64,000 nucleotides of DNA from Halorarum salinum (lineage in GTDB: Archaea; Halobacteriota; Halobacteria; Halobacteriales; Haloferacaceae): contig NZ_CP058579.1 of assembly GCF_013402875.1 (NCBI RefSeq), positions 744,001-808,000 on the forward strand. The letters run 5' to 3'. The notes below the pieces were generated by a model. That model was not told the DNA's origin, did no database searches, and saw nothing but the letters and a program-made list of their open reading frames with translations. The position numbers and the translations under genes were made by a program. How positions within the stretch are numbered: the stretch's first letter is position 1; every line of letters begins with the position of its first letter. Shown here one piece after another: positions 1 through 64,000 of this stretch.

Positions 1-1034
<1,034 letters not shown>

Positions 1035-1211
1035 GCGTCGGCCAGGACCACACCCCCACCGCGCCCCGTCGCACCGCTCCCCGAACGCTCGATTTCTTTC
1101 GGACCCGCCGACCGGATAGCCGCCGCGCCGTCCCGGACACGCCGAACCGGGGCGCCGCGCCGCGGGCGCCGAACTCGGCGGGCTTTTGTCGGCCCCGGAA
1201 CACCCGGTGGT

Positions 1212-2708
1212 ATGAACGGCTCCGGCCGCGCGGACGCCGCGGCGGTCGCCGGCGAGCACCGGGCCGCCCTCGACGCGCTCGCGGCCGACCTCTCCGGCGG
1301 CACCCCCCGCGACGACGGCTCCTGGCGGCCCGTCGTCGACGCCGCGCTCGTCCGGCCGGGCGACCCGGCGTACGACGACGCGCGGACGGTGTGGAACGGC
1401 GCGGTCGAGGCGTACCCCGCCGCGGTGGCGTACGCCGGCGACGAGGACGACGTCGTCCGGGTCGTCGAGATGGCCCGGGGGACGGGTCTCGGCGTCGCAG
1501 TCCGGTCGGGCGGCCACTCGGTCGCCGGCGCCTCGACCTGCGACGGCGGCCTCGTCCTCGACTGCTCCCGGCTGACGGGGGTCGAGGTGGATCCCGAGGC
1601 GGGCGCGGCGACGGTCAAACCCGGCGCGACGCTCGGCGACGTGGACGGGGCGACCCGGGCGCACGGCCTCGCCACGCCGCTCGGGGTCGTGCCCGACACC
1701 GGCGCGACGGGGCTCACGCTGGGGGGCGGCACGGGGTATCTCACCCGCGCCCACGGCCTGGCCTGCGACCGCCTGACCCGGATCGACCTCGTGACGGCCG
1801 ACGGCGAACGGGTGACCGCGAGCGACGACGCCAACCCGGACCTGTTCCGGGCGCTCCGCGGGGGCGGCGGCAACTTCGGCGTCGCCGTCGAACTGGCGTT
1901 CGACCTGGTCGACCTGGACCACGGGGTCGCGACCTGCGACGCGTGGTACCGCTTCGGCGACGACGCCCACGCGGCGGGGTTGCTCCGGGCGTACCGCGAC
2001 CTGCTCGCGGACGCAGACCGGGGGACGAACGTCTCGCCGTACGCGGCCGTCGTGCCGGAGGGCGAGGGGTTCCCGGCCGACGCGGTCGGCGACCTCGCGC
2101 TCTGCTTTCTCGGCGTCCACGCCGGCGACCCGGACCGCGGCGAGGCCGAACTCCGCCCGTATCGGCGCCTCGACGACGACGCGCTGCTGGCCGACCGGGC
2201 CGAGCGGATGGACTACCTCGACCTCCAGTCCCTGCTCGCCGACGGCTCCCCGCAGGGGGACCGCTACTACTGGAAGTCCGTGACGGTGCCGGCGCTCACC
2301 GACGACCTCGTCGACCTGACGGTCGAGCGGATGCGGTCGATGCCGGGGGACCGTGACACGGTCGTCGTCTGGCCGCTGGGCGGGGCGGTCGCGGATCTCG
2401 AACCCGACGAGACGGCGATCCCGGCCCGGGGCGAGCGCGACGTGGTGTTGAACTTCGAGGCGTCCTGGACCGACCCGGCGGCCGACGACGCGCACGTCGG
2501 GTGGGCCCGCGGGAGCGTCGCGGCGGTCCGGGAGGTCGTCGACGGCCCCGAACTGCCGAACTTCGCGGGCACGGAGACCGGCGAGGCGGCCGCCCGCGCG
2601 GTGTTCGGCGACAACCACGGCTGGCTCAGGGACGTGAAGACTGCGTGGGACCCCGAGGACGTGTTCGGGCCGAGCGGGCGCCTTTCGCCGTGGCCGCAGT
2701 CGCGGTAA
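1212..2708 (+). CDS. FAD-linked oxidoreductase, berberine-bridge (BBE) type
   Basis: A 498-residue flavoprotein of the PCMH/VAO superfamily. The FAD-binding PCMH domain fills roughly residues 60-240; RSGGHSVAGAST carries the His that normally forms the covalent 8-alpha-histidyl bond to FAD, and GGGGNFGVAVELAF is the second FAD-contact motif. The C-terminal BBE segment is seen at NHGWLRDVKTAWDPEDVF. The position where bicovalent members carry a Cys reads PDTGATGL, so attachment is probably through His alone. Such enzymes oxidise alcohols, sugars or amines using O2; the substrate here cannot be predicted. It stands alone, separated by about 180 bases from the thermosome gene and facing the end of glpC. 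Confidence 0.9.
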   Translation: MNGSGRADAAAVAGEHRAALDALAADLSGGTPRDDGSWRPVVDAALVRPGDPAYDDARTVWNGAVEAYPAAVAYAGDEDDVVRVVEMARGTGLGVAVRSGGHSVAGASTCDGGLVLDCSRLTGVEVDPEAGAATVKPGATLGDVDGATRAHGLATPLGVVPDTGATGLTLGGGTGYLTRAHGLACDRLTRIDLVTADGERVTASDDANPDLFRALRGGGGNFGVAVELAFDLVDLDHGVATCDAWYRFGDDAHAAGLLRAYRDLLADADRGTNVSPYAAVVPEGEGFPADAVGDLALCFLGVHAGDPDRGEAELRPYRRLDDDALLADRAERMDYLDLQSLLADGSPQGDRYYWKSVTVPALTDDLVDLTVERMRSMPGDRDTVVVWPLGGAVADLEPDETAIPARGERDVVLNFEASWTDPAADDAHVGWARGSVAAVREVVDGPELPNFAGTETGEAAARAVFGDNHGWLRDVKTAWDPEDVFGPSGRLSPWPQSR

Positions 2709-2740
2709 GCCGGCGGATCGGGCGGTATCACGGCTCGGCG

Positions 2741-4279
2741 CTACTCGACCAGCGCCTCCTCCAGCACCTGGAGCGGGTGTCTGATCTCGTAGCCGGTGCC
2801 GTGTTCCATCTGCATCGCGCAGGTCGGGCACTCGGTCATCCCGACCTCGCCCTCGGCGGCGGCCATGTGCTCGAACATGTCCGCGCCGATCTCCATCGAC
2901 GTGTCGTACTTCTCCGTCTTCCAACCGTACGTGCCCGAGATGCCCGAACAGGAGTCGCCCACGTCCTCGATCGTGACGCCCTCCAGATCGCTGAGCGTCT
3001 CGACGGCCTGCCGGTCGAGCCCCTGGTTCCGGGCGTGACACGGCGCGTGGTAGGCGAGGTCGGTCGGTTCGACCGCGGCGTCGGCGAGCGCGCCCGAGAG
3101 GTCCTCGTGGATCCGGAGGTACTCCAACGCCTCGTACGTGTCGTCCGAGAGGTCCTCGATCCCGTGGAGGTCGAACAGTTCGGGGTACTCCTGGCGGAGC
3201 GACAGCGAACAGGAGGTACACGAGGCGACCACGTCGGCCCCCTCCCCGATGGCGGCGACCAGCGACTCCACGTTGGTCTCGGCCGCGCGCCGGGCGTCCC
3301 CGAGCATCCCGTTCGCGAACATCGGCGTCCCCGAGCAGCGCTGCTCCGGGACGAGCACCTCGTAGCCGAACGACTCGAAGACGCGCACCATCGCCCTCCC
3401 CACCTCCGGCGTGTTATAGTTGGAGTAGCAGCCGTGGAAGTACGCGACGCGCTCGTCGGGGTTCGAGACGGTCGCCCCCCCGCGCTCGGCCCACCACTCC
3501 CGGAACGTCTCCGTCGCGAACTCGGGGAACTCGCGCTCGGCCGTGATTCCGAGGACGCGCTCGTTCATCCACTTCGTGACCCCCAGTCCCAGCACGAAGT
3601 TGGCCAGGCGCGGGACCCTGCTCGCGACCCGCGCGACGGTCTCGTAGTTCGAGAGCAGGCGGTTACGGACGTACTCGACCGAGAGTTTCTGCATCCGCTC
3701 TGAGACGTACTCGCCGCGCGCCTCGTTGTGCATCTGGGAGAGCGGGACGCTCGACGGGCACGCCGAGTCACAGCGCATGCAGTTCGAACAGTCCGTGATG
3801 GAGCCGTCGACGTCCGCGTCGTCCTTCCGCTTGAGCCGCCACTGCTCGGGCCCCTGGAACTTCGGCCCGGGGAACTCGTCGTCGACCTCCGCGACCGGGC
3901 AGGAGGTGTCGCAGGCGGTGCACTTGTAGCAGGAGTCGGCGCCCGCCCGGAGGTCGAGTTCGCCCGCCGGGAACGCGTCGACCGGGTCGGCGGGTTCGGC
4001 GGCGGGAGCGGTAGCCGGGTCGCGCTCGTCGACGTCGGACCCGCCGTCGACGGCGCCGCCGTCCGTGGCCGCGGGTCGATCGGACGCCGTCGGTTCGGGG
4101 CCGGCAGCCGGATCGACGGCGCCCCCCGGTTCGTCGTACCGCGGGAGGAACGCCGCGGGCCGTTCGTCGCGGCCGAGTCGCGGGACGCCGGGCTGCGGGT
4201 CCGCGGTCGGGTGGTCGGTCGCAGTACGCTCGTCGTCGCCGTCGGGGTCGCCCCCGTCATCGTTCACGTCGTGGGTCAT
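2741..4279 (-). CDS. glpC: Anaerobic-type glycerol-3-phosphate dehydrogenase, subunit C
   Basis: The 512-residue iron-sulfur subunit that links the GlpAB flavoenzyme to the membrane electron-transport chain. Residues 1-110 are an acidic, low-complexity haloarchaeal extension. Two 4Fe-4S motifs follow (CYKCTACDTSCPV and CSNCMRCDSACPS), then two CCG-type cysteine-rich domains (CSGTPMFANGM; CHARNQGL plus SCSGISGTYG; a late CPTCAMQ). The start chosen is the ATG at 4279 (MTHDVNDD), which overlaps the glpB stop as ATGA; the frame stays open upstream but would run through glpB. Third gene of glpABC, so translation is probably coupled. Bacterial GlpC tethers the complex to the membrane without spanning it, and no clear membrane segment is seen here. 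Confidence 0.95.
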   Translation of the reverse strand: MTHDVNDDGGDPDGDDERTATDHPTADPQPGVPRLGRDERPAAFLPRYDEPGGAVDPAAGPEPTASDRPAATDGGAVDGGSDVDERDPATAPAAEPADPVDAFPAGELDLRAGADSCYKCTACDTSCPVAEVDDEFPGPKFQGPEQWRLKRKDDADVDGSITDCSNCMRCDSACPSSVPLSQMHNEARGEYVSERMQKLSVEYVRNRLLSNYETVARVASRVPRLANFVLGLGVTKWMNERVLGITAEREFPEFATETFREWWAERGGATVSNPDERVAYFHGCYSNYNTPEVGRAMVRVFESFGYEVLVPEQRCSGTPMFANGMLGDARRAAETNVESLVAAIGEGADVVASCTSCSLSLRQEYPELFDLHGIEDLSDDTYEALEYLRIHEDLSGALADAAVEPTDLAYHAPCHARNQGLDRQAVETLSDLEGVTIEDVGDSCSGISGTYGWKTEKYDTSMEIGADMFEHMAAAEGEVGMTECPTCAMQMEHGTGYEIRHPLQVLEEALVE

Positions 4280-5631
4280 TCGGTCACCTCCGCCGCCGCG
4301 CCCCGGCCGGCGACGAGCCCCGTCGCGAGCGACGTCCCGCTCGCGGAGTTCTCGCGGGCGGCGTCCGCGCCGCCGAGCACTGCGCCCGCGGCGCGGACGT
4401 TCGGGAACTCGACGTCCCCGTCGGCCTCGAGCGGCCGCAGCGACGCGTCGACCCGGACGCCGAACGTCGCGTACGGCTGGTCGCCGAACGGGTCGTCGAC
4501 GAACCAGTCGTACCGCTCCGCCGGGTGGGGGACGTGACAGCCGAAAACCGGCTCGCACACCCCCTCGCGGTCCGAGTCGATGCCCCTCCCGACGAGTCCG
4601 CCGGTCGCGAGCACGTACTCGGCGGCGGCGTACGGGACCTCGCTGCCGCTGCGGTCCACGAGGACGCGCTCGACCCGGCCGTCGCCGCCGAGCTCCCGGC
4701 CGACGACCGGGTTCCCCGTCTCGATGCGGACCCCCGCGTCGTCCATCGCGTCGAACAGGCGGTCCGCCAGCCGGATGCCGGGGAGGCTCGGCGGGCCGCC
4801 GGGCACCTCGAAGACGTCGACCCCGAGGCGCGACTCCAGGTCGGCGCGGACCTCGGCGTGGCGGTCGTGCCCGAGCATCCCCGGGAAGCCGACGCGCTCG
4901 GCGCCGCCGGGAACGTCGTCGAGGTGCGGTTCGACGGCCGCCGCGAGCGCCCCGCGGGCCGGGGTGCCGTCGGACTCCCCTCCGTCCCCGCCACCACCAC
5001 CGCCCCCGCCGACGCACTCGTCCCCGTCGAGCGCGTGCGCGAGGCGGGTGAGCCGCGCGTCGTCGCGGAACGAGGCGGGGAACTCGACCGTGACGCCCTC
5101 GACGGGAAACGGGACGCCCGAGTCGGCCAGCCGCTCCGCGACCAGCGGCGCGTCGAAGTCGACGAGCGAGCGAAACCCGACCAGCAGCGTCCGCCGGTCG
5201 TCGCTCGCGAGCCCCGCCGCGGTCGACGCGGGGTAGCGCGCCGTCGGCTTCACCGTCCCCGCGATCGTGGGGAGGAGCGCGTTTCGGTCGGTGTGGCCGC
5301 CGCGGTACAGGTCGCCCGAGACCTCGTCGAACAGGGCGAGCCCCTCGCGGAGCGCGTCGGCCCCGACGAGCGAGTACGGGTGCTCGGCCGGGAGCCGATC
5401 GAGCGCGGCGAACGGGTCGACGAGCGGGCCGTCGAGCCCCTCGACTTCGTCTCCATCTTCCCCCCGCGTCGGCGCGTAGCCGAGCGCGTCGATCAGGCCG
5501 GACGCCTGCCGGAGCGTGCTCTCCTTGTGGGAGACGAGCCGAACGTCCGCGCCCTCGCGCGCGGCGGCGAGCGCGGCCGTCGCGCCCGCGATCCCCCCGC
5601 CGATCACCAGGGCGTCGCTCTCAATCGCCAC
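4276..5631 (-). CDS. glpB: Anaerobic-type glycerol-3-phosphate dehydrogenase, subunit B
   Basis: The FAD/FMN-containing partner subunit of GlpA. It opens with an N-terminal Rossmann dinucleotide motif ([18 protein letters not shown]) followed by the [11 protein letters not shown] segment typical of GlpB. The best start is the GTG at 5631 (reads as [12 protein letters not shown], the usual haloarchaeal N-terminus), preceded by a GGGTGGTC Shine-Dalgarno-like stretch; an ATG at 5646 adds five residues and is also possible. Either way the gene overlaps the end of glpA (by 11 or 26 bases) and overlaps glpC by four. A glycine-rich loop near the middle ([11 protein letters not shown]) looks like a species-specific insertion. 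Works with GlpA and GlpC to oxidise glycerol-3-phosphate to dihydroxyacetone phosphate. Confidence 0.93.
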
Positions 5632-7366
5632 GGCGGACCACCCCATCGGCTCCCCCCTCGCGTCGGTCACCGTCCCCGCCGTTAGCGCCGCGCGTGACGG
5701 GCCCCTCACCGCCGTCGAACGCGTCGAAGTCGACGTCCCGCCCGGCCGGGTCGCCGTCGCGGTTCATCGTCGTCGCGTGGTACAAGTGGTTCAGCATGGC
5801 CTGCGAGAGCTGTTCGCCCCAGAGCGCGTGCCGCTGGCCCTTCCAGCGCTCGGCGTACAGTTCGTCGAGCGCGTCCCCGGCAGTAGCCGCGTCGTGGCTC
5901 GGGTGCAGTTCCGCGGCCATCCGGTGACAGCAGAGGCCGCCCTGGCAGTTGCCCATCGAGGCTCGGGTGCGGATGCGGACCGCGTTCAGGTCGGCGCCGG
6001 CGTCGTCGACGGCGTCCCGCAGTTCCGCGCGGGTGACCGCCTCGCAGTCGCAGACGACCGGGTTCGGGCCGTCGACGTCGAGCACCTCGTCCGCGCGTGA
6101 GCCGAGCCGCTGGACCGACCGGCGGCCCACCGGCGAGCGGAGGTCGAACTCGTCCATGTACTCGCGCAGGACCGAGAACTCCTCGGAGCCGGGGAGCGGC
6201 TCCTCGGCGGTTCCACACGCGGCGTCGACGCCGAGTTTCTCGCAGACGTGGTCCGTGACCGACTCGGCCATCAGCCGGTAGGTGGTGAGCTTCCCGCCGA
6301 CGACGCTGGTCATGCCGGGGAGGCCGTCGCGCTCGGCGTGGTCGAGCAGGAAGAAGTCCCGGGTGACGTCCGTCGGGTCAGCGGTGTCCGTCCCGGGCGG
6401 CTCGTACAGCGGCCGGACGCCCCAGAACGACCGGAGCGTGCGGGCCTCCCGGAGCGCCGGAATCAGCTCCGAGAGCGTCTCGATCAGCAGGTCCACCTCC
6501 CAGCGCTCCTCGGGGTACTCCTCGGGGTCCCCGACCTCCACGTCGGTCGTCCCGAGGATGCAGGCCGTCTCGTGGGGGACGACGATGTCGGCGTCGCCCT
6601 TCGGCCGGCAGCGGTTGATCACCGTGTCGACCTGCCTGACGTTCATCACCGTCATGACGCCCTTCGAGGGCCGGACCGCCACGTCGACGCCGGCCATGTC
6701 GCCGAGCCGTCCCGCCCAGGCGCCGGTCGCGTTGACGACGTGGTCGGCGCGGATCCGTTCGGTCTCGCCGGCCCGCCGGCCCGAGCGCTTGCCCGGGCCC
6801 TCGCCGTGGCGGACCTCGACGCCGGTCACCTCCCCGCCCTCGACGAGCACGTCGGTCACCTCGGCGTGGGTCTCGATCCGCGCGCCGCGGCGCTCGGCGT
6901 CGGCCGCGTTGGCGACGCAGAGCCGGAACGGGTCGATCGCGGCGTCCGGGACGGCGATGGCCCGCTCCACGTCGCGGGCGAGGTACGGCTCCCGCTCGCG
7001 GGCCTCCGCCCCCGTGAGGACCTCCGCGGGGACGTCGCAGGCCCGGCACCCCGCCAGTTTCTCCTCGAAGTAGGCTTCGTCGTCCTCGGGGCGCTTCACG
7101 AACAGCCCGCCCGTCTCCTCGATACAGTGGCCGGCGACGTCCCGGAGCACGCGGTTCTCGACCATGCACTCGCGGGCGCTCTTCCTGTCGGACACGGCGT
7201 ACCGGGCGCCGCTGTGGAGCAGGCCGTGCATCCGGCCGGTCGTGCCGTGGGTCAGGTTACCCTTCTCCACGAGGACCGCGTCGAGCCCCCGCATCGCCAG
7301 GTCCCTGACGACGCCCGTGCCCGTCGACCCGCCGCCGACGACGAGCACGTCCGCTTTCTCGTCCAT
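5621..7366 (-). CDS. glpA: Anaerobic-type glycerol-3-phosphate dehydrogenase, catalytic subunit A
   Basis: A 581-residue FAD enzyme that oxidises sn-glycerol-3-phosphate to dihydroxyacetone phosphate. The N-terminus carries the FAD motif [20 protein letters not shown]. The DAO-type catalytic domain runs to about residue 370 and includes [14 protein letters not shown] and [11 protein letters not shown]-terminal BFD-like [2Fe-2S] domain has cysteines in [11 protein letters not shown] and GNCQGGLCC. This is the first gene of glpABC. Haloarchaeal glycerol catabolism runs through glycerol kinase and this enzyme (the GpdABC/GlpABC route), and glpK lies 6.4 kb away on the other strand. No clear TATA box is seen in the 120-base gap upstream. 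Confidence 0.96.
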
Positions 7367-7488
7367 TCGTCGGTGGGCGTTGGAGGCGACCCCACTTCAG
7401 GTTACCCACGATGCCGTAGCGGTCGTAACGAACGGTCGGACTCGGGTCTCGACGGCTCTCCGCCGTGAAACCGTGGTGTGGGGCGGCG

Positions 7489-8151
7489 TCAGCCGAGGAC
7501 GTCCCCGTGGTCGGCGATGAGGCCGTCGACACCGGCGGCGACGAGGCGGGTCGCCTCCGCGGGGGTCTTCACGGTCCAGGCGTTCACCCCGAGTCCCCGG
7601 TCGTGGGCCGCCTCGACGAGGTCGGCGTCCGCGACCGCCTTCGGCGGGTGGAGGTAGTCGCACCCGAGCGAGCGCGCCCGGCCGATCGGGTCGTCGGCCT
7701 CCGGAAGGAAGAGGTGCGCCAGCGGGAGGTCGTCGGCCACACCGGCGACGGCCCGCAGCGCGTCCGGGCGGAACGAGGAGACGACGACGTCGTGGGAGGC
7801 CGCCGCCGCGAGTTCCGCCGCGTCGGCCGCGACGTCGACCGTCTTGAGTTCGACGTTGACGCCGACCGACGGGGGGACCGCCGCGAACACGTCCGCGAGC
7901 AGGGGGACGCCCTCGCCGGAGTCGAGCACCTCGCAGTCCGCGAGGACGTCGTAGGGCGTCTCCGCGACGGCGCCCCGGCGGCCCGTGACCCGACCGAGTT
8001 CCGCGTCGTGGAAGACGACGACCTCGCCCGACCCGCAGCGTCGGACGTCGAGTTCGAGCATGGCCGCCGTCCCGGCGGCCGCGCGGAAGGCCCCCAGCGT
8101 GTTCTCCGGGTGGTCCCCGGCGAACCCGCGGTGGGCGATGAGCGCTGGCAT
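7489..8151 (-). CDS. ugpQ: Glycerophosphodiester phosphodiesterase (GDPD/UgpQ type)
   Basis: A 220-residue TIM-barrel enzyme that hydrolyses glycerophosphodiesters (deacylated phospholipids) to glycerol phosphate and an alcohol. The N-terminus has the diagnostic HRG and PENT motifs (AHRGFAGDHPENTLGAF), then ELDVRRCGSGEVVVFHD with the metal ligands, VNVELK, and AWTVKTPAEA near the end. The start is the ATG at 8151; an in-frame upstream ATG at 8277 would add an unlikely 42-residue Arg-rich tail. No signal peptide is visible, so it is probably cytosolic and would act on imported substrate. It sits between glpABC (same strand) and the divergent HAD gene, inside a glycerol-phosphate island; ugpQ is used by analogy with the bacterial ugp operon. 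Confidence 0.88.
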   Translation of the reverse strand: MPALIAHRGFAGDHPENTLGAFRAAAGTAAMLELDVRRCGSGEVVVFHDAELGRVTGRRGAVAETPYDVLADCEVLDSGEGVPLLADVFAAVPPSVGVNVELKTVDVAADAAELAAAASHDVVVSSFRPDALRAVAGVADDLPLAHLFLPEADDPIGRARSLGCDYLHPPKAVADADLVEAAHDRGLGVNAWTVKTPAEATRLVAAGVDGLIADHGDVLG

Positions 8152-8333
8152 GCACTGGCCTTCGGTCGGCGCGGCAAAGTCGTTCGGGGACGCTCCGACG
8201 GCCGTCGCTGCGTTCGAACGTCCGAACCGCGCGGCCCGTCGAACCGGTCCCGCCGCAAGAACTAATTTTGTACTCATAGAACGGTGTCGGTAATGAAAAA
8301 TTTGGGCGGACGGGCCGTGCGGGTGGTCGGCCG
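8152..8333. promoter_or_regulatory. Divergent promoter region between the glycerophosphodiesterase and HAD genes
   Basis: The segment is AT-rich for this genome. AAAAATTT at 8296-8303, about 31-38 bases ahead of the HAD start codon, is a plausible TATA box for the plus strand. AACTAATTTTGTA at about 8260-8273 could serve the minus strand. There is room for an operator between them, but no convincing palindrome was found. Confidence 0.4.
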
Positions 8334-9188
8334 ATGAGCGGCATCGAGGGCGCCGTGCTCGACCTCGACGGGACGGTGTACCGGGGCGACGCGCTCGTCC
8401 CCGGGGCGGCGGCGGCGATCGAGACCCTCCGCGAGCGCGGCGTCGACGTGCTGTTCTTCTCGAACAAGGCGATCGAACGCCCGGCGGCCTACCGGGAGAA
8501 ACTCGAGCGGCTGGGCGTGCCAGTCCCGGCCGACCGGGTCGTCACGTCCGCCACCGTGACGGCGACGTACGTCGCCGAGCACCACCCCGGCGAGCGGGTG
8601 TTTCTGGTCGGGGAGGAGCCGCTGGCCGAGGAACTCGCCGCGGCCGGGGTGTCGGTCGGTCCACCCGCCGACGCCACCGTCGTGGTGGCCTCCATGGATC
8701 GGTCGTTCGACTACGACGCGCTCTCGGACGCGATGGCCGCGATGGAGGGCGCCGACGCGTTCTACGCGACGAACCCCGACCGGACCTGCCCGGTCGAGGG
8801 CGGTGAGATCCCCGACGCGGCGGGCATGATCGGCGCCGTCGAGGGGGTCACGGGCCGGGACCTCGACCTGGTCCTCGGGAAGCCGTCGCCCGTCGCCGTC
8901 GAGGCCGCGATGGCGCGCCTCGGCGTCGCCCCGGAGCGGTGCCTGATGGTGGGCGACAGGCTCGAGACGGACGTGCGGATGGGGAATCGGGCCGGGATGC
9001 GGACGGCGCTCGTCCTCACGGGCGTGACCGACGCCGCCGACCTGCCGGGCGGGGAGGGCGCCGGCGCGTCCGGCCGGCCCGGCTCGTCCACGGCGGGCTA
9101 CAGGGACCGGACGGGCACCGACCGGGGGAACGCGCCGGCGCCGGACCACGTGCTCGACTCGCTGGCCGACGTCCCGTCGCTCCTCTAG
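8334..9188 (+). CDS. HAD-IIA family phosphatase (NagD / glycerol-phosphate phosphatase-like)
   Basis: A 284-residue HAD hydrolase of subclass IIA. Motif I is LDLDGTVYRGD (nucleophile and acid/base Asp) and motif II is FFSNKAIERP. The C2 cap follows, then the K/GDRLETD motifs (GKPSPVAVEAA and MVGDRLETDVRMGNRAGM). The family includes NagD, p-nitrophenylphosphatases, PGP/glycerol-3-phosphate phosphatase and mycobacterial glycerol-phosphate phosphatase. Because it lies between a glycerophosphodiesterase and a glycerol-phosphate-type importer, a role in dephosphorylating glycerol phosphate, or in controlling its level, is a reasonable inference but not shown. A 35-residue Gly/Ser/Asp-rich insertion precedes the last helix. 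Confidence 0.88.
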   Translation: MSGIEGAVLDLDGTVYRGDALVPGAAAAIETLRERGVDVLFFSNKAIERPAAYREKLERLGVPVPADRVVTSATVTATYVAEHHPGERVFLVGEEPLAEELAAAGVSVGPPADATVVVASMDRSFDYDALSDAMAAMEGADAFYATNPDRTCPVEGGEIPDAAGMIGAVEGVTGRDLDLVLGKPSPVAVEAAMARLGVAPERCLMVGDRLETDVRMGNRAGMRTALVLTGVTDAADLPGGEGAGASGRPGSSTAGYRDRTGTDRGNAPAPDHVLDSLADVPSLL

Positions 9189-9304
9189 CGGGGTTCCTCA
9201 TCGGCGATCCGGGAGCACCCGTAACGAGAACGACCGGCGTTCGGTCGGTTTCGTCCAGTACTCGCCCCGCGTCGGGTCGCGCCCCCGTCGTGTCCCCGGA
9301 TTCG

Positions 9305-9432
9305 GTATAAATGGAACGACGGTATCGTACCCAGCGGTACGGACCTCTCGGTAAATTATATAGCCCGAATGCGGTTTTTCCGTTTCCCACCTCCGGCAAT
9401 AGCATCCTGTACAAAAATATTAAGTAAAATAG
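9305..9432 (+). promoter_or_regulatory. Promoter region of the ugp-type transport operon
   Basis: Three AT-rich TATA-like boxes lie in tandem: GTATAAAT at about 9305-9312, AAATTATATAG at 9353-9363, and TTAAGTAAAATAG at about 9420-9432. The last ends 16 bases before the ATG and fits a leaderless transcript; the others would give longer leaders. Such clustering is unusual in this window and suggests more than one regulated start site. Confidence 0.5.
9326..9341. promoter_or_regulatory. Inverted repeat, candidate operator of the transport operon
   Basis: CGTACC and GGTACG form a perfect 6-bp inverted repeat around a CAGC spacer. It lies between the first and second TATA-like boxes ahead of the solute-binding-protein gene. 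The position suits a repressor or activator site. No regulator gene of the GlpR/DeoR or TrmB type lies in the island, so the binding protein is unknown. Confidence 0.35.
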
Positions 9433-9448
9433 TTGCAAACGGCCGCGT

Positions 9449-10777
9449 ATGGCAGGCAACTTGTCACGACGAGGCGTGCTGCGAGGGACGGGCGCGGCGA
9501 CCGCCGCCGGACTGGCGGGCTGTATGGGGTTCGGCGGCGCCGGCGGCGCCGGCGGCGGCGACCTCCTCGTCTGGCACGCCATGGGCGGCGGCAGCGGGGA
9601 ACTGCTCGACGAGATGGTGACGGGGTTCCCGGACGCGACGGCCCAGTCGGAGTACCAGGGGAGCTACGAGGACGTGCTCAACAACGTCTTCGGCTCGCTC
9701 GACTCCGGGAACGCGCCGGACCTCGCGATGATCGACAGCCTCCACGCGCAGCAGATCCTCGACACCGAGGCGACGGTGCCCGTGGAGGAGATGCTGCCCG
9801 ACGGCTTCGATCCGGGCAACCTCATCGACACGGTCACCGACTTCTTCACCCTCGACGGGGCGCTCCAGTCGATGCCGTTCAACAACTCGAACGCGGTCCT
9901 CTACTACAACAAGGACGTCTTCGAGGAGGCGGGGCTCGACCCCGAATCCCCCCCGGAGACGCTCGCCGAGGTGCGCGGGTACTCCGAGCAGATCGTCGAC
10001 GCCGGCGCGGCCGACTACGGCATCACGTGGCCGAACCACGTCTGGTTCGTCGAGCACTGGTACGCGCTCGCGAACCAGCTCCTGGTCGACGAGGAGAACG
10101 GCCACGCAGGGTCGCCCTCGACCCTGCTCACCGACAACCAGTTCGCGGTCGACCTGTGGACGTGGTGGCAGGGCATGTACGAGGACGGCCTCTACACCAA
10201 CCCCGGCATCGAGGCGTGGGGCGAGGCGCGCTCCGCGTTCCTCTCGGGCACCGCGGCGATGGAACTCGACTCGACGGCGGCCGTCGCCGGTCACCTCGAG
10301 AGCGCCGAGGAGGAGGGGTTCGAGCTGGGTACCGGCTACTACCCCGCGATGGACGGCCGAACCGGCGTCCCCATCGGCGGCGCGTCGTTCTGGGCGCTCG
10401 GTGAGCCGAGCGAGGAGCGGCAGGCGGACCTCGGCAACCTCGTCGCACACCTCGCGTCGCCGGAGAACCAGGTCGAGTGGCACAAGGGCTCCGGCTACTA
10501 CGCGATCCACGAGGACGCCGTCGACCGGCTCGAGGACGAGGGGTGGTTCGAGGAGAACCCCGAGTACACCACCGCGTTCGACCAGCTCTACGAGTCCGAG
10601 GCGACCCCGGCGACGCGCAGGATGCTGGTCGGGCCCGCACGCGAGGTGTCGCTCACCATCCAGGAGACGTCCGTCGAGATCTTCTCGGGCGACTCCTCGG
10701 TCGAGGACGGGCTCTCGAGCATGCGCTCGGACGTCGAGGACGAGTTCGAACGGTACGAGCGCGTCGTCGGACAGTAA
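9449..10777 (+). CDS. ugpB: ABC transporter solute-binding lipoprotein (UgpB-like)
   Basis: A 442-residue extracellular binding protein of the sugar / glycerol-phosphate family (SBP bacterial 1). The N-terminus is a Tat lipoprotein signal, SRRGVLRGTGAATAAGLAGC, with twin arginines and a lipobox ending at Cys25. A Gly-rich linker follows before LLVWHAMGGGSGELLDEMV, the usual start of the mature fold; AMGG and MPFNNSNAVLYYNKDVF match the UgpB group. It probably captures glycerol-3-phosphate or glycerophosphodiesters outside the cell. The assignment rests on neighbours (permeases, ATPase, glpK, phosphodiesterase, glpABC) as well as similarity; a sugar substrate is the main alternative. First gene of a five-gene transcription unit. 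Confidence 0.88.
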   Translation: MAGNLSRRGVLRGTGAATAAGLAGCMGFGGAGGAGGGDLLVWHAMGGGSGELLDEMVTGFPDATAQSEYQGSYEDVLNNVFGSLDSGNAPDLAMIDSLHAQQILDTEATVPVEEMLPDGFDPGNLIDTVTDFFTLDGALQSMPFNNSNAVLYYNKDVFEEAGLDPESPPETLAEVRGYSEQIVDAGAADYGITWPNHVWFVEHWYALANQLLVDEENGHAGSPSTLLTDNQFAVDLWTWWQGMYEDGLYTNPGIEAWGEARSAFLSGTAAMELDSTAAVAGHLESAEEEGFELGTGYYPAMDGRTGVPIGGASFWALGEPSEERQADLGNLVAHLASPENQVEWHKGSGYYAIHEDAVDRLEDEGWFEENPEYTTAFDQLYESEATPATRRMLVGPAREVSLTIQETSVEIFSGDSSVEDGLSSMRSDVEDEFERYERVVGQ

Positions 10778-10789
10778 CCACCCCGACTG

Positions 10790-11677
10790 ATGTCCTCGAG
10801 AGAGATCTACGGGAGCGCGAGGGGCGGATACCTGCTGCTGTTGCCGACGCTCGTCGTCTCGCTGGTGTTTCTCTACTACCCGACGGTGCAGGCGCTCTAC
10901 CTCAGCACGTTCGAGACGCTCATGTTCGGCAGCCGGCGGCTGTTCACCGGCGCCGGCAACTACGTCTCGCTGGCGACCTCGGCCGACTACCACCAGAGCA
11001 TCCTCGTGACGCTGGTGTTCGGGGTCATCGTCGTCGGCGGCGTGATGGCGATCTCGCTCGCCGTCTCGTACCTGCTGTACGAGGTGCAGGCCGGCCAGTC
11101 CGGCTACCTCATCGCGGCCATCTGGCCGTACGCGCTCCCCCCGGCGGTCGCGGGGATCGTGTTCTTCTACATCATCCACCCGAGCCTCGGCGTGTTGACC
11201 CGGCCGATCGAGGCCGTCTTCGGCATGGACGTCGACTGGTTCACGAGCGGGTGGCAGGCGTTCGCCGTGGTCACCGCGGCGGTCGTCTGGAAGCAGATCG
11301 GCTACAACGTCATCTTCATGATCGCCGCGCTGAACAACGTCCCGAAGTCGCTCGGGGAGGTCGCGGACCTCGACGGGGTCGGTCGGTTCCAGCGGCTCGT
11401 CCGGGTCTACGTCCCGCTCATCTCGCCGACGCTCCTGTTCCTCGTCGTGATGAACACCGTCTACGCGTACTTCCACACGTTCGCGTTCGTCGACATCCTC
11501 ACCAAGGGCGGCCCCGGGGGCGCGACGAACATCATGGTGTACGACCTGTACCGCAACGCGTTCCAGTTGAACAACCACGGGCTCGCGTCCGCCCAGTCGG
11601 TCGTCCTCTTCGTCGTGGTCGGCCTGCTGATGTACCTCCAGCTCCGCGTGTCCGGCAAGTACACGCACTACGGCTGA
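10790..11677 (+). CDS. ugpA: ABC transporter permease (UgpA-like)
   Basis: A 295-residue inner-membrane permease of the MalF/UgpA type with six predicted membrane helices; the first is YLLLLPTLVVSLVFLYYP at about residues 14-31. The cytoplasmic EAA loop that docks on the ATPase reads EVADLDGVGRFQRLVRVYVP. It starts 12 bases after the binding-protein gene and ends one base before the next permease, so all are surely co-transcribed. It forms the heterodimeric channel with the following gene product. Confidence 0.9.
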   Translation: MSSREIYGSARGGYLLLLPTLVVSLVFLYYPTVQALYLSTFETLMFGSRRLFTGAGNYVSLATSADYHQSILVTLVFGVIVVGGVMAISLAVSYLLYEVQAGQSGYLIAAIWPYALPPAVAGIVFFYIIHPSLGVLTRPIEAVFGMDVDWFTSGWQAFAVVTAAVVWKQIGYNVIFMIAALNNVPKSLGEVADLDGVGRFQRLVRVYVPLISPTLLFLVVMNTVYAYFHTFAFVDILTKGGPGGATNIMVYDLYRNAFQLNNHGLASAQSVVLFVVVGLLMYLQLRVSGKYTHYG

Positions 11678-11678
11678 T

Positions 11679-12554
11679 ATGAGCACCGAATCCACGCTTC
11701 ACGACCGGTTTCGCACGCTGACGGGCACCGAGTGGACCGACGCGCGCGACCGGCTGGGGCTCCACGTCACGCTCGCACTCGCAGTCCTGCTGATGGCGCT
11801 CCCGATACTCGTCGCGGCGATCGTGAGCACCCAGTCGCGGGGGATCGTCACCGGCGTCTCCGACCTGACGCCGGGCACCAGCACGGTCGAGAACTACCGC
11901 ACCGTGCTCGTCGACTACGACATGGGGCGGTACCTGCTCAACTCCCTCGTCATGTCGGTGGTCATCGTCGTCGGGAAGCTGATCATCTCGCTGCTGGCGG
12001 CGCTGGCCATCGTCTACTACCGGTTCCCCTACAAGGACCTCGCGTTCATGGCCATCCTGCTGACGCTGATGCTCCCCGTCCCGGTGCGGGTCGTCCCGCT
12101 GTTCGACGTCGTGACCGCGCTGGGCTGGGGGAACTCCATGCTCGCGCTCACCGTCCCGTACCTCGCGAGCGCGACGACCGTGTTCCTGTTGCGCCAGCAC
12201 TTCCTCTCCATCCCGGTCACCATCGTCGAGAGCGCCAAACTCGACGGGGTCGGCCCGCTACAGTTCCTCACGCAGGTGCTGATACCGATGTCGCGGGGGA
12301 TGATCGCGGGCGTGTCGGTCATCATGTTCGTCTACGCCTGGAACCAGTACCTCTGGCCGCTCATCATCATCGACTCACAGAACAACCAGGTCGCGCAGGT
12401 CGGCATCACGCTCCTGCAGGGGAACGTGCAGGCGGGCGACCTGCAGTGGTCGCTCGTGATGGCGGGGGCGATCGTGACGCTGCTCCCGCCGCTGCTCGTC
12501 CTGTTCGCGTTCCGGGGGCCGCTGCTCGAAACGTTCGCCGTCCAACAGAAGTGA
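11679..12554 (+). CDS. ugpE: ABC transporter permease (UgpE-like)
   Basis: A 291-residue permease of the MalG/UgpE type. After a charged N-terminus of about 30 residues come six membrane helices, the first around VTLALAVLLMALPILVAAIV. The EAA loop is ESAKLDGVGPLQFLTQVLIP. The start codon follows the previous stop after a single base, implying translational coupling. Together with the preceding permease it makes the transmembrane pore; the ATPase gene begins four bases after its stop. Confidence 0.9.
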   Translation: MSTESTLHDRFRTLTGTEWTDARDRLGLHVTLALAVLLMALPILVAAIVSTQSRGIVTGVSDLTPGTSTVENYRTVLVDYDMGRYLLNSLVMSVVIVVGKLIISLLAALAIVYYRFPYKDLAFMAILLTLMLPVPVRVVPLFDVVTALGWGNSMLALTVPYLASATTVFLLRQHFLSIPVTIVESAKLDGVGPLQFLTQVLIPMSRGMIAGVSVIMFVYAWNQYLWPLIIIDSQNNQVAQVGITLLQGNVQAGDLQWSLVMAGAIVTLLPPLLVLFAFRGPLLETFAVQQK

Positions 12555-12558
12555 TACA

Positions 12559-13689
12559 ATGACGACAATCACGCTCGAAGAGATCACGAAGCGGTACGAG
12601 GACGTAACGGCGGTCGACTCGGTCGACCTGGAGATCCGCGAGGGCGAGTTCATCGTCCTCGTCGGCCCGTCGGGCTGCGGGAAGAGCACGACGCTCCGGA
12701 TGCTCTCCGGCCTGGAGTCGGTCACCGAGGGGACCATCCGCATGGACGACGCCGACGTCACCGGGGTCGAGCCGAAGGACCGCAACGTGGCGATGGTGTT
12801 CCAGAACTACGCGCTGTACCCCCACATGACCGCCGAGCGCAACATGACGTTCGGCATGAACACGGACGGGGACTACACCGACGAGGAGATCGCCGAACGG
12901 GTGGCCGAGGCGGCCGCCACCCTCGACGTCGAGGACCTCCTCGACCGCAAGCCCGCGGAGCTCTCGGGCGGGGAGAAGCAGCGCGTCGCCATCGGCCGCG
13001 CGCTGGTCCGCGACCCCCAGATGCTGCTGATGGACGAGCCGCTGTCGAACCTCGACGCGAAGCTGCGCCTCCAGATGCGGACGGAACTGGCCGAACTCCA
13101 CGAGGAACTCCGGACGACGACCGTCTACGTCACCCACGACCAGACGGAGGCGATGACGCTCGGGGACCGCGTGGCAGTCCTCGACGCCGGTCGGATCCAG
13201 CAGGTCGACCGCCCGCAGGTGCTGTACGACTATCCGGCGACCCGGTTCGTCGCCGAGTTCATCGGCAGCCCCGGGATGAACTGCCTGCCGGTCGAGGTGA
13301 CCGACGACGGGGAGCCCATCCGGGCGGTCGCCGAGGGGGTCCGCATCGACCTCCCCCGGACGGCCGACCTGGGCGACGTCGAGGGGGTCCGGACCCTCGG
13401 GATCCGGCCGGAGGACTTCGTCGTCGGCGGGGGGACGGCCGACGCCCGCATCGAGGGGACCGTGCGCGTCCGCGAGCCGCTGGGGGACCGCACGCTCGTG
13501 CACGTCGGTGTCGGCGGGGAGACCCTGAAGGTGCAGGCGGACGCGCACACGCCGGCGGAGGCGGGCGATCCGATCGAACTCGGCGTCGACCGGGAACGGC
13601 TGCACCTGTTCGACCCCGACTCCGGGGAGGCGGCGTACCACTCGGACGCCGAACTCGCGGAGGTGGTCCGGGGCGCGGGGATGGACTGA
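12559..13689 (+). CDS. ugpC: ABC transporter ATP-binding protein (UgpC/MalK-like)
   Basis: A 376-residue ATPase that drives the importer. Visible motifs are Walker A GPSGCGKST (about residue 37), the Q loop MVFQNYALYPHM, the ABC signature LSGGEKQRVAIGRA, Walker B LLMDEPLSNLDAKL and the switch His in YVTHDQTEAMTL. The C-terminal ~130 residues form the MalK-type regulatory OB/TOBE domain (GIRPEDF). ATPases of this type can serve several importers, so substrate cannot be read from it. It ends 25 bases before glpK, which is likely read from the same transcript. Confidence 0.93.
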   Translation: MTTITLEEITKRYEDVTAVDSVDLEIREGEFIVLVGPSGCGKSTTLRMLSGLESVTEGTIRMDDADVTGVEPKDRNVAMVFQNYALYPHMTAERNMTFGMNTDGDYTDEEIAERVAEAAATLDVEDLLDRKPAELSGGEKQRVAIGRALVRDPQMLLMDEPLSNLDAKLRLQMRTELAELHEELRTTTVYVTHDQTEAMTLGDRVAVLDAGRIQQVDRPQVLYDYPATRFVAEFIGSPGMNCLPVEVTDDGEPIRAVAEGVRIDLPRTADLGDVEGVRTLGIRPEDFVVGGGTADARIEGTVRVREPLGDRTLVHVGVGGETLKVQADAHTPAEAGDPIELGVDRERLHLFDPDSGEAAYHSDAELAEVVRGAGMD

Positions 13690-13714
13690 TGCCCTCGCGT
13701 CCGAACGCCCACCC

Positions 13715-15253
13715 ATGACGCGATACGTCGGCGCCATCGACCAGGGGACGACCGGCACCCGGTTCATCGTGTTCGACCACGGCGGGCAGGTCGTCGCCAC
13801 CGCCTACGAGCGGCACGAGCAGCACTACCCGGAGCCGGGGTGGGTCGAACACGACCCCGTCGAGATCTGGGAGAACACGAGGACGGTCATCGGGGCGGCG
13901 CTCTCCCGGGCCGGGATCGAACCCGACCGGCTCGCCGCCCTGGGGGTGACGAACCAGCGCGAGACGACGCTGCTGTGGGACGCCGACACCGGAACGCCCG
14001 TCCACGACGCCATCGTCTGGCAGGACCGCCGCACCACCGAGCGCGTCGAGGAACTCCGCGAGGAGGGGTGGGCCGACACCATTCGCGAGCGGACCGGGCT
14101 GGAGGCCGACGCCTACTTCTCGGCGACGAAGGCCGAGTGGCTGCTGGAGAACGCCGACCCGATCAAACTGCAGCGCTCGCGGCCCGCGGACGTCCGCGAC
14201 CGGGCTGAGGCCGGCGAGGTGCTGTTCGGCACCGTCGACTCCTGGCTCGTCTGGAAGCTGACGGGCAACCACGTGACCGACGTGACGAACGCCTCGCGGA
14301 CGATGCTGTACAACGTCCGGGAGTGCGAGTGGGACGACGAACTGCTCGCGGAGTTCGGCGTCCCGCGGGCGATGCTCCCCGAGGTGCGGCCCTCCTCGGA
14401 CGAGGAGACGTACGGGACGACGGACCCGGACGGGTTCCTCGGGGAGGCCGTCCCGGTCGCGGGCGCGCTCGGCGACCAGCAGGCGGCGCTGTTCGGCCAG
14501 ACCTGCTTCGACGCCGGCGACGCGAAGAACACCTACGGCACCGGGAGCTTCGTGCTGATGAACACCGGCACCGAGGCGGTCGAGTCCGACCACGGCCTGC
14601 TGACGACGATCGGCTTCCAGCGGTCGGGCGAGCCCGTCCAGTACGCGCTCGAGGGGTCGATCTTCATCACCGGCGCCGCCGTCGAGTGGCTGGAGGACGT
14701 CGAGCTCGTCGACGACCCGGCCCAGACCGAGGAGATCGCGCGGCGGGTCGACGGGACGGACGGCGTCTACCTCGTTCCCGCGTTCACGGGGCTCGGCGCG
14801 CCCCACTGGGACCAGCGGGCACGCGGCACCATCGTCGGGATGACGCGGGGGACACGCAAGCCCCACATCGTCCGGGCGGCCCTGGAGGCCATCGCCTACC
14901 AGACGCGCGACGTGACCGAGGCGATGGAGGCGGACGCGGGCATCGACCTGACGAGCCTGCGCGTCGACGGCGGCGCGGTGAAGAACAACTTCCTCTGCTC
15001 GCTGCAGGCGGACGTCCTCGGGACCGACATCGTCCGCCCGGAGGTCGACGAGACGACGGCGCTCGGCGCCGCCTACGCGGCCGGGCTCGCCGTGGGCTAC
15101 TGGAAGTCGCTCGCCGAACTCCGGGACAACTGGCAGGTCGACCGGGAGTTCCCGCCCGAGGCCGACCCGGCGGCGATGGACGCCCGGTACGAGCGGTGGG
15201 GCGACGCCGTCGAGTGCGCGAAGGGCTGGGCCGACGACGGGGTGAGTCACTGA
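13715..15253 (+). CDS. glpK: Glycerol kinase
   Basis: A 512-residue FGGY-family kinase that phosphorylates glycerol to sn-glycerol-3-phosphate, of normal family length. The N-terminus has the phosphate-binding motif AIDQGTTGTRFIVFD; WVEHDPVEIW and TNQRETT (glycerol contacts) follow, as do GALGDQQAALFGQ and the C-terminal FGGY signature around TALGAAYAAGLAVGYW. The product is the substrate of GlpABC encoded at 2.7-7.4 kb, so the island joins uptake, kinase and dehydrogenase. Haloarchaea consume glycerol released by Dunaliella by this route. A separate glpF-type facilitator is absent from the window. Confidence 0.97.
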   Translation: MTRYVGAIDQGTTGTRFIVFDHGGQVVATAYERHEQHYPEPGWVEHDPVEIWENTRTVIGAALSRAGIEPDRLAALGVTNQRETTLLWDADTGTPVHDAIVWQDRRTTERVEELREEGWADTIRERTGLEADAYFSATKAEWLLENADPIKLQRSRPADVRDRAEAGEVLFGTVDSWLVWKLTGNHVTDVTNASRTMLYNVRECEWDDELLAEFGVPRAMLPEVRPSSDEETYGTTDPDGFLGEAVPVAGALGDQQAALFGQTCFDAGDAKNTYGTGSFVLMNTGTEAVESDHGLLTTIGFQRSGEPVQYALEGSIFITGAAVEWLEDVELVDDPAQTEEIARRVDGTDGVYLVPAFTGLGAPHWDQRARGTIVGMTRGTRKPHIVRAALEAIAYQTRDVTEAMEADAGIDLTSLRVDGGAVKNNFLCSLQADVLGTDIVRPEVDETTALGAAYAAGLAVGYWKSLAELRDNWQVDREFPPEADPAAMDARYERWGDAVECAKGWADDGVSH

Positions 15254-15399
15254 CCGTGTTTCGCCTCGAACGTCCGCCGGCGGAGACGGCGTCGTGCCGG
15301 GTCGCCGGCGGGACCACACGGCGGGCCGTCGGACCGTGAACGGCCACGCGACGATGGAACCCGGGGCGTTTTGACGGTGGTGCCCCGAGGTGTCCCCAC

Positions 15400-16563
15400 G
15401 TGAACGTCGAGGACCGCATCGAACGGCGACTGCGGGTCGACGGCGACGCCGGCGTCGTCCGCGACCTCGCGGACGTGAACCCGGTCGTCCACGTCGACGA
15501 GCCGACGGGCCGCGGCCCGGTGCTCGAACGGCTCCTCGACGCGCTGGACCCCGCCTTCGCCGGCGCCCGCCCGCCGTCGCTGTACGTCCACGGGCCGAAG
15601 GGCGCCGGGAAGTCGGCGGTCGTCGGGGCGCTGTTCGACCGGCTGGTCGACCGCGGCGGGCGCGGGCGGCGGGCCATCCTGACGACGACCCGCGCGGCCG
15701 ACCCCCGGCTGCCGGCGTTCGTCGCGGTCGACGCCCGCCGGGCGCGGACGGAGTTCGGCCTCTACCGCGAGACACTGGAGGGGATCGCCGACGACCCCGT
15801 CCCGGAACACGGCGTCGGAACCGGGGAGCTCCGGGACCGACTGGCCGAGGCGGTCGAGGCGACCGGCGACGTCGTCGTCGCCGTCGACCACGTCGGGGAG
15901 GACGGGGGCCACGACGCCGCGGAGGCGGCCGCGGTGCTGGCGGGCGTCTCCGAGGACGTCGTCCCGGTGTGCATCGGCCGCGACCCGCCCGCCGACCTCG
16001 ACTGGACGCCGGAGGCGACCGTCGCGTTCGAGGCGTACCGCCGGCACGCGCTCGTGGACGTGCTCACCTCGCGGGTCTCCTCGGCGCTCGCCCGCGACGC
16101 GGTCAGCCACGACCAGGTTCGGGAGGTGGCCGAGTGGGCCGAGGGCGACGCCCACGACGCGCTCGCGGCGACGTTCGGCGCGGCGGCCGCCGCCGAGGCC
16201 GCGGGCCACGGGACGGTGACCGCCGACGACCTGGACGCCGGCGTCGACGCCGTCCCGCGGCCGGGGGTCGCGCTCGGGCGCGTGCTCGCGCTGCCGGCGA
16301 ACAGGCGTCGCGTCCTGTACGAACTCGTCGGACTGCCGGAGTCGGAGCGGGCCTCGGTCGGGGCGGCCACGGAGGCCATCGCGGCCGCCGACGGCGTCGA
16401 CCTCTCGCCCTCGACGGTCCGACGGGTGCTGTACGAACTCGCGGACCTGGGCGTGCTGGAGCGCGTCCGCGCCGAGTCGTCGGTCGGGAAGGGTCGGCCG
16501 CCGAGCCGGGTCGAGCCGGGGTTCCCGACGCGCGTGTTCGCGACGCTGTTCGAGCGGGTGTAG
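15400..16563 (+). CDS. Divergent Cdc6/Orc1-like AAA ATPase
   Basis: A 387-residue protein with the architecture of an Orc1/Cdc6 initiator. A short N-terminal segment (NPVVHVDEPTGRGPVLERLL, resembling the Orc1 pre-Walker region) precedes Walker A GPKGAGKSAVV at about residue 65. A C-terminal winged helix is suggested by VDLSPSTVRRVLYELADLGV. The Walker B region reads VVVAVDHVGEDG, so the usual Asp-Glu pair is replaced by Asp-His and ATP hydrolysis may be impaired. The start is a GTG at 15400. It is clearly distinct from the full Orc1 at 41.5 kb. It could be a regulator or a non-canonical initiator; an ORB-like site lies 0.3 kb downstream. Confidence 0.75.
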   Translation: MNVEDRIERRLRVDGDAGVVRDLADVNPVVHVDEPTGRGPVLERLLDALDPAFAGARPPSLYVHGPKGAGKSAVVGALFDRLVDRGGRGRRAILTTTRAADPRLPAFVAVDARRARTEFGLYRETLEGIADDPVPEHGVGTGELRDRLAEAVEATGDVVVAVDHVGEDGGHDAAEAAAVLAGVSEDVVPVCIGRDPPADLDWTPEATVAFEAYRRHALVDVLTSRVSSALARDAVSHDQVREVAEWAEGDAHDALAATFGAAAAAEAAGHGTVTADDLDAGVDAVPRPGVALGRVLALPANRRRVLYELVGLPESERASVGAATEAIAAADGVDLSPSTVRRVLYELADLGVLERVRAESSVGKGRPPSRVEPGFPTRVFATLFERV

Positions 16564-16871
16564 GGTTTCGTCCGTTCGGGGGCGTCGCGACTCACACAGT
16601 ACGTGCGAACGACGTTGCCTCACTTTCGGGTTCGCGGGACGTCCGTCGGGACCGGCGTGCTGAACGCGGGCACCACGCGTCACGACGCCGTCGAACGTTT
16701 CGGATGCCGTACGTGGAACCGGCCGGAACGTCCGACGCGAGTTCGGCGCGCCAGCGACCGAGCGGCGTCCGATCGCCACCCCGTTCCTTTCGATTCCGGT
16801 TCTCCCGAATCCGTCGCCCGTGAGCGTGCTACTAACCGTTCGTGCTGGTGTCGAAACGAAGGGTGAAGCGA
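16564..16871. other. Intergenic region with one ORB-like site
   Basis: About 308 bases lie between the Cdc6-like gene and tRNA-Arg. I see no coding signal. The only notable element is TGTCGAAACGAAGGGTG at 16849-16865, which matches the core of archaeal origin recognition boxes (GAAACGAAGGG) but lacks the left half and the G-string. Confidence 0.4.
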
Positions 16872-16944
16872 CGGGCGGCGAGGGATTTGAACCCCCGACC
16901 TTTTGGTCCGGAACCAAACGTTCTGTCCGCTGAACTAGCCGCCC
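16872..16944 (-). tRNA. tRNA-Arg (anticodon CCG)
   Basis: The reverse strand folds as a complete 73-nt tRNA with no intron. It has acceptor GGGCGGC/GCCGCCC, D stem GTTC/GAAC, anticodon stem TTTGG/CCAAA with loop TTCCGGA (anticodon CCG, reads CGG), and T stem GGGGG/CCCTC with loop TTCAAAT. The discriminator is G and CCA is not encoded. A TATA-like CGTTTAAGG at 16969-16977 lies 25-33 bases ahead of the 5' end on this strand. Confidence 0.95.
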
Positions 16945-17056
16945 TCACCACGAGGTACCGCACGTCGGCGTTTAAGGCTTCGGAAACGCGCGACGCGGTC
17001 GCTCCCGGGTCGTGCGGAATCGAGTCGAAAACCGGCCCGCGTCGTCGCCGACGGAC

Positions 17057-17638
17057 CTACGGCGCCTCGCCCGTCTCGATGGTGAAGTCCGCGCGCGGGT
17101 AGGCGACGCAGGTCAGGGTGTACCCCTCGTCGAGTTCGGGGTCGTCGAGCATCTGCTGGTTGTCGTGGACGACGTACTCCTCGGCGTTGCCGCCGTTCGT
17201 GATGCGGCCCGCACAGGAGACGCACTGGCCCTCGCGGCAGGCGTACGGCAGGTCCCAGCCCTGCTCCTCGCCCTGTTCGAGCACCGTCTCGTTGTTGGCG
17301 AGTTCGATCGTCGCGCCCTCCTTCACGAACTCGACCTCGAAGTACTCGACCTCGTCCTCGGGGATGTCGGCCGGGCTGGTCGACTCCTCCGCCTCCTCGC
17401 CCTCCTCGAGTTCGCCCTCCTCGCCGGCCGGAACCGCCCCGACCGCGGCGCCGCCCCCGCCGATGGCCCGGTTTCCGGGCTCCGGGAAGTCGGTCTCCGG
17501 GACGGTGGCCGCGCGCCGCTCGAGCACCTCCTCGGAGATGTCCGCGGTCGGCTCCCAGCCCGTGCCGCGGGCGAAGTGCAGGGCGACGAAGACCAGGACG
17601 AGGCCCGCGCCGAGCCCGACTGCAACGGCGTCTACCAT
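17057..17638 (-). CDS. Membrane-anchored 2Fe-2S ferredoxin
   Basis: A 193-residue protein with an N-terminal membrane anchor (DAVAVGLGAGLVLVFVALHF, about residues 3-22), a long acidic linker (EEGELEEGEEAEE) and a C-terminal plant-type [2Fe-2S] domain. The cluster ligands are CREGQCVSC and a later Cys in TLTCVAYP, spaced as in chloroplast-type ferredoxins. It probably carries electrons at the inner face of the membrane. The start is the ATG at 17638; an upstream in-frame ATG at 17665 would only put nine residues before the anchor. Its partner is not evident, since the neighbours are a tRNA and gnd. Confidence 0.9.
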   Translation of the reverse strand: MVDAVAVGLGAGLVLVFVALHFARGTGWEPTADISEEVLERRAATVPETDFPEPGNRAIGGGGAAVGAVPAGEEGELEEGEEAEESTSPADIPEDEVEYFEVEFVKEGATIELANNETVLEQGEEQGWDLPYACREGQCVSCAGRITNGGNAEEYVVHDNQQMLDDPELDEGYTLTCVAYPRADFTIETGEAP

Positions 17639-17717
17639 GCGAGCGGCTACGATGTGGGGGTTCAATAGGATTGTGATGTGGGCGGGGCCTCGCCGGAGGG
17701 GAGCGTGCGGTCCGGCG

Positions 17718-18617
17718 TTACTCCCGCTGGACCTCGTGCCTGCCGAAGCCGTACCGCAGCCGGTTCGCCAGCCGCCGGGAGAACCGGCCGTCCTCGCCGG
17801 CCCGCGAGCCGAACCGCTCCGAGAGCGCCGTGTAGACGAGCGGGAGCGGCACCTCCTGTTCGAGCGCCTCCTGCACGGTCCAGGTTCCCGTGGAGCCCCC
17901 CTCGACCCGGTCGGCGACGTCGCCGAGGTCGGCCCCCTCCTCGCGGAACGCCTCCTCGCAGAGTTCGAGCAGCCACGACCGGATGACGGCGCCGTTGTTC
18001 CACGTCCGCGCGACCGCCTCGAGGTCGAGGTCGTACCGGCCCTCGTGGAGCAGTTCGAACCCCTCGCCGTACGCCTGCATCAGCGCGTACTCGACGCCGT
18101 TGTGGACCATCTTCACGTAGTGGCCCGAGCCGGCGGGCCCCATCCGGTCGTGGCCCGCCGGACCGGTCGCCACGGCGTCGAACACCGGCGTCAGTTCCTC
18201 GTAGGCCCACTCGGGGCCGCCGACCATCAGCGAGAACCCCGCCTCGGCGCTGGCGGGGCCGCCGGAGGTGCCGCAGTCGAGGTACGCGGCCGGACACGAG
18301 TCGGCGCGGCGGGTCGAGTCCCCGAAGTGTGAGTTGCCGCCGTCGACGACGACGTCTCCCCCGTCCAGGTGCGGGTCGAGTTCCTCCAGCGTCGCGTCGA
18401 CGGCGTCGCCGGCGGGCACCATGAGCCAGATTCGCTTCCCCTCCCCCAGCCTGTCCGCGAGGTCGGCGACCGAGTCCGCGGGGATCGCGCCGGCCTCCGC
18501 GGCCGCGGCGGTCGCCTCCGCGTCGAGGTCGAAGGCGACGACGTCGTGGCCGGCGTCGAGACTGCGGTCCACGACGATGCGCCCCATCCGCCCGAGTCCG
18601 ATGACGCCGAGTTGCAT
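17718..18617 (-). CDS. gnd: 6-phosphogluconate dehydrogenase, decarboxylating (short NAD-type)
   Basis: A 299-residue member of the short archaeal/bacterial Gnd group, converting 6-phosphogluconate to ribulose-5-phosphate and CO2. It has an N-terminal Rossmann motif GVIGLGRMGRIVVDR, the substrate loop DGGNSHFGDSTRRA, the catalytic GxxGSGHYVKMVHNGVEY with Lys, and GSTGTWTVQEAL in the helical C-terminal domain. Haloarchaea use this enzyme in the oxidative pentose phosphate pathway to make pentoses. It is the only gene on its strand between the small-protein pair and the ferredoxin, with about 70 bases upstream. Confidence 0.95.
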   Translation of the reverse strand: MQLGVIGLGRMGRIVVDRSLDAGHDVVAFDLDAEATAAAAEAGAIPADSVADLADRLGEGKRIWLMVPAGDAVDATLEELDPHLDGGDVVVDGGNSHFGDSTRRADSCPAAYLDCGTSGGPASAEAGFSLMVGGPEWAYEELTPVFDAVATGPAGHDRMGPAGSGHYVKMVHNGVEYALMQAYGEGFELLHEGRYDLDLEAVARTWNNGAVIRSWLLELCEEAFREEGADLGDVADRVEGGSTGTWTVQEALEQEVPLPLVYTALSERFGSRAGEDGRFSRRLANRLRYGFGRHEVQRE

Positions 18618-18688
18618 GTCCGTCCCTCGCCCGTGCTGGGGGGTAGTGGTTGCGGTTCACCCGGGGCCCCTCGTCCGGGGCGCTCGAC

Positions 18689-18997
18689 TCAGTCCATCCG
18701 CAGGCCGTAGAGGACGCTCGCCAGGCCGAGCAGTTCCGACACCTGCGTCACCGCGCCCGCGTGGACCTCCGTCAGGGCCGGGACGAGCAGGTAGAGGCCG
18801 GCGACGAGCGCCGGCACGCCCAGGACGAGGACGAAGCCGACGCCGACGAAGAGCATCGGTCGGGCGTCGTTCCTGCGGTACCCCTGGTAGGCGATGTAGC
18901 TGATGAGGAGGCCGAGGACGACGCTGAGGGCTTCGGAGGCGACGAAGACCGCGTCGACCGTCGAGAGCCCGCCGAGCTGGAGCGTGATCGCGGGCAC
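18689..18997 (-). CDS. Small membrane protein paired with an ArsR-type regulator (DUF7521-like)
   Basis: A 102-residue hydrophobic protein with three probable membrane helices: residues ~17-37 (FVASEALSVVLGLLISYIAY), ~47-70 (MLFVGVGFVLVLGVPALVAG) and a weaker third near the C-terminus. It resembles the small membrane proteins that haloarchaea encode directly after ArsR-like winged-helix regulators; the DUF7521 label is from memory of that arrangement and is moderate. It begins one base after the regulator's stop codon, so the two are coupled. Function is unknown. Confidence 0.7.
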   Translation of the reverse strand: MPAITLQLGGLSTVDAVFVASEALSVVLGLLISYIAYQGYRRNDARPMLFVGVGFVLVLGVPALVAGLYLLVPALTEVHAGAVTQVSELLGLASVLYGLRMD

Positions 18998-18998
18998 G

Positions 18999-19340
18999 CT
19001 AGAGCCCCTCGACGATGTCCGTGAACCGGTCGGCCATGCTCGACCGGCGGGCGATCTCCACGTCGACGCCGTCGGCGGCGATCCGGAAGGCGACGCGTTC
19101 GACGCTGGCCGTGAAGACGCCGTGGTGGTGGCCGTCGGCGTCGAACCGCGTCCGTTCCTCGATCAGGTCCCGCTCGCGGAGCGTCTCCAGCCGCCGGTAG
19201 ACGGTCGGTTCGGAGACCCCGCAGGCGTCGGCCAGCTCGCTCACGGACAAGGCGTCCTCCCGCGTCGCGACGAGGATGGTTCGCGCGCAGTCGTCCTCGA
19301 GCACGGCGGCGAGGGCCGCGACTTCCGGTCCGTCATTCAC
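18999..19340 (-). CDS. Winged-helix transcriptional regulator, ArsR-like
   Basis: A 113-residue DNA-binding protein with a clear winged-helix core: ALSVSELADACGVSEPTVYRRLETLRERDLIEE contains the recognition helix, followed by a short wing (TRFDADGHHHGVF). The start chosen is the GTG at 19340; a GTG nine bases upstream is equally in frame. A TATA-like CCTTAAACG (its complement at 19366-19374) lies 26-34 bases from the 19340 start, which favours it and a leaderless transcript. It probably controls itself and the downstream membrane protein, and possibly the divergent CPBP protease gene about 100 bases away. Confidence 0.85.
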   Translation of the reverse strand: MNDGPEVAALAAVLEDDCARTILVATREDALSVSELADACGVSEPTVYRRLETLRERDLIEERTRFDADGHHHGVFTASVERVAFRIAADGVDVEIARRSSMADRFTDIVEGL

Positions 19341-19442
19341 TACCCCCACCGTGGCTACCCCATCACCTTAAACGTCTATCACTACTTCACGCCCTGAAGC
19401 CGTGTTGCCGGGTATACCATCCACCGACGCCACAGTCGGGGT

Positions 19443-20312
19443 ATGAGATCCGCTTCCGACGTGCGGTCCCAGGCGTCGTTCGTCGTCCTGACGTTCGCGT
19501 TCTCGTGGACGGTGTGGGGGGCCGGCTACCTCCTCGCCGAGGGCGGGACGCGGACCACCCTCCTCCTGATGCTCGGCGGGTTCGGCCCGGCGTTCGGCGC
19601 CGTCGTCCGCCTCCGGCTGGAGGGCCGGTCCGTCCGGACGTGGCTCCGTGGGCGGATGCGGTTCCGGGTCGGGGCGCGGTGGTACCTGGTCGCGCTCGCC
19701 GTCCCGGTCGCGTTCGCGGCGGTCCACACCGTGTCGGTCGCCGTCCGGGGTGGGCCGCTGGCCCCCTCGGTCCTGGTCGACCGTGCGCCCACGTTCGCGC
19801 TCGCCGTGCTCGTGACCGCGTTCGTGGGCGGCGGGCAGGAGGAGTTCGGCTGGCGGGGGTACCTGCTCCCCTGGTTGCAGGACGACCTCGGCCCGTTCGT
19901 CGCGAGCCTCGTGCTCGGCGTCGTCTGGGCGGTCTGGCACCTCCCGCTCTACGTCGTCCCCGGCGCGTACAACTGGGGCGAGCCGTTCGGGCTCTACGTG
20001 CCGGTCGTCGTCGGGTTCGCCGTCGTGTTCACGTGGCTGTTCAACCGCGTCGGCGGCGCGCTCCCCGCGCTGATTCTCCTGCACGCCGCCGTCAACAGCT
20101 CCGGTCTCCTCGTTCCGGCGTCGCGTTCGACCCTCGCCGGGGTCGCCGGTACCCCGGAGTACCTCGTCCAGTTCGTCGCCGTCGTCGCCGTCGTGCTGGC
20201 CGTCCTCGCCGTCGACGGCTTCGACCTCGGCCTGGACGCCGGAGTCGAGGGGGCGGCGGGACCGGGGGCGTCCGCGGCCGACGCGGAGGAGCGCGAACCG
20301 ACGCGGGCTTAA
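19443..20312 (+). CDS. CPBP-family intramembrane protease
   Basis: A 289-residue polytopic membrane protein of the CAAX prenyl protease / ABI family. The conserved motif 1 is GGGQEEFGWRGYLLP with the EExxxR signature, motif 2 is WHLPLYV with His, and motif 3 is LILLHAAVNSSG, the second catalytic His with Asn. About eight hydrophobic segments are visible. Members cleave within the membrane in protein maturation, immunity or signalling; the substrate is unknown. A TATA-like GGGTATA lies about 30 bases ahead of the ATG. The last ~40 residues are Ala/Gly/Glu-rich and probably disordered. Confidence 0.88.
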   Translation: MRSASDVRSQASFVVLTFAFSWTVWGAGYLLAEGGTRTTLLLMLGGFGPAFGAVVRLRLEGRSVRTWLRGRMRFRVGARWYLVALAVPVAFAAVHTVSVAVRGGPLAPSVLVDRAPTFALAVLVTAFVGGGQEEFGWRGYLLPWLQDDLGPFVASLVLGVVWAVWHLPLYVVPGAYNWGEPFGLYVPVVVGFAVVFTWLFNRVGGALPALILLHAAVNSSGLLVPASRSTLAGVAGTPEYLVQFVAVVAVVLAVLAVDGFDLGLDAGVEGAAGPGASAADAEEREPTRA

Positions 20313-20336
20313 GGTCCGGCGGCCGCAGTCGCGAGC

Positions 20337-21431
20337 ATGGACGACCGAGTGCGGCAGCACGCCGAGGTGCTGGTCGACTGGAGCGCCCGCGTCGACGAGG
20401 GCGACCGGGTCGTGGTGGACGTCGCGGAGGGCGCCCACGACCTGGCCGTGGCCGTCGCCGAGAAACTGGGCGAACGGGGCGCGACCCTGCTGGCGACCTA
20501 CGGGAGCGACGAGGTCACGCGGGCCTTCCTCCGCGGGCACGACGGCGAGTTCGCCGGGAACGACCCGGCGCTCGCGATGCTCGAGGCCGCGGACGTCCAC
20601 CTCCGACTCGGCGGCGGGCGGAACACGACCGCGACCGCCGACGTCCCCGCGGAGCGCCGGCGTGCCGCGAAGAAGGCGGATCAGCGCGTCCGCGAGGCCC
20701 GGATGGATACCGACTGGGTGGGCACGGTCCACCCGACGCGCTCGCTCGCCCAGCAGGCAGGGATGGCCTACGAGGAGTACCGGGCGTTCGTCTACGACGC
20801 CGTCCTCCGGGACTGGGAGTCGCTCGCCGACGAGATGGCGAACGTGAAGGACGTCCTCGACGGGGGCAGCGAGGTCCGAATCGAGGCGGAACGGACGGAT
20901 TTGACCATGTCGATCGAGGGACGGACGGCGGTCAACTCCGCGGCCTCGGTCGCGTACGACTCGCACAACCTCCCCTCGGGCGAGGTGTTCACCGCCCCGC
21001 ACGCGACCGAGGGCGAGGTCTTCTTCGACGTGCCGATGACGATCGACGCGACCCGCGTTCGGAACGTGTGGCTCGAGTTCGAGGGCGGGGAAGTCGTCGA
21101 CTTCGCGGCCGAGCAGGGCGAGGACGCCGTCGCGGGCGTGCTGGACACCGACGAGGGCGCCCGACGCCTCGGGGAACTCGGGGTCGGGATGAACCGCGGC
21201 ATCGACCGCTTCACCGACTCCATCCTCTTCGACGAGAAGATGGGCGACACGGTCCACCTCGCGGTGGGGCGGGCGTACGACTCGTGCCTGCCCGAGGGCG
21301 AGTCCGGCAACGACTCGGCGGTCCACGTCGACATGATCGCGGACGTGAGCGAGGACTCGCGGCTGCTGGTCGACGGCGAGGTGATCCAGCGAAACGGGAC
21401 GTTCCGCTGGGAGGACGGATTCGACGGATAG
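20337..21431 (+). CDS. Aminopeptidase, M29 (thermophilic metalloprotease) family
   Basis: A 364-residue cytosolic metallo-aminopeptidase. The C-terminal half carries the family's metal and catalytic region: ELGVGMNRGIDRF, ILFDEKMGDTVHLAVGRAY and SAVHVDMIAD supply Glu, His and the His-x-Asp pair. The N-terminal domain shows VDWSARVDEGDRVVVDVAEG. It probably acts as a dimer removing N-terminal residues from peptides. It begins about 25 bases after the CPBP gene on the same strand, so the two may share a transcript. Confidence 0.92.
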   Translation: MDDRVRQHAEVLVDWSARVDEGDRVVVDVAEGAHDLAVAVAEKLGERGATLLATYGSDEVTRAFLRGHDGEFAGNDPALAMLEAADVHLRLGGGRNTTATADVPAERRRAAKKADQRVREARMDTDWVGTVHPTRSLAQQAGMAYEEYRAFVYDAVLRDWESLADEMANVKDVLDGGSEVRIEAERTDLTMSIEGRTAVNSAASVAYDSHNLPSGEVFTAPHATEGEVFFDVPMTIDATRVRNVWLEFEGGEVVDFAAEQGEDAVAGVLDTDEGARRLGELGVGMNRGIDRFTDSILFDEKMGDTVHLAVGRAYDSCLPEGESGNDSAVHVDMIADVSEDSRLLVDGEVIQRNGTFRWEDGFDG

Positions 21432-21485
21432 GCGGACGAACAGGTGGCCGCGGACGTTTTCACTCGCCGCACGGATCGTTCGAGC

Positions 21486-21767
21486 ATGACCGACGACCCC
21501 GAGTGGCCAACCGAGGCGACCGTCCCCGTCGCACGGCTGCTGTACCAGGCCGGCGTCGCGCTCTCACCGGCCGGCGTCCGCGCGAACCTCGTCCGCCGGA
21601 CGGACGACCCGCCCTCCCCGGGGGCCGTGCGCGACGCGATCGACGCCATGCGCGAGCGCGGCCTCGTCCGCAGCCTCGACGACGGGGAGCACTACCTCCT
21701 CACCGGGAGCGGGCGCGAGTACGTTGAGACCGAGATCGACCAAGAGGGGGTCGGGTTCGTCGACTGA
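21486..21767 (+). CDS. Small winged-helix protein (phage PhiH1-repressor-like)
   Basis: A 93-residue acidic protein. The middle (RDAIDAMRERGLVRSLDDGEHYLLTGSGREYVE) has the layout of the PhiH1-type winged-helix repressors common in haloarchaea: recognition helix, wing and a terminal GREYVE. The start is the ATG at 21486 (MTDDPEWP); an upstream in-frame ATG at 21444 lies against the aminopeptidase stop. The role is unknown, probably transcriptional regulation. No phage gene is nearby. Confidence 0.7.
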   Translation: MTDDPEWPTEATVPVARLLYQAGVALSPAGVRANLVRRTDDPPSPGAVRDAIDAMRERGLVRSLDDGEHYLLTGSGREYVETEIDQEGVGFVD

Positions 21768-22348
21768 GACCGGTCACGACCCCAAGACTCGGTTTCGACG
21801 TCGGGCGATTCGTCGCCGAGCAGTTCCCGAAAGTCCCGTCCACGGCAACCGCGGCCACACTTACCTCGGAACTCGCCCTCGCTCGCAGGCTCGCTCGCGT
21901 GAACGGAGGTCAGCCGGCACGCGCCGACCGCACACTCCCGAATAAACCACGTGGCGCGCGGCGGCCAAGCGGAGCGCGGCCGCTCGTGCGAGGGACGAGC
22001 ACCGCAACGACTGAGCGAAGCGAAGGAGCCAGGAGCACAGGAGGCTGGGGAGGGTGAGGTGCGGTTGCGGTCGGGTGGGACTGAAAGGGGCCGGCTGGCT
22101 ACGCGAACCCCGGACCCGGTGAGGCGAGCGGAGTGAGGCGAGCCTCGGGAGTCGCAGCCCGCGCAGCGAAGCAAGCAGGACCGTCTCCCGTAGCAAGCAC
22201 CGCAGCGACCGCAGGGAGCGAGGAGCGCAGCGCGGTCCGCGGGAGCGTAGCCAGCCGAGGGCTTCCGAGGCGGTCATCGCAGCCGCATCTCGAGCAGCAC
22301 AACCAAATCCCGCCGAAAAGAGTTCTATTCAGTCGCCGAAAAAACAGT
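21768..22348. other. Long intergenic region holding dispersed element copy 1
   Basis: About 580 bases with no credible gene. Positions about 21870-22270 are filled by GAGCGAAGCGAG-type purine-rich repeats and form copy 1 of a dispersed element described separately. ORFs in this stretch are by-products of the repeat composition. Confidence 0.6.
21980..22276 (+). repeat. Dispersed structured intergenic element, copy 1
   Basis: The element contains the conserved box GGGACTGAAAGGGGCC at 22077-22092. Left arm CGGCTGGCTACGC (22092-22104) is matched by a perfect complement at 22245-22257, followed by the GAGGGCTTCCGAGG box. Nested inside, CGGGAG (22146-22151) pairs with CTCCCG (22185-22190). The stretch upstream of the box is nearly identical to the outer part of copy 3 (AGGAGGCTGGGGAGGGTGAG). 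Arms differ in sequence from the other copies but stay self-complementary. Confidence 0.75.
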
Positions 22349-23242
22349 TCAAGACTCGTGAACGTGCCCGCACTCGGGGCACTTCACCTCCTCGCCGCGG
22401 ACCTCCGCGCTCGCCTGCCGCACGTCGCGCATCACCTTCGAGATGCGGTCCTCGGCCTCCAGTTCGTCCTCGACCGCGAGGTCGACGCCCTCGACCTCCA
22501 GCAGGAACTTGGCGACCTCGGTCACCTCGTACATCATGTCGTCGAGCTGTTCGGCGGTGAAGAAGCCGCACATCGCGCCGTAGAGGAACGTCGCGCCGGC
22601 CTTGTTCACCTTCTCCTCGAAGGAGGCCCGCGCCTGGTTCACCGCCTGCGGCGTGTAGGTGTCGGTCATGAACGGCACGAGCCGCGGGAGGTTCTCGCCG
22701 ATCTTCGTCATCTCGACGCCCGTCTCCGTCCGGAAGTCCGCACAGAGGCGCGCGATGGCCCACTCGCGGGCCGTGACGTACGTCCGGTCCCGGAGGAACT
22801 CGTTCACGCGGTCGTACTCGGCCCGCTCCATCTTCTTGAAGCGGTCGTACTTCCGCACGTCGTCGGGGACGTCCTCGGGCACGTCGGCGCCCACGTTCGG
22901 TCCCGGCACCGACCCCGGCGCGGTCCGGGACGCGTCCGGGCCGTCCGCGTCCCGAGCGTCCGCGGGCGCGTCGTCGACGTCGCGGTCGGGGGCGTCACCG
23001 GTCCCCCCGCCGTTGCCGTCGTCCTCCCGCCCGGCCCCCGGGTCCGCGTCCGTCCCTGGGTCCGCATCCGTCCCCGGCTCCGAGTTCGACTCTCGCGCCG
23101 GTTCGGCCTCGTGCTCCGTGCTCGGCTCCCGCGTCGGCTCCGACTCCGCCCGGTCGCCGCGCCCGTCCCGGGCCCGGTCCTCGGCACGCTCCCCGTCACC
23201 CTCGGGCGGTCGTTCCCGACCCCGCCCGGCGTCCTCGGCCAT
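22349..23242 (-). CDS. Conserved haloarchaeal protein (DUF5806-like)
   Basis: A 297-residue protein in two parts. Residues 1-~105 are a disordered, Glu/Asp/Arg-rich tail with repeats such as GTDADPGTDADPG. Residues ~106-297 form a conserved, mainly helical domain (KYDRFKKMERAEYDRVNEFL, then TYVTAREWAIARLCADF) and end with a single CPEC motif. I recognise it as a family kept throughout haloarchaea (DUF5806, from memory) with no known activity. It reads towards repeat copy 1; upstream it faces the UspA gene across about 135 bases. No enzymatic motif is visible. Confidence 0.7.
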   Translation of the reverse strand: MAEDAGRGRERPPEGDGERAEDRARDGRGDRAESEPTREPSTEHEAEPARESNSEPGTDADPGTDADPGAGREDDGNGGGTGDAPDRDVDDAPADARDADGPDASRTAPGSVPGPNVGADVPEDVPDDVRKYDRFKKMERAEYDRVNEFLRDRTYVTAREWAIARLCADFRTETGVEMTKIGENLPRLVPFMTDTYTPQAVNQARASFEEKVNKAGATFLYGAMCGFFTAEQLDDMMYEVTEVAKFLLEVEGVDLAVEDELEAEDRISKVMRDVRQASAEVRGEEVKCPECGHVHES

Positions 23243-23376
23243 ACCGGCCCTTTCCGGTCCGTTCGTAAAAACCCGTCCCCGCGCGTTCGGCGGCTCGCCG
23301 ACGGTTCGCCGGTCGAGCGCCGGCCGGCCGACCCCGCGGCGGCACGCTTTTGTCCGGCGCTTCCGACCTCCCGGCC

Positions 23377-23745
23377 ATGAAGGTGCTCCTCGGAATCGGC
23401 GGGAGCGACGACTCCCTCACCGCGCTCGAGAAGACGGTCGAGCGCACGCGGAGCGCGGGCGACGACCTCACGGTCGCCGTCGTGGAGAACCCCGAATCCG
23501 ACGCCTCGCTCGCGGACGTCGAGTCGCGCGTCCGGGCCGTCCTCGACGACGCCGGGCTGGACGCCGAGGTTCGACGGGTTCGGGGGGACGCCGGGAGCCG
23601 GCTCGTCGACGTCGCCGAGACCGAGGGGTTCGACCTCATCGCGCTCGGCGGCGGCCAGACGAGCCCGATGGGGAAGATCAACCTCGGCCAGATCGCACAG
23701 TTCGTCCTGCTCAACTCCCACGTCTCGGTGAAGCTCGTCCGATGA
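23377..23745 (+). CDS. Universal stress protein (UspA-like), short
   Basis: A 122-residue single UspA domain, slightly shorter than usual (~140). It starts with the typical beta strand MKVLLGIGGSDDS and ends with the nucleotide-loop region ALGGGQTSPMGKINLGQIAQFVL, which differs from the classical GxxGxxxxxxxxxG(S/T) loop. It may or may not bind ATP. The start is the ATG at 23377, since an upstream in-frame start at 23350 adds nine residues before the first strand. Its stop overlaps the next gene's ATG (ATGA), so it is coupled with the acetyltransferase. Confidence 0.87.
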   Translation: MKVLLGIGGSDDSLTALEKTVERTRSAGDDLTVAVVENPESDASLADVESRVRAVLDDAGLDAEVRRVRGDAGSRLVDVAETEGFDLIALGGGQTSPMGKINLGQIAQFVLLNSHVSVKLVR

Positions 23746-24320
23746 CCGACCGCATCTTCCCCGACGAACCGGCTGGCCCGTTCCCGGCGCCCCCGTCCTC
23801 CTTCACCGACGCGGAGGGGCGCGAGATCGAGATCAGACCCTTCGGAGGCGACGCGGCGGAGGGGGACGGGGAGTTCGAGGCGCTCGTCGAGATGTACACC
23901 GAGTTCGACCCGGCCGACCGCGCGCAGGGCATCCCGCCGAGCGGGGAAGCGGGCGTCCGCGACTGGCTCGACACCATCCTCGGCGGCGACGCCCGCAACG
24001 TCGTCGCGTGGGACGGCGACGTCGCGGCCGGACACGCCACGCTGGTTCCCGACACCACGCCCGTTCCCGAGGAAGGGGTGTACGAACTCGCGATCTTCGT
24101 GCTCCAGTCGTACCAGGGCGCCGGCATCGGCACCCGGCTCATCGAGGCGCTGCTCGGCCACGGCGCCGAGAACGGCGTCGACCTCGTCTGGCTCACGGTC
24201 GAGCGGTGGAACCGGTCCGCGGTCGGGCTGTACAAGAAGGTCGGCTTCGAGACGAGCGACGCCGAGTCGTTCGAACTGGAGATGACCGCGCGGCTCGTCG
24301 ACTCGGTCGGCGACGGCTGA
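23742..24320 (+). CDS. GNAT-family N-acetyltransferase
   Basis: A 192-residue acetyltransferase. The acetyl-CoA loop is LQSYQGAGIGTRLIEALL (Q/RxxGxG/A motif) and the fold ends with YKKVGFETSDAESFELEMTA, typical of GNAT. The N-terminus DEPAGPFPAPPSSFTDAEGREIEIRPF is the usual lead-in. It starts at the ATG at 23742, overlapping the UspA stop by four bases. Haloarchaeal relatives are often found fused or next to Usp domains, and the pair may modify or sense together, but the substrate is unknown. Confidence 0.9.
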   Translation: MTDRIFPDEPAGPFPAPPSSFTDAEGREIEIRPFGGDAAEGDGEFEALVEMYTEFDPADRAQGIPPSGEAGVRDWLDTILGGDARNVVAWDGDVAAGHATLVPDTTPVPEEGVYELAIFVLQSYQGAGIGTRLIEALLGHGAENGVDLVWLTVERWNRSAVGLYKKVGFETSDAESFELEMTARLVDSVGDG

Positions 24321-24340
24321 CGGACGGGTGGTGGGTGGTC

Positions 24341-24787
24341 TCAGACCGACAGCACGGGCTGGCTCGCGTACAGCAACACGTACTCGGCGGCCTTCTCCAG
24401 CACCTCGGCAGGCTCGCCCGTGACCGGTTCGCGGGGGATGACGAGGAAGTCCGCCGAGATCTCCTCGGCGGTGTCGAGGATGACGCTGCCGGGGTGGCGC
24501 GACTTCCTGGTGGTCGAGAAGCCGTAGGCGATGGAGGAGGAGACCGGGACGTCGCGCCGTGCGGCCATCTCCCGGACGGTTTCGGTGAACGCCTCGGTGT
24601 CCTCCGCGACCTCCTCGCCGTCCACCGCGTCGGTCTCGATGGCGCGGACGACCTCCTCGCCCAGCACGTAGACGGCGTGGACCGCCGCGCCGTACCGCTC
24701 CGCGACCGCGAGGGCGTACTCGACGGCCTCCAGCGACTCGTCGCTCCCGTCCACCGGGACCAGGACGCGTTCGACGGTCAGGCTCAT
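24341..24787 (-). CDS. Universal stress protein (UspA family)
   Basis: A 148-residue UspA domain: VERVLVPVDGSDESLEAVEYALAVA is the N-terminal strand-helix and DTAEEISADFLVIPREPVTG lies near the end. The usual GxxGx9GS ATP loop is replaced by PREPVTGEPAEVLEKAAEYV, so nucleotide binding is doubtful. The start is the ATG at 24787; the in-frame stretch upstream is basic and implausible. Convergent with the GNAT gene and divergent from the helicase at 24986. Confidence 0.9.
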   Translation of the reverse strand: MSLTVERVLVPVDGSDESLEAVEYALAVAERYGAAVHAVYVLGEEVVRAIETDAVDGEEVAEDTEAFTETVREMAARRDVPVSSSIAYGFSTTRKSRHPGSVILDTAEEISADFLVIPREPVTGEPAEVLEKAAEYVLLYASQPVLSV

Positions 24788-24985
24788 GGGGGTCACTCCG
24801 GCGGAACGAGTGAAAGGTGTTCCCCTCCCCACGTTCGCGGCGCCGGTCGACCCCGCCCGACGCGCCCGATACCGGCGAACCGGGCGCGGAAGGAAACACC
24901 TATCCGCCGAACCGCCCCGACACCTACACAGCCCCCGGACCGATCCGCCGGGACCGGTCCCCCCCATCGACACACCTCACAATCA

Positions 24986-27364
24986 ATGAAGGTCGCAGAC
25001 GCCGTCCCCGAGTTCGCCGACGCCTTCGGCTTCGAGGAGTTCAACCGGATGCAGCGGGAGGCGCTGCCCGCAATGTTAGAGCGCGACGACAACGTCGTCG
25101 CCGCCGCGCCCACCGCCTCGGGCAAGACCGCGCTCGCGGAACTGGCCATCTGCGAGACGCTGCGCGAGGGCGGCACGGCCCTCTTCGTCGCGCCGCTCCG
25201 CGCGCTCACCAACGAGAAGGAGGCGGAGTGGGACCGCTTCGAGGAGCTCGGCTACTCCGTCTACGTCGTCACGGGCGAGCGCGACCTCAACCCCCGGCGC
25301 GCCGAGCGCGCGGACATCCTCGTGATGACGCCCGAGAAGGCCGACTCCGCGACGCGGAAACACGAGTCCGCCCGGTACGGGTTCGTGGCCGACGTGGACT
25401 GCTGTGTCATCGACGAGGTCCACCTGCTCGACTCCGAGAAGCGCGGCGCGGTGCTGGAGGTGACCATCTCCCGGCTCCGCCGGCTGTGTGACCCCCGCGT
25501 CGTCGCGCTCTCGGCGACGATGCCGAACGTGGAGGACGTCGCGGAGTGGCTCGACGCGCCGCCCGAGACGACGTTCCAGTTCGACGACGGCTACCGGCCG
25601 GTGGACCTCGAAACCGGCGTCAAGACGTACACGCACGGCGACAACAGCTTCGCCGACAAGTACCGCCGGCTGTACCGGGCGCTGGACCTCGCGGAACCGC
25701 ACATCCGCGAGGACGGACAGGCGCTCGTGTTCGTCTCCTCGCGGCAGGACACCGTGATGGCCGCCAAGAAGGCCCGCGACGAACTCGCCGAGCGCGACGT
25801 GCCGATCGGCGCGCGCGGCGACTACGAGTTCCACACCGAGGCGAAGGAGCTGAACGACGACACGCTCCGTCAGTCCGTCCCCGACGGGGTCGCGTTCCAC
25901 CACGCGGGCCTCTCGAAGGGCGACCGGGACAGGGTCGAGGAGTGGTTCAAGCGGGGGAAGGTTCAGCTCCTCTTCTCCACCTCGACGCTCGCCTGGGGCG
26001 TGAACCTCCCCGCCCGCTGTGTCGTCATCCGCGACACGAAGTACCACGACCCCCTGGAGGGCGAGGTCGACATCTCCGAACTCGACGTGCTCCAGATGCT
26101 CGGCCGCGCCGGGCGGCCGGGCTACGACGACGTCGGCCACGGCTGGGTCGTCTGTGACCGGTCGGATGCGGACGGCTACCGTCGCCTCCTCCGGGAGGGC
26201 AAGGACATCGAGTCGCGGCTCGCCGCCGAGGTGGAGTCGCACCTGAACGCCGAGATCGCGCTCGGCACCATCACCGGCCTCGAGGACGTGATGGACTGGC
26301 TGGAGACGACGTTCTACTACGTCCGGGCGAGGTCGAAGCCCGACGAGTACGACTTCGAGGGACTCCGCGACCGCGTGCGCGACACGCTCGACTCGCTCGT
26401 GGCCCGCGGGTTCGTCGAGACCGACGAATCGCTCGGGGTCGGCGGTACGGCGCTCGGCAGGCTCACCTCGAAGTACTACCTCCGGCTCGACACCGCCGAG
26501 CGCTTCCACCGCCTCGCCGAGCGCGACGCCGTCGACGAGGCCGGGGTCCTCCGTGCGGTCGCCGGCGCCCGCGAGTTCGACTCGGTGTCGGCCCGCTCCT
26601 CGGAGACGGACGCCGTCGACCGCGTGCTCTCGGGCGTCCCGACCGACCTCGGCGGAGATACCGGGACCGCCTCGGCCACCGAGTTGGAGGGCGGTAACCG
26701 CAAGGTGCTCGCCATCCTCCACGCCGCGGTCGAGGGGACCACGCCCTCGGACCTCCGCTCGGACGCCTGGGTCATCCGGCAGAACGCGCTCCGGCTGCTC
26801 GCGGCGCTGGGGGAGTTCCTCGACGAGTTCGCCGGCCCGCGCGCAGCGAACCTGGCCGCCAGGGTGGAGGCCCGCGTCGAGCACGGCGTCCCCGCCGACG
26901 CCGCCGGGCTCACCGCCATCGACGGCGTGGGACCGAGCCGCGCCGAGAACCTCGCGGCGGCGGGGCTCACCTCGCCCGCCGACGTCGTCGACGCCGGCAC
27001 GCCCGAACTCGCGAACGCCGGCCTCGCGGAGGGCGTCGCCGAGCGCGTCGTGACGCAGGCGGAGGGGCTCCCCCGGACCGTCGTGGAGTGGGGCTCCTTC
27101 CCCGACTCGGTCGGCGTCGGCGAGAACGAGATGTGCGAGGTGACCGTCCGGAACGTCGGCGGCGGCGCCCGCGCGGGGATTCGGGTGACCGCGAACGGCG
27201 TGGAGATGCACGAGAAGTCGCTGTACCTCGGGGACGAGACGACCGCGCCGGTGGGCGTGTTCGGCCCGCCCGGCGAGGACCAGATCGAGTACCGGATCGA
27301 GGTCGCCTACCCCGACCTCCCGCTGCTGCCCGAGGCCGACGCCCGGACCGTCTCGATCGACTGA
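24986..27364 (+). CDS. Ski2-like DEAD/DEAH-box helicase with HhH and C-terminal beta domain
   Basis: A 792-residue helicase of superfamily 2 (Ski2/Hel308/Brr2 branch). Motif I is APTASGKTALAELA, motif II is IDEVHLLDS, motif III is ALSATMPNVED and motif VI is QMLGRAGRPGYDD. A winged-helix/ratchet region follows, then a helix-hairpin-helix (TAIDGVGPSRAENLAAAGL, about residues 645-665) and a C-terminal ~100-residue beta-rich domain (VTVRNVGGGARAGIRVTANG). The terminal beta domain distinguishes it from the true Hel308 at 60.1 kb. Substrate (DNA or RNA) is unknown. The start is the ATG at 24986; the upstream open frame runs through the GNAT gene. Confidence 0.9.
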   Translation: MKVADAVPEFADAFGFEEFNRMQREALPAMLERDDNVVAAAPTASGKTALAELAICETLREGGTALFVAPLRALTNEKEAEWDRFEELGYSVYVVTGERDLNPRRAERADILVMTPEKADSATRKHESARYGFVADVDCCVIDEVHLLDSEKRGAVLEVTISRLRRLCDPRVVALSATMPNVEDVAEWLDAPPETTFQFDDGYRPVDLETGVKTYTHGDNSFADKYRRLYRALDLAEPHIREDGQALVFVSSRQDTVMAAKKARDELAERDVPIGARGDYEFHTEAKELNDDTLRQSVPDGVAFHHAGLSKGDRDRVEEWFKRGKVQLLFSTSTLAWGVNLPARCVVIRDTKYHDPLEGEVDISELDVLQMLGRAGRPGYDDVGHGWVVCDRSDADGYRRLLREGKDIESRLAAEVESHLNAEIALGTITGLEDVMDWLETTFYYVRARSKPDEYDFEGLRDRVRDTLDSLVARGFVETDESLGVGGTALGRLTSKYYLRLDTAERFHRLAERDAVDEAGVLRAVAGAREFDSVSARSSETDAVDRVLSGVPTDLGGDTGTASATELEGGNRKVLAILHAAVEGTTPSDLRSDAWVIRQNALRLLAALGEFLDEFAGPRAANLAARVEARVEHGVPADAAGLTAIDGVGPSRAENLAAAGLTSPADVVDAGTPELANAGLAEGVAERVVTQAEGLPRTVVEWGSFPDSVGVGENEMCEVTVRNVGGGARAGIRVTANGVEMHEKSLYLGDETTAPVGVFGPPGEDQIEYRIEVAYPDLPLLPEADARTVSID

Positions 27365-28146
27365 CGCACGGCCGCGAACAGTTCCTCCGGTCCTTCGGCG
27401 ACGACGTCCGCCTCCGAGAGGTCGGTGTCGGCGTTGTGGTCGTCGCGGTAGGCGATCACGCGCGCGCCGGCCCGATGTGCGGCGAGCACGCCGTTCCTGG
27501 AGTCCTCGACCACGATCGCGTGCTCCGGCACGGTCCCGAGGTCCGCGATGGCCGCCTCGTAGAGCCCCGGTTCGGGTTTTCCGGGGCCGTCGAACTCGTC
27601 GGCCGAGGCCACGAGGTCGAACTGCAGGTCGAACCTGTCGAGGACGACGTCGAGCCAGTGCGGCGGCGAGGAGGAGACCAGCGCGACCGGGATTCCCGCG
27701 TCCCGGAGGTCCGTGACGAACTCGTCGGCTCCGGGGAGCAGGCGGACGCGCTCGCCGTAGATGCCGGTCGCCGTCTCGTCGTAGACCTCGACGAACTCCG
27801 CCTCGGTGACCCCCGCTTCGTAGTGCTCGTCGAGGTAGGCGTAGATCTCGCGGTAGTTCATCCCGGTGACCTCGTCCAGATCGGGGCGGTCGCCGTCGAG
27901 TATCGCGGGGAAGATCTCCTCGCGCTCGGCGGGGTGCCAGTAGTCCTCCGAGTCGACGAGCACGCCGTCCATGTCGAAGCAGACGACGACCGGCGGTTCG
28001 ACCGGATCCGGCGAATCGGTGCCCGGCGCCGACTCGCCGGCGGTGTCCGTCGAACCGACGCCGCCCGCCGAATCGGTGGTGTCCGCCTCGTCCGTCGTGT
28101 CGGCGCCCTCCGTGGACCGGTCGGCCGGGGAGTCGCTCTCGCTCAC
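27307..28146 (-). CDS. HAD-superfamily hydrolase (phosphoglycolate-phosphatase-like)
   Basis: A 279-residue protein. Residues 1-~50 are an acidic Ser/Thr/Asp-rich tail, then a HAD-I domain: motif I CFDMDGVLVDSED, helical cap (NYREIYAYLDEHY), motif II VALVSSSPPHW, motif III GKPEPGLYEAA and motif IV IVVEDSRNGVLAAH. The fold matches beta-phosphoglucomutase/Gph-type phosphatases; the substrate is unknown. The chosen start is a GTG at 28146 just before the acidic tail. Its 3' end overlaps the convergent helicase gene by 58 bases, which is uncommon in this window. Confidence 0.85.
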   Translation of the reverse strand: MSESDSPADRSTEGADTTDEADTTDSAGGVGSTDTAGESAPGTDSPDPVEPPVVVCFDMDGVLVDSEDYWHPAEREEIFPAILDGDRPDLDEVTGMNYREIYAYLDEHYEAGVTEAEFVEVYDETATGIYGERVRLLPGADEFVTDLRDAGIPVALVSSSPPHWLDVVLDRFDLQFDLVASADEFDGPGKPEPGLYEAAIADLGTVPEHAIVVEDSRNGVLAAHRAGARVIAYRDDHNADTDLSEADVVAEGPEELFAAVRQSIETVRASASGSSGRSG

Positions 28147-28221
28147 GGCCCACAGTTCGTGTCCGGAGGTATCGGCCTTCCGGCCCGAGGGTCCAAGTAG
28201 GGTGACGGGACCAGGGCCCCC

Positions 28222-28980
28222 ATGCCCGAGACCCTCCGCGTCTTCGCCGGCGACTGCAGCACCAAGCTCGACGCCCCCCGCGGCCAGCGCCTCCAGCGCG
28301 GTCGCGTCCTCGTCGTCGCCAAGCCGGACAGGACGCTGCTCGTCCACGACGCCGACGGCTACCAGCCGCTCGCCTGGCTCACCCGCGCCGACTCGCTGAC
28401 CGTCGAGGCCGACGACGACGGCTTCGCCGTCACCGCCCGCGACGGCGACCGGACGCTCCGGGTCCGCTCGCACGGCCCGGGCGAGCGCGCGACGTTCCCC
28501 GCGACCGCGGGCGGCACGCCGGTCGGCGAGTGCCCCGCCTGCGGGGAGCCGATGGTCCGCACGGGCGGCGACGTGGTCTGTCTCGGCTGCGACGACCGGT
28601 ACGGCCTCCCGTCGGGCGCGACGGTCGGCGACGGGGTCTGTGCGGACTGCGGGCTCCCGACGATGCGGGTCACGCGCGGCGGGACGTTCGAGCTGTGCGT
28701 CGACTACGCGTGCGACTCGCTGTCCGACCGCGTCCGCGAGGCGCTCGACGAGCGGTACGACTGCCCGGACTGCGGCGAGGCCCTCCGCGTCGTTGAGCAC
28801 CGCGGCCGGACGTTCCTCGGCTGTGACGCCCACCCGGACTGCGAGACGTCCTTCTCCATCCCGGCGGGCGAGACGGTCGGCGCCTGCGTCTGCGGTCTGC
28901 CCCTGTTCGAGACGTCGACCGGAATCCGCTGTCTCGACGGCACGTGCGAGCACCACTCCGGAGCCAACGCCGGGCCCTGA
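28222..28980 (+). CDS. NucS N-domain-like protein with C-terminal zinc ribbons (no nuclease domain)
   Basis: A 252-residue protein whose first ~100 residues resemble the N-terminal (DNA/dimerisation) domain of archaeal NucS: LQRGRVLVVAKPDRTLLVHD followed by GYQPLAWLTRADSL. The RecB-like nuclease half of NucS is missing. Instead four zinc-binding ribbons follow (CPACGEPM with CLGC; CADCGLPT with later Cys; CPDCGEAL with CDAHPDC; CVCGLPLF with late Cys), like topoisomerase I C4 fingers. It may bind single-stranded or branched DNA without cutting it. It is divergent from the HAD gene and followed by repeat copy 2. Confidence 0.7.
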   Translation: MPETLRVFAGDCSTKLDAPRGQRLQRGRVLVVAKPDRTLLVHDADGYQPLAWLTRADSLTVEADDDGFAVTARDGDRTLRVRSHGPGERATFPATAGGTPVGECPACGEPMVRTGGDVVCLGCDDRYGLPSGATVGDGVCADCGLPTMRVTRGGTFELCVDYACDSLSDRVREALDERYDCPDCGEALRVVEHRGRTFLGCDAHPDCETSFSIPAGETVGACVCGLPLFETSTGIRCLDGTCEHHSGANAGP

Positions 28981-29446
28981 ACCCGGACGCGACTGTCGAT
29001 CCACCCACCGTCAGCGCCCGCCGGACCGCCGACCGGCACCGGCCGCGATACCGCCGCTGGGCCGCGACCGTCGGATACCCGCCGCGGTCCGAGCGGTATC
29101 CGAGTGGCGACGCCGTCCCGGGAAACCGGAGGGAGGGACCGAAAGGGGCCGCTGCCATCGGGGAAGGCGGACGACGGTGAGGCGAGCGAAGCGAGGCGAA
29201 CCTCGAAAGTCGCAGCCGACGAGCGCAGCGAGGAGGACCGTCTTTCGTAGCAGGCACCACAGCGGAGTGAGCGAAGCGAACGGAGCGAGGGGCGCAGCGA
29301 GGCCCCCGACCCGATGGCCGCGGGGGCTTTCGCGGTCGTCGCGGCAGTGGTTGCGGAACCACGGTCGGCTCCAGCAACCGACGCCGAACGGAACCAGTAC
29401 CACGGGACCGCAGACCCTAAACCCGAACCCCACCCCACACCCGACA
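28981..29446. other. Intergenic region holding dispersed element copy 2
   Basis: About 466 bases without a supportable gene. Most of it (about 29107-29370) is copy 2 of the dispersed element. The last 60 bases, rich in A and C, lead into endA; ACCCTAAACCCG at about 29414-29425 is a weak TATA candidate for that gene. Confidence 0.55.
29107..29370 (+). repeat. Dispersed structured intergenic element, copy 2
   Basis: It carries GGGACCGAAAGGGGCC at 29135-29150 (one base different from copy 1). Left arm GCCATCGGG (29154-29162) pairs with CCCGATGGC (29310-29318), followed by CCGCGGGGGCTTTCGCGG at 29318-29335, identical to copy 3. The inner pair CGAAAG (29204-29209) and CTTTCG (29242-29247) replaces CGGGAG/CTCCCG of copy 1 with both sides changed together. 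GAGCGAAGCGAG-type repeats fill the rest. Confidence 0.75.
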
Positions 29447-30478
29447 ATGGAAGCAACGCTCCGCGACGACGTCGTGGTCGCCTCGGGCGACGCCCGCCAG
29501 CGGTTCCACGACTCGCGCGGCTACGGCCGGGCCCGCGGCGCCGAGGTCACGCTCGCCCGCATCGAGGCCGCCCACCTGCTGTACCGCGGCGACCTCGACG
29601 CCGTCGACGGGATGGGCTTCCGCGAGTTCTTCACCCTGTCGGTGGCCGAGGGCGAGCGGTTCGCCGCCCGGTTCCTGGTGTACGCCGACCTGCGCGAGCG
29701 CGGCTTCTACGTCGCGCCCGACCGCGACGGCTGGCCGGGGGAGGGCGCCGACCCGCTCCCGGACCTCACCGTCTTCGCCCGGGGGGAGAAGCCGGGCGGC
29801 GACGTCGCCTACCGGGTCCGCGTGGCGGGCGAGCGCGAGGAACTCCCCGCCCGCGATCTGGCCGGCCTCTCGCTCGCGGTCGTCGACGAGGAGAGCGAGG
29901 TGACGTACTTCGACTGCGCGGCCGGCGGGGGCTTCGAGGGCGACACCGAGTACGACCTTCCGGGCGATCTCGACGCCGACCTGCTGGAGGACCGCGTCGT
30001 CTGCTGGGACCCGCCCGAGTCGCTGTACGAGTCCGCGTTCTACGGCCAGCCGATCGCCGGGCGCGACGCCGCGGTGGTGGCCGGACTGCAGCTCTCGCTG
30101 CTCGAAGCGGCGGACCTCGCCGAGCGCGGGGTCGTGGACCTCGACCCGGACGCCGTCGTGGAGCGCGGACGCGAGGTCGAGGGCGGGCGGTTCGACCGCC
30201 GCCTGACCGTCTACCGGCGCCTGCGCGACCGGGGCGTCGTCCCCAAGACGGGCTACAAGTTCGGCGCGGACTTCCGCACGTACGACGCGGTCGAGTCGGT
30301 CGAGTCGCTCCCGCACTCCGAGGCGCTGGTGCGGGTGGTCGACCCCGACCATCGGTTCCACCCGCGGGACCTCGCGCTGGACGTGCGCCTCGCCGGCGGC
30401 GTGCGGAAGCGAATGGTTTTTGCGCTGGCCGGCCTCGATTCGGTCGCGTACCTGACGGTCGCACGACTCACCCCATGA
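29447..30478 (+). CDS. endA: tRNA-splicing endonuclease
   Basis: A 343-residue fused double-repeat EndA of the haloarchaeal homodimeric type; it excises introns from pre-tRNAs at bulge-helix-bulge motifs. The C-terminal catalytic unit has GYKFGADFRTYDAV (catalytic Tyr region), LPHSEALVRVV (His) and GGVRKRMVFAL (Lys). The N-terminal repeat (RIEAAHLLYRGDLDAVDGMG) is structural. The start is the ATG at 29447. The stop overlaps the trpS start as ATGA; the pairing with trpS recurs in haloarchaea. Confidence 0.95.
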   Translation: MEATLRDDVVVASGDARQRFHDSRGYGRARGAEVTLARIEAAHLLYRGDLDAVDGMGFREFFTLSVAEGERFAARFLVYADLRERGFYVAPDRDGWPGEGADPLPDLTVFARGEKPGGDVAYRVRVAGEREELPARDLAGLSLAVVDEESEVTYFDCAAGGGFEGDTEYDLPGDLDADLLEDRVVCWDPPESLYESAFYGQPIAGRDAAVVAGLQLSLLEAADLAERGVVDLDPDAVVERGREVEGGRFDRRLTVYRRLRDRGVVPKTGYKFGADFRTYDAVESVESLPHSEALVRVVDPDHRFHPRDLALDVRLAGGVRKRMVFALAGLDSVAYLTVARLTP

Positions 30479-32073
30479 CGAGCGACGATCCCGCCCCCGA
30501 CGGGGGCACGACGGACGAGGTATCGAGCGGGGCAGCCGACGGCGGCGCGCTCGACCCCTGGGGCTCGGCGACCGTCGACGACTACCGGAACCTGTTCGAG
30601 GAGTTCGGCATCGAGGAGTTCGACGCCATCATCGACCGGGTGCCCGACCCCCACTACCTGATGCGCCGCGGCGTCATCTTCGGCCACCGGGGGTACGACG
30701 CGGTGGCCGACGCGATGCGGAACGGCGAGGACGTCGCCGCCCTCTCGGGGTTCATGCCGACCGGCGACCCCCACATCGGCCACAAGCTGGTGTTCGACGA
30801 ACTCATCTGGCACCAGGAGCACGGCGCCGACACGTACGGCCTCATCGCGGACCTCGAGGCCCACTCGGCCCGCGGGATGACCTGGGCGGAGATCGACGAG
30901 CACGCCCGGGACTACCTGCTCTCGCTGATCGCGCTCGGCTTCGACGCCGAGGAGGGGACGCTGTACCGCCAGTCCACCAACCGGGAGCTCCAGGACCTCG
31001 CGTTCGAACTCGGCGCGAAGGCCCGCTTCGCGGAGTTCGAGGGCATCTACGGCTTCGGCGGGAGCACCTCCGTCTCGCACATGCAGTCGGTCGTCACCCA
31101 GATGGCGGACATCCTCTACCCGCAGGTCGTGGACGGGCCGAAGCCGACGGTCATCCCGGTCGGGCCCGACCAGGACCCGCACGTCCGCTTCGCGCGCGAC
31201 ATCGCCGCCCGCATGCGCTACTTCAGGGTGACCGAGGCGTTCGCCAGCTTCGAACTCGACGACGACGAGCGCCGGGTGGTTGCCGCCGTCTACGACGACC
31301 GCGAGGCGTACGTGGCCGACGCGGGGACGCCGCGGTGCGAGGAGGCGGCCGAGTACCTCCGGGAGACCCGGGGGGGGATCGGCGCGGCGCCCGACGTCGT
31401 CGACTCGACCGTCGAGAAGCTCGAGAACGGGGGGAAGGAGCCGCTCCGCCCCCGGCTCCGCTTCCTCGACCGCAACGCGACCGAGGAGGCGTTCGAGGCG
31501 CTGATCGAGGCCGTGCCGGGCGAGAAGCGCGTCTTCGAGGAGCACGTGGACGCGTTCGATCTCGACCGCGGGGCGGCCGAGGAGCTGGCCCGCGAGGTCG
31601 AACTCGACCACGACGGCTACGGCTTCCTCCCGCCGTCCTCGATCTACCACCGGTTCATGACCGGCCTGACCGGCGGGAAGATGTCCTCCTCGGAGCCGGC
31701 CTCCCACATCTCGCTGCTCGACGACCCCGAGGACGGCTACGACAAGGTGATGGCCGCGACCACCGGCGGGCGCGACACGGCCGAGGAGCAGCGCGAACTC
31801 GGCGGGAGAGCCGACGAGTGTCCCGTCTACGAGCTGTACGCCTACCTGCTCGCCGGCGACGACGACGACTTCGCGGAGCAGGTGTACGACGAGTGCGTCG
31901 GCGGCGAGCGGCTCTGTGGCGACTGCAAGGCGCAGGCCGCCGGGCTCATGCGCGAGTTCCTCTCGGAGCACCGGGAGAGGCGCGAGGAGGCCGAGGAACT
32001 GCTCGCGGAGCTCGACGTCGACCTCGACGTGGACGCGGACCGGCGGGGCGTCGCGCCGTCCGCCGAGGAGTAG
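30475..32073 (+). CDS. trpS: Tryptophanyl-tRNA synthetase
   Basis: A 532-residue class Ic synthetase charging tRNA-Trp. The HIGH-type motif is PTGDPHIGHKLV (about residue 100) and the KMSKS-type motif is GGKMSSSEP near residue 400. ADLEAHSARGMTW and VGPDQDPHVRFARD are typical archaeal TrpS segments. The first ~25 residues are an acidic extension. It overlaps endA by four bases. A C-terminal extension (LDVDLDVDADRRGV) is haloarchaeal. Confidence 0.97.
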   Translation: MTSDDPAPDGGTTDEVSSGAADGGALDPWGSATVDDYRNLFEEFGIEEFDAIIDRVPDPHYLMRRGVIFGHRGYDAVADAMRNGEDVAALSGFMPTGDPHIGHKLVFDELIWHQEHGADTYGLIADLEAHSARGMTWAEIDEHARDYLLSLIALGFDAEEGTLYRQSTNRELQDLAFELGAKARFAEFEGIYGFGGSTSVSHMQSVVTQMADILYPQVVDGPKPTVIPVGPDQDPHVRFARDIAARMRYFRVTEAFASFELDDDERRVVAAVYDDREAYVADAGTPRCEEAAEYLRETRGGIGAAPDVVDSTVEKLENGGKEPLRPRLRFLDRNATEEAFEALIEAVPGEKRVFEEHVDAFDLDRGAAEELAREVELDHDGYGFLPPSSIYHRFMTGLTGGKMSSSEPASHISLLDDPEDGYDKVMAATTGGRDTAEEQRELGGRADECPVYELYAYLLAGDDDDFAEQVYDECVGGERLCGDCKAQAAGLMREFLSEHRERREEAEELLAELDVDLDVDADRRGVAPSAEE

Positions 32074-32122
32074 GCCGCCGCGTTCCGACCGCCGTTCCCG
32101 ACCGCTCGCCGTTCCCGTCCGC

Positions 32123-32629
32123 TCAGTAGAGGCGCTCGTCGTCCGTCGACTTCCCGCCCCCCGACCCCGTCGGCTCGTCGTCCGTCACTGGTTCGTCGTC
32201 CACCGTCGGCTCGTGGAACTCGGTCGCTTCCGGGGACGGGTCGCGTCCGAGTCGCTCCGGTGGCGTCCCGGTCGGTCCCTCGAACTCCTCGCGGAGATAC
32301 GAGCCCAGAAGTCCACCGAGCGCGCCGAGCCCGACGGCGTACGCCAGCGCGAACAGCAGCGCGACGACGACGAACAGGAGGAACACGACGGCCGCGCGGG
32401 ACGGCGCCACGGCGAGGAAGAACGCACCGGCGAGGACGGCCAGCAGCGCGATCGGGACGGCGGCGATCACGCCCGACAGCGCGCCGACGCGGAGCCCCTC
32501 GTCCGTGTCGGGGCCCTGGAGGTAGCCCGCGAGCGCGCCGCCGAGCGCCGGCGAGAACGGCAGGAAGACGAGGACGACGGAGGCGACGGCGCCGATGAGG
32601 GCGTTCGTGAGGGTGTCGTCGGAGGCCAT
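32123..32629 (-). CDS. Membrane protein, DUF5518-like
   Basis: A 168-residue protein with two pairs of membrane helices: ALIGAVASVVLVFLPFSPAL with GGALAGYLQG (about 9-40), GVIAAVPIALLAVLAGAFF (about 53-72) and AVVFLLFVVVALLFALAYAV (about 79-98), then a disordered acidic tail of ~60 residues. The GGxLAGYLxG pattern followed by a Gly-rich turn is typical of small haloarchaeal DUF5518 proteins (label from memory). The start is the ATG at 32629. Convergent with trpS. Confidence 0.75.
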   Translation of the reverse strand: MASDDTLTNALIGAVASVVLVFLPFSPALGGALAGYLQGPDTDEGLRVGALSGVIAAVPIALLAVLAGAFFLAVAPSRAAVVFLLFVVVALLFALAYAVGLGALGGLLGSYLREEFEGPTGTPPERLGRDPSPEATEFHEPTVDDEPVTDDEPTGSGGGKSTDDERLY

Positions 32630-32715
32630 TCCCGGGAACTGGGCTCCGTGAGGGGATAAACACCCCGCCGACGACGGCACAAGGTCCAACCCGCCGAGGC
32701 GGCGTCTTCCGCCCG

Positions 32716-32880
32716 ATGGGAGACACCAAGGAAGGCCGCGAGGAGCAGGCGGACGAGGAGCGGAAACGCCAGGACGAACGCGACATGGAGGAGCAGGCCG
32801 AGCGCGCGGAGAAGGACGAGGAGGTCCGGGAGCGCCGGGAGGAGGAGGAGGCCGAGCGGGAACTCGGCGACGACGAGTGA
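32716..32880 (+). CDS. Small, highly charged coiled-coil protein
   Basis: A 54-residue open frame beginning MGDTKEGREEQADEE with an even Glu/Arg/Lys pattern to the end (ERELGDDE). It should form one long helix or coiled coil. Codon use matches neighbouring genes (third-position G/C) and the ATG-TGA frame has no other reading. It is isolated between a divergent membrane-protein gene and the pheST leader. Function is unknown; similar tiny charged proteins occur across haloarchaea. Confidence 0.6.
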   Translation: MGDTKEGREEQADEERKRQDERDMEEQAERAEKDEEVRERREEEEAERELGDDE

Positions 32881-33014
32881 GCGGTTCGGGCTGACGCGTC
32901 GTCGACCGGCCGCCGCTCTGAACGAGCGGTGATGAATCGGCCGGAACGCGTTACCGACGGAACAGCCACGTCGCCACGGAATCGCCTACGACCGCACCGA
33001 GCCACCACGACAAC

Positions 33015-33022
33015 GCTTTTGT
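33015..33022 (+). promoter_or_regulatory. TATA-like box of the pheST leader transcript
   Basis: GCTTTTGT lies 24-31 bases ahead of the ATG of the 26-codon leader ORF. That spacing would place transcription start at or just before the ATG, as expected for leaderless haloarchaeal mRNAs. Confidence 0.4.
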
Positions 33023-33045
33023 CCGATCGGCCCGCAGCCAGCGAC

Positions 33046-33126
33046 ATGGCACCCGAACCCGCCGTCGACCGCACCGCCCCCGAGACCGCGACCGGCGGGT
33101 TCGCCTTCTTCTTCCGCCGCGCCTGA
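33046..33126 (+). CDS. Phe-rich leader peptide upstream of pheST
   Basis: A 26-codon ORF encodes a peptide ending GGFAFFFRRA. Four Phe codons (TTC GCC TTC TTC TTC) lie at 33100-33114, just before a hairpin that overlaps the stop codon. It lies about 210 bases ahead of pheS, the gene for the Phe-charging enzyme, on the same strand. The layout is that of a bacterial pheST attenuator leader (pheM in E. coli). Whether archaea use this mechanism here is an inference; the ORF, codons and hairpin are directly visible. Confidence 0.6.
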   Translation: MAPEPAVDRTAPETATGGFAFFFRRA

Positions 33127-33160
33127 GCGGCGGACCCGAGCGGGACCCGGGAGGGCCCGC
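33113..33160 (+). promoter_or_regulatory. Hairpins after the Phe codons (candidate attenuator)
   Basis: TCCGCCGC (33113-33120) and GCGGCGGA (33127-33134) form a perfect 8-bp stem with a 6-base loop that includes the leader stop codon. A second stem follows: GCGGG-A-CCC (33140-33148) with GGGCCCGC (33153-33160), one bulged A. GGCGGCGGC at about 33181-33189 could pair with the first left arm as an alternative structure. Confidence 0.45.
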
Positions 33161-33333
33161 GACGCGAAACCGTTCGGTTCGGCGGCGGCTCGGAGTCCCG
33201 TCGTTCTCCGGGTCGCGGACGCTCGACCGGGGTTCGCTCCGGTCGACGACGAACACTCGTGCGGCGTTCCGTCGCCGCCCGAGACGGTAACGGAACGCCT
33301 ATCGGACGACACGCCACACACCAAGCCAAGAAG

Positions 33334-34851
33334 ATGCCACGCTCAGAGGCAGAGGTCGCGCTCCTGCGGGCCGCCAGCGCGACCGACGCGAAGACGGTCG
33401 AACAGCTCGCCGCGGAGACGGACCTGAAGCCGGAGACGGTCACGCGGGCCGCCTTCGACCTCCGTGACGACGGTCTCGTCGCGGTCGAAGAGACGGTCGA
33501 GGAGTCCGCGACGATCACCGACGAGGGGCGGACGTACGCAGAGGAGGGGCTCCCCGAGGTGCGGCTCTACCGCGCCGCGCTCGATGCAGGCGACGACGGG
33601 GACCCCGTCGAGATGGGGCGGGTCATCGGCGCGTCGGGCCTCGAAGGGCCCGAGGTCGACATCGCGCTCTCGAACTTCGCCCGGAAGGGGTACGGGAGCA
33701 TCGACTCGGGGAAGCTCTCGGCGGACCCCGACGCCGACCCCGACGCCGACCCCGACGCCGACCCCGAGGCCGCCGCGCTCGCCGCCCTGGCGGCCGACGA
33801 GTCCGTCGCGGACGACGACGTCCTCTCGCAACTCGACCGCCGCGGGCTCGTCGAAGTGACCGAGCGCACCGTCCGCTCGGTGACGCTCACCGACGACGGC
33901 GTGACCGCCCTGATGGAGGGCGTCGAGGCCGCCGAGACCGCCGACCGACTGACGCCCGAGATGCTCACCTCCGGCGAGTGGCGGGAGGCGGAGTTCTCCG
34001 AGTACAACGTCGAGGCCGACGCCCCCGAGATCGAGGGCGGGCGGAAGCACGTCCTCCGCGGGATGGCCGACCGCGTGAAGGACGTGCTCGTCGGCATGGG
34101 GTTCCGGGAGATGGAGGGGCCCCACGCCGACGCGGACTTCTGGATCAACGACTGCCTGTTCATGCCCCAGGACCACCCGGCGCGGACCCACTGGGACCGA
34201 TTCGCGCTCGACGTGCCGCCGGTTCGGGAGCTTCCCGAGCGGCTGGTCGACCGCGTCGAGGCGACCCACCGCGAGGGCGTCGGCGAGGACGGCGACGGCT
34301 ACCACTCGCCGTGGTCCGAGGAGTTCGCGCGGGCCATCGCGCTCCGCGGGCACACCACGTCGCTGACGATGCGCTACCTCTCGGGGTACGCCGGGGCGGA
34401 CGTCGACCCGCCCAAGCGCTACTTCTCCGTCGAGAAGGCGTACCGCAACGACACGCTGGACGCGACCCACCTGCTGGAGTTCTTCCAGATCGAGGGGTGG
34501 GTGATGGCCGAGGACCTCTCGGTGCGTGACCTGATGGGCACCTTCGAGGAGTTCTACCGGCAGTTCGGCATCACCGACATCGAGTTCAAGCCGCACTACA
34601 ACCCCTACACGGAGCCGTCCTTCGAGCTGTTCGGACGGCACCCCGAGACGGGCGAGATCATCGAGATCGGGAACTCCGGCATCTTCCGCGACGAGGTGCT
34701 GGACACGCTCGGCGTCGACTGCGACGTGATGGCCTGGGGGCTCGCGCTCGAACGGCTCGCCATGCTCACCACGGGCGCGGAGGACATCCGCGACCTGCAC
34801 GGCACGCTCGCGGACCTGGAGTTCCTGCGGAACGCGGAGGTGACCTACTGA
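33334..34851 (+). CDS. pheS: Phenylalanyl-tRNA synthetase, alpha subunit
   Basis: A 505-residue catalytic subunit. The N-terminal ~200 residues contain winged-helix tRNA-contact domains. The class II core shows motif 2-3 regions: MEGPHADADFWINDCLFMPQ, RYFSVEKAYRNDTLDATH, GNSGIFRDEVL and GLALERLAMLTTG. Between two N-terminal helices is a run of Asp-Ala-Asp-Pro units encoded by a 12-base tandem repeat. The ATG at 33334 is chosen; the upstream frame is open but would cut into the leader. The stop shares one base with pheT (TGATG). Confidence 0.97.
   Translation: MPRSEAEVALLRAASATDAKTVEQLAAETDLKPETVTRAAFDLRDDGLVAVEETVEESATITDEGRTYAEEGLPEVRLYRAALDAGDDGDPVEMGRVIGASGLEGPEVDIALSNFARKGYGSIDSGKLSADPDADPDADPDADPEAAALAALAADESVADDDVLSQLDRRGLVEVTERTVRSVTLTDDGVTALMEGVEAAETADRLTPEMLTSGEWREAEFSEYNVEADAPEIEGGRKHVLRGMADRVKDVLVGMGFREMEGPHADADFWINDCLFMPQDHPARTHWDRFALDVPPVRELPERLVDRVEATHREGVGEDGDGYHSPWSEEFARAIALRGHTTSLTMRYLSGYAGADVDPPKRYFSVEKAYRNDTLDATHLLEFFQIEGWVMAEDLSVRDLMGTFEEFYRQFGITDIEFKPHYNPYTEPSFELFGRHPETGEIIEIGNSGIFRDEVLDTLGVDCDVMAWGLALERLAMLTTGAEDIRDLHGTLADLEFLRNAEVTY
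33724..33771 (+). repeat. 12-bp tandem repeat inside pheS
   Basis: The unit GACCCCGACGCC recurs four times in a row (last unit slightly changed), encoding (Asp-Pro-Asp-Ala) repeats in a linker of PheS. The array keeps the reading frame and probably varies in length between strains by slippage. Confidence 0.75.
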
Positions 34852-36671
34852 TGCCGGTCGTCGACATCGACACGGACGAACTGCGGGAACTGACCGGCCA
34901 CGGGGACAAGAGCGACGAGGAGTTCGAGGAGGACCTGTTCGCGCTCGGCCTCGAGTTCGAGGGCGAGACCGAGGACGGCGAACTCCAGTTCGAGTTCGGC
35001 CCGGATCGGCTCGACCGGCTCTCCGTCGAGGGGGTCGCGCGGTCGCTCAGGTACCAGTACGGCGACGCCCGGGGCGTCCACGTCCCGGACCCGAACGAGC
35101 CGGACTGGACCATCGAGGTGGACGCGTCGGTGCCCGACGAGCGGCCGTTCGTCACCGGCGCGGTCGTCCGGGGGCTGGACCTCGACGAGTCGGCGCTCGA
35201 CTCGCTCATCCAGCTCCAGGAGAAGCTGCACGCGACGATGGGACGCGAGCGCGCGAAGGGCGCCATCGGCATCCACGACCTCACGATGCTGAAGGGCCAG
35301 CAGTTCTCACAGGAGGGCGAGAGCTCCGGGACGGTCGAGGGCCCGGCATCCAGGCTCGAGGGCACGCCCAACACCATCACCTACCGCGGGGTCGACCCCG
35401 ACGGCAACCGGTTCGTCCCGCTGGACTCGGACGCAGAGCTCACGCCCGCCGAGGTGCTCGAACGGCACCCCACCGGCGGGAAGTACGCTGACCTCGTCCG
35501 CGACCTCGACCGTTACCCGGCCATCTACGACGAACTCGGCCTGTTCTCGTTCCCGCCGGTCATCAACGGCCGCCGGACCGAGGTGTCGACCGAGTCGCGG
35601 GACCTGTTCGTCGAACTCACCGGCACCGACCAGTGGACCATCGACCGGATGTGCGTCATCATCTGCTACGCGCTCGTCGCGCGCGGGGGGACGCTGGAGG
35701 AGGTCGAGGTCGTCTACGACGACGGCGCGACCCACCCCGACGAGTACGGGCCCGAACTGATCCGCCCGGACCTGGAGACCGACGAGAAGTCGGTGAGCCA
35801 CGACCGCATCGAGTCGATCCTCGGCGTCGAGCTGGAGCGCGACGAGGTGGTCGACCTGTTCGAACGATCCGGACTCGACGCGACGTACGCGCACGGCGGT
35901 GCTGAGGCGGCCACTGACGCCGCCGAAGTAGCGGAGGGGACCGTCTACGACGTTACCATTCCGCCGTACCGCGTCGACGTGCTCCACCCGCTGGACCTGA
36001 TCGACGACGTGGGCCGGGCGTACGGCTTCGGCACGCTCGAACCGCGATACCCCGACATCGGCACGATCGGCGGGCGCCACGAGCGCTCGCGGCTGGAGGA
36101 CGCCGTCCGGACGAGCCTCGTCGGCCTGGGCTTTCAGGACACGCTGAACTTCCACATGACCAGCTCCGGGGAGAACTACGACCGGATGGGGCTCGCTGAG
36201 GGGAGCGACGCCTTCGGCGCCGGCGAGCGCGCCGAGATCACCTCGCCGTACAGCGAGGAGTACACCCAGTTGCGGACGTGGGCGCTCCCCTCGCTCGCGC
36301 AGGTGCTGGAGAACAACACCCACCGGTCGTACCCGCAGGACCTCGCTGAGGTGGGCTTCGTCGCCCGCCGCGACGACGATGTGAACACGCGCGTCGCGGA
36401 GTCCCGCCACGTCGCCGGGGTGCTGGCGCGGACTGACGCGACCTACGAGGACGCGAAGGCGAGGCTCCAGGCGCTGTGTGACGACTTCGACGCGGCGCTG
36501 GAGACGCCCGCGACCGATCACCCGAGCTTCATTTCGGGTCGAGCCGCGGACGTGGCCATCGACGGGGAGTCCGTCGGCGTGATCGGGGAACTACACCCCG
36601 AGGTGCTGGTCGAGCACGACGTGGAGGTCCCCGTCGTCGCGTTCGAGTTCGACCTCTCCGCGCTGGCGTAG
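34851..36671 (+). CDS. pheT: Phenylalanyl-tRNA synthetase, beta subunit
   Basis: A 606-residue subunit that, with PheS, charges tRNA-Phe and hydrolyses mischarged Tyr-tRNA. It contains B3/B4 editing segments (FSFPPVINGRRTEVSTESRD), B5 (YDVTIPPYRVDVLHPLDLID) and the class II-like core near the end (FHMTSSGENYDRMGL, ITSPYSEEYTQLRTWALPSL). It overlaps pheS by a single base. No anticodon-binding C-terminal domain of bacterial type is present, as expected for the archaeal form. Confidence 0.97.
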   Translation: MPVVDIDTDELRELTGHGDKSDEEFEEDLFALGLEFEGETEDGELQFEFGPDRLDRLSVEGVARSLRYQYGDARGVHVPDPNEPDWTIEVDASVPDERPFVTGAVVRGLDLDESALDSLIQLQEKLHATMGRERAKGAIGIHDLTMLKGQQFSQEGESSGTVEGPASRLEGTPNTITYRGVDPDGNRFVPLDSDAELTPAEVLERHPTGGKYADLVRDLDRYPAIYDELGLFSFPPVINGRRTEVSTESRDLFVELTGTDQWTIDRMCVIICYALVARGGTLEEVEVVYDDGATHPDEYGPELIRPDLETDEKSVSHDRIESILGVELERDEVVDLFERSGLDATYAHGGAEAATDAAEVAEGTVYDVTIPPYRVDVLHPLDLIDDVGRAYGFGTLEPRYPDIGTIGGRHERSRLEDAVRTSLVGLGFQDTLNFHMTSSGENYDRMGLAEGSDAFGAGERAEITSPYSEEYTQLRTWALPSLAQVLENNTHRSYPQDLAEVGFVARRDDDVNTRVAESRHVAGVLARTDATYEDAKARLQALCDDFDAALETPATDHPSFISGRAADVAIDGESVGVIGELHPEVLVEHDVEVPVVAFEFDLSALA

Positions 36672-37021
36672 GTCCGCTTCGTCCCCGTCGCGTCGGCGGT
36701 TCCCGATCCCGGTTCGAGGACGGGCGACGCCGCCGAAGCCGGTCCCTTTCGGTCGCTACCTTTCGGTCGTTGAAGCGAGCGGCGTCGGCCGGCCGCGGGG
36801 GCGTTCCACCGGAAGTGAGGGGGTCGACGTTCGGCCGGCTTTCCGGCGGGACGGAAGCGACCGCGGAAGCGTTCGAAAGCTTTCCGCCGTCGTGTCCCAT
36901 CGGACGAGAACCGCTCGTAGACGCGTCACGAAGCGCGAAACCACACGGGAACCGCACGCCGCGGCTCCCGCGGTCGGTCGCCGCGACACTTACGTCGGTC
37001 GCGGCCTAACGCGTGCTACCG
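36672..37021. other. Intergenic region with an ORB-like site
   Basis: About 350 bases with no gene. CTTTCGGTCG occurs twice at about 36746 and 36759. GTTCCACCGGAAGTGAGGGGGTC at 36803-36825 resembles an origin recognition box with a changed core (GGAAGTGAGGGGGT instead of GAAACGAGGGGGT). Confidence 0.45.
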
Positions 37022-37444
37022 ATGAACGTACGCGACGCGGTCGAGGCCGACGCCGCGGCGCTCGCGGCCGTGGGGGAGTCACCGACGGAGGCGATGCGGA
37101 GCGTCATCCACGACCGGACCGTCCGGGTCGCGCTCGACGACTCGCCGGCCGAGCCGGGGGAGGAGGAGACCGACCCGGACGACGTGCTCGGGTTCGTCAG
37201 CTTCGACGCACGCGACGGCGTCGTCCACGTCACCCAGTTCGGCGGCACCGAGGAGGCCTGCGCCCGCCTGCTGGAGGACCCGCTCCGTTTCGCCTCGAAC
37301 GAGTCGATGAGCGCCGAACTGCTCGTGCTCGAGGAGGAGGCCGAGATGCGCGAGGCCGCGGAGGCCGCCGGCTTCGACCGGACCGGCTCGGGTCCCCTGT
37401 TCGAGGGGAAACCGACCGTCCGGTATCGCGTCGAGTCCCCCTGA
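37022..37444 (+). CDS. Small GNAT-like protein of unknown function
   Basis: A 140-residue acidic protein. The opening MNVRDAVEADAAALAAV and later DVLGFVSFDARDGVVHVTQF resemble the N-terminal half of GNAT acetyltransferases, but the acetyl-CoA loop is replaced by FGGTEEACARLLEDPLRFA and no QxxGxG motif is seen. It may be a degenerate acetyltransferase fold. The start is the ATG at 37022 (in-frame start at 37013 is nine bases upstream). It converges on the membrane-protein gene downstream. Confidence 0.65.
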   Translation: MNVRDAVEADAAALAAVGESPTEAMRSVIHDRTVRVALDDSPAEPGEEETDPDDVLGFVSFDARDGVVHVTQFGGTEEACARLLEDPLRFASNESMSAELLVLEEEAEMREAAEAAGFDRTGSGPLFEGKPTVRYRVESP

Positions 37445-37463
37445 CCGCACCGGGGCGACCGGG

Positions 37464-38516
37464 TCAGAACGGCCCGACGGCCGTGTGTCGGACCCGCCGG
37501 TAGAGGTAGAACAGCCCGAACGGGAGCGTCAGCACGAGGCCGCCGAAGGCGTACCAGAGCGCGAGCGGCCGCCACCCGACGTCTGCCCGCCGCACCGCGG
37601 TCGCGTCCAGGTAGAACGCCAGCGGGACCAGCACGAGGCGGAGGAACAGGAACCCCGCGAGCGCGGCCAGTATCGGCCCGCTCAGCGCCAGTCCGAGATC
37701 CTCCGAAAACGCCGGAACCGGAGCGGTCGCGGGGGCCCGCGACTCCACCGCGACGGCCAGCCCCTCGGCCGCGGCGCCGACGGCGGTTCCGACCGCGACG
37801 ACGACCCACCAGTTCGAGGGGACCGTCCGGCCCTCGTAGAAGGCGAGTCCGTCGCCCCACTCCCACCCCGGGTTGCCGACGTACCGCCGGCGCTTGAGCA
37901 GGTACGAGAGGCCGGTCGGGGACGCCGCGACGACGACCGCGGGGACGTAGAAGGACAGTCGCGGGGTCCACGCGACCTCGTCGCTCGCGCGGACGAGCGA
38001 GGCGTCCCGGAGCAGCACGGACGGGAGGAGGACGAACCGCAGGAGGACGGCGACGCCGAGCACGACCGTGACCGCCCTGCCCCCGGCCGACCCGAACCCT
38101 CCCGCCGGCGACGGGGCGGGAACCCCCCCGAGCAGGAACGGGAGGCTCCAGAGGGCGGCGACCACGACCCACGCGCCGGTCGCGTAGGCGAGCACGCGCC
38201 ACCACGAGGCGCCCGTCGGGTCCGCCTCCCGGAACCGGGCCGGCGGACGGGGGAGTTCCGCCGACTGTCGCTCCGACCCGCTCCGTCCGGCCGGTTCCCC
38301 GGCGTCGTCGTTCTCCGGGCCGGCCGCGTCCCCCGGCACGGGATCGCCGAGACGCCGCGAGGGTTCCGGCGAGACGCGGACCGTAACCTCCGTTTCGGAC
38401 GGAGGAGAGTCCCCTGCGTCAGACGTTCCCACATCCCGTGGTTCCTCCGGCTCCGTCCACTCGAAACCGTGCCCTTCCGAGCCGTCGTCGGTCGAACCGT
38501 CGGAGGGCTCGGTCAT
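37464..38516 (-). CDS. Polytopic membrane protein of unknown function
   Basis: A 350-residue protein. Residues 1-~100 are acidic and disordered. Then come six probable membrane helices: AYATGAWVVVAALWSLPFLL, AVTVVLGVAVLLRFVLLPSV, YVPAVVVAASPTGLSYLL, WWVVVAVGTAVGAAAEGLAV, LALSGPILAALAGFLFLRLV and ALWYAFGGLVLTLPFGLFYL. The two halves look alike (ASLVRASDEVAWTPRLSFY versus ATAVRRADVGWRPLALWY, each followed by a pattern ending in Y-x-x-x-R-R), suggesting an internal duplication. No known family is recognised. Confidence 0.75.
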   Translation of the reverse strand: MTEPSDGSTDDGSEGHGFEWTEPEEPRDVGTSDAGDSPPSETEVTVRVSPEPSRRLGDPVPGDAAGPENDDAGEPAGRSGSERQSAELPRPPARFREADPTGASWWRVLAYATGAWVVVAALWSLPFLLGGVPAPSPAGGFGSAGGRAVTVVLGVAVLLRFVLLPSVLLRDASLVRASDEVAWTPRLSFYVPAVVVAASPTGLSYLLKRRRYVGNPGWEWGDGLAFYEGRTVPSNWWVVVAVGTAVGAAAEGLAVAVESRAPATAPVPAFSEDLGLALSGPILAALAGFLFLRLVLVPLAFYLDATAVRRADVGWRPLALWYAFGGLVLTLPFGLFYLYRRVRHTAVGPF

Positions 38517-38816
38517 CGGCTATCCGGACGTGGCTGCGATACTTAAGGGCGGGGGAGCGACGAACCGCTGCCGGGGACGACTGCTGGGCGGTCGTGGCGC
38601 GACGACGACGCGGAACGGCGGTGGGACGATGCTGTGCCGTCGCGGTGCGGTGCACCAGCGCACCCACCGCGAGGGAGGGAGGCGTGGCGAAGCCACGCCG
38701 ACCGAGCGAGCGGCCTTTTGGCATGAACGGGTTTTGCGGGGGCATGTCCTCGCGCGTCGGCTCCGCCGACGCGCTGCGGCCAGACCCCCGCAAAAGAGGT
38801 TCGTGGGAACGAGGTT
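38517..38816. repeat. Intergenic region with nested perfect inverted repeats
   Basis: Three inverted repeats lie together. GGCGTGGC-GAA-GCCACGCC is at 38681-38699. TTTTGCGGGGG (38732-38742) pairs with CCCCCGCAAAA (38785-38795). Inside that pair, GCGCGTCGGC-TCC-GCCGACGCGC is at 38752-38774. The region lies between the start of the membrane-protein gene and the end of the PolD small-subunit gene, both read leftward, so it could act as a terminator or processed RNA of the upstream PolD transcript. No gene is seen. Confidence 0.65.
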
Positions 38817-40469
38817 CTATGTGAACTTCCGGACCGTCATGTCCAGCGTATCCAGCTCCAGGATCGGCGCGAAGCCGGCGTCGGGGTCGATGTTGACCGA
38901 CTTCTGGAACTCGGTCTGGGCCTGCCAGCAGCCCGAGTTCACCGCGAGGACGTTGTGGTACTTCCCCCAGCCGAGCTTGTGGACGTGGCCGGTGTGGAAC
39001 ACGTCGGGCACCTCGTCCATCACGAGGTAGTCCTTCTCCTCGGGCGCGATGCGGGTGTGACCCCCGTACTGTGGCGCGACGTGGCGCTTCTTCAGCAACT
39101 GGTACATCGCCTTGTGCGGCTCGTCGTAGCTCGCCTTCTCGGCCGGGAGTTCGGCGATGACCTCGTCGAGCGAGACGCCGTGGTACATCAGGACGTTCAC
39201 GCCCTCGACGTCGACCGTCGAGGGGTTCCCCGTGATCTGCGGGTCGTGGGCCGACATGATGTCGCGGAGCTCCTCGTCGAACCCCGGCTGCGGCTCCGCG
39301 AGGCGGACCGCGTCGTGGTTGCCCGGGATCATCACGATCTCCATGTCGCCGGGCACCTCCTTCAGGTACTCAGCGAAGCGCTCGTACTGGTCGTAGATGT
39401 CCACCACGTCGAGTTCCTCGTCCTGGTTCGGGTAGACGCCGACGCCCTCGACCATGTCGCCCGCGATGAGGAGATACTCGACGCGCTCGGCCTCCTCGGT
39501 GTGGAGCCAGTCCGCGAAGCGATGCCAGGCGTCGGCCATGAACTCCCGGGAGCCGACGTGGACGTCGGAGATGAGCGCCGCCTCGACCTCCCGGTCGGCG
39601 GTGCTCGGGCGGTACGTCCGGGGGACGTCCGGGAAGTGGATGGCGTCGACGAACATGATGCCCGCGTCGTCCGCCAGCGTCCCCTGGACGGCGATACACT
39701 CGTCCAGCAGGAGTTCGTCGACCAGGTCCGCGATGTCGCGGTCCTTCATCACCAGACACGGGAACGTCCCCGTGGTGTCCTCGAGTTCGACGAGCCAGTG
39801 GCCCGAGGCCGTCGAGCGGACGTCGTTGACGAGGCCGATCAGTTCCGCCTCGCTCCCGCCCGGCATCCCCTGGATGGCCTCCGCGGGCCGGTGGTTCACG
39901 CGTCCCCGCAACTGCCCGGAGAGCCGGTCGTAGCGGTCCCGGAACACCCGGACGAACTCGCCGTACTCCCCGGTACCGGTCGACTGACCGGTCACGTCGT
40001 TGGCGACGTCCGGCGCCGCGGGGTCGCGATCGCCGACGCTCGACGACCCCTCCGTTTCGACTGGAACTGCGGCGGCCGAACCGCCCGGCGTGGAGGCGGC
40101 CGTTCCACCCGAAACGGAGGGGTCCGTTCCCCCTGCGGACGGCGGCCCCTTCGGGCCGGCCGGCGTCGGTGCGGCGCTCGCGTCGTCGGCCGAACCCGCG
40201 GACGCGTCGGTAGCGGGTTCGGGGACGGATCCGTCGGGTTCGCCCCCCGTGGCGACCGCGTCCGGGTCGGCCGCGGGGGCGTCGGCCAGCGCCGTCCGGA
40301 CGTGCTCGCGCGTCAGGACGAGCGCGCCGTCCGGGGCCGTCTCGATGGCCGCCTCGAGCGCGGCGCCGGGGGCCTCGGCGTCCGCGATGAGGGTGACGGC
40401 CTCCCGTTCTGCGTTGTAGCCGCGGCCCGCGAGCGCCTGCACGACCCGGGAGGGCGTCTCCAGTGGCAC
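38817..40469 (-). CDS. polB: DNA polymerase D (PolII) small subunit, DP1
   Basis: A 550-residue exonuclease subunit of the archaeal replicative polymerase D. Residues ~90-165 are a disordered linker. An OB-like domain then precedes the calcineurin-like phosphoesterase with intact motifs: ISDVHVGS, LIAGDMVEGVG, MIPGNHDAVRL and FHTGHVHKLGW. It therefore should have 3'-5' proofreading activity. The start is a GTG at 40469. The linker DNA contains two opposed ORB-like elements. The symbol polB follows archaeal usage (DP1); the large subunit is not in the window. Confidence 0.95.
   Translation of the reverse strand: MPLETPSRVVQALAGRGYNAEREAVTLIADAEAPGAALEAAIETAPDGALVLTREHVRTALADAPAADPDAVATGGEPDGSVPEPATDASAGSADDASAAPTPAGPKGPPSAGGTDPSVSGGTAASTPGGSAAAVPVETEGSSSVGDRDPAAPDVANDVTGQSTGTGEYGEFVRVFRDRYDRLSGQLRGRVNHRPAEAIQGMPGGSEAELIGLVNDVRSTASGHWLVELEDTTGTFPCLVMKDRDIADLVDELLLDECIAVQGTLADDAGIMFVDAIHFPDVPRTYRPSTADREVEAALISDVHVGSREFMADAWHRFADWLHTEEAERVEYLLIAGDMVEGVGVYPNQDEELDVVDIYDQYERFAEYLKEVPGDMEIVMIPGNHDAVRLAEPQPGFDEELRDIMSAHDPQITGNPSTVDVEGVNVLMYHGVSLDEVIAELPAEKASYDEPHKAMYQLLKKRHVAPQYGGHTRIAPEEKDYLVMDEVPDVFHTGHVHKLGWGKYHNVLAVNSGCWQAQTEFQKSVNIDPDAGFAPILELDTLDMTVRKFT
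40045..40067 (-). promoter_or_regulatory. ORB-like element inside the PolD small-subunit gene (left)
   Basis: On the minus strand it reads GTTCCAGTCGAAACGGAGGG followed by GTC, matching the origin recognition box pattern TCCA-n-GAAACGnAGGGGT. It faces the element at 40102-40124; the 15 bases GACCCCTCCGTTTCG and CGAAACGGAGGGGTC are perfectly inverted. Confidence 0.55.
40102..40124 (+). promoter_or_regulatory. ORB-like element inside the PolD small-subunit gene (right)
   Basis: On the plus strand it reads GTTCCACCCGAAACGGAGGG followed by GTC. It is the mate of the inverted copy 34 bases to the left. Both lie in the stretch encoding the disordered linker, where the protein imposes little constraint on sequence. 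Confidence 0.55.
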
Positions 40470-40661
40470 AGGGGAAGTCGTCTACGTCTGCGGGCAAAAG
40501 GGTAGCGAACCGGCGACAGGTGGTCACCATCGTCGGGAAGCGGCCACAGCCGGTAACCAATCCGGGCGAACCGTCGTAAGCCGTCGGTAACTCGTCGTCG
40601 AACCGGGAGCGGCTTTCCGGAACCCAGAAGGTTCAACTCCGGCGAGGGGGAAGGGGCGTCA

Positions 40662-41402
40662 ATGAACGACGACGGAGGGTCCCCCGACGGGGACCCGCTG
40701 ACGCGGTTTCTCCGCGCGGATTCGGGCCCGCTCCTGTTCGCCCGCGAGGTGCTCTCCTCCGCGCTCGCGGTCGCGCTCGTCGGCCTGCTCCTGTTCGCCG
40801 TCGCGGGCGTCTGGCCGCCGATGGTCGCCGTCGAGTCCCCCAGCATGGAGCCGAACATGCATCCCGGCGACCTGGTGTTCATCACCCAGCCTGATCGGCT
40901 GGGCCCCTCGTTCGACGACGCCGGGACCGGAGTCGTCTCCGCCGAGACGGGCGAGGAGCACGAGTACCGGTCGTTCGACGGCTACGGGTCGGTGATCATC
41001 TATCAGACGCCCGAACGCGCCAGCCGGGGGAAATCGCCCATCATCCACCGCGCGCACCTGTACGTCGAGGAAGACGAGAACTGGTACGACCGGGCGAACC
41101 CCGAGTACCTCCGCGGGGACTCGTGTGAGGCGATCCGCTACTGTCCGGCCCCCTACGACGGGTTCATCACGAAGGGCGACAACAACGCCGAGTACGACCA
41201 GGCGAACGACATCGCCAAGCCCGTGAGGGGCGACTGGGTCCGCGGCGTCGCCCGGATCAGGATCCCCTACCTCGGGTGGGTCCGGCTCATCTTCTCCGGC
41301 GCGGCGACCGGCACGCCCCCGGTTCCCCTCGACGCCGGCGTCGGCACCGCGGCCCCGACCGCGTCGCCATCGACCGGGAATCCGACGCCCGTTTCGGCGT
41401 AA
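40662..41402 (+). CDS. Signal peptidase I (archaeal Sec11 type)
   Basis: A 246-residue membrane protease that removes Sec signal peptides. After a short acidic start there is one membrane helix (VLSSALAVALVGLLLFAVAG, about residues 30-50). The catalytic Ser lies in VESPSMEPNMHPGDLVFI and the general base is His in IIHRAHLYVEE, as in archaeal/ER enzymes, with the acidic site GFITKGDNNAEYDQ. A C-terminal Pro/Thr tail follows. The gene is divergent from the PolD gene with about 190 bases between. Confidence 0.93.
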   Translation: MNDDGGSPDGDPLTRFLRADSGPLLFAREVLSSALAVALVGLLLFAVAGVWPPMVAVESPSMEPNMHPGDLVFITQPDRLGPSFDDAGTGVVSAETGEEHEYRSFDGYGSVIIYQTPERASRGKSPIIHRAHLYVEEDENWYDRANPEYLRGDSCEAIRYCPAPYDGFITKGDNNAEYDQANDIAKPVRGDWVRGVARIRIPYLGWVRLIFSGAATGTPPVPLDAGVGTAAPTASPSTGNPTPVSA

Positions 41403-41468
41403 CGGCTCGACACACCTTCGCTTCTACTGCGGCATTCATCGGCAATAATCGGTGGATGAGAGCGGGGC

Positions 41469-41490
41469 GTTCAGGCGAAACGAAGGGGTC
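41469..41490 (+). promoter_or_regulatory. ORB-like element downstream of orc1
   Basis: GTTCAGGCGAAACGAAGGGG followed by TC matches the ORB core GAAACGAAGGGGTC. It lies 51 bases beyond the orc1 stop codon, in the short gap before the signal-peptidase gene. Confidence 0.55.
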
Positions 41491-41540
41491 CAGCGGTGGG
41501 AAGTTACCGGCTCACCACGTCGAAGCGCGCCTGCGCGAAC

Positions 41541-43472
41541 TCAGTTGTCGAACCGTGCCTGCACGAACGGCTGAGCGTCCTCGATGTCGCCGAGCCGGGA
41601 GTCCGAGAGGAGGACCGCCTCCGTCTCGTCGATCGGCACCGAGAGCGAGATCTCCTTGGTTCGCCCGTAGCGGCCCTTGGAGACGACGACCGCGTTGACG
41701 ATGCCGAGCATGTCGAGTTCGGAGATGAGGTCGGTGACGCGGCGCTGGGTGAGCACGTCGGCGTCGATCTCCTCGCAGAGGCGCTTGTAGATGTTGAACA
41801 CCTCGCCGGTGTTGACGTTGTGGACGCCGTTCTTCTCCAGCAGGATGATCGAGAAGAGGACGATCTTCGACTGGGTCGGGAGCGTGCGGACGACCTCGAC
41901 GACCCGGTCGAGTTCGATCTTGTCCTGTGCCTGCCGGACGTGGGACTCCTCGACGAGATCGGCCTGGGAGCGCTCCGCGAGTTCGCCGGCGGTCCGCAGC
42001 AGGTCGAGCGCGCGGCGGGCGTCGCCGTGCTCCTGGGCGGCGAACGCCGCACACAGCGGGATGACGTCCTCGGTGAGCGCGTCGGCCTTGAACGCGATGT
42101 CCGAGCGGTGCTGGAGGATGTCCCGGAGCTGGTTCGCGTCGTAGGGCGGGAAGACGATCTCCTCCTCGCCCAGGCTCGACTTGACCCGGGGGTCGAGGAA
42201 GTCGGTGAACTTCAGGTCGTTCGAGATGCCCATGATCGAGATGCGGGAGTTGTCCAGCTCGGAGTTCATCCGCGAGAGGTTGTACAGCGTGTCGTCGCCG
42301 GACTTCTCGACGAGCTTGTCGATCTCGTCGAGCATGATGACGACCACGCGCTCGTGGTAGTCGACGGCGTCGAAGAACGTCGTGTACACGCGGTCGGTCG
42401 GCCACCCGGTCATGGGCACCTCCTCCATCTCCTCGCGGTCGGCCTCCAGGTCGGCGACGTACTCGTCGACGTCCGCGAGCGAGTCGAACTCGGTGTCCCC
42501 GAGCGCGTCGGGGTTCTCCTCGGCGTGGGCGCGGAGGTCGCGCAGTTCCGCGAGTTCCTCGTCGATGACGGCCTCGTTCTTCTCGATGAACTTGTTCGCG
42601 AGCTGGGCGAGCACCCGGTACTGCGTGTCGGTCACCTCGCAGTTGATGTACTCGACCTCGCAGGGGACGTCGTACTTCTGGGACGTGGACTCGAGTTCCT
42701 GGGAGACGAACTTCGCGGAGGCGGTCTTCCCGGTCCCCGTCTTCCCGTAGATGAGGATGTTAGAGGGCGTCTCCCCGCGCAGCGCCGACACGAGGATGGT
42801 CGCCATCTTGTTGATCTGGTCGGTCCGGTGCGGCAGTTCGTGCGGGGTGTAGGAGGGGCGCAGCACCTCCTTGTTCTCGAAGATGGGCTCGCCCGAGAGC
42901 AGGTCGTCGAACAGCCCCGTGTTGTCGTCCTCGTCGGAGAGCACCTCGTCGACGTCGAGGTCGACCTCCGTCTCCGTGCGCGTGCGCGAACCGAAGTCGA
43001 ACGCGCTGGCACCGTCTTCTCGCGCGCCGTCCTCGGCCGATTCGGCGCCGGTCGCCCCGTCGGCGTCCGTTCTCTCCCCGGACGGTCCGTCGTTCGCCGG
43101 TCCGTCACCGGCAGGCCCGTCGCCCGACCGTCCGCGGGTCGACGAGCGATCGTCCGACGCGGAAGAATCGTCCGACGGGGCGGAGTCATTCGACCGGAGG
43201 GAGTCGTCCGATCGAGCGGGGTCACCCGACGGTGCGGCGCGTCCCCCGGTGGCGTCGGTGCCGTCGGTACCCGGGTCGGAGGGTGGGGTTTCGACTGGAG
43301 CGCCCCCGTCCGGTCCGCCGAGGCGGGGGCGGTCGAACCCGGAGTCCGGCGACGTGCTGTTCTCGTCCGCGTGCGTACCGAGCTCCGGCTCGCGTCCGTC
43401 GCTCTCGGCCCCGTCCCCCCGTGCGCGGGCCTGCGAACGCCGCCTGGTCCCGGTCGTGTCATCTCGTGTCAT
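41541..43472 (-). CDS. orc1: Origin recognition protein Orc1/Cdc6
   Basis: A 643-residue initiator ATPase that binds ORB elements and loads MCM. Residues 1-~225 are an unusually long, acidic, Ser/Asp-rich tail. The core then starts with VLRPSYTPHELPHRTDQINK; Walker A is YGKTGTGKTASAKF, Walker B is VVIMLDEIDKLVEK and sensor 1 is IMGISNDLKF. The C-terminal winged helix includes RRVTDLISELDMLGIVN. The start is the ATG at 43472; an internal start nearer the core cannot be excluded. It is divergent from the oap operon, with the origin in between. Being next to oriC1-type ORBs, it is the orthologue of the conserved haloarchaeal initiator. Confidence 0.97.
   Translation of the reverse strand: MTRDDTTGTRRRSQARARGDGAESDGREPELGTHADENSTSPDSGFDRPRLGGPDGGAPVETPPSDPGTDGTDATGGRAAPSGDPARSDDSLRSNDSAPSDDSSASDDRSSTRGRSGDGPAGDGPANDGPSGERTDADGATGAESAEDGAREDGASAFDFGSRTRTETEVDLDVDEVLSDEDDNTGLFDDLLSGEPIFENKEVLRPSYTPHELPHRTDQINKMATILVSALRGETPSNILIYGKTGTGKTASAKFVSQELESTSQKYDVPCEVEYINCEVTDTQYRVLAQLANKFIEKNEAVIDEELAELRDLRAHAEENPDALGDTEFDSLADVDEYVADLEADREEMEEVPMTGWPTDRVYTTFFDAVDYHERVVVIMLDEIDKLVEKSGDDTLYNLSRMNSELDNSRISIMGISNDLKFTDFLDPRVKSSLGEEEIVFPPYDANQLRDILQHRSDIAFKADALTEDVIPLCAAFAAQEHGDARRALDLLRTAGELAERSQADLVEESHVRQAQDKIELDRVVEVVRTLPTQSKIVLFSIILLEKNGVHNVNTGEVFNIYKRLCEEIDADVLTQRRVTDLISELDMLGIVNAVVVSKGRYGRTKEISLSVPIDETEAVLLSDSRLGDIEDAQPFVQARFDN
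43282..43301 (-). promoter_or_regulatory. Partial ORB-like site within the orc1 tail-coding region
   Basis: On the minus strand: CTCCAGTCGAAACCCCACCC. The left half TCCA-GTC-GAAAC is intact, but the AAGGGGT part is changed to CCCCACCC. It is listed as a weak relative of the stronger sites upstream. Confidence 0.3.
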
Positions 43473-43483
43473 CGGTTCTGTTT

Positions 43484-43504
43484 CCCCTTCGTTTCGCGTG
43501 GAAC
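43484..43504 (-). promoter_or_regulatory. ORB element in the orc1 leader
   Basis: On the minus strand: GTTCCACGCGAAACGAAGGG followed by G. It has the full TCCA-n-GAAACGAAGGGG pattern. It lies 12 bases ahead of the orc1 start codon and downstream of the TATA-like box at 43621-43631, so Orc1 bound here could repress its own gene. Confidence 0.65.
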
Positions 43505-43620
43505 GCCGGCGGCGAGTCGTAACGAAACGGGACGTTGTCCCCGTGAAACGCGGGAATCCTTCCCGCACTCGGCCATCGACGGCGTCCAGATGATGCAGAC
43601 GAAGCAGATGAACACGCGCA

Positions 43621-43631
43621 GTAAAAACCTT
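43621..43631 (-). promoter_or_regulatory. TATA-like box for orc1
   Basis: The complement of GTAAAAACC gives GGTTTTTAC on the minus strand, the only AT-rich box ahead of orc1. It would produce a leader of about 120 bases, carrying the ORB at 43484-43504. Confidence 0.4.
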
Positions 43632-43807
43632 ACCCTTCGGTCGCAATCCGGTAACGACCGTATCGGGAACTCACGCCCTCCTCGTCCACGAGATTCTGAC
43701 CGGGATCGGCCGTTGGAGCACCCCTCCGTGTGTTTTCGTCCTCTCCCCCGGGGTTCGCGTCGAGTCGCGACGACGTCGCTCCCCGAGCGGAACTCCGGCG
43801 TGAGACC

Positions 43808-43825
43808 GTTCCAGTCGAAACGGTG
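43808..43825 (+). promoter_or_regulatory. Partial ORB in the origin region
   Basis: GTTCCAGTCGAAACGGTG has the left half and GAAACG core but no AAGGGGT tail or G-string. Weaker GAAACG cores follow at about 43862 and 43938. Confidence 0.4.
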
Positions 43826-44002
43826 CCCTCCGCGGGACGATGGGTGGGGAACGGCGGACCCGAAACGGCGGTGGGGGCCGACGGAGCGTGCGAATTCGCG
43901 GTCCTCGGGGCGTCCTCGTCGAACGTGTCCTCGACGCGAAACGGTCGGGAGGTCCGCTCCGGGGAGTCGGGGACGCCGGCCGGGTGGCGGTCGTTCCGGC
44001 GT

Positions 44003-44031
44003 CCCCCCCACCCCTTCGTTTCCGCTGGAAC
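44003..44031 (-). promoter_or_regulatory. Main ORB, left (with G-string)
   Basis: On the minus strand it begins GTTCCAGCGGAAACGAAGGG and continues GTGGGGGGG. This is a complete origin recognition box followed by the G-string described for haloarchaeal oriC1. It points away from the AT-rich segment and is the mirror of the box at 44191. Confidence 0.8.
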
Positions 44032-44059
44032 GGCGATCGGTCGGGGTGGGGGAGGGCGG

Positions 44060-44155
44060 CTCTAGACTCCGCTGGATTTATACCACCACCCATCTAACAA
44101 TATCCGCACGACTAGCAGATTGAGTTTATTACTGGTCGGTGTGGTCTCTAGAGAG
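44060..44155. other. AT-rich segment between the main ORBs (probable unwinding element)
   Basis: This is the most AT-rich part of the origin region, containing ATTTATACC, CTAACAATATC and GAGTTTATTACTGG. It lies squarely between the two opposed main ORBs, where the duplex-unwinding element sits in characterised haloarchaeal origins. Confidence 0.75.
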
Positions 44156-44190
44156 GTCGCGACGGCCGGCCGGACCCACGGGGGCGCCCG

Positions 44191-44217
44191 GTTCCACCTG
44201 AAACGAGGGGGTGGGGG
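44191..44217 (+). promoter_or_regulatory. Main ORB, right (with G-string)
   Basis: It begins GTTCCACCTGAAACGAGGGG and continues GTGGGGG. A full box with G-string, opposite in direction to the box at 44003, with 159 bases between them. Confidence 0.8.
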
Positions 44218-44317
44218 CCGGCTCGGCTCGACCACTTCCGGCCGCCACTCCACTTCATCGTCCAACACCGGCGCCTCGTTCACCGCCTCGACCCACTTGC
44301 TCGGTTTTCACTTTCCC

Positions 44318-44369
44318 GACTATTCACCCCGTTTCACCTTCCTGACCACTCACCCCGTTTCACCGTCTC
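44318..44369 (-). repeat. Tandem mini-ORB repeat, 26-bp period
   Basis: Two units of 26 bases, each containing TCACCCCGTTTCACC (44324-44338 and 44350-44364), lie head to tail; on the minus strand they read GGTGAAACGGGG, the core of an ORB. A degenerate third unit (CGGTTTTCACTTTCCC) precedes them at about 44302. They sit on the oap side of the origin. Confidence 0.65.
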
Positions 44370-44563
44370 GACCGACTACCCCCTTACACACCTTACTCCA
44401 TACACGCCTTACTCCACGTCGATTCGTCGAGGTTCGTCCACCCGTCGACCGACGATCGCCGACGGACCGGACGTCCGCCCGAACCGAACGCCCGACCGTC
44501 CAGTCGGACGACCGACGGAGCGACCCATCGACCCGAAACGGCGACGTCCCGGCGTCTGACGTA

Positions 44564-44572
44564 GGCTTAAGT
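44564..44572 (+). promoter_or_regulatory. TATA-like box of the oap operon
   Basis: GGCTTAAGT lies about 60 bases ahead of the oapA start. The leader contains CCTTTCC-GAAG-GGGAAGG (possible hairpin) and a strong Shine-Dalgarno GGAGGTTAG at 44622-44630 right before the ATG, so this mRNA is probably not leaderless. Confidence 0.45.
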
Positions 44573-44631
44573 GACGCCGCCGGGTTGGTTGGGTAACACC
44601 TTTCCGAAGGGGAAGGGGAACGGAGGTTAGG

Positions 44632-45273
44632 ATGGGTCTACTCACGAATCTGAGAGACAGTATATCACGCGTCACGGAGGGGCTCTTCTCGGAGTCCGAG
44701 CCGAAGCGCATCGGTATCTACGGGCCGCCCAACGCCGGCAAGACGACGCTGGCGAACCGCATCGCACGCGACTGGACGGGCGACGCCGTCGGGCCGGAGA
44801 GCCACGTCCCCCACGAGACGCGACGGGCCCGCCGGAAGGAGAACGTCACCATCGAGCGGAACGGCAAGACCGTCACCATCGACATCGTCGACACGCCCGG
44901 CGTCACCACGAAGGTCGACTACAAGGAGTTCCTCGACCACGACATGGAGAAGGAGGACGCGGTCAAGCGCTCGCGCGAGGCGACCGAGGGCGTCGCCGAG
45001 GCGATGCACTGGCTCCGCGAGGACGTCGACGGCGTCGTCTACGTGCTCGACTCCTCGACGGACCCGTTCACGCAGGTGAACACGATGCTCATCGGCATCA
45101 TCGAGAGCCAGGACCTGCCGGTGCTCATCTTCGCGAACAAGACCGACCTGGAGGAGTCGGACGTGAAGCGCATCTCCGACGCGTTCCCCCAACACGAGAC
45201 GGTGCCGCTCTCGGCGCTCGAGGGGGACAACATGGACGAGGTGTACGAGAAGATCGCGGAGTACTTCGGATAA
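44632..45273 (+). CDS. oapA: Era-like GTPase, origin-associated protein A
   Basis: A 213-residue small GTPase. G1 is GIYGPPNAGKTTLANR, G3 is DIVDTPGVTTKVDYKE and G4 is FANKTDLEESD. It is the first gene of the set conserved next to haloarchaeal oriC1 (GTPase, OapB, OapC; also called Arv proteins). Its biochemical role is unknown; genetic work in Haloarcula places these genes with origin function. The stop overlaps the next start by one base (TAATG). The symbol oapA follows that nomenclature and is less certain than oapB and oapC. Confidence 0.9.
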   Translation: MGLLTNLRDSISRVTEGLFSESEPKRIGIYGPPNAGKTTLANRIARDWTGDAVGPESHVPHETRRARRKENVTIERNGKTVTIDIVDTPGVTTKVDYKEFLDHDMEKEDAVKRSREATEGVAEAMHWLREDVDGVVYVLDSSTDPFTQVNTMLIGIIESQDLPVLIFANKTDLEESDVKRISDAFPQHETVPLSALEGDNMDEVYEKIAEYFG

Positions 45274-45659
45274 TGCCCGAGGCAACCACCCCCGACGACG
45301 ACGGCGTTCGGATCGACCTGATCAGCGGCGCCCGCCTGGACGGGCTCACCTCGATGGAGAAGATCAGGCTCATCCTCGACACCGTGCGCGACGGCGACAT
45401 CGTCGTGCTGGAGGAGGGGCTCTCGCCCGAGGAGGAGTCGAAGCTCATCGAGGTGACGATGACCGAGATCAGCCCGGACGACTTCACGGGCATCGAGATC
45501 GAGTCGTACCCGCACTCGCGCGCGAAGAGCGGCGGCCTCCTGGACCGCATCATGGGGAACGAGGAGACGAAGAAGCTCACCGTCATCGGACCGGCGAACC
45601 AGATCGAGACGCTCCACAAGGACGAGAACCTCATCAGCGCGCTCGTCTCCAGGAAGTAG
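45273..45659 (+). CDS. oapB: Origin-associated protein OapB (DUF2073)
   Basis: A 128-residue acidic protein matching the DUF2073/OapB family: GVRIDLISGARLDGLTSMEK, then VRDGDIVVLEEGLSPEEESK, and LTVIGPANQIETLHKDENL at the end. It overlaps the GTPase stop by one base, so expression is coupled. The family is found in archaea next to the GTPase and the zinc-ribbon gene, suggesting a three-protein complex. No catalytic motif is visible. Confidence 0.92.
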   Translation: MPEATTPDDDGVRIDLISGARLDGLTSMEKIRLILDTVRDGDIVVLEEGLSPEEESKLIEVTMTEISPDDFTGIEIESYPHSRAKSGGLLDRIMGNEETKKLTVIGPANQIETLHKDENLISALVSRK

Positions 45660-45690
45660 ATGAGCGACGAGCAGAGGGCCACGAACTAGC

Positions 45691-46332
45691 ATGCCACACC
45701 AGTGTACCAGTTGCGGCCGCACGTTCCCCGACGGATCCAAGGAGATGCTCTCGGGCTGTCCGACCTGCGGGAGCAACAAGTTCCAGTTCCGACCGAAGGG
45801 AAGCGCCGACGAGCCGGCCGAACCGGCGAGCGACGCCGCCCCGGGCCCCGACGAGCCGAGGTCTGATCCGGCCGCGACGGGCACCGACCCCGCCGGAGCG
45901 CCGCGGAGCGCCGCAGGGACGGACGCCGACCCGACGCCGACCGACGCCGACCCGAAACCGACCGGCTCACCCCCGGTCGACGGGAACCCCGACCTCGACG
46001 AGGAGGACGGGGCGCAGGCGGCCGCCAGGAGCGAGATGGTCGACAGGTCGGAACTCCCGGACGCGGGGGAGTCCGCGGACCCGTCCCGGGACCCGGCGGC
46101 CGCCGGCCAGTCGGCGGACGCGCCGGCCGACGCCGACGGGGACGCCGATCCGAACCTCGCCGCGCTCCGCGAGAAGCTGAACGACCAGTTCGAGTCCATC
46201 CGCATCCTCAGCCCCGGCCAGTACGAACTGAACCTGATGGAGTTGTACGACCGCGACGAGTACATCATCTCGCTCCGCGAGGACGGCCGGTACGTCATCG
46301 AGATGCCCGAGACCTGGGGTCCCGAGGAGTAG
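45691..46332 (+). CDS. oapC: Origin-associated zinc-ribbon protein OapC
   Basis: A 213-residue protein in three parts. The N-terminal zinc ribbon has cysteines in CTSCGRTFPDG and GCPTCGSNKFQF. A long acidic Ala/Asp/Pro-rich linker follows (residues ~40-150), then a conserved C-terminal domain (NDQFESIRILSPGQYELNLM and DEYIISLREDGRYVIEMPE). It is the third gene of the oap set, 31 bases after oapB. The linker DNA has short GACGCCGACCCG-type repeats. Confidence 0.9.
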   Translation: MPHQCTSCGRTFPDGSKEMLSGCPTCGSNKFQFRPKGSADEPAEPASDAAPGPDEPRSDPAATGTDPAGAPRSAAGTDADPTPTDADPKPTGSPPVDGNPDLDEEDGAQAAARSEMVDRSELPDAGESADPSRDPAAAGQSADAPADADGDADPNLAALREKLNDQFESIRILSPGQYELNLMELYDRDEYIISLREDGRYVIEMPETWGPEE

Positions 46333-46388
46333 GGCACCCCGCGGCTCCCGGACGGGGCGGCTCGATCCGCCGTCGTCAGGGACTCGGA

Positions 46389-46464
46389 CCGACGCACCGC
46401 CGTCGGGAACTCCGTCCGACCGGTCGTCGCCGTGAACTCCGTCCGACGCACCGCCGTCGGGAAC
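46389..46464. repeat. Direct repeat upstream of the small-protein operon
   Basis: A 22-base sequence beginning CCGACGCACCGCCGTCGGGA occurs twice, at 46389-46410 and 46443-46464 (54-base period). AACTCCGTCCGA also recurs. It lies between oapC and the promoter of the next gene; no function is evident. Confidence 0.6.
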
Positions 46465-46501
46465 GCGAATCGAACCGTACCGGAACGGACGCGGATTGAA
46501 G

Positions 46502-46508
46502 CCTTTAT
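46502..46508 (+). promoter_or_regulatory. TATA-like box of the 29-residue membrane peptide gene
   Basis: CCTTTAT lies about 26-32 bases ahead of the ATG at 46534, the spacing of a leaderless haloarchaeal promoter. Confidence 0.45.
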
Positions 46509-46533
46509 GCCCCGCCCCCGTCCACGTCGGTAC

Positions 46534-46623
46534 ATGAGCAAGGCGACCCGGATCGTCCTCGGCGTGGTCGGCGTCTCGGCGACACTCGCGGTCGGACTCG
46601 TGTTCGTCCTCGCGTTCGCCTGA
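46534..46623 (+). CDS. Tiny single-span membrane protein
   Basis: A 29-residue protein, MSKATRIVLGVVGVSATLAV then GLVFVLAFA: a basic N-terminus and one membrane helix. It is supported by the well-placed TATA box and by ending three bases ahead of the next gene's GTG start, indicating coupling. Similar micro-proteins precede this conserved hypothetical in haloarchaea as far as I recall. Function is unknown. Confidence 0.65.
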   Translation: MSKATRIVLGVVGVSATLAVGLVFVLAFA

Positions 46624-46625
46624 CC

Positions 46626-47501
46626 GTGTTCTCGCGACGCGACCTCGGGGCGGACGCGCCGAGCGCGCTCGCCGACGAGCTCGCGGCCGTCCGCCAGTCG
46701 TACGCGCCGGACTGTCTCGTGCTCGACGCTGCACAGGACTTCGAGACGATTCCACCCGCAGCGGCCGAGGACCTCGGACTGCTCGCGGAGTCGCTCGACC
46801 CGACCACCTACCCGACCGAGTGGCTCCCGGGGGACGCCCCCGCCGCCCTACGACGCTACGCGGGGCCCGACTTCACGGTCGGAATGCCCGGGGACGGCAC
46901 GGTGGTCCGGACCCGCCAGACGGTCCCGCCGACCGTCGTCGCGAAGAAGCGCGCCGAGGGGACGCCCGAGCCGTTCCGCTCGTTCCTCCTCGCGGAGGCG
47001 TTCGTCGAACTCTCGACGGGCGTCCCCGAACACTTCCTCCCGTTCTTCGGCGAGCGGTACCGCGGGCTCGACGCGGCGGTCCCCCTCGGTTCCGGCGAGG
47101 TGTACCAGCTCGCGGCCGCGCTGTTCGACGCCTGGGTGGGGCTCCACACCCGGCCCGAGTTCGCCTCGTGGGGCGATGGCGACGCCGCGCGGACCAACTC
47201 TCCGCGGGACGATGACAGCCCGGAGAACGACGATACCGGGAGCGATCGACGCTACCCCGAACTCCACGCCGCGTGGGTCGACGCGGGCGAGCGACTGGGC
47301 GACCGGCTGGAGGACCTCCCCGGCGAGGTCGCCCGGGGGCGGACCTCCTTCCCCGCGGCGACCGAGTACGCCTGTTCGACCGTGAAACACGGCCTCGACC
47401 TCCCGGCGCCGTTCGCGGCGCTGGACACGACGGCCTACCGGGACCACGGCGCGGACTACGCGGTGAAGTGGGCGGAGAAGACGTTCGAGAAGCTCTCCTG
47501 A
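46626..47501 (+). CDS. Conserved haloarchaeal protein (DUF7089-like)
   Basis: A 291-residue acidic soluble protein of unknown function. It starts with a GTG at 46626, two bases after the tiny membrane-protein stop. Recognisable stretches are APDCLVLDAAQDFETIPPAA and QTVPPTVVAKKRAEGTPEPF. A low-complexity insertion (SPRDDDSPENDDTGSDRR) sits at about residue 195. It is a regular resident of the haloarchaeal oriC1 neighbourhood; the DUF number is from memory. It converges on the next gene, with 34 bases between stops. Confidence 0.75.
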   Translation: MFSRRDLGADAPSALADELAAVRQSYAPDCLVLDAAQDFETIPPAAAEDLGLLAESLDPTTYPTEWLPGDAPAALRRYAGPDFTVGMPGDGTVVRTRQTVPPTVVAKKRAEGTPEPFRSFLLAEAFVELSTGVPEHFLPFFGERYRGLDAAVPLGSGEVYQLAAALFDAWVGLHTRPEFASWGDGDAARTNSPRDDDSPENDDTGSDRRYPELHAAWVDAGERLGDRLEDLPGEVARGRTSFPAATEYACSTVKHGLDLPAPFAALDTTAYRDHGADYAVKWAEKTFEKLS

Positions 47502-47535
47502 ACGGGTTCGAGCAGGTTACTTCCCCGAAAGCGGT

Positions 47536-48117
47536 CTAACGAAGGTCGACCGACACCGAGCCGTCGGACCCGAGGTCGATGACGCCGTCGAAGAGGTTCC
47601 GGAAGCGCTCAAGGGTCGCCTCGTCGTGGACCTCCTTCGAGAGGTGGAACAGCCCAACTGCGTCGTGTTCACCCAGCAGATCGAGGACGGCCGCGGCCGC
47701 CTCGTACGTGCGGTCGACGTCCGCGTAGTAGGCCATCTCGGTGAGCGAGTCGACGCTGACGCGGCGCTTGCCCGACGTGTCCGCGAGGAACGTCTCGACG
47801 TGCCGGACCACGCCATCGAGGTCGTCGGGCGAGGAGACGTAGTGTACCCGGTTGGAGGCGCGGCGGGAGTAGCCCCGCTCGACCGACAGCGTGTCGAGTA
47901 TCTCCGCGCTGGACTCGTCCACCTCGTAGTGTTCGAGTTTCTGCTCGACCTCGCGGGCGGTGGTTCGCGTCGAGACGACGAGGAAGCGGTCGGTGTCGGT
48001 CTTCAGGAAGTCCGTGTCGATTCGATCCGTCTCGCCGATGCTGGGGTGGAGGAGGAGCAGTCCGGTCCCGCCAGGGATGGACGTCTCCGTGTCCCCGACG
48101 GCGAGGGTGTAGTCCAT
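47536..48117 (-). CDS. RecA-fold-like conserved haloarchaeal protein (DUF7090-like)
   Basis: A 193-residue protein. SIPGGTGLLLLHPSIGETD stands where a KaiC/RecA-type Walker A would be, but the GxGKS/T is absent, so it looks like a non-ATPase relative of the HTR/KaiC group. RFLVVSTRTTAREVEQKLEHY and LTEMAYYADVDRTYEAAAAV fit the beta-alpha pattern of that fold. It lies among genes conserved around oriC1. Function is unknown; a regulatory or sensory role is only a guess. Confidence 0.75.
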   Translation of the reverse strand: MDYTLAVGDTETSIPGGTGLLLLHPSIGETDRIDTDFLKTDTDRFLVVSTRTTAREVEQKLEHYEVDESSAEILDTLSVERGYSRRASNRVHYVSSPDDLDGVVRHVETFLADTSGKRRVSVDSLTEMAYYADVDRTYEAAAAVLDLLGEHDAVGLFHLSKEVHDEATLERFRNLFDGVIDLGSDGSVSVDLR

Positions 48118-48212
48118 GTCGGAACGTCCGCCCGCCCGGACTTAATTCTGCGGGGACGGGAATCCGGCCGGGACGGGCCGTTCGGGGCCTCAGATCGGCG
48201 CTTCCCGTCGAA

Positions 48213-48280
48213 ACACCTCGGCGGCCTCCTGGTGCCGCCTCGGGGCGGAACGCCTCGGCGGCCTTCTGGTGCCGCTCGCG
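48213..48280. repeat. 37-bp tandem duplication
   Basis: Sequence beginning CCTCGGCGGCC occurs at 48216 and again at 48253, each followed by TC/TT-CTGGTGCCGC. The duplication fills the gap between the DUF7090-like gene and the stop codon of the next gene. It has no evident role. Confidence 0.6.
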
Positions 48281-48715
48281 CTAGAACACCGAATCGGCCG
48301 TGGCGGCCCCGACCACCGAGAACACCGCGCCGACGGTGATGGCCTTCGCCGTGACGACTGCCTGCTCGAAGGTACCGGCGCCGTACGTCTCCGCGAGGAA
48401 CGTCTCGGGGGCGTCGAACGCGAGCGCGAGGATGAGCACCGAGAGGTAGGAGACCGAGACGAGCGAGACGAAGCGGAGCGGCACGCCGACGACCTCGGCC
48501 TCCCGGTCCGGGTCGCGCTCGTCGTCGGCCTTGTACAGCGCGCCGTAGCCGATGCCGAACACGATGACCACCGTCGCGACCGCCTGATACCAGGCCATGC
48601 TGCCCGCGAGCGTCCACACCTCCTCGGTGACGACGAACGGCCCGGCGAGGAGGAAGCCGCCGACGACCTGCTGGGCGGTGTCCGCGAACTTGAACCGGCG
48701 GCTTCGTCCGACCAT
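48281..48715 (-). CDS. DUF2391-like integral membrane protein
   Basis: A 144-residue protein with four membrane helices: VVGGFLLAGPFVVTEEVWTL, AVATVVIVFGIGYGALYKA, FVSLVSVSYLSVLILALAF and AITVGAVFSVVGAATADSVF. It matches the short putative membrane family DUF2391, whose role is unknown. The start is the ATG at 48715, giving a basic MVGRSRRFKF lead; a longer frame upstream is Arg-rich and unlikely. Confidence 0.8.
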   Translation of the reverse strand: MVGRSRRFKFADTAQQVVGGFLLAGPFVVTEEVWTLAGSMAWYQAVATVVIVFGIGYGALYKADDERDPDREAEVVGVPLRFVSLVSVSYLSVLILALAFDAPETFLAETYGAGTFEQAVVTAKAITVGAVFSVVGAATADSVF

Positions 48716-48867
48716 GCCGGTGACGAGCGGACGACGGGATAAAAGCGTCCCGAGGCTCGTCAGGCCGGGTCGACGCCGGGAACGGGTCGACCGTCCTCCC
48801 GCCATCGGCCGATCGCATCGACGCCGTCGCGGGGTTCGCCCGCGGCAATCATCGGGACGGTGGACAG

Positions 48868-48875
48868 GGTTAAAC
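48868..48875 (+). promoter_or_regulatory. TATA-like box of the upstream-ORF/aspartate-kinase transcript
   Basis: GGTTAAAC lies 24-31 bases ahead of the ATG of the 15-codon upstream ORF. Transcription would start at or near that ATG, not at the aspartate-kinase start 48 bases further on. Confidence 0.45.
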
Positions 48876-48898
48876 GCGAACCCCTGCTATCCCCCCTC

Positions 48899-48946
48899 AT
48901 GCACGTGGATGGCGTTCGCGCACCTCTCGCGGGGGTGCGGCGGTAG
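48899..48946 (+). CDS. Short upstream ORF of the aspartate kinase gene
   Basis: Fifteen codons (MHVDGVRAPLAGVRR) end in TAG directly followed by the kinase ATG (TAGATG). The TATA box spacing suggests it is read as a leaderless mRNA start. CGCACC and GGTGCG near its end can form a 6-bp stem that hides the GGGGGTG Shine-Dalgarno-like stretch of the kinase gene. It contains no Lys, Thr or Met codons after the start, so a classic amino-acid attenuator is not indicated. Confidence 0.4.
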   Translation: MHVDGVRAPLAGVRR

Positions 48947-50125
48947 ATGCGGGTCGTCGCGAAGTTCGGGGGAACCTCCCTCGGCTCCGGTGACCGGGTG
49001 GCGCGGGCGGCCGACTCCATCGAGAAGGCGGTGGAGGCCGGCCACGAGATCGCGGTGGTCGCCTCGGCGATGGGCTCGAGCACGGACGAACTGCTCGACG
49101 AGATCCAGTTCGAGGTCGACGACGCCGACCGCGCGGAGATCGTCTCGATGGGCGAGCGGACCTCGGTCCGGATGCTGAAGGCGGCGCTCACCGCCCGCGG
49201 CGTCGACGCGACGTTCGTCGAACCGGGGAGCGAGAACTGGCCCGTCGTCACGAACGAGGTCGGGGAACTCGACGCCGAGGCGACCGGCGACCGTGCGGCG
49301 AACCTCGCCGGCGAACTCGGCGACACCGTCCCGGTCGTCACGGGCTTTCTGGCGGAGACGATCGACGGCGACGTGACGACGCTCGGCCGCGGCGGGTCGG
49401 ACACGACCGCGGTGATGCTCGGGAAGTACATGGACGCCGACGAGGTCGTCATCGTCACCGACGTGGAGGGCGTCATGACGGGGGACCCCCACGTCGTCGA
49501 GGGGGCGCGCAACGTCGCGCGCATCACGGTCGACGAGCTCCGGAACCTCTCGTTCCGGGGCGCGGAGGTGGTCGCGCCCTCGGCGCTGGTGTACAAGGAC
49601 GAGGGACTCGACGTCCGGGTCGTCCACTACCAGCACGGCGACCTGCTCGCGGGCGGCACCCGCATCGAGGGGACCTTCGAGAACCTCATCGACATGCAGG
49701 AGGGCGCGTTAGCCTGCGTCACCGTCGCGGGCCGCGCCATCCGGAACCGACCCGGCATCCTCGCGGACCTCTCGAACGCGCTCAGGGACGCCGAGATCAA
49801 CATCGACGCCGTCGCCTCCGGGATGGACTCGGTGACGTTCTACGTCGACATCGACGCCGCCGACGAGACGCAGGCGACCCTCCACGAGGAGGTCGTCGGC
49901 GACGAGTCGCTCTCCTCGGTCACCGTCGAGGGCGACTTCGCGGTGATCCGGGTCATGGGCGGGGAACTGCCGAACCGGCCGGGCGTCATCTCCGACGTCG
50001 TCGGCCCCATCGCGGCAGCCGGCATCACGGTCCACGACATCATCACCTCCGCCACCTCCGTCGCGCTGTTCGTCGACTGGGGCGACCGCGAGGACGTCCT
50101 GGGCATCGTGCAGGACGAGTTCTGA
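48947..50125 (+). CDS. lysC: Aspartate kinase
   Basis: A 392-residue enzyme that phosphorylates aspartate, the first step to Thr, Met and Lys (or diaminopimelate-related products). It has an N-terminal KFGGTSLGSGDRV motif, FLAETIDGDVTTLGRGGSDT in the active site and two C-terminal ACT domains (VTVAGRAIRNRPGILADLSN and VIRVMGGELPNRPGVISDVV), through which end products usually inhibit it. Length is typical of monofunctional kinases. The symbol lysC/ask is by family. Translation probably depends on the upstream short ORF. Confidence 0.95.
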   Translation: MRVVAKFGGTSLGSGDRVARAADSIEKAVEAGHEIAVVASAMGSSTDELLDEIQFEVDDADRAEIVSMGERTSVRMLKAALTARGVDATFVEPGSENWPVVTNEVGELDAEATGDRAANLAGELGDTVPVVTGFLAETIDGDVTTLGRGGSDTTAVMLGKYMDADEVVIVTDVEGVMTGDPHVVEGARNVARITVDELRNLSFRGAEVVAPSALVYKDEGLDVRVVHYQHGDLLAGGTRIEGTFENLIDMQEGALACVTVAGRAIRNRPGILADLSNALRDAEINIDAVASGMDSVTFYVDIDAADETQATLHEEVVGDESLSSVTVEGDFAVIRVMGGELPNRPGVISDVVGPIAAAGITVHDIITSATSVALFVDWGDREDVLGIVQDEF

Positions 50126-50172
50126 GCCGCGCGGGACGGCCCCTTCCTGCTCCGTCGTTCCGTCCCCGGAAC

Positions 50173-50655
50173 CTACTCGGCCTCCCGCGCGCACCGCCGG
50201 AGGTCCCGCTCGCGCTTCGTCTCGACCGCGAGTTCGGGAACCGGCCTGACCTGCTCGTCCTCGTCGATGGCCACGAACGTCAGGTGCGAGGACGCCGTCT
50301 CGCGCCGGACGCCCTCGCTCGGACGCTCGGCGTGCACGTCGACCCTGACGCGCATGCTCGTCTCCCCGACGTCGTAGACGTACGCGGCGAGCACGACGAC
50401 GTCGCCGAGGTCGATCGGGGCGTGGAAGTCGACGCGGTCGATGCTGGCGGTGACGACCTGCGAGCGGGCGAACCGGCGGGCGGCGATGACGCCGCCGACG
50501 TCCATCCGTTCGAGCACCCACCCGCCGAGTGCGCGGCCGAGGTTGTTCGTCGCGTCGGGCATGAGCACCTCGCTGGTCTCGGTGTAGGAGGCGGCGAGGC
50601 TCACGGCCTCCGCGCCGCCGTCGTCGGTCCCGGCGGACGCCTCCCCGCTCACCAT
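50173..50655 (-). CDS. Hotdog-fold acyl-CoA thioesterase (YciA/BACH type)
   Basis: A 160-residue thioesterase. The hotdog motif is LMPDATNNLGRALGGWVLERMD, followed by VTASIDRVDFHAPIDLGDVV and SSHLTFVAIDED. In this group the Asn/Asp in PDxxN and the Asp facing it are catalytic, hydrolysing acyl-CoAs. The start is the ATG at 50655, which overlaps the nrdB stop by seven bases, so it is probably the last gene of nrdA-nrdB-thioesterase. The biological link to ribonucleotide reductase is unclear. Confidence 0.88.
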   Translation of the reverse strand: MVSGEASAGTDDGGAEAVSLAASYTETSEVLMPDATNNLGRALGGWVLERMDVGGVIAARRFARSQVVTASIDRVDFHAPIDLGDVVVLAAYVYDVGETSMRVRVDVHAERPSEGVRRETASSHLTFVAIDEDEQVRPVPELAVETKRERDLRRCAREAE

Positions 50656-51644
50656 TCGAGCGACCCGCCGGAGCGGTACTCGGTCACCTGCGTCTCGAAG
50701 AAGTTCTTCTCCCGGTTGAGGTCGGCCGCCTCCGAGAGCCACGGGAACGGGTTGTCGGTGCCGTAGGCTCCGTCCATCCCCAGCTGGTCGAGCCGGCGGT
50801 CCGCGACGTACTCGACGTACTCGGCGAACTGCTCGGGACCCATCCCGAGGATCTCGTCGGGACACGCCTCGCGGGCGTACCGCTTCTCGAGGTCGACGGC
50901 GTCGAGGACGAGTTCGCGCACCTCGGCCTCGAACCCGTCGGTCCAGACGCCGGTCTCTGCCCGGATCGCGTCGATCAGGTCGACGCCGAACGCGAGGTGG
51001 AGCGACTCGTCGCGCATGATGTACTCGAACTGCTCGCCGACCCCCGTCATCTTCCCCTGTCGCTTCAGGCCGAGCATCATCGCGAAGCCGGCGTAGAAGA
51101 AGATCCCCTCCATCACGACGTAGAAGCCGATCAGGTCCCGGAGGAACGCCCGCACGTCGGAGTCGGTTTCGATCGCGAACGCCGGGTCGTCGACGACCCG
51201 CGTCAGGTCGACGACGTACTCGTCCTTCGCCTCGATGGCCGGCACGCTGTCGTACATGCCGTAGAGGTACTCGGGGTCGAAGCCGAGCGAGTCACAGCAG
51301 TAGATGAACGTGTCCGTGTGGACGGCCTCCTCGTAGGCCTGCCGGAGCAGGTACTGGCGGCACTCCGGCGCCGTGACGTGGTCGTACACCGCGAGGACGA
51401 GGTTGTTCGCGGTGAGCGACTCGGCCGTCGAGAAGAAGCCGAGGTTCCACTCGACCAGTTGCCGTTCGGCCTCGGTGAGTTCGTCGCCCTCCCACTGCCG
51501 GACGTCGTTGCCCATCGGCACCTCCTCGGGAACCCAGTTGTTGTCGACGCCGGCCCGGTAGTACTCCCGGGCCCAGTCGTAGTCGATCGGGAGGATCTTG
51601 TTCGGGTCGTGCGTGTCCGCGTCGGTGGCGTAGCCGATCGGCAT
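50649..51644 (-). CDS. nrdB: Ribonucleotide reductase, beta subunit (class Ic-like)
   Basis: A 331-residue R2 subunit that stores the oxidising equivalent used by NrdA. Metal ligands are visible: Glu75 (STAESLTANN), Glu106 and His109 (EEAVHTDTF), Glu179 (VVMEGIFFY), Glu213 and His216 (RDESLHLAFG). Four residues after His109, where class Ia enzymes have the radical Tyr, there is Phe113, as in Chlamydia R2. It therefore probably uses a Mn/Fe centre without a tyrosyl radical (subclass Ic). It begins two bases after the nrdA stop. Confidence 0.92.
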   Translation of the reverse strand: MPIGYATDADTHDPNKILPIDYDWAREYYRAGVDNNWVPEEVPMGNDVRQWEGDELTEAERQLVEWNLGFFSTAESLTANNLVLAVYDHVTAPECRQYLLRQAYEEAVHTDTFIYCCDSLGFDPEYLYGMYDSVPAIEAKDEYVVDLTRVVDDPAFAIETDSDVRAFLRDLIGFYVVMEGIFFYAGFAMMLGLKRQGKMTGVGEQFEYIMRDESLHLAFGVDLIDAIRAETGVWTDGFEAEVRELVLDAVDLEKRYAREACPDEILGMGPEQFAEYVEYVADRRLDQLGMDGAYGTDNPFPWLSEAADLNREKNFFETQVTEYRSGGSLEW

Positions 51645-51646
51645 CG

Positions 51647-54103
51647 TTACTGGCAGGCCTCGCAGGTCGGGTCCTCGACGCTCGGGAGGTCGGAGTCGGC
51701 GGCGCCGTCCTCGTCGCCGGTTTCGCCCCCCTCGTCGCCGGTTTCGCCCCCCTCGTCGCCGGTTTCACCCTCGCCGTCGCGCCGCTGGGTCCGGCCGTAC
51801 TCGGCCATGTCGAGCGTGGACTTCTCGAACTGGCTCGCGCCGAGCGTCCGGAGGTAGTAGGTCGTCTTCAGCCCGAGTTCCCACGCCCGCTGGTAGACGT
51901 CGTCCAGCAGCGAGCCGTCAGTCGAGGGGAAGAAGACGTTGTGGCTCTGGGACTGGTCGATCCACGTCGCGCGCTCGGCGGTCAGTTCGAGCTGGTGTCG
52001 CGGGTCGATCTCGAAGGCGCCCCGGTGGAGCTCCCGGAGCTCCTCGGGGATCCCGTCGAGCTCCTGGATCGAGCCGTCGTGGAACTTGATGCGGTCGCGG
52101 AGTTCGTCGCTCCACAGCCCGCGCTCCTTCAGGTCGGCGACGAGGTGCTCGTTGACGACGGTGAAGTCGCCGCTCATGTTCGATTTCACGTAGAGGTTCG
52201 AGTAGATCGGTTCGATGGAGGGTGTCGTGCCGGCGACGGTGGAGATGGTCGCCGTCGGCGCGACCGCGGTCGTGTTCGAGTTGCGCATCCCGTGCTCGGC
52301 GACGTGCTCGCGGACGGGCTCCCAGTCCAGCCGCTCGTCGACGTCGACGTCGATCGGTTCGCCGCGCTCCTCCTCGAGCAGTTCGACGGTGTCCTGCGGG
52401 AGCAGCCCGCGGTCCCACTTCGATCCCTCGTACGAGTCGTACGTGCCCCGTTCGGCCGCGAGCCGCGAGGAGTTCAGGACGGCGTGGTGGGCGACCAGTT
52501 CCATGGTGTCGTCGGCGACGCACTTCGCGTCCTCGCTCGCCATCGGCACGCCGCGCTCGACGAGCATCTCGTGGAAGCCCATCACGCCGAGACCCACCGG
52601 CCGATGGCGGGTGTTCGCACGTTCTGCCCGGTCGGTCGGGTAGAAGTTCAGGTCGACGACGTCGTCGAGCATCCGCATCGCGGTCTCGACGGTGTCGGCC
52701 ACGAGCTCACGGTCGAGTTCGCCCCCATCGACGTGTTCGGCGAGGTTGACCGAGCCGAGGTTACAGACGGCCGTCTCCTCCGCGGACGTGTTCAGCGTGA
52801 TCTCGGTACAGAGGTTGGAGCTGTTGACGACGCCGGCGTGGTCCTGCGGCGACCGGACGTTGCACGGGTCCTTGAACGTCACCCACGGGTGACCCGTCTC
52901 GAACAGCCGGGTGAGCAGCGTCCGCCAGAGGTCGGCGGCGTCGACCCGCTCGAACTGCCGGAGGTCGCCCGCCTCGGCCTTCCGCTCGTACGCCTCGTAG
53001 CGTTCCTCGAACTCGGCGCCGTACGTCGAGTGCAGGTCGGGCACCTCGTCGGGCGAGAACAGCGTCCACTCCTCGCCGGCGCGCACCCGCTTCACGAACA
53101 GGTCGGGGATCCACGCGGCCGTGTTCATGTCGTGGGTCCGCCGGCGCTCGTCGCCCGTGTTCCGCTTCAGGTCGAGGAACGCCGGGAAGTCGAGGTGCCA
53201 CGCCTCCAGGTACGCGCAGGCCGCGCCGCGGCGCTTGCCGGAGCGGTTGATCGCGCCCGTCACGTCGTTGGATATCTTCAGGAAGGGGACGGTGCCAGTG
53301 GACTCGACGCCGGTGGACTCGATGAGCGACCCCGCCGCGCGGAGGTTCGTCCAGTCGTTGCCCAGCCCGCCGGACCACTTGGAGAGCTTCGCGTGGGCCT
53401 TGTACGAGTCGAAGATGTCCTCCAGGTCGTCCTCGACGGTCGTCAGGTAGCACGAGGAGAGCTGCGGATGGGTCGTGCCCGCGTGGAACAGCGTCGGCGT
53501 CGAGTGGACGAACCGGAGCGTCGACAGCGCCTCGTAGAACTCGACGGCACGTTCCGCCCGTTCGGACTCGTCCTCGGCGAGCGCGACGCCCATCGCGACG
53601 CGCATCCAGAACGACTGCGGGAGTTCGAGCGGGTCGTCTCCCTCGACGGTTCGGAGGAAGTACCGCTGGACGAGCGTGGAGACGGCCATGTAGCCGAAGT
53701 CGTCGTCGCGAGCGGGGACCAGCGCGTCGGCGAGTCGCTCGAGGTCGTACTCGGCCATCCGCTCGTCGAGCAGGCCGCGTTCGACGCCCTCGCGGATGCC
53801 GTCCGCGAACGACTCGCGGTATCGGTCCGCCCGGAGCGGCCCGTCCACGCCCGTGACGTCCCGGACGTGTCGCCACCTGGCGACCCGGGCGGCCGCGTCG
53901 TCGTAGGCCGGGTCGCGCTCGGTTCGGGCGGTCAGAACGCCGATCATCGCCTCGTCGGTCTCGTCGGGCGACGCGTCGGCGTACCCCTCCCGCGACGCGG
54001 CCTCGACGAGTTCGTCCGTCGACGCGGGGAGCGCGAGGTCCGCGGTCGCCTCCGTGAGTACGGTCTCGATCCGGTCGTGTGTGTCGGGAATCGCGTTGCT
54101 CAT
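51647..54103 (-). CDS. nrdA: Ribonucleotide reductase, alpha subunit
   Basis: An 818-residue catalytic subunit that reduces ribonucleotides to deoxyribonucleotides. Active-site segments include STPTLFHAGTTHPQLSSCYL, GLGNDWTNLRA, NRSGKRRGAACAYLEAWHLD, NLCTEITLN and ATISTVAGTTPSIEPIYSN. The C-terminus ends TCEACQ, the redox Cys pair that reloads the active site, preceded by an acidic repeat tail. The start is the ATG at 54103 (MSNAIPD); the frame is open a further 48 bases. An N-terminal ATP cone is not recognisable, so allosteric control may differ. Confidence 0.95.
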   Translation of the reverse strand: MSNAIPDTHDRIETVLTEATADLALPASTDELVEAASREGYADASPDETDEAMIGVLTARTERDPAYDDAAARVARWRHVRDVTGVDGPLRADRYRESFADGIREGVERGLLDERMAEYDLERLADALVPARDDDFGYMAVSTLVQRYFLRTVEGDDPLELPQSFWMRVAMGVALAEDESERAERAVEFYEALSTLRFVHSTPTLFHAGTTHPQLSSCYLTTVEDDLEDIFDSYKAHAKLSKWSGGLGNDWTNLRAAGSLIESTGVESTGTVPFLKISNDVTGAINRSGKRRGAACAYLEAWHLDFPAFLDLKRNTGDERRRTHDMNTAAWIPDLFVKRVRAGEEWTLFSPDEVPDLHSTYGAEFEERYEAYERKAEAGDLRQFERVDAADLWRTLLTRLFETGHPWVTFKDPCNVRSPQDHAGVVNSSNLCTEITLNTSAEETAVCNLGSVNLAEHVDGGELDRELVADTVETAMRMLDDVVDLNFYPTDRAERANTRHRPVGLGVMGFHEMLVERGVPMASEDAKCVADDTMELVAHHAVLNSSRLAAERGTYDSYEGSKWDRGLLPQDTVELLEEERGEPIDVDVDERLDWEPVREHVAEHGMRNSNTTAVAPTATISTVAGTTPSIEPIYSNLYVKSNMSGDFTVVNEHLVADLKERGLWSDELRDRIKFHDGSIQELDGIPEELRELHRGAFEIDPRHQLELTAERATWIDQSQSHNVFFPSTDGSLLDDVYQRAWELGLKTTYYLRTLGASQFEKSTLDMAEYGRTQRRDGEGETGDEGGETGDEGGETGDEDGAADSDLPSVEDPTCEACQ
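51710..51772 (-). repeat. 21-bp tandem repeat in the nrdA tail
   Basis: The unit CTCGTCGCCGGTTTCGCCCC plus C occurs three times (third copy slightly changed), encoding GETGDEG repeats in the linker ahead of the C-terminal redox cysteines. It keeps the frame and lengthens the swinging tail. Confidence 0.75.
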
Positions 54104-54408
54104 GTGTCGGTGACAGCCCGGGAGCGGCGGGAGGTCGGGGAGCGTAGCCACTCACGAACGCTCGCGAACGGGCACTTCACCCCTCTCTCCGCCGGTTTCC
54201 CGGCGTCGCTGCCGTACACGCCACTCCGGAAGCCTCCGGCATAAACGTTCCCCAGTCAGGTTGCTATAGTGAAAATGAATTTGCCCATCGTCCCGCAGGC
54301 GGGGGCTGTCCCTCGCTGGACCACCTCGTACATCACCGTCCGGACCTGCTCTCCGATGCCCACACCGCCTCCGACAGACTCTAAGTCGGGGGAGGGCCGA
54401 GGGCGGAC
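54104..54408. other. Intergenic region between nrdA and tnaA
   Basis: About 300 bases between divergent genes. The complement of GGCATAAACG at about 54238-54247 (CGTTTATGCC) is a candidate TATA box for nrdA, giving a long leader. TCTAAGTC at about 54379 is a weak candidate for tnaA. TATAGTGAAAATGAATTTGCC at about 54266-54286 is AT-rich. No gene or clear operator is seen. Confidence 0.4.
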
Positions 54409-55773
54409 ATGCGCAACTACAGGGCGGCGATGGTCGAACCCATCAGCCTCCCGTCCCGCGAGCGGCGCGAGGCGGTGCTCGAGGAGGCCGGCTACAACGC
54501 GTTCAACGTCGCGTCCGAGGACGTGTACGTCGACCTGCTCACCGACAGCGGGACCGGAACCATGAGTCGAGACCAGTGGGCCGCCCTGATGCGGGGCGAC
54601 GAGTCCTACGCCGGCAGCCGGTCGTTCGGACGCCTCGAGGAGGCCGTCGCCGACGTGATGGGGTTCCCGAACGTCGTCCCCTGCCACCAGGGCCGGGGCG
54701 CCGAGAACGTCCTCTACGGCTGCCTGGTGGGAGAGGGCGACGTCGTGCTCAACAACGCGCACTTCGACACGACCCGCGCCCACGTCGCCAACCTCGGCGG
54801 CGACCCGGTGGACTGCCCGGTCGAGGGCGCCCGCGACCCGAACGCGCCCGGCGACTTCAAGGGGAACTTCTCGCTCGACCGCGCCCGGGAGACGGTCGCG
54901 GAGGCGGGCGCGGAGAACGTCCCCGTCGTCGTGCTCACGATCACGAACAACTCCGCCGCCGGCCAGCCCGTCAGCGTCGCGAACACCCGCGAGGTCGCCG
55001 ACTTCGCCCGCGGGATCGACGCGACGTTCGTGATCGACGCCTGTCGGTTCGCCGAGAACGCCGAGTTCGTCCGCCGGCGCGAGGCCGAGTTCACGGGCGA
55101 CACGGTGGCCGAGATCGCCCGCGAACAGCTCTCGTACGCCGACGCGCTCGTGATGAGCGGCAAGAAGGAGGGGCTCGCCAACGTCGGCGGCTTCGCGGCC
55201 GTCGCCGAGGAGCCCGAGGGCGAGGCCGCCGACCGCCTGTTCGAGCGGGCCAAGCAGCGGGGCATCCTCTACGAGGGGTTCCCGACGTACGGCGGGATGG
55301 CAGGCCGCGACATGGAGGCGATGGCGGTGGGGCTCCGCGAGGCGGTTGAGCCGCCCTACCCGGAGGCCCGCCTCGACCAGGTGGCCGCGTTCGGCGACCT
55401 GCTCGCGGACGCCGGGCTCCCGGTGTACCGCCCGGTCGGCGGTCACGCGGTCTACCTCGACGCCGGGGAACTGTTCCCGAACGTCGCCCCCGACGAGTTT
55501 CCGGGGCAGACGCTCGTCCGCGAACTCTACCGCGAGGGCGGCGTCCGCTGCGTCGAACTCGGGAGCTTCGCGTTCCCCGGCGCCGACCGTCCCGAACTCG
55601 TCAGGCTCGCGCTCCCCCGGCGCACCTACGCCCGCGAGCACCTCGAACACGTCGCCGACGCGGGGGCGGCCGTGCTCGACCGTCGCGAGGCGGTCCGGGG
55701 ACTCGAGATCGTCTCCGAGCCCCCGGTGCCGGAGCTCCGGCACTTCTCGGCCGAACTGCGGCCCGTCGAGTAG
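54409..55773 (+). CDS. tnaA: Tryptophanase / tyrosine phenol-lyase family PLP enzyme
   Basis: A 454-residue beta-eliminating lyase, of family length. The PLP lysine is in LVMSGKKEGLANVGGFAAV. TGTMSRDQWAALMRGDESYA, HQGRGAENVLYG and ITNNSAAGQPVSVAN are characteristic of tryptophanase/TPL. The reaction splits tryptophan to indole (or tyrosine to phenol) plus pyruvate and ammonia. Haloarchaeal members are usually called tryptophanase; the distinction from tyrosine phenol-lyase is not certain from sequence alone. Confidence 0.92.
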   Translation: MRNYRAAMVEPISLPSRERREAVLEEAGYNAFNVASEDVYVDLLTDSGTGTMSRDQWAALMRGDESYAGSRSFGRLEEAVADVMGFPNVVPCHQGRGAENVLYGCLVGEGDVVLNNAHFDTTRAHVANLGGDPVDCPVEGARDPNAPGDFKGNFSLDRARETVAEAGAENVPVVVLTITNNSAAGQPVSVANTREVADFARGIDATFVIDACRFAENAEFVRRREAEFTGDTVAEIAREQLSYADALVMSGKKEGLANVGGFAAVAEEPEGEAADRLFERAKQRGILYEGFPTYGGMAGRDMEAMAVGLREAVEPPYPEARLDQVAAFGDLLADAGLPVYRPVGGHAVYLDAGELFPNVAPDEFPGQTLVRELYREGGVRCVELGSFAFPGADRPELVRLALPRRTYAREHLEHVADAGAAVLDRREAVRGLEIVSEPPVPELRHFSAELRPVE

Positions 55774-55812
55774 GCACCGCTGGCGGCCGGAGCGGCCCCT
55801 CGACGGGCGGGA

Positions 55813-56541
55813 CTACCGACCTTCGTACAGCCGGGTGCCGATCCGTTCGGGCAGGCCGGCGGCCTCGACGGCGTCGACGACCGCGTCGACGTCGTACTCG
55901 ACGCGCCGCTCCTCGACCGACGGGCCGTCGAGGTCGAGCACGGCGTAGGCGGCGCGGGGGTCGCCGTCCCGGGGTTGCCCGACGCTTCCGGGGTTCATCG
56001 CGACCCCCTCCGGGAACCGCTCGTGCCCCTGAACGTGCGTGTGCCCGAGCACTAGCACCTCCGGGTCGACCTCCGAGGCGTCGCCGGCGACCGCCGAGCC
56101 CCGATCCGCGCCCCCGCCGACCGCCGCCCGGGCGGCCGCGAGCAGGTCCGGGCCGAACTCCTCGGGGTAGACGTACCGGTCGCGGACCGTCGGGTGGCTG
56201 TGGACGACGGCGACGCGCCCGTCCGCGACGGCCGTCGCCTCCGGCAGGCCGTCGAGCCAGTCGAGCGCGTCCGCGTCGAGCACGCGGTTCGCGTACTCGA
56301 CGCCGGCCCGCCCCATCGCGTTGAATCCCGGGGCCGACCCGACGACGGCGGCCCGGTCGTGGTTCCCCTGCACGGTCGGGACCCCGCGCTCGCGGAGTTC
56401 CGCGACGCACTCGCCGGGCCAGGGGCCGTAGCCGACGACGTCGCCGGCACAGACCAGGCCGTCGACGGGCGGCAGGTCCGCGAGGACGGCGTCCAGCGCG
56501 ACCCGGTTGCCGTGCACGTCCGAGATGACGCCGAGTTTCAC
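55813..56541 (-). CDS. Metallophosphoesterase (YfcE/MJ0936-like)
   Basis: A 242-residue calcineurin-like phosphoesterase with motifs KLGVISDVHGNRVALDAV, CAGDVVGYGPWP, VQGNHDRAAV, VVHSHP and LGHTHVQG. These bind two divalent metals. Similar proteins hydrolyse phosphodiesters or diadenosine tetraphosphate; the substrate here is unknown. The start is a GTG at 56541. It converges on tnaA and is preceded by a gap of 250 bases. Confidence 0.88.
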   Translation of the reverse strand: MKLGVISDVHGNRVALDAVLADLPPVDGLVCAGDVVGYGPWPGECVAELRERGVPTVQGNHDRAAVVGSAPGFNAMGRAGVEYANRVLDADALDWLDGLPEATAVADGRVAVVHSHPTVRDRYVYPEEFGPDLLAAARAAVGGGADRGSAVAGDASEVDPEVLVLGHTHVQGHERFPEGVAMNPGSVGQPRDGDPRAAYAVLDLDGPSVEERRVEYDVDAVVDAVEAAGLPERIGTRLYEGR

Positions 56542-56793
56542 GCACGACGGTTCGTGCAGGGAGCAGTTATTCGTTGGTCCTCGCCGATCACCCCGACTCA
56601 GTATGGGGCGGGCGTGAGCCCTCCGTTCGATCACGACGGCGACGGAGAGGGAATCGGGTACCCCGTCCCGAGCAACGAGTTGCCGTACTCTCCGACGGCG
56701 GTTCGAGTCATTACGGGAACAGTTCACGCCGTTCATGTGATAATTCCGATACCAACCGCACGAATTAATCGTGTAGAGCCCCGTGATTCGAGC

Positions 56794-57069
56794 ATGGGAA
56801 TCGGTCCTCTGTTCGAGGACGAATCCTCCCTGCTCGTGGCCTACTCGCTCGACGGCGACGAGTCGATGAGCGAGGCGACCGTCGAGGCGTTCATCGCGGC
56901 GAACGTCGACGTGTTCGACAGGGAGACCACGCTCCACGACTGGATCGACCCCGACGCGCTCGACCGGCTCGACTGGCGGTCGGACCGGCCCATGTACCTG
57001 CTCTTCCCCCTCTGGGACCATCTGGTCCTCGTGACGCCGGGGAAAGTGCGTATCTACACCGGCCCCTGA
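56794..57069 (+). CDS. HalOD1-type output-domain protein
   Basis: A 91-residue protein resembling the haloarchaeal output domain HalOD1: ESMSEATVEAFIAANVDVFD, then LDWRSDRPMYLLFPLWDHLV, ending RIYTGP. Such domains occur alone or attached to signalling proteins and are thought to transmit signals; activity is unknown. The start is the ATG at 56794. ACGAATTAATCG at about 56759-56770 is the likely TATA box, 24-35 bases upstream. Confidence 0.75.
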   Translation: MGIGPLFEDESSLLVAYSLDGDESMSEATVEAFIAANVDVFDRETTLHDWIDPDALDRLDWRSDRPMYLLFPLWDHLVLVTPGKVRIYTGP

Positions 57070-57088
57070 CCCGCCACGGTCGGCCGGC

Positions 57089-57685
57089 TCAGCCGCTCTC
57101 CCCGTTCTCCACCGCCAGTTCCACGTTCCCCTCGCCGACGCGGACGCCCGCCGCGCAGACTGCGTGCTCGAAGTCCAGTCCGTAGGCGGTTCGCGCGGCC
57201 GCGGCCGCCGTGGTCGGTTCGAACTCGACGGGCCGGGGCTCGTCCTCCTCGTAGGTCGCGACGAGGTGGGGTTCGTCCGCCTCCCGGACGAGCAGCGCGT
57301 CCCGTCGCACGACGCCGACGTACCCCGTATCACCGTCGACGACGCCGGCGACCCGAGGGGTGTCGTAGTCGTCCTTCTCGTAGTCGAGCGCGAGCAGCGC
57401 CTCGGCGAGGGCGTCGCGGGCGGGGTAGCCGCGGTCGTACTTCTCCGCGACCGGGTCGACGTGCGAGCCGTTCCCGAGGACCGCCGCGCGGCGACCCTCC
57501 CCGCCCGCGACCCGGACGCAGTTGTACGAGACGTACGGGTTGTCCGTCGGTTCGGCGTCCGCGGTGGGGCCGACGGTGAGCGTGTTCTCGCCGCGGCGAA
57601 CGATCTCGCGGTTCGGGAACGAGCGCGAGGAGACGCGGTAGGCGCCGACCGTCGGGCCGACGACGACGAAGCGGCCGATGTACAT
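57089..57685 (-). CDS. purO: IMP cyclohydrolase (archaeal PurO)
   Basis: A 198-residue archaeal enzyme that closes FAICAR to IMP, the last step of purine synthesis in archaea lacking PurH cyclohydrolase. Recognisable are [52 protein letters not shown] and [16 protein letters not shown]. The start is the ATG at 57685; the upstream frame contains tRNA sequence. It converges on the HalOD1 gene. Confidence 0.93.
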
Positions 57686-57850
57686 GCACGGGACTGTGCA
57701 TCCTCGGCGCAAATAGGTGGCGGTGTATGCACGTTCGAACGGACGCGGCTCCGTTTCCGCCGCACACCCGGCGCTTCTCCGGGGGGAGAGACGGGTTCGG
57801 GACGAGGCCGGCGGTCGGGGACTACTCACTGCAGTCCCCGGAAAGCGATA

Positions 57851-57862
57851 GGGTTTAGTTTC
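57851..57862 (+). promoter_or_regulatory. TATA-like box of tRNA-Gln
   Basis: GGGTTTAGTTTC lies 23-34 bases ahead of the tRNA 5' end, the expected position for an archaeal tRNA promoter. Confidence 0.5.
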
Positions 57863-57884
57863 CGAGCGTGTTTCCCACGAGTGC

Positions 57885-57957
57885 AGTCCCATGGGGTAGT
57901 GGCCAATCCTGTTGCCTTCTGGGGGCAACGACGAAGGTTCGAATCCTTCTGGGACTA
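57885..57957 (+). tRNA. tRNA-Gln (anticodon CTG)
   Basis: A 73-nt tRNA: acceptor AGTCCCA/TGGGACT, anticodon stem TTGCC/GGCAA (extendable by G-C) with loop TTCTGGG (anticodon CTG, reads CAG), T stem GAAGG/CCTTC with loop TTCGAAT, discriminator A. The sequence AGTCCCATGGGGTAGTGGCC is typical of haloarchaeal tRNA-Gln. No intron and no encoded CCA. Confidence 0.93.
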
Positions 57958-58145
57958 CTTCTCCGACGTTCGAACCCTTCAGCCGTGGGTTTCGAACCTT
58001 CCATCCGCGGGTGCGTCCCGGACGTGGCCGTGCTTCGGCCGGACGCTCCACCGGTTCCGCGGTTTGCGGGCGTAGAACGACGGAATACGGCAATGTAAGC
58101 CACTATCTTGATGCGTTCTCCGCCCGAAGGGTGAAGAACGCAACC

Positions 58146-58487
58146 ATGGCCGAAACGACCACCCACAGCACCGAGATGACCCGGGAGGAGATGGCCGACT
58201 ACCTGCGGTCGATCGCCGACGAACTGGGCTCGGGAAGCGGGAGCGTTCGGGTTCCGGTCGGAAACAAGGCGGTGCACCTGTCGCCCTCCGACAGCATCGA
58301 ATCGGAGGCGACGGTGACCGAACGCTCCCGTCGACTCCGGAAGGACACCGAGGAGATGGTGCTCAAGTTCAAGTGGAACCCGGTCGAGGACACCGCCGAA
58401 TCCGACACCGGCTCGGCGCCCGCGCGGGATGCGGAACCGGGTCGGGATTCGACGTCCAGGTCGGAAACCGACGACGTGGGCCGATGA
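58146..58487 (+). CDS. amphi-Trp domain protein
   Basis: A 113-residue protein. After a short lead comes the amphi-Trp-like domain: EMTREEMADYLRSIADELGS, VRVPVGNKAVHLSPSDSI and EEMVLKFKWNP, followed by a disordered Ser/Asp tail. The domain is a small helix-plus-sheet module of unknown binding partner. The stop overlaps the next gene's start as ATGA, so it is co-expressed with a membrane protein. Confidence 0.8.
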   Translation: MAETTTHSTEMTREEMADYLRSIADELGSGSGSVRVPVGNKAVHLSPSDSIESEATVTERSRRLRKDTEEMVLKFKWNPVEDTAESDTGSAPARDAEPGRDSTSRSETDDVGR

Positions 58488-58903
58488 TGGCGGGTTTCAA
58501 CGGGGTGGTCAACGCGCTCCTGCAGGTCGACGTCAGTTCGGAAGGGATCGTCAGCGCCGTCTTCGTCTTCCTCGTCAGCCTCATCGTCGGGGCGGCGGCG
58601 ATCCACATCGGGGCACAGCTGCTGATCGACCGCGACACCGGCTTCCGTCGGGCCACCGTAACGGCCCTGATCGGGGCGATCGCGTACACCTTGGTGGGGC
58701 TGTTCCTCGGCTGGATCCCCCTCCTCGGTCCGCTTCTCATGCTCGTCGCGTGGATCGGCGTCATCAACTGGCAGTACCCCGGCGGCTGGGGGACGGCGTT
58801 CGGGATCGGGCTCGTCGCCTGGGTCGTCGCCGTTCTCATCCTCTTCGCGCTCTCCCAACTCGGCGTCGTCACGCCCGACGCGCTGGGCGTCCCGGCTACG
58901 TAG
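58484..58903 (+). CDS. Four-helix membrane protein
   Basis: A 139-residue protein with four membrane helices: AVFVFLVSLIVGAAAIHIGA, ATVTALIGAIAYTLVGLFL, LLGPLLMLVAWIGVINWQY and AFGIGLVAWVVAVLILFALS. It overlaps the amphi-Trp gene by four bases. The GWIPLLGPLLMLVAWIGVIN pattern occurs in small haloarchaeal membrane proteins of unknown function. Confidence 0.8.
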   Translation: MMAGFNGVVNALLQVDVSSEGIVSAVFVFLVSLIVGAAAIHIGAQLLIDRDTGFRRATVTALIGAIAYTLVGLFLGWIPLLGPLLMLVAWIGVINWQYPGGWGTAFGIGLVAWVVAVLILFALSQLGVVTPDALGVPAT

Positions 58904-58983
58904 TCGCCCTCTCCCTTCCCCTCTCGAGGGTCGAACGCTCGCCGGGAGGCTCCCGGCGCCCGCCGTCCGACGGCGACCAAAAA

Positions 58984-59081
58984 CGGTAGGGGTGGGATTC
59001 GAACCACACGGGGCCGGCGGGTTCTCACCAGCCTCCACCTCCTTCGGACGGGTGGTGCTCTTGCCAACGAGCTACCCTACC
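58984..59081 (-). tRNA. Orphan tRNA-like gene, identity undetermined
   Basis: The reverse strand has acceptor GGTAGGG/CCCTACC, a good D arm (GCTC-GTTGGCAA-GAGC) and a T loop TTCGAAT. The T stem is GTG-T-GG against CCCAC, needing one bulged base. The anticodon stem CCACC/GGTGG encloses an 11-base loop CGTCCGAAGGA instead of seven. A long variable arm GGCTGGTG/CGCCGGCC with loop AGAACC follows. The acceptor matches no standard haloarchaeal tRNA I can recall. A TATA-like TTACTAAT (59113-59120) lies 32-39 bases upstream. Confidence 0.5.
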
Positions 59082-59209
59082 AGACTGCGTACGTACCACT
59101 CACGGGGAGACGATTAGTAACGCCCCGCATACCCCCTCCCGCGTCGTACGAACGGCCGAGTCGGTCGGCGCTCGCGTCTCACCCCCGATTTGGGTCACGC
59201 GACGCGTCC

Positions 59210-59293
59210 TCAGAACAGCGTGACGGCGTAGGCGAGCGACGAGAACACCATCAGCACGACGAGGACGATGGCGAGCACCTGCTGTCGATCCAT
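59210..59293 (-). CDS. Tiny single-span membrane protein
   Basis: A 27-residue protein, MDRQQVLAIVLVVLMVFSSL then AYAVTLF, with one membrane helix. A TATA-like ATTAAAG (59318-59324 on the minus strand) lies 25-31 bases ahead of the ATG, giving a leaderless mRNA. Peptides of this kind, starting MDRQQ, recur in haloarchaea as far as I recall. Function is unknown. Confidence 0.65.
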   Translation of the reverse strand: MDRQQVLAIVLVVLMVFSSLAYAVTLF

Positions 59294-59507
59294 GTCGACA
59301 CGTTCCGCCTCATCGCCCTTTAATCGCCGTGTCCGAGGCCGTGAGTCGTCCACCGACGGCCGTCGACGGTCCCATCCTGCCGGCGTGCCGACGGTTTAGC
59401 ACTGCCTAACGAGGCTTCGACCGTGGGATCGGCCGTGGACACGTCACCCGCGACGGAGCGTGACGACGACGACGACGGGTCGATCGCCAGTCCGGTTCGA
59501 GGACCGA

Positions 59508-59523
59508 CGTTTCGACTGAAACG
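59508..59523. promoter_or_regulatory. Palindromic half-ORB pair
   Basis: CGTTTCGACTGAAACG is two GAAACG cores facing each other across ACT/GAC. It lies 25 bases ahead of the stronger ORB-like site. Confidence 0.4.
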
Positions 59524-59547
59524 GTTACCGAACTCACGTATAGCCCT

Positions 59548-59571
59548 CTCCACAGGAAACGAGGGGGTGTG
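59548..59571 (+). promoter_or_regulatory. ORB-like element near cgi121
   Basis: CTCCACAGGAAACGAGGGGG followed by TGTG is close to the general archaeal ORB consensus (CTCCA-n-GGAAACnnAGGGGT). It is 15 kb from the oriC1 region. Confidence 0.55.
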
Positions 59572-59648
59572 TCGGACGGACGTCCGACGCCGGACGACGG
59601 GGTTCGGATCCCCCGACGCTCGCTCCCGGGGACCGAACGAACGGGGGA

Positions 59649-60137
59649 TCACTTCTCGACGTCCAGCAGCGCGACCCGCTCGTGAACGACGTCGGACAGC
59701 GTCCCCGCCGTCGCGGCCAGTTCCCGATCGGTCACGTCGAAGAACTCCCGGACCAGCGTCTCGTCGTAGCCGCCGAGCGTCCCGGCCGGGTCCAGCAACT
59801 CGTCGACCCGCACCGTCGCCGCGTCCTCCTCGCCGCCGACACAGACCGCGACGACCGACGCTTCGCCCTCGCTCACGCCCATCGCGAGCGCCCGGTTGAT
59901 CTGCCGGCGACCGGCGGCGTAGAGCAGGATCTCGACGCCGCGGTCCCGCGCGACGTTCTCCCCGCGCTCGAACGCCCGGTCGGCCAGTTCGACGGCCCGT
60001 TCGAGGTGCTCGCGGTCGACGACGTAGCGGGCGTCGAACGCCTGGACGGTGGCGCCCGTCGCGTCGGCGATCCCGTCGAGGTCGCCGAGGAACGAATCGA
60101 GGTCGTCGATCCGGGCGACCCCCTCGACGAGGTTCAC
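59649..60137 (-). CDS. cgi121: KEOPS complex subunit Cgi121
   Basis: A 162-residue protein of the Cgi121 family, which binds the tRNA 3' CCA end in the KEOPS complex that makes t6A37. Visible features are [40 protein letters not shown] and [11 protein letters not shown]-like segment [12 protein letters not shown]. It overlaps the Hel308 stop by four bases (ATGA). The hel308-cgi121 pairing recurs in haloarchaea, though the two functions are not obviously linked. Confidence 0.92.
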
Positions 60138-62614
60138 GAGAAATCACCGAACGTCGCCTGGCCGCCCTCGTCGTCCCCCTCCACGGCGGCGGTCGCGGCC
60201 GCCGAGGCGCCGGCGTCCTTGCGCACGCCGTCCATCGAGGGGTCCTTTCGGCCGACGTTCTCCAGCACTCGCTCGGCGGTCCGCCGCCGCCCCCGCAGGG
60301 CGCCGAGCACGACCGGCTTGTCCGCCTCGCGCAGGTCCGCCCTCGTCTCGATTCCCGCCTCGTGGAGCCGTCGAGCGCGCTTGCGTCCCAGGCCGCGGAC
60401 GCCCGCGAGGTCCAGCAGTTCCTCCCCGACGCCGTACTCGACGCGCTTTCTGGCCTCGCGGACCGCGATGGTGGAGTCGAGGTCGAGTTCCGCCGAGAGC
60501 CGTTCGGCCGCGCCCAGCAGCCACTCGGCGGTGTCGACCTTGCCGTGGATGTCGCCCGGGCCGACGCCGTAGCGCTCGGCGATGCGGTCCTCGTCGAGTT
60601 CGGACGCCCAGTCCTCGAGCAGGCGAGCGGTCTTGAGCGCGGAGAGCCACTCCTCGAAGGCGACGTCCTCGAACTCCGAGGGCGCGTGGCCCAGGAACTC
60701 CCCCTCGCGCTCGTAGAACTCCTCCTCGTACGTCTCCCTGTCGCCCGACTTCAGGTAGAGCTGGTACATGTCGGGGGTGCGCGAGACGAGGTGGTAGAGG
60801 CCGAGCGGCGTGACCGTCCGCTCGGTCCCCCCGGCTCCCCCGGCCCTCCCGCTCCCGTCGCCCGCGTCTTCGCCGCCTCTGCCGTCCCCGCCGCCGTCCG
60901 CCCCGGACGACGCCGCGAGTTCGTTGCCCGTGACGAACCCCGTTTCCCCCGCCGTGACGCCGGCGTCGACGCCCTCCGCGTCCCGGCCGCCGGACTGGCG
61001 ATCCGCGGGCGACTGCCGAAGCGACTCCGCGTCCGCCTCGGCGGCCTCCAGCCCGTCGATGATCTCGGCGGCCGACATCGGGTCGAGGTAGAGCCGCGAG
61101 ACGGTGTGGCCGATGCCGGTCGCGGTCAGGCTCCCGCCCTCGCGGTCGAGGAACCCGTTGACCTCGAGATACTCCAGCACCCTGTCGGTCACCTCCGCCA
61201 GCCGGGCGTCGTCGTCGGTCTGGCTGGCGTACAGCGTCCGGTCGAGGAAGTCGAGCAGCCCCTCGCGGGACGTGGCGAACCCGGAGGCGACCGTCGCGAG
61301 CACGTGGGTGCGGAGCGCGGGTTCGGCGGCGAGCTTCGACCTGACGGCCTCGGGTTCGGCCCAGAGGTAGCGCTCGAACAGTTCGTCCATCGTGTCGCGG
61401 TCCTTCGCGAGCAGGATGGCCTCGCCGTAGGGGTCGAGCCCCGGCCGGCCCGCCCGGCCCATCATCTGGTGGACCTCCAGGGTGTCGAGCGGTTTCATGC
61501 CGCCGAACTCGCCGTCGTAGCGCTTCCAGTCGCGGACGATCACCCTGCGGGCTGGCGTGTTCACCCCGGCCGCGAGCGTCGGCGTCGCGCAGATGCACTT
61601 GACCAGCCGGTCCCGGAAGGCGTCCTCGACGAGCGACCGGTGCTCCGAGGCGAGCCCCGCGTGGTGGAACGCGGCGCCCTTCTCCACGCAGCGCGCGAGG
61701 TCCTCGCTCGTGTCGGCGTCGGAGACGTCCCGGATCTCCGCGGCGAGTTCCCGGAGGTCGTTCTTCTCGCCGGCGTCGAGCCGTCGGCTCGTCACCTCGG
61801 CCATGCGCTTGGCGGCGCCCTCGGCGTTTCGGCGGGAGTTGACGAACACGAGCGAGGAGCCGCCCTGCCCGTCGATGCGCTCGTCGAGCGCGTCGGCGAC
61901 GAGCGACTCGGTCTGCTTCTCGCCGGTCCCGACGGGCACCTCGCGCTGGCTCCCGTCGTCGAAGTTGACGGCGTTGCCGTAGTGGACCCCGGTCTTCAGG
62001 TCGATCGGGCGCCAGTCGGACTGGACGAGGTCGGCATCGAGCCAGTCGGCCACCTCGTCGGCGTTGCCGACCGTCGCCGAGAGCGCGACGACCTGCAGGC
62101 CGGGGTTGACCCGGCGGAGCTTCGCCAGCGTGACCTCCAGCGTCGGTCCCCGGTGGGAGTCGTCCACGAGGTGGACCTCGTCCGAGACGACGCAGGTGAG
62201 GTCGTCGACCCACGCGGCGCCGTTGCGCACCAGCGAGTCGACCTTCTCGGAGGTGGCGACGATGACGTCGCGGGAGGCCAGCCACTCGCCGTCGGACTCG
62301 TAGTTGCCCGTCGACACGCCCACGTCGACGCCGAACTCCTCCCAGCGCTCGAACTCGGCCTTCTTCTCGGAGGCGAGCGCCCGCAGCGGGACGATGTAGA
62401 GCGCCTTCCCGCCGCGCTGGACCGCCGACAGCATCGCCAGTTCGGCGATCAACGTCTTGCCCGACGCCGTGGGGACGGAGGCGACGACGGACTCGCCGTC
62501 GGCGACGCCGGCCTCCACCGCCTCGGCCTGGGGCGGGTAGAGCTCCTCGACCCCCTCGTCCTCCAGCGCCTCGGGGACGCCCGGCGGGAGGGTCGAGAGG
62601 TCGGATGGCTTCAT
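60134..62614 (-). CDS. hel308: ATP-dependent DNA helicase Hel308
   Basis: An 826-residue 3'-5' DNA helicase acting on stalled forks. Motif I is [15 protein letters not shown], motif II is [14 protein letters not shown], motif III is [11 protein letters not shown] and motif VI is [14 protein letters not shown] winged helix and ratchet follow, then the C-terminal Hh[19 protein letters not shown]. About 85 residues of Gly/Asp-rich sequence (around 525-605, [17 protein letters not shown]) are inserted in the ratchet region, unlike canonical Hel308. The extreme C-terminus GQATFGDFS resembles a PCNA/RPA-interaction tail. TATA box at 62638-62646. Confidence 0.96.
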
Positions 62615-62637
62615 TGGGTGTTCTAGCGCCGTTCCGT

Positions 62638-62646
62638 GGTTTAAAC
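62638..62646 (-). promoter_or_regulatory. TATA-like box of hel308
   Basis: GTTTAAACC (minus strand) lies 24-32 bases ahead of the hel308 ATG, as for a leaderless transcript. Confidence 0.5.
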
Positions 62647-63310
62647 TGTCGGACCCGGAGCGGAAGTGATTCTCGTTTGGGGTGGTTTTGTAATCTGGTT
62701 TGCTCGGTCAACAAAGCGCCTACGGGTCTTGAGACTCAGAATTCAACTGTCCAACACCTCTGCAGGTTTTAAGTAGAAATAGGGACAATTAATTACCAAA
62801 TTCTGACAGAGGTGGATTTGAGTGAGCTGGGACTGTTAGCAAGGACGATATGGAATTACCTCCAATTAGGGCTGGGTTTGTCTCTCATTGCGTATCCTAT
62901 TCTCCAGGTATCCAATGAGATCTTTCGAAAGATAGGCGGTGAACCGTTGCCGCAAGAGACTTTCCAGAAGCCCTTCGATACGTTCTGTAACTGCCTCTTC
63001 CATCCTATCGAACAGGGAGTAGACGACTCCGGTCAGTCGATCTGGCGGTCTGAAATGGCCCTCAAGGGAGCGGTAGCAGTCACCGTTGTTTCCTTTGCTG
63101 TGATTTTGGAAGTCGTCTCTCTCACTACTGTAGCCGGAATCTCAATTGCCGGTGCTCACTTGATAGGTTGGGAGGTTGAATTCGCCACCCTTGGCTACAA
63201 GATCGTCGCTATCGTTGTCCTGCTCATAATTGCTTTGATGGACGCGAGGTATGATCGAATTAATCAAAAAATCAAAATCTCTTGATTCACGTTCGGAATT
63301 CCCCTGAATC
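62640..63310. other. AT-rich island
   Basis: Base composition drops sharply compared with the surrounding DNA; runs such as TTTTAAGTAGAAATAGGGAC and ATCAAAAAATC appear that occur nowhere else in the window. The island contains a single gene and ends at repeat copy 3. No integrase, terminal repeats or tRNA boundary is visible. Confidence 0.7.
62812..63285 (+). CDS. AT-rich membrane protein, probably acquired
   Basis: A 157-residue protein starting with GTG at 62812 (MDLSELGLLARTIWNYLQLG). Two or three membrane segments are likely: LGLGLSLIAYPILQV, AVTVVSFAVILEVVSLTTVA and IVAIVVLLIIALMDA, with a cysteine pair in FCNCLFHP. Codons often end in A or T, unlike every neighbour, and the protein is less acidic. 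This suggests recent transfer. No family is recognised. Confidence 0.7.
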   Translation: MDLSELGLLARTIWNYLQLGLGLSLIAYPILQVSNEIFRKIGGEPLPQETFQKPFDTFCNCLFHPIEQGVDDSGQSIWRSEMALKGAVAVTVVSFAVILEVVSLTTVAGISIAGAHLIGWEVEFATLGYKIVAIVVLLIIALMDARYDRINQKIKIS

Positions 63311-63831
63311 GCCTCACCCTTCCGTCTGCTTGGTCACCGACTTCAGTTTTTCATTGGAGTGGTACAGCACCGTAGTGCAAACCGCGAAAGCCCCCGCGGC
63401 TGTCGGCTCGGTGCGGCCGCTGCGCTCCTTGCGTTCACTCGCTCTGCTCGTTCCCGCTGCGGTGCTTGGCGGTCCGCGCCGTCGCCGACAGCCGCGGCCC
63501 CTTTCAGTCCCACCCGACAGCACCGCACCTCACCCTCCCCAGCCTCCTGCGCTCCTCGCGTTCACTCGCTTCGCTCGTTCACGCTCCGGTGCTCGTCCCT
63601 CGCGCGCGTATGCTCGCCCCACGAGGGGGCTCGCGTCGCGCGCGCCGATCGGCCGGTTCTCCGCGTGACATCCCCCCGAAAAATCCGGCCACGGCGTTTG
63701 CAGGGAGATCACGCCGGGACGGCCGACCCCGCCCGGGTTCGGGTTCCGAGGGCTCGGAGCGGTCGATTCCCCTCGCGTCCCGCCCGCCCGTCACCGGGCG
63801 GTTTACGGTCGCGCGGCCGCTCCGATAGCCC
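63286..63831. other. Intergenic region holding dispersed element copy 3
   Basis: About 546 bases without a supportable gene. Positions 63372-63620 are copy 3 of the dispersed element in reverse orientation. The stretch 63660-63831 leads to the methyltransferase gene; no clear TATA box is seen. Confidence 0.55.
63372..63620 (-). repeat. Dispersed structured intergenic element, copy 3
   Basis: The complement of GGGACTGAAAGGGGCC lies at 63496-63511, and the complement of CCGCGGGGGCTTTCGCGG at 63382-63399 (identical to copy 2). The arms are CCGCGGCTGTCGGC (63394-63407) and GCCGACAGCCGCGG (63484-63497), a perfect 14-bp inverted repeat differing from copies 1 and 2. The arm spacing is shorter (76 bases versus about 140-147), so an inner part is missing. 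Confidence 0.75.
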
Positions 63832-64000
63832 ATGAGCGTCCGCGAGGAGTTCGACGCGTGGGCGGCCGACGGCCGCGACAGGGGGATGGAGGAGCGCCAC
63901 TGGCACACGGCCAAGCACGTGCTCGCCCGGATGCCCGTGGAACCGGGCGAGACGGTGCTCGACCTGGGCACCGGGAGCGGCTACGCGCTCCGCGCGCTGG
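63832..64000 (+). CDS. SAM-dependent methyltransferase, N-terminal part
   Basis: The first 56 codons of a gene that runs off the window. MSVREEFDAWAADGRDRGME leads into the class I methyltransferase SAM-binding motif VLDLGTGSGYALRAL. The substrate cannot be predicted from the visible part; many haloarchaeal relatives start this way. Confidence 0.85.
   Translation, partial: MSVREEFDAWAADGRDRGMEERHWHTAKHVLARMPVEPGETVLDLGTGSGYALRAL

Follow-up and report, generated by a model that had tools for sequence, protein, structure and literature searches.

What keeps the arms of a dispersed repeat complementary when their sequences differ from copy to copy? This question is raised by the window, the whole 64,000-nucleotide stretch of haloarchaeal DNA analyzed here, in which an earlier note described a three-copy intergenic element with arms that vary between copies and pair within each copy, and suggested that it may be a structured RNA or a hairpin-dependent mobile element. 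The positions given for the boxes and arms of the three copies are correct, as is the extragenic placement. The copy number, however, is far larger: the box GGGACYGAAAGGGGC occurs in 61 exact copies in the 4.26-Mb home genome (26 forward and 35 reverse), whereas the reversed control pattern has none, which excludes chance, and a covariance model finds 85 matches, the second replicon included.

Side-by-side reading of the home-genome copies reveals one shared architecture, and the boxes and arms are therefore parts of a single long imperfect hairpin of approximately 120 bases, a fold that is seen within single copies. On the G-rich strand, the 5' part is composed of a G-rich leader, GGGYGGGACT, GAAAG, GGG, a 14-base arm, a second helix, and AAGCACCGCAG; the 3' part continues with a variable short hairpin, GAGGAGCGCAG, the second helix, the complementary arm, GGG, and CTTTC. 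In the folded core, the outer helix is GAAAG/CTTTC, and a GGG.GGG internal loop, which is conserved, separates it from a 14-bp stem that can have nearly any sequence. The inner helices contain G.A mismatches as well as an A.A mismatch that is conserved, and they are capped by a GNA triloop. The plain form is represented by copy 3; copies 1 and 2 have a core with an additional hairpin, which is also present at a further locus (L026) and is missing from plain cores (table 1). The perfect pairing of arms proposed for all three copies holds for copies 1 and 3; in copy 2, nine perfect base pairs are followed by one T.C mismatch and four more pairs. Similarly, the exchange of CGGGAG/CTCCCG for CGAAAG/CTTTCG is a genuine covariation, with CGGAAG/CTTCCG in other copies, but it belongs to the inserted hairpin of copies 1 and 2.

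Table 1. Parts of the three copies of the hairpin element in the window
Feature	Position	Strand	Sequence or remark
Copy 1 upstream domain	21951-22059	+	GTGGCGCG.. hairpin, GAGGGACGAG, GA-rich hairpin, GGAGGCTGGGGAGGGTGAGG (from sequence and coordinates)
Copy 1 left box	22073-22090	+	GGGTGGGACTGAAAGGGG
Copy 1 left arm	22091-22104	+	CCGGCTGGCTACGC; partner 22245-22257
Copy 1 extra hairpin within core	22117-22193	+	CGGTGAGG..CTCGGGAG..GGACCGTCTCCCGTAG
Copy 1 inner module	22195-22230	+	AAGCACCGCAG-hairpin-GAGGAGCGCAG
Copy 1 right arm	22245-22257	+	GCGTAGCCAGCCG; 13 bp, perfect with left arm
Copy 1 right box	22258-22267	+	AGGGCTTCCG
Copy 2 left box	29131-29148	+	GGGAGGGACCGAAAGGGG
Copy 2 left arm	29149-29162	+	CCGCTGCCATCGGG
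Copy 2 extra core hairpin	29174-29250	+	CGAAAG/CTTTCG
Copy 2 inner GA-rich hairpin	29253-29297	+	
Copy 2 right arm	29310-29323	+	CCCGATGGCCGCGG
Copy 2 right box	29324-29332	+	GGGCTTTCG
Copy 3 upstream domain	63528-63646	-	
Copy 3 left box	63498-63515	-	
Copy 3 full plain core hairpin	63385-63511	-	covariance-model match, 112.6 bits, E 1.9e-19
Copy 3 left arm	63484-63497	-	14 bp, perfect with right arm
Copy 3 inner module	63420-63467	-	
Copy 3 right arm	63394-63407	-	
Copy 3 right box	63385-63393	-	

Covariation extends well beyond the window. In a MAFFT alignment of 30 home-genome copies, 94.6% of the cells pair, compared with 82.3% after shuffling and 37-46% with slid partners, and both sides change at 15 pairs. 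The covariance model built from this alignment was then applied to other genera, a far larger and partly independent set. Among 57 distinct sequences, 351 cells are changed on both sides (shuffled mean, 92.5) and the 14-bp stem is 98.7% paired with all 14 pairs covarying, whereas slid controls are 30-44% paired over the whole structure; the alignment was fitted to the model and these counts lean toward it, but neither the margin over the controls nor the outer-helix variants depend on that fit. The outer 5-bp helix, nearly invariant in the home genome, covaries in the other genera (GAAAG/CTTTC, CGAAG/CTTCG, CAAAG/CTTTG, and GGAAG/CTTCC). For the home-genome copies, the covariation score is 0.292 versus 0.087 for shuffled alignments, and none of 500 shuffles scored equally high. 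In the other genera, the GGG.GGG loop persists beside the changing pairs in 53 of the 57 sequences and the A.A mismatch in 46, with A.C in 10 more. This set supports the suggestion that the stem is under selection, and purine-repeat filler is rejected.

The near-pairs indicate which strand folds. In 137 cores picked by boxes and arm complementarity, without the model, G.T outnumbers A.C by 52 to 18 (p 6e-5, an approximate value because the copies are related); 19 of the G.T near-pairs fall at a single position, and excluding it leaves 33 versus 17. A process acting on the duplex predicts equal numbers, and the folding strand is therefore the G-rich one. Taken together with this asymmetry between strands, the persistence of mismatches beside covarying stem pairs speaks for selection acting on a single-strand fold. 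Of 126 terminal loops, 97 have three bases, and GNA accounts for 75 of these triloops; GNRA tetraloops number only two, and there is no preference for GNRA or UNCG. The GNA triloop is characteristic of highly stable minihairpins of DNA, and its excess is a hint toward DNA. Furthermore, GGGTGG or GGGCGG is kept in 119 of the 137 cores, and these G tracts could form a predicted quadruplex with the hairpin as its loop.

The element is widespread within one archaeal class. It is present in 26 of 40 relatives, on Halobaculum plasmids, and in 176 of 242 haloarchaeal genomes representing 56 of 73 genera; at most 14 candidates were scored per genome in this class-wide search, and the per-genome numbers are floors. 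In a phylum-wide sample, no match lies outside the order of the window, to which all 23 positive genomes belong. The element is also missing from many haloarchaea, members of the same family among them. Rfam gives no match for it at the gathering threshold or at E values up to 1, and none of the papers searched contains the box sequence; the family is apparently undescribed. The sole Rfam matches in the window are two tRNA genes (16872-16944 on the reverse strand and 57885-57957 on the forward strand). Viral contigs contain only 16 scattered 15-mer matches, which give no sign of a viral source.

Individual sites are gained, lost, and rewritten. Of 40 sister-species loci fetched, at least 17, copy 3 included, are matched by an element at the corresponding position of the home genome, a retention that is overstated because the loci were picked for high model score; at these shared sites the cores differ and the flanking genes are 72-94% alike. 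At the copy 2 site, the sister genome G001 has arms CCGCGGCCATCGAG/CTCGATGGCCGCGG versus CCGCTGCCATCGGG/CCCGATGGCCGCGG in the window, with one G-C pair compensated to A-T, and its inner part is inverted relative to the window, whereas G002 retains only a collapsed GGGACTGAACGGGGCCGCGGGGGCGTTCG. Eight further sites include one (L019) at which both sisters have an orthologous gap shorter by approximately 375-410 bases and another (L006) with a remnant in G001. Occupied sites and much shorter orthologous gaps were both seen, with element ends that are not fixed to the base; neither exact ends nor a target duplication could be made out at the compared sites. An automatic count classifies the 61 home-genome copies as 43 full forward, 3 full inverted (5 by eye), 10 collapsed, and 5 degenerate. 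The best pair of these copies is 83% identical and the median pair 62%, and we therefore see no recent copying.

The surroundings of the copies follow few rules. With a crude gene caller that missed some real genes (e.g., hel308), the flanking genes are both in the same orientation as the element in 37 cases, both opposite in 30, convergent in 26, and divergent in 13. We found no orientation rule relative to genes, which leads us to reject a UTR or terminator role, and no bias along the chromosome or replication strand. No promoter or TATA box is common to the copies; some Halorubrum copies have a TATA-like box (TTTATAAATA) approximately 15 bases 5', which the rest do not share, and an own promoter was rejected as a general feature. 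The core is too short for a transposase gene, no partner box lies beyond 300 bp, and no autonomous version with an open reading frame between boxes was found in the fetched loci.

Several smaller regularities were observed around the cores. A module of the copy 1 type precedes most cores of the home genome, and the region 5' of the left box at loci L001-L056 falls into at least three unrelated types (GGCGCG.., GGTAGTC.., and GATGCGGCGGGCGC..); orthologous sites may carry different types, as if modules were exchanged. Five loci (L002, L012, L023, L038, and L246) have divergent element pairs in a dimer arrangement like that of BIMEs, and in several divergent pairs the upstream domains begin only approximately 14-22 bases apart. 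In 13 cases (e.g., L027, L033, L052, and L117), a right box recurs exactly 57 bases behind the right box, against a background of 0.04 box-like matches per 100 bases elsewhere, and these units share a conserved 29-32 base spacer, GGAACTGCTCCACGACGACCGAACCGACC; similar units of approximately 63 bases, with TTTATAAA, are found in Halorubrum. At L021, L042, L045, L051, and L054, short perfect hairpins (e.g., GTTCACGGGCGCACGCGCCCGTGAAC and GGGAGAGCGTGCTCTCCC) within the left arm region constitute a second, nested hairpin family.

We posit that these sequences are a non-autonomous dispersed palindromic DNA element, similar in kind to small mobile repeats (SMRs) or REPs, under selection for its single-strand fold, an explanation to which we give about an even chance. 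The G-rich strand, once single-stranded, would fold into the long imperfect hairpin; we infer that what folds is DNA, exposed as a single strand in replication or transfer, where a putative factor acting in trans may bind or cut it. Selection for such recognition would let arm sequences drift freely while pairing is kept, and hairpin-driven events in the DNA (inversion, deletion, and nested insertion) may rewrite the copies. We place DNA before RNA because of the free orientation, the lack of a shared promoter, the carriage on plasmids, and the turnover of sites. The interpretation in the earlier note is partly supported; neither of its two readings is proven. For the DNA element, gain, loss, inversion, and collapse are all seen, but no mobilizing enzyme was found and recent copying is not visible. 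The structured RNA is without a shared promoter, a fixed gene orientation, or an Rfam match.

The main rival, which we consider less probable, is a structured noncoding RNA family, in which the G-rich strand is transcribed from weak promoters of its own or by read-through and acts as a folded RNA, perhaps with a G-quadruplex formed from GGGYGGG, GGGG, and GGG behind the right arm. RNA would account equally well for the covariation and the G.T excess, and the conserved internal loops, the predominance of forward over inverted inner parts, the kept G tracts, and the TATA-like box ahead of several Halorubrum copies fit it as well. There is also a precedent in a haloarchaeal PATE, reported as a highly transcribed noncoding RNA (PMC10544981). 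Set against these points are, besides the deficits named above, the very short distance between the starts of divergent copies and the absence of a GNRA/UNCG preference. A related and somewhat doubtful proposal is a class-wide family of structured RNA, or of single-strand DNA, with a cellular role, whose covarying hairpin is clamped by a G-quadruplex; the molar potassium of haloarchaeal cells would favor such a clamp.

The copies might instead be functionless quasi-palindromes, whose self-complementarity is maintained as template switching and repair copy one arm onto the other and invert the middle. Such a process could make arms complementary and accounts for the inversions and collapses that occur, and at two loci (L007 and L032) the right box is changed to CCCCTTTC, as template correction predicts. 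However, neither the GGG.GGG loop nor the A.A mismatch should survive such a process, and both persist beside covarying pairs; the strand bias of the G.T excess and a structure common to 56 genera speak further against this explanation, making it unlikely. A host DNA site, such as a terminator or a nucleoid or segregation site, would be in keeping with the intergenic placement and the excess of convergent over divergent gaps, but we regard it as quite improbable for a sequence that many haloarchaea lack, that sister species gain and lose, and that has no orientation pattern. Least credible of all is a PATE or REP that depends on enzymes of the IS200/IS605 type, because although hairpin ends, the lack of a visible target duplication, shortness, and many copies are as in the PATEs of Haloquadratum (PMC3119063), the copy-rich genomes (G000, the home genome, and G001, G002, G008, G015, and G030) have no match to the Y1 transposase and only 0-6 to TnpB, and the motifs are missing from seven of eight TnpA/TnpB loci examined, leaving REP/RAYT and PATE origins unsupported. 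Separately, we observed that G000, G001, and G002 have no TnpA and 0-1 TnpB, unlike most relatives, and that copy number is highest in genomes poor in IS200/IS605.

The element is of interest beyond this window. Approximately three-quarters of the sampled haloarchaeal genomes carry the element, with up to approximately 85 copies each, seemingly unannotated, and it ranks among the clearest signatures of structure conserved over sequence. With it one can test directly whether selection for a single-strand fold acts on palindromic repeats or whether template switching only gives that appearance. It also points to a putative fold-recognizing factor in genomes without the usual enzymes.

Among known systems, structured noncoding RNAs are recognized by covariation beyond controls, which the element displays. 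Integron attC sites are likewise imperfect hairpins, variable in sequence and conserved in structure, with boxes and an unpaired spacer; cassette arrays are a feature of attC sites, and their boxes are unlike those found here. As in REPs and BIMEs, dispersed extragenic palindromes occur in tens to hundreds of copies, with paired inverted copies and compensatory changes, but the copy-rich genomes lack the RAYT-type (Y1) enzyme, and the hairpin element is much longer and has fixed internal loops. PATEs of Haloquadratum and other haloarchaea are also short, palindromic, transposase-free, and intergenic, with core deletions (PMC3119063, PMC10544981); their ends resemble those of IS605-type transposons, a resemblance that the hairpin element lacks at the few loci compared, and its copy-rich genomes are devoid of the Y1 transposase and nearly so of TnpB. 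Haloquadratum walsbyi has the nearest described elements, the small mobile repeats SMR-A/B, of approximately 110 bp with inverted terminal repeats and tens of copies, no transposase gene, no reported target duplication, and an unexplained mobilization, inserted within palindromes of other repeats and commonly >95% identical within a type (PMC3119063). The hairpin element is like them in size, inverted repeats, copy number, unexplained mobility, and insertion within palindromes, and it too is short of the length of a transposase gene, with repeats unrelated to known transposons at seven of the eight loci examined. Its copies fall short of the identity characteristic of SMRs, and it is set apart from them by covarying arms, a conserved mismatch pattern, and a class-wide range.

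Follow-up and report, generated by a model that had tools for sequence, protein, structure and literature searches.

Phenylalanine-codon leader ORFs and covarying RNA structures upstream of pheST in haloarchaea, a candidate archaeal form of leader-peptide attenuation

Amino-acid-specific leader peptides are a textbook mechanism of bacteria, and a short Phe-rich open reading frame (ORF) located in front of the phenylalanine--tRNA ligase genes of Halorarum salinum raises the question of whether an archaeon controls these genes in a comparable way. The window analysed is a stretch of 64,000 nucleotides of this genome (contig NZ_CP058579.1, positions 744,001 to 808,000); positions given here count from its first nucleotide, and features lie on the plus strand unless otherwise indicated. 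The window encodes the alpha subunit of the ligase, PheS (33334-34851; NF003210, 589 bits for a cut-off of 350), and the beta subunit, PheT (34851-36671; NCBIfam TIGR00471), preceded at a distance of 207 nt by a leader ORF of 26 codons followed by TGA (33046-33126; MAPEPAVDRTAPETATGGFAFFFRRA). The predicted peptide terminates in F-A-F-F-F-R-R-A, and the cluster F-A-F-F-F (TTC GCC TTC TTC TTC, 33100-33114) is the proposed stall site, in view of its sequence and of its conserved distance to an RNA element described below. A putative promoter, composed of a BRE-like ACAACG and a TATA-like CTTTT, is found at 33010-33020, and the first T of its TTTT (33017-33020) is 29 nt upstream of the leader ATG, a spacing typical of leaderless transcripts. 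The ORF, the TATA-like box at leaderless spacing, the Phe-rich end and the adjacent pheS had been pointed out in a first-pass annotation, which likened the arrangement to bacterial attenuation of pheST, and all four are present in the sequence. Further upstream, a DUF5518 gene is encoded on the minus strand (32123-32689), and a short charged ORF with many Glu and Arg residues among its 54 codons and with no family match (32717-32881) lies between it and the leader.

The conservation of this ORF was assessed in 110 haloarchaeal pheS loci from two sets (30 and 80 loci), at least nine loci of the second set duplicating genomes of the first. With a leader defined as an ORF that starts at an ATG, encodes 15-45 aa, has two or more Phe among its last 14 residues and is located at most 420 nt away, a homologous Phe-rich ORF was found in 82 of the 110 loci (74 unique ORFs). 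Recurrence of the ORF in relatives had been stipulated beforehand, and it recurs on this scale together with a covarying RNA structure. Leaders are also present in 17 of 29 additional pheS upstream stretches from relatives, and both collections combined place the leader in 12 of the 17 family codes sampled (none in codes f2, f9, f11, f13 and f14). A stricter rule (ATG, 15-45 aa, at least three Phe among the last 10 residues) recovered 79/110 pheS loci versus 0/110 reverse strands and 0/135 other upstream windows, the latter being windows upstream of hisS, pheA, tyrS/trpS, trpS2 and trpA matches that were placed by family match rather than by gene start and that consist, for trpA and for part of the others, of coding DNA. 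The consensus, as judged by eye, reads M-A-S-E-P...T-x-G-F-G-F-F-F-A, and the first T/A-rich motif upstream starts at -30 in 41 of the 74 unique leaders and at -29 in a further 28 (69/74 together).

An ATG-initiated leader is absent from 28/110 loci, or from 25/101 once duplicates are removed and the GTG leader of L060 is counted. On a pheS tree of these 101 loci, leader presence changes 11 times, at least nine of the changes falling on supported branches. Two leaders are apparently decaying, namely that of L011, in which the start codon ATG has become ACG, and that of L109, in which the C-terminus appears frame-shifted and the RNA element is intact. Codon usage in the leaders is also peculiar: TTT accounts for 58 of the 270 Phe codons in the 74 unique leaders versus 76 of the 1513 Phe codons in the corresponding pheS genes (Fisher p = 2e-16, for sequences that are related), and the longest T run reaches at least 5 nt in 35/74 unique leader ORFs. 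This excess of TTT could possibly reflect a pause signal or slow decoding.

Two RNA structures were found to be conserved with the leader. The first, designated S0, is formed within the ORF. Indeed, the G-F-x codons are matched by their reverse complement at leader codons 3-5, and both arms change together, as GAACCC/GGGTTC, GAATCC/GGATTC (Natrialbales type) or GAACGC/GCGTTC (Halorubrum type). In H. salinum, the 5' arm CGAACCCGCCG (codons 3-7, 33054-33064) and the 3' arm CGGCGGGTTCG (33093-33103), which contains the first Phe codon, can pair into an 11-bp helix. Of the 74 unique ORFs, 69 are predicted to form a helix of 7 bp or more; the mean length is 9.1 bp, versus 5.9 for shuffled 5' arms and 7.6 for arms swapped between loci. 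In the fixed register, 77.6% of the cells are paired (21-55% in slid registers), the 75 double-changed cells compare with a shuffle mean of 33 (0/500 shuffles as high), and the covariation score is 0.237 versus 0.130 in shuffles (0/500, relatedness of the sequences being ignored). The number of additional pair types in S0 does not exceed that of the shuffles (277/500). Since codons 3-5 pair with the G-F-x codons, the conservation of the leader N-terminus requires no function of the peptide.

The second structure, P1-P2, is located 3' of the stop codon and consists of a P1 stem, an internal loop (5'-YGGAN/3'-NGAAA) and a P2 stem. In H. salinum, the alignment places the P1 5' arm GAGCGG at 33125-33130, overlapping the stop codon, the conserved GGYGGA strand (here GGCGGA) at 33129-33134, the P2 hairpin region, of variable length and shifted in this genus (GCGGG/CCCGC), at 33135-33165, the conserved GAAACC strand at 33166-33171, and the P1 3' arm CCGTTC, which starts at the CC of the latter and for which covariation was detected, at 33170-33175. 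In an alignment (A1) of 70 of the 74 unique rows (L007, L019, L036 and L042 omitted), 90.2% of the P1-P2 cells are paired, with 170 double-changed cells and a covariation score of 0.532, versus at most 47.3%, 53 and 0.154, respectively, in controls slid by 1-3 columns; none of 500 shuffles matched the observed score, relatedness being again ignored. A covariance model of the element (R1) was trained on the 59 rows of a second alignment (A2), from which rows with a long or mis-anchored P2 and near-duplicates were also removed, and it matches the H. salinum locus with 49.6 bits. At E<=0.05, R1 matched 78 of the 82 loci with a leader ORF versus only one of the 28 without (L109, whose ORF appears by eye to be frame-shifted). 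In the 60 genomes scanned, every one of the 24 matches with E<1e-3 adjoins pheS by its coordinates, as do two (G040, G042) of the 13 weaker matches (E 0.018-0.094). The leader ORF and the P1-P2 element are lost jointly: in independent pairs of the tree, they differ together in eight cases and apart in none, with no difference in two (p = 0.008). Taken with S0, these results indicate that the Phe leader ORF and its RNA are, very probably, genuine and conserved regulatory features.

Thermodynamic prediction fits this picture less well. Nearest-neighbour folding of the H. salinum locus with ViennaRNA does not favour P1, which is a negative result: P1 has a probability of about 7e-5 in the free RNA, falling to 6e-7 once a stalled ribosome is included, and forcing P1 gives -32.3 instead of -39.5 kcal/mol, a cost of 7 kcal/mol. 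Over 72 loci, the mean probability of P1 is 0.45 in the free RNA, 0.37 with a stalled ribosome and 0 with a ribosome at the stop codon, this last value being set by construction. Sheared G-A pairs and high salt are not fully credited by ViennaRNA.

The regulatory hairpins named in the first-pass annotation were others, and the conserved folds are instead S0 (33054-33064/33093-33103) and the post-stop element (33125-33130/33170-33175). The perfect 8-bp hairpin across the stop codon, H1 (33113-33120/33127-33134, loop GCCTGA), is indeed present and excludes P1; its predicted probability is 0.9997 in the free H. salinum RNA and it is also predicted in L004, from the same genus, but it is not conserved beyond that genus. 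The P1 5' arm pairs upstream with a mean probability of only 0.15 over 72 loci, and H1 was rejected as a general switch partner. Likewise, the alternative partner GGCGGCGGC exists at 33181-33189, but no conserved counterpart was seen in relatives. With regard to termination, folds from GAAACC onwards revealed no common hairpin or conserved partner of the kind expected for a bacterial-type terminator, and no U-run was seen by eye in the leader-to-pheS sequences among those listed. The hairpins first proposed are not the conserved ones and a terminator with a U-run was not seen, so that attenuation, if the term is restricted to the termination of transcription, is unproven. The bacterial-style model is thus upheld as far as a conserved Phe-codon leader with covarying RNA is concerned, but not in its terminator and hairpins. 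Searches against Rfam matched only tRNAs in the 64-kb window at the gathering score; the interval 33000-33340 gave four matches when E up to 5 was allowed, all to unrelated families and far under gathering scores, and six related loci gave two matches with E up to 1, both unrelated. Kink-turn and T-box readings of GGYGGA/GAAACC do not fit the consensus sequences of these motifs.

The position of the element relative to the Phe codons is the main basis of the mechanism proposed here. Counted from its 3' end, the last Phe codon is separated from GGYGGA by 15.6 +/- 1.6 nt (72 of 75 unique regions, the three without the element being dropped), a spacing that none of 20,000 permutations, which ignore relatedness, reproduced as tightly. 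The stop codon, for its part, is found 2-12 nt before GGYGGA, and this distance shrinks as more codons follow the last Phe (r = -0.79). P1 starts four nt before GGYGGA, that is, about 11-12 nt past the last Phe codon, and toeprints place the leading edge of a ribosome some 10 nt past the codon in the A site. With these values, a ribosome stalled on any of the Phe codons would leave P1 free and a ribosome at the stop codon would cover it. The mRNA would begin, leaderless, at the ATG of the short ORF, with the Phe cluster among its last codons. When Phe-tRNA(Phe) is scarce, the ribosome would stall at the cluster, its front ending shortly before the P1 5' arm, and P1-P2 would form; when it is abundant, the ribosome would reach the stop codon and occupy the P1 5' arm, preventing P1-P2. 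The folded element would lead to higher expression of pheST. S0, with the first Phe codon inside it and 5' of the U-rich Phe tract, could be a default or pause structure that translation opens, and the output step could be transcription termination or translation. The comparison of loci supplies the ORF, its promoter spacing, the covariation of S0 and of P1-P2, the Phe-to-element spacing and the joint loss, from which we infer the stalling, the switching, the output step and whether expression goes up or down. As judged from these sequence patterns, pheST is probably controlled by a cis-acting, Phe-sensing leader through ribosome stalling on Phe codons, and a new archaeal form of leader-peptide attenuation is the best reading of the locus.

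The leader RNA could also act by a route other than P1-P2 switching, the stalled ribosome either shielding the RNA from factor-dependent termination or cleavage, as in the bacterial tna control and with FttA/aCPSF1 as a candidate factor, or altering reinitiation at pheS. The lack of a U-run and of a conserved 3:4 terminator partner would fit such a route, and so would L185, which retains a Phe leader close to pheS without the element or the second promoter. However, pure shielding requires neither the strong covariation of P1-P2 and S0 nor their placement relative to the Phe codons, and we regard this explanation as rather unlikely. L185 (G046:C1:390626-391326, minus strand), in which about 52 nt separate the leader from pheS and both the P1-P2 element and the promoter-like motif are missing, represents a natural minimal case.

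A further possibility is that the leader is transcribed but irrelevant, pheST being driven by a promoter-like element of its own. Such an element is found at 33292-33303 in H. salinum (GGAACGCCTATC) and, by eye, most loci have it as GGAACYGYTAAC some 35-45 nt ahead of pheS, with or without a leader; a crude regular expression retrieved it in 86/110 loci, including 19 of the 28 devoid of a leader. Part of the pheST transcription may therefore start downstream of the leader, and a second, leader-independent pheS promoter is likely in many species, judging from this motif. A differential RNA-seq study of Haloferax volcanii reported 16 small ORFs among 97 long 5'-UTRs (PMC4983044, Table 2), and its data, as far as they were covered, include a 26-aa upstream ORF (uORF) in the 5'-UTR of pheS (HVO_2948) with no further transcription start site (TSS) at pheS. 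These TSS data agree, by analogy, with a leader and pheST carried on one transcript. The requirement of the initial proposal that pheST be transcribed from upstream of the leader is thus supported in H. volcanii (PMC4983044, in the part covered) but complicated by the conserved element before pheS. An irrelevant leader is, on balance, very improbable, in view of the H. volcanii data, of the lack of a clear promoter-like element in Halolamina-type loci (L024, L025, L098) and in L185, and of covariation and spacing that call for a function. Still less credible is a functional micropeptide acting in trans, which the conserved N-terminus and Phe-rich C-terminus might suggest, but whose N-terminus is explained by pairing with the G-F-x codons with which it co-varies, whose middle is variable, whose position before pheS is constant and whose ORF disappears along with the RNA element.

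The closest known counterpart is the pheM leader of Escherichia coli, which is the bacterial pheST attenuator. Both systems have a short Phe-rich ORF before pheST, hairpins at and after the ORF and the same targets; the haloarchaeal leader differs by its predicted leaderless mRNA, by the lack of a U run after the hairpin, by S0 and GGYGGA/GAAACC, and by the absence of a match to an Rfam leader family at the cut-offs applied. It has the cluster of Phe codons that characterizes bacterial leader-peptide attenuators, but no intrinsic terminator like theirs was found in the regions folded. T-box riboswitches regulate aminoacyl-tRNA synthetase genes, before which the haloarchaeal leader is likewise located, by sensing tRNA charging, but they bind the tRNA directly and have no Phe-codon ORF; moreover, the haloarchaeal GGYGGA, mostly GGCGGA, is paired locally with GAAACC instead of providing the UGGN bulge by which a T-box contacts the tRNA end, and gives no T-box match in Rfam.

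A second leader of this kind was found before the gene coding for an auxiliary tryptophan--tRNA ligase (trpS2; NF008927). A W-R-W type leader, for instance MQSAPWRWRSHASGADSPVAVVAAA, is present in 26 of the 28 loci L203-L230 (L217 has none and that of L224 is atypical), and the pattern W-R-W ... G-A-D-S is shared by these loci and by L324 and L325. An in-ORF stem is predicted between codons 2-5 and a GGGAGCGGAC-type sequence, with at least 8 bp in 24/26 unique ORFs and compensating changes; its 3' arm begins mostly 6-15 nt past the last Trp codon, and a pyrimidine-rich motif, GCTCACTYCGYTYTCTC, is conserved after the stop codon. Among the five of ten matching plasmid records that were examined, the leader is encoded in Haloferax mediterranei pHME505 and in Natronorubrum aibiense and absent in three. 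No trpS2 match was obtained in the H. salinum genome. In Streptomyces, an auxiliary trpRS gene is reportedly controlled by ribosome-mediated attenuation; there too, a Trp-codon leader precedes a second TrpRS gene, but the organism belongs to another domain and the haloarchaeal leader has an in-ORF hairpin with Trp codons in its loop and the pyrimidine-rich motif after its stop codon.

Leaders of this type were not detected in front of related genes. No His-rich leader was found before hisS (24 loci; chance ORFs only in L250, L252 and L254). For pheA, 25 loci yielded chance ORFs (L267, L272 and L276) but no conserved F/Y/W leader. Nor was a leader found in the 30 loci of tyrS and the main trpS, of which L148, L153, L154, L155, L159 and L170 contain chance ORFs, and the 16 stretches upstream of the trp operon have no W-rich leader in common. 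The tyrS/trpS set includes L156 and L157, two loci of the second trpS that do carry Trp leaders, which the rule applied here overlooked.

The Trp leader also has a possible counterpart in the H. volcanii data, which include, in the part covered, a 23-aa uORF before trpS (HVO_A0127, tryptophan--tRNA ligase) with no additional TSS at the main gene (PMC4983044). In Haloferax relatives, leaders of 26 and 23 aa have a mass and pI similar to those of the two published uORFs, which we infer to be the Phe and Trp leaders, the part of the table covered giving lengths and no sequences (PMC4983044). Within the portion of that article covered, the word "attenuation" has 0 occurrences and the uORFs are not linked to Phe or Trp codons. 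A literature search on leader-peptide control of archaeal tRNA synthetases returned nothing on point (including PMC11481537 and PMC12482152, covered in part), which is weak evidence of absence for a search that covered few subscription papers.

In summary, the Phe and Trp leaders add two candidate RNA families, unmatched in the Rfam searches, and would explain otherwise odd uORFs of a published TSS map. There is about an even chance that they represent a general haloarchaeal class of ribosome-sensing leader peptides on leaderless mRNAs, in at least two versions (Phe/pheST and Trp/auxiliary trpS), which would combine a new RNA switch, made of an in-ORF stem holding or flanking the sensed codons and of a GGYGGA/GAAACC hairpin positioned at the front of the stalled ribosome, with the absence of a bacterial-type terminator. 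If true, this class would be the archaeal counterpart of attenuation dependent on transcription-translation coupling. Haloferax offers a compact and genetically tractable system for the Phe leader. An archaeal case would mean that tRNA charging is read through ribosome position in archaea, and would require that transcription and translation be coupled, or linked in some equivalent way, in a domain with a different termination machinery.
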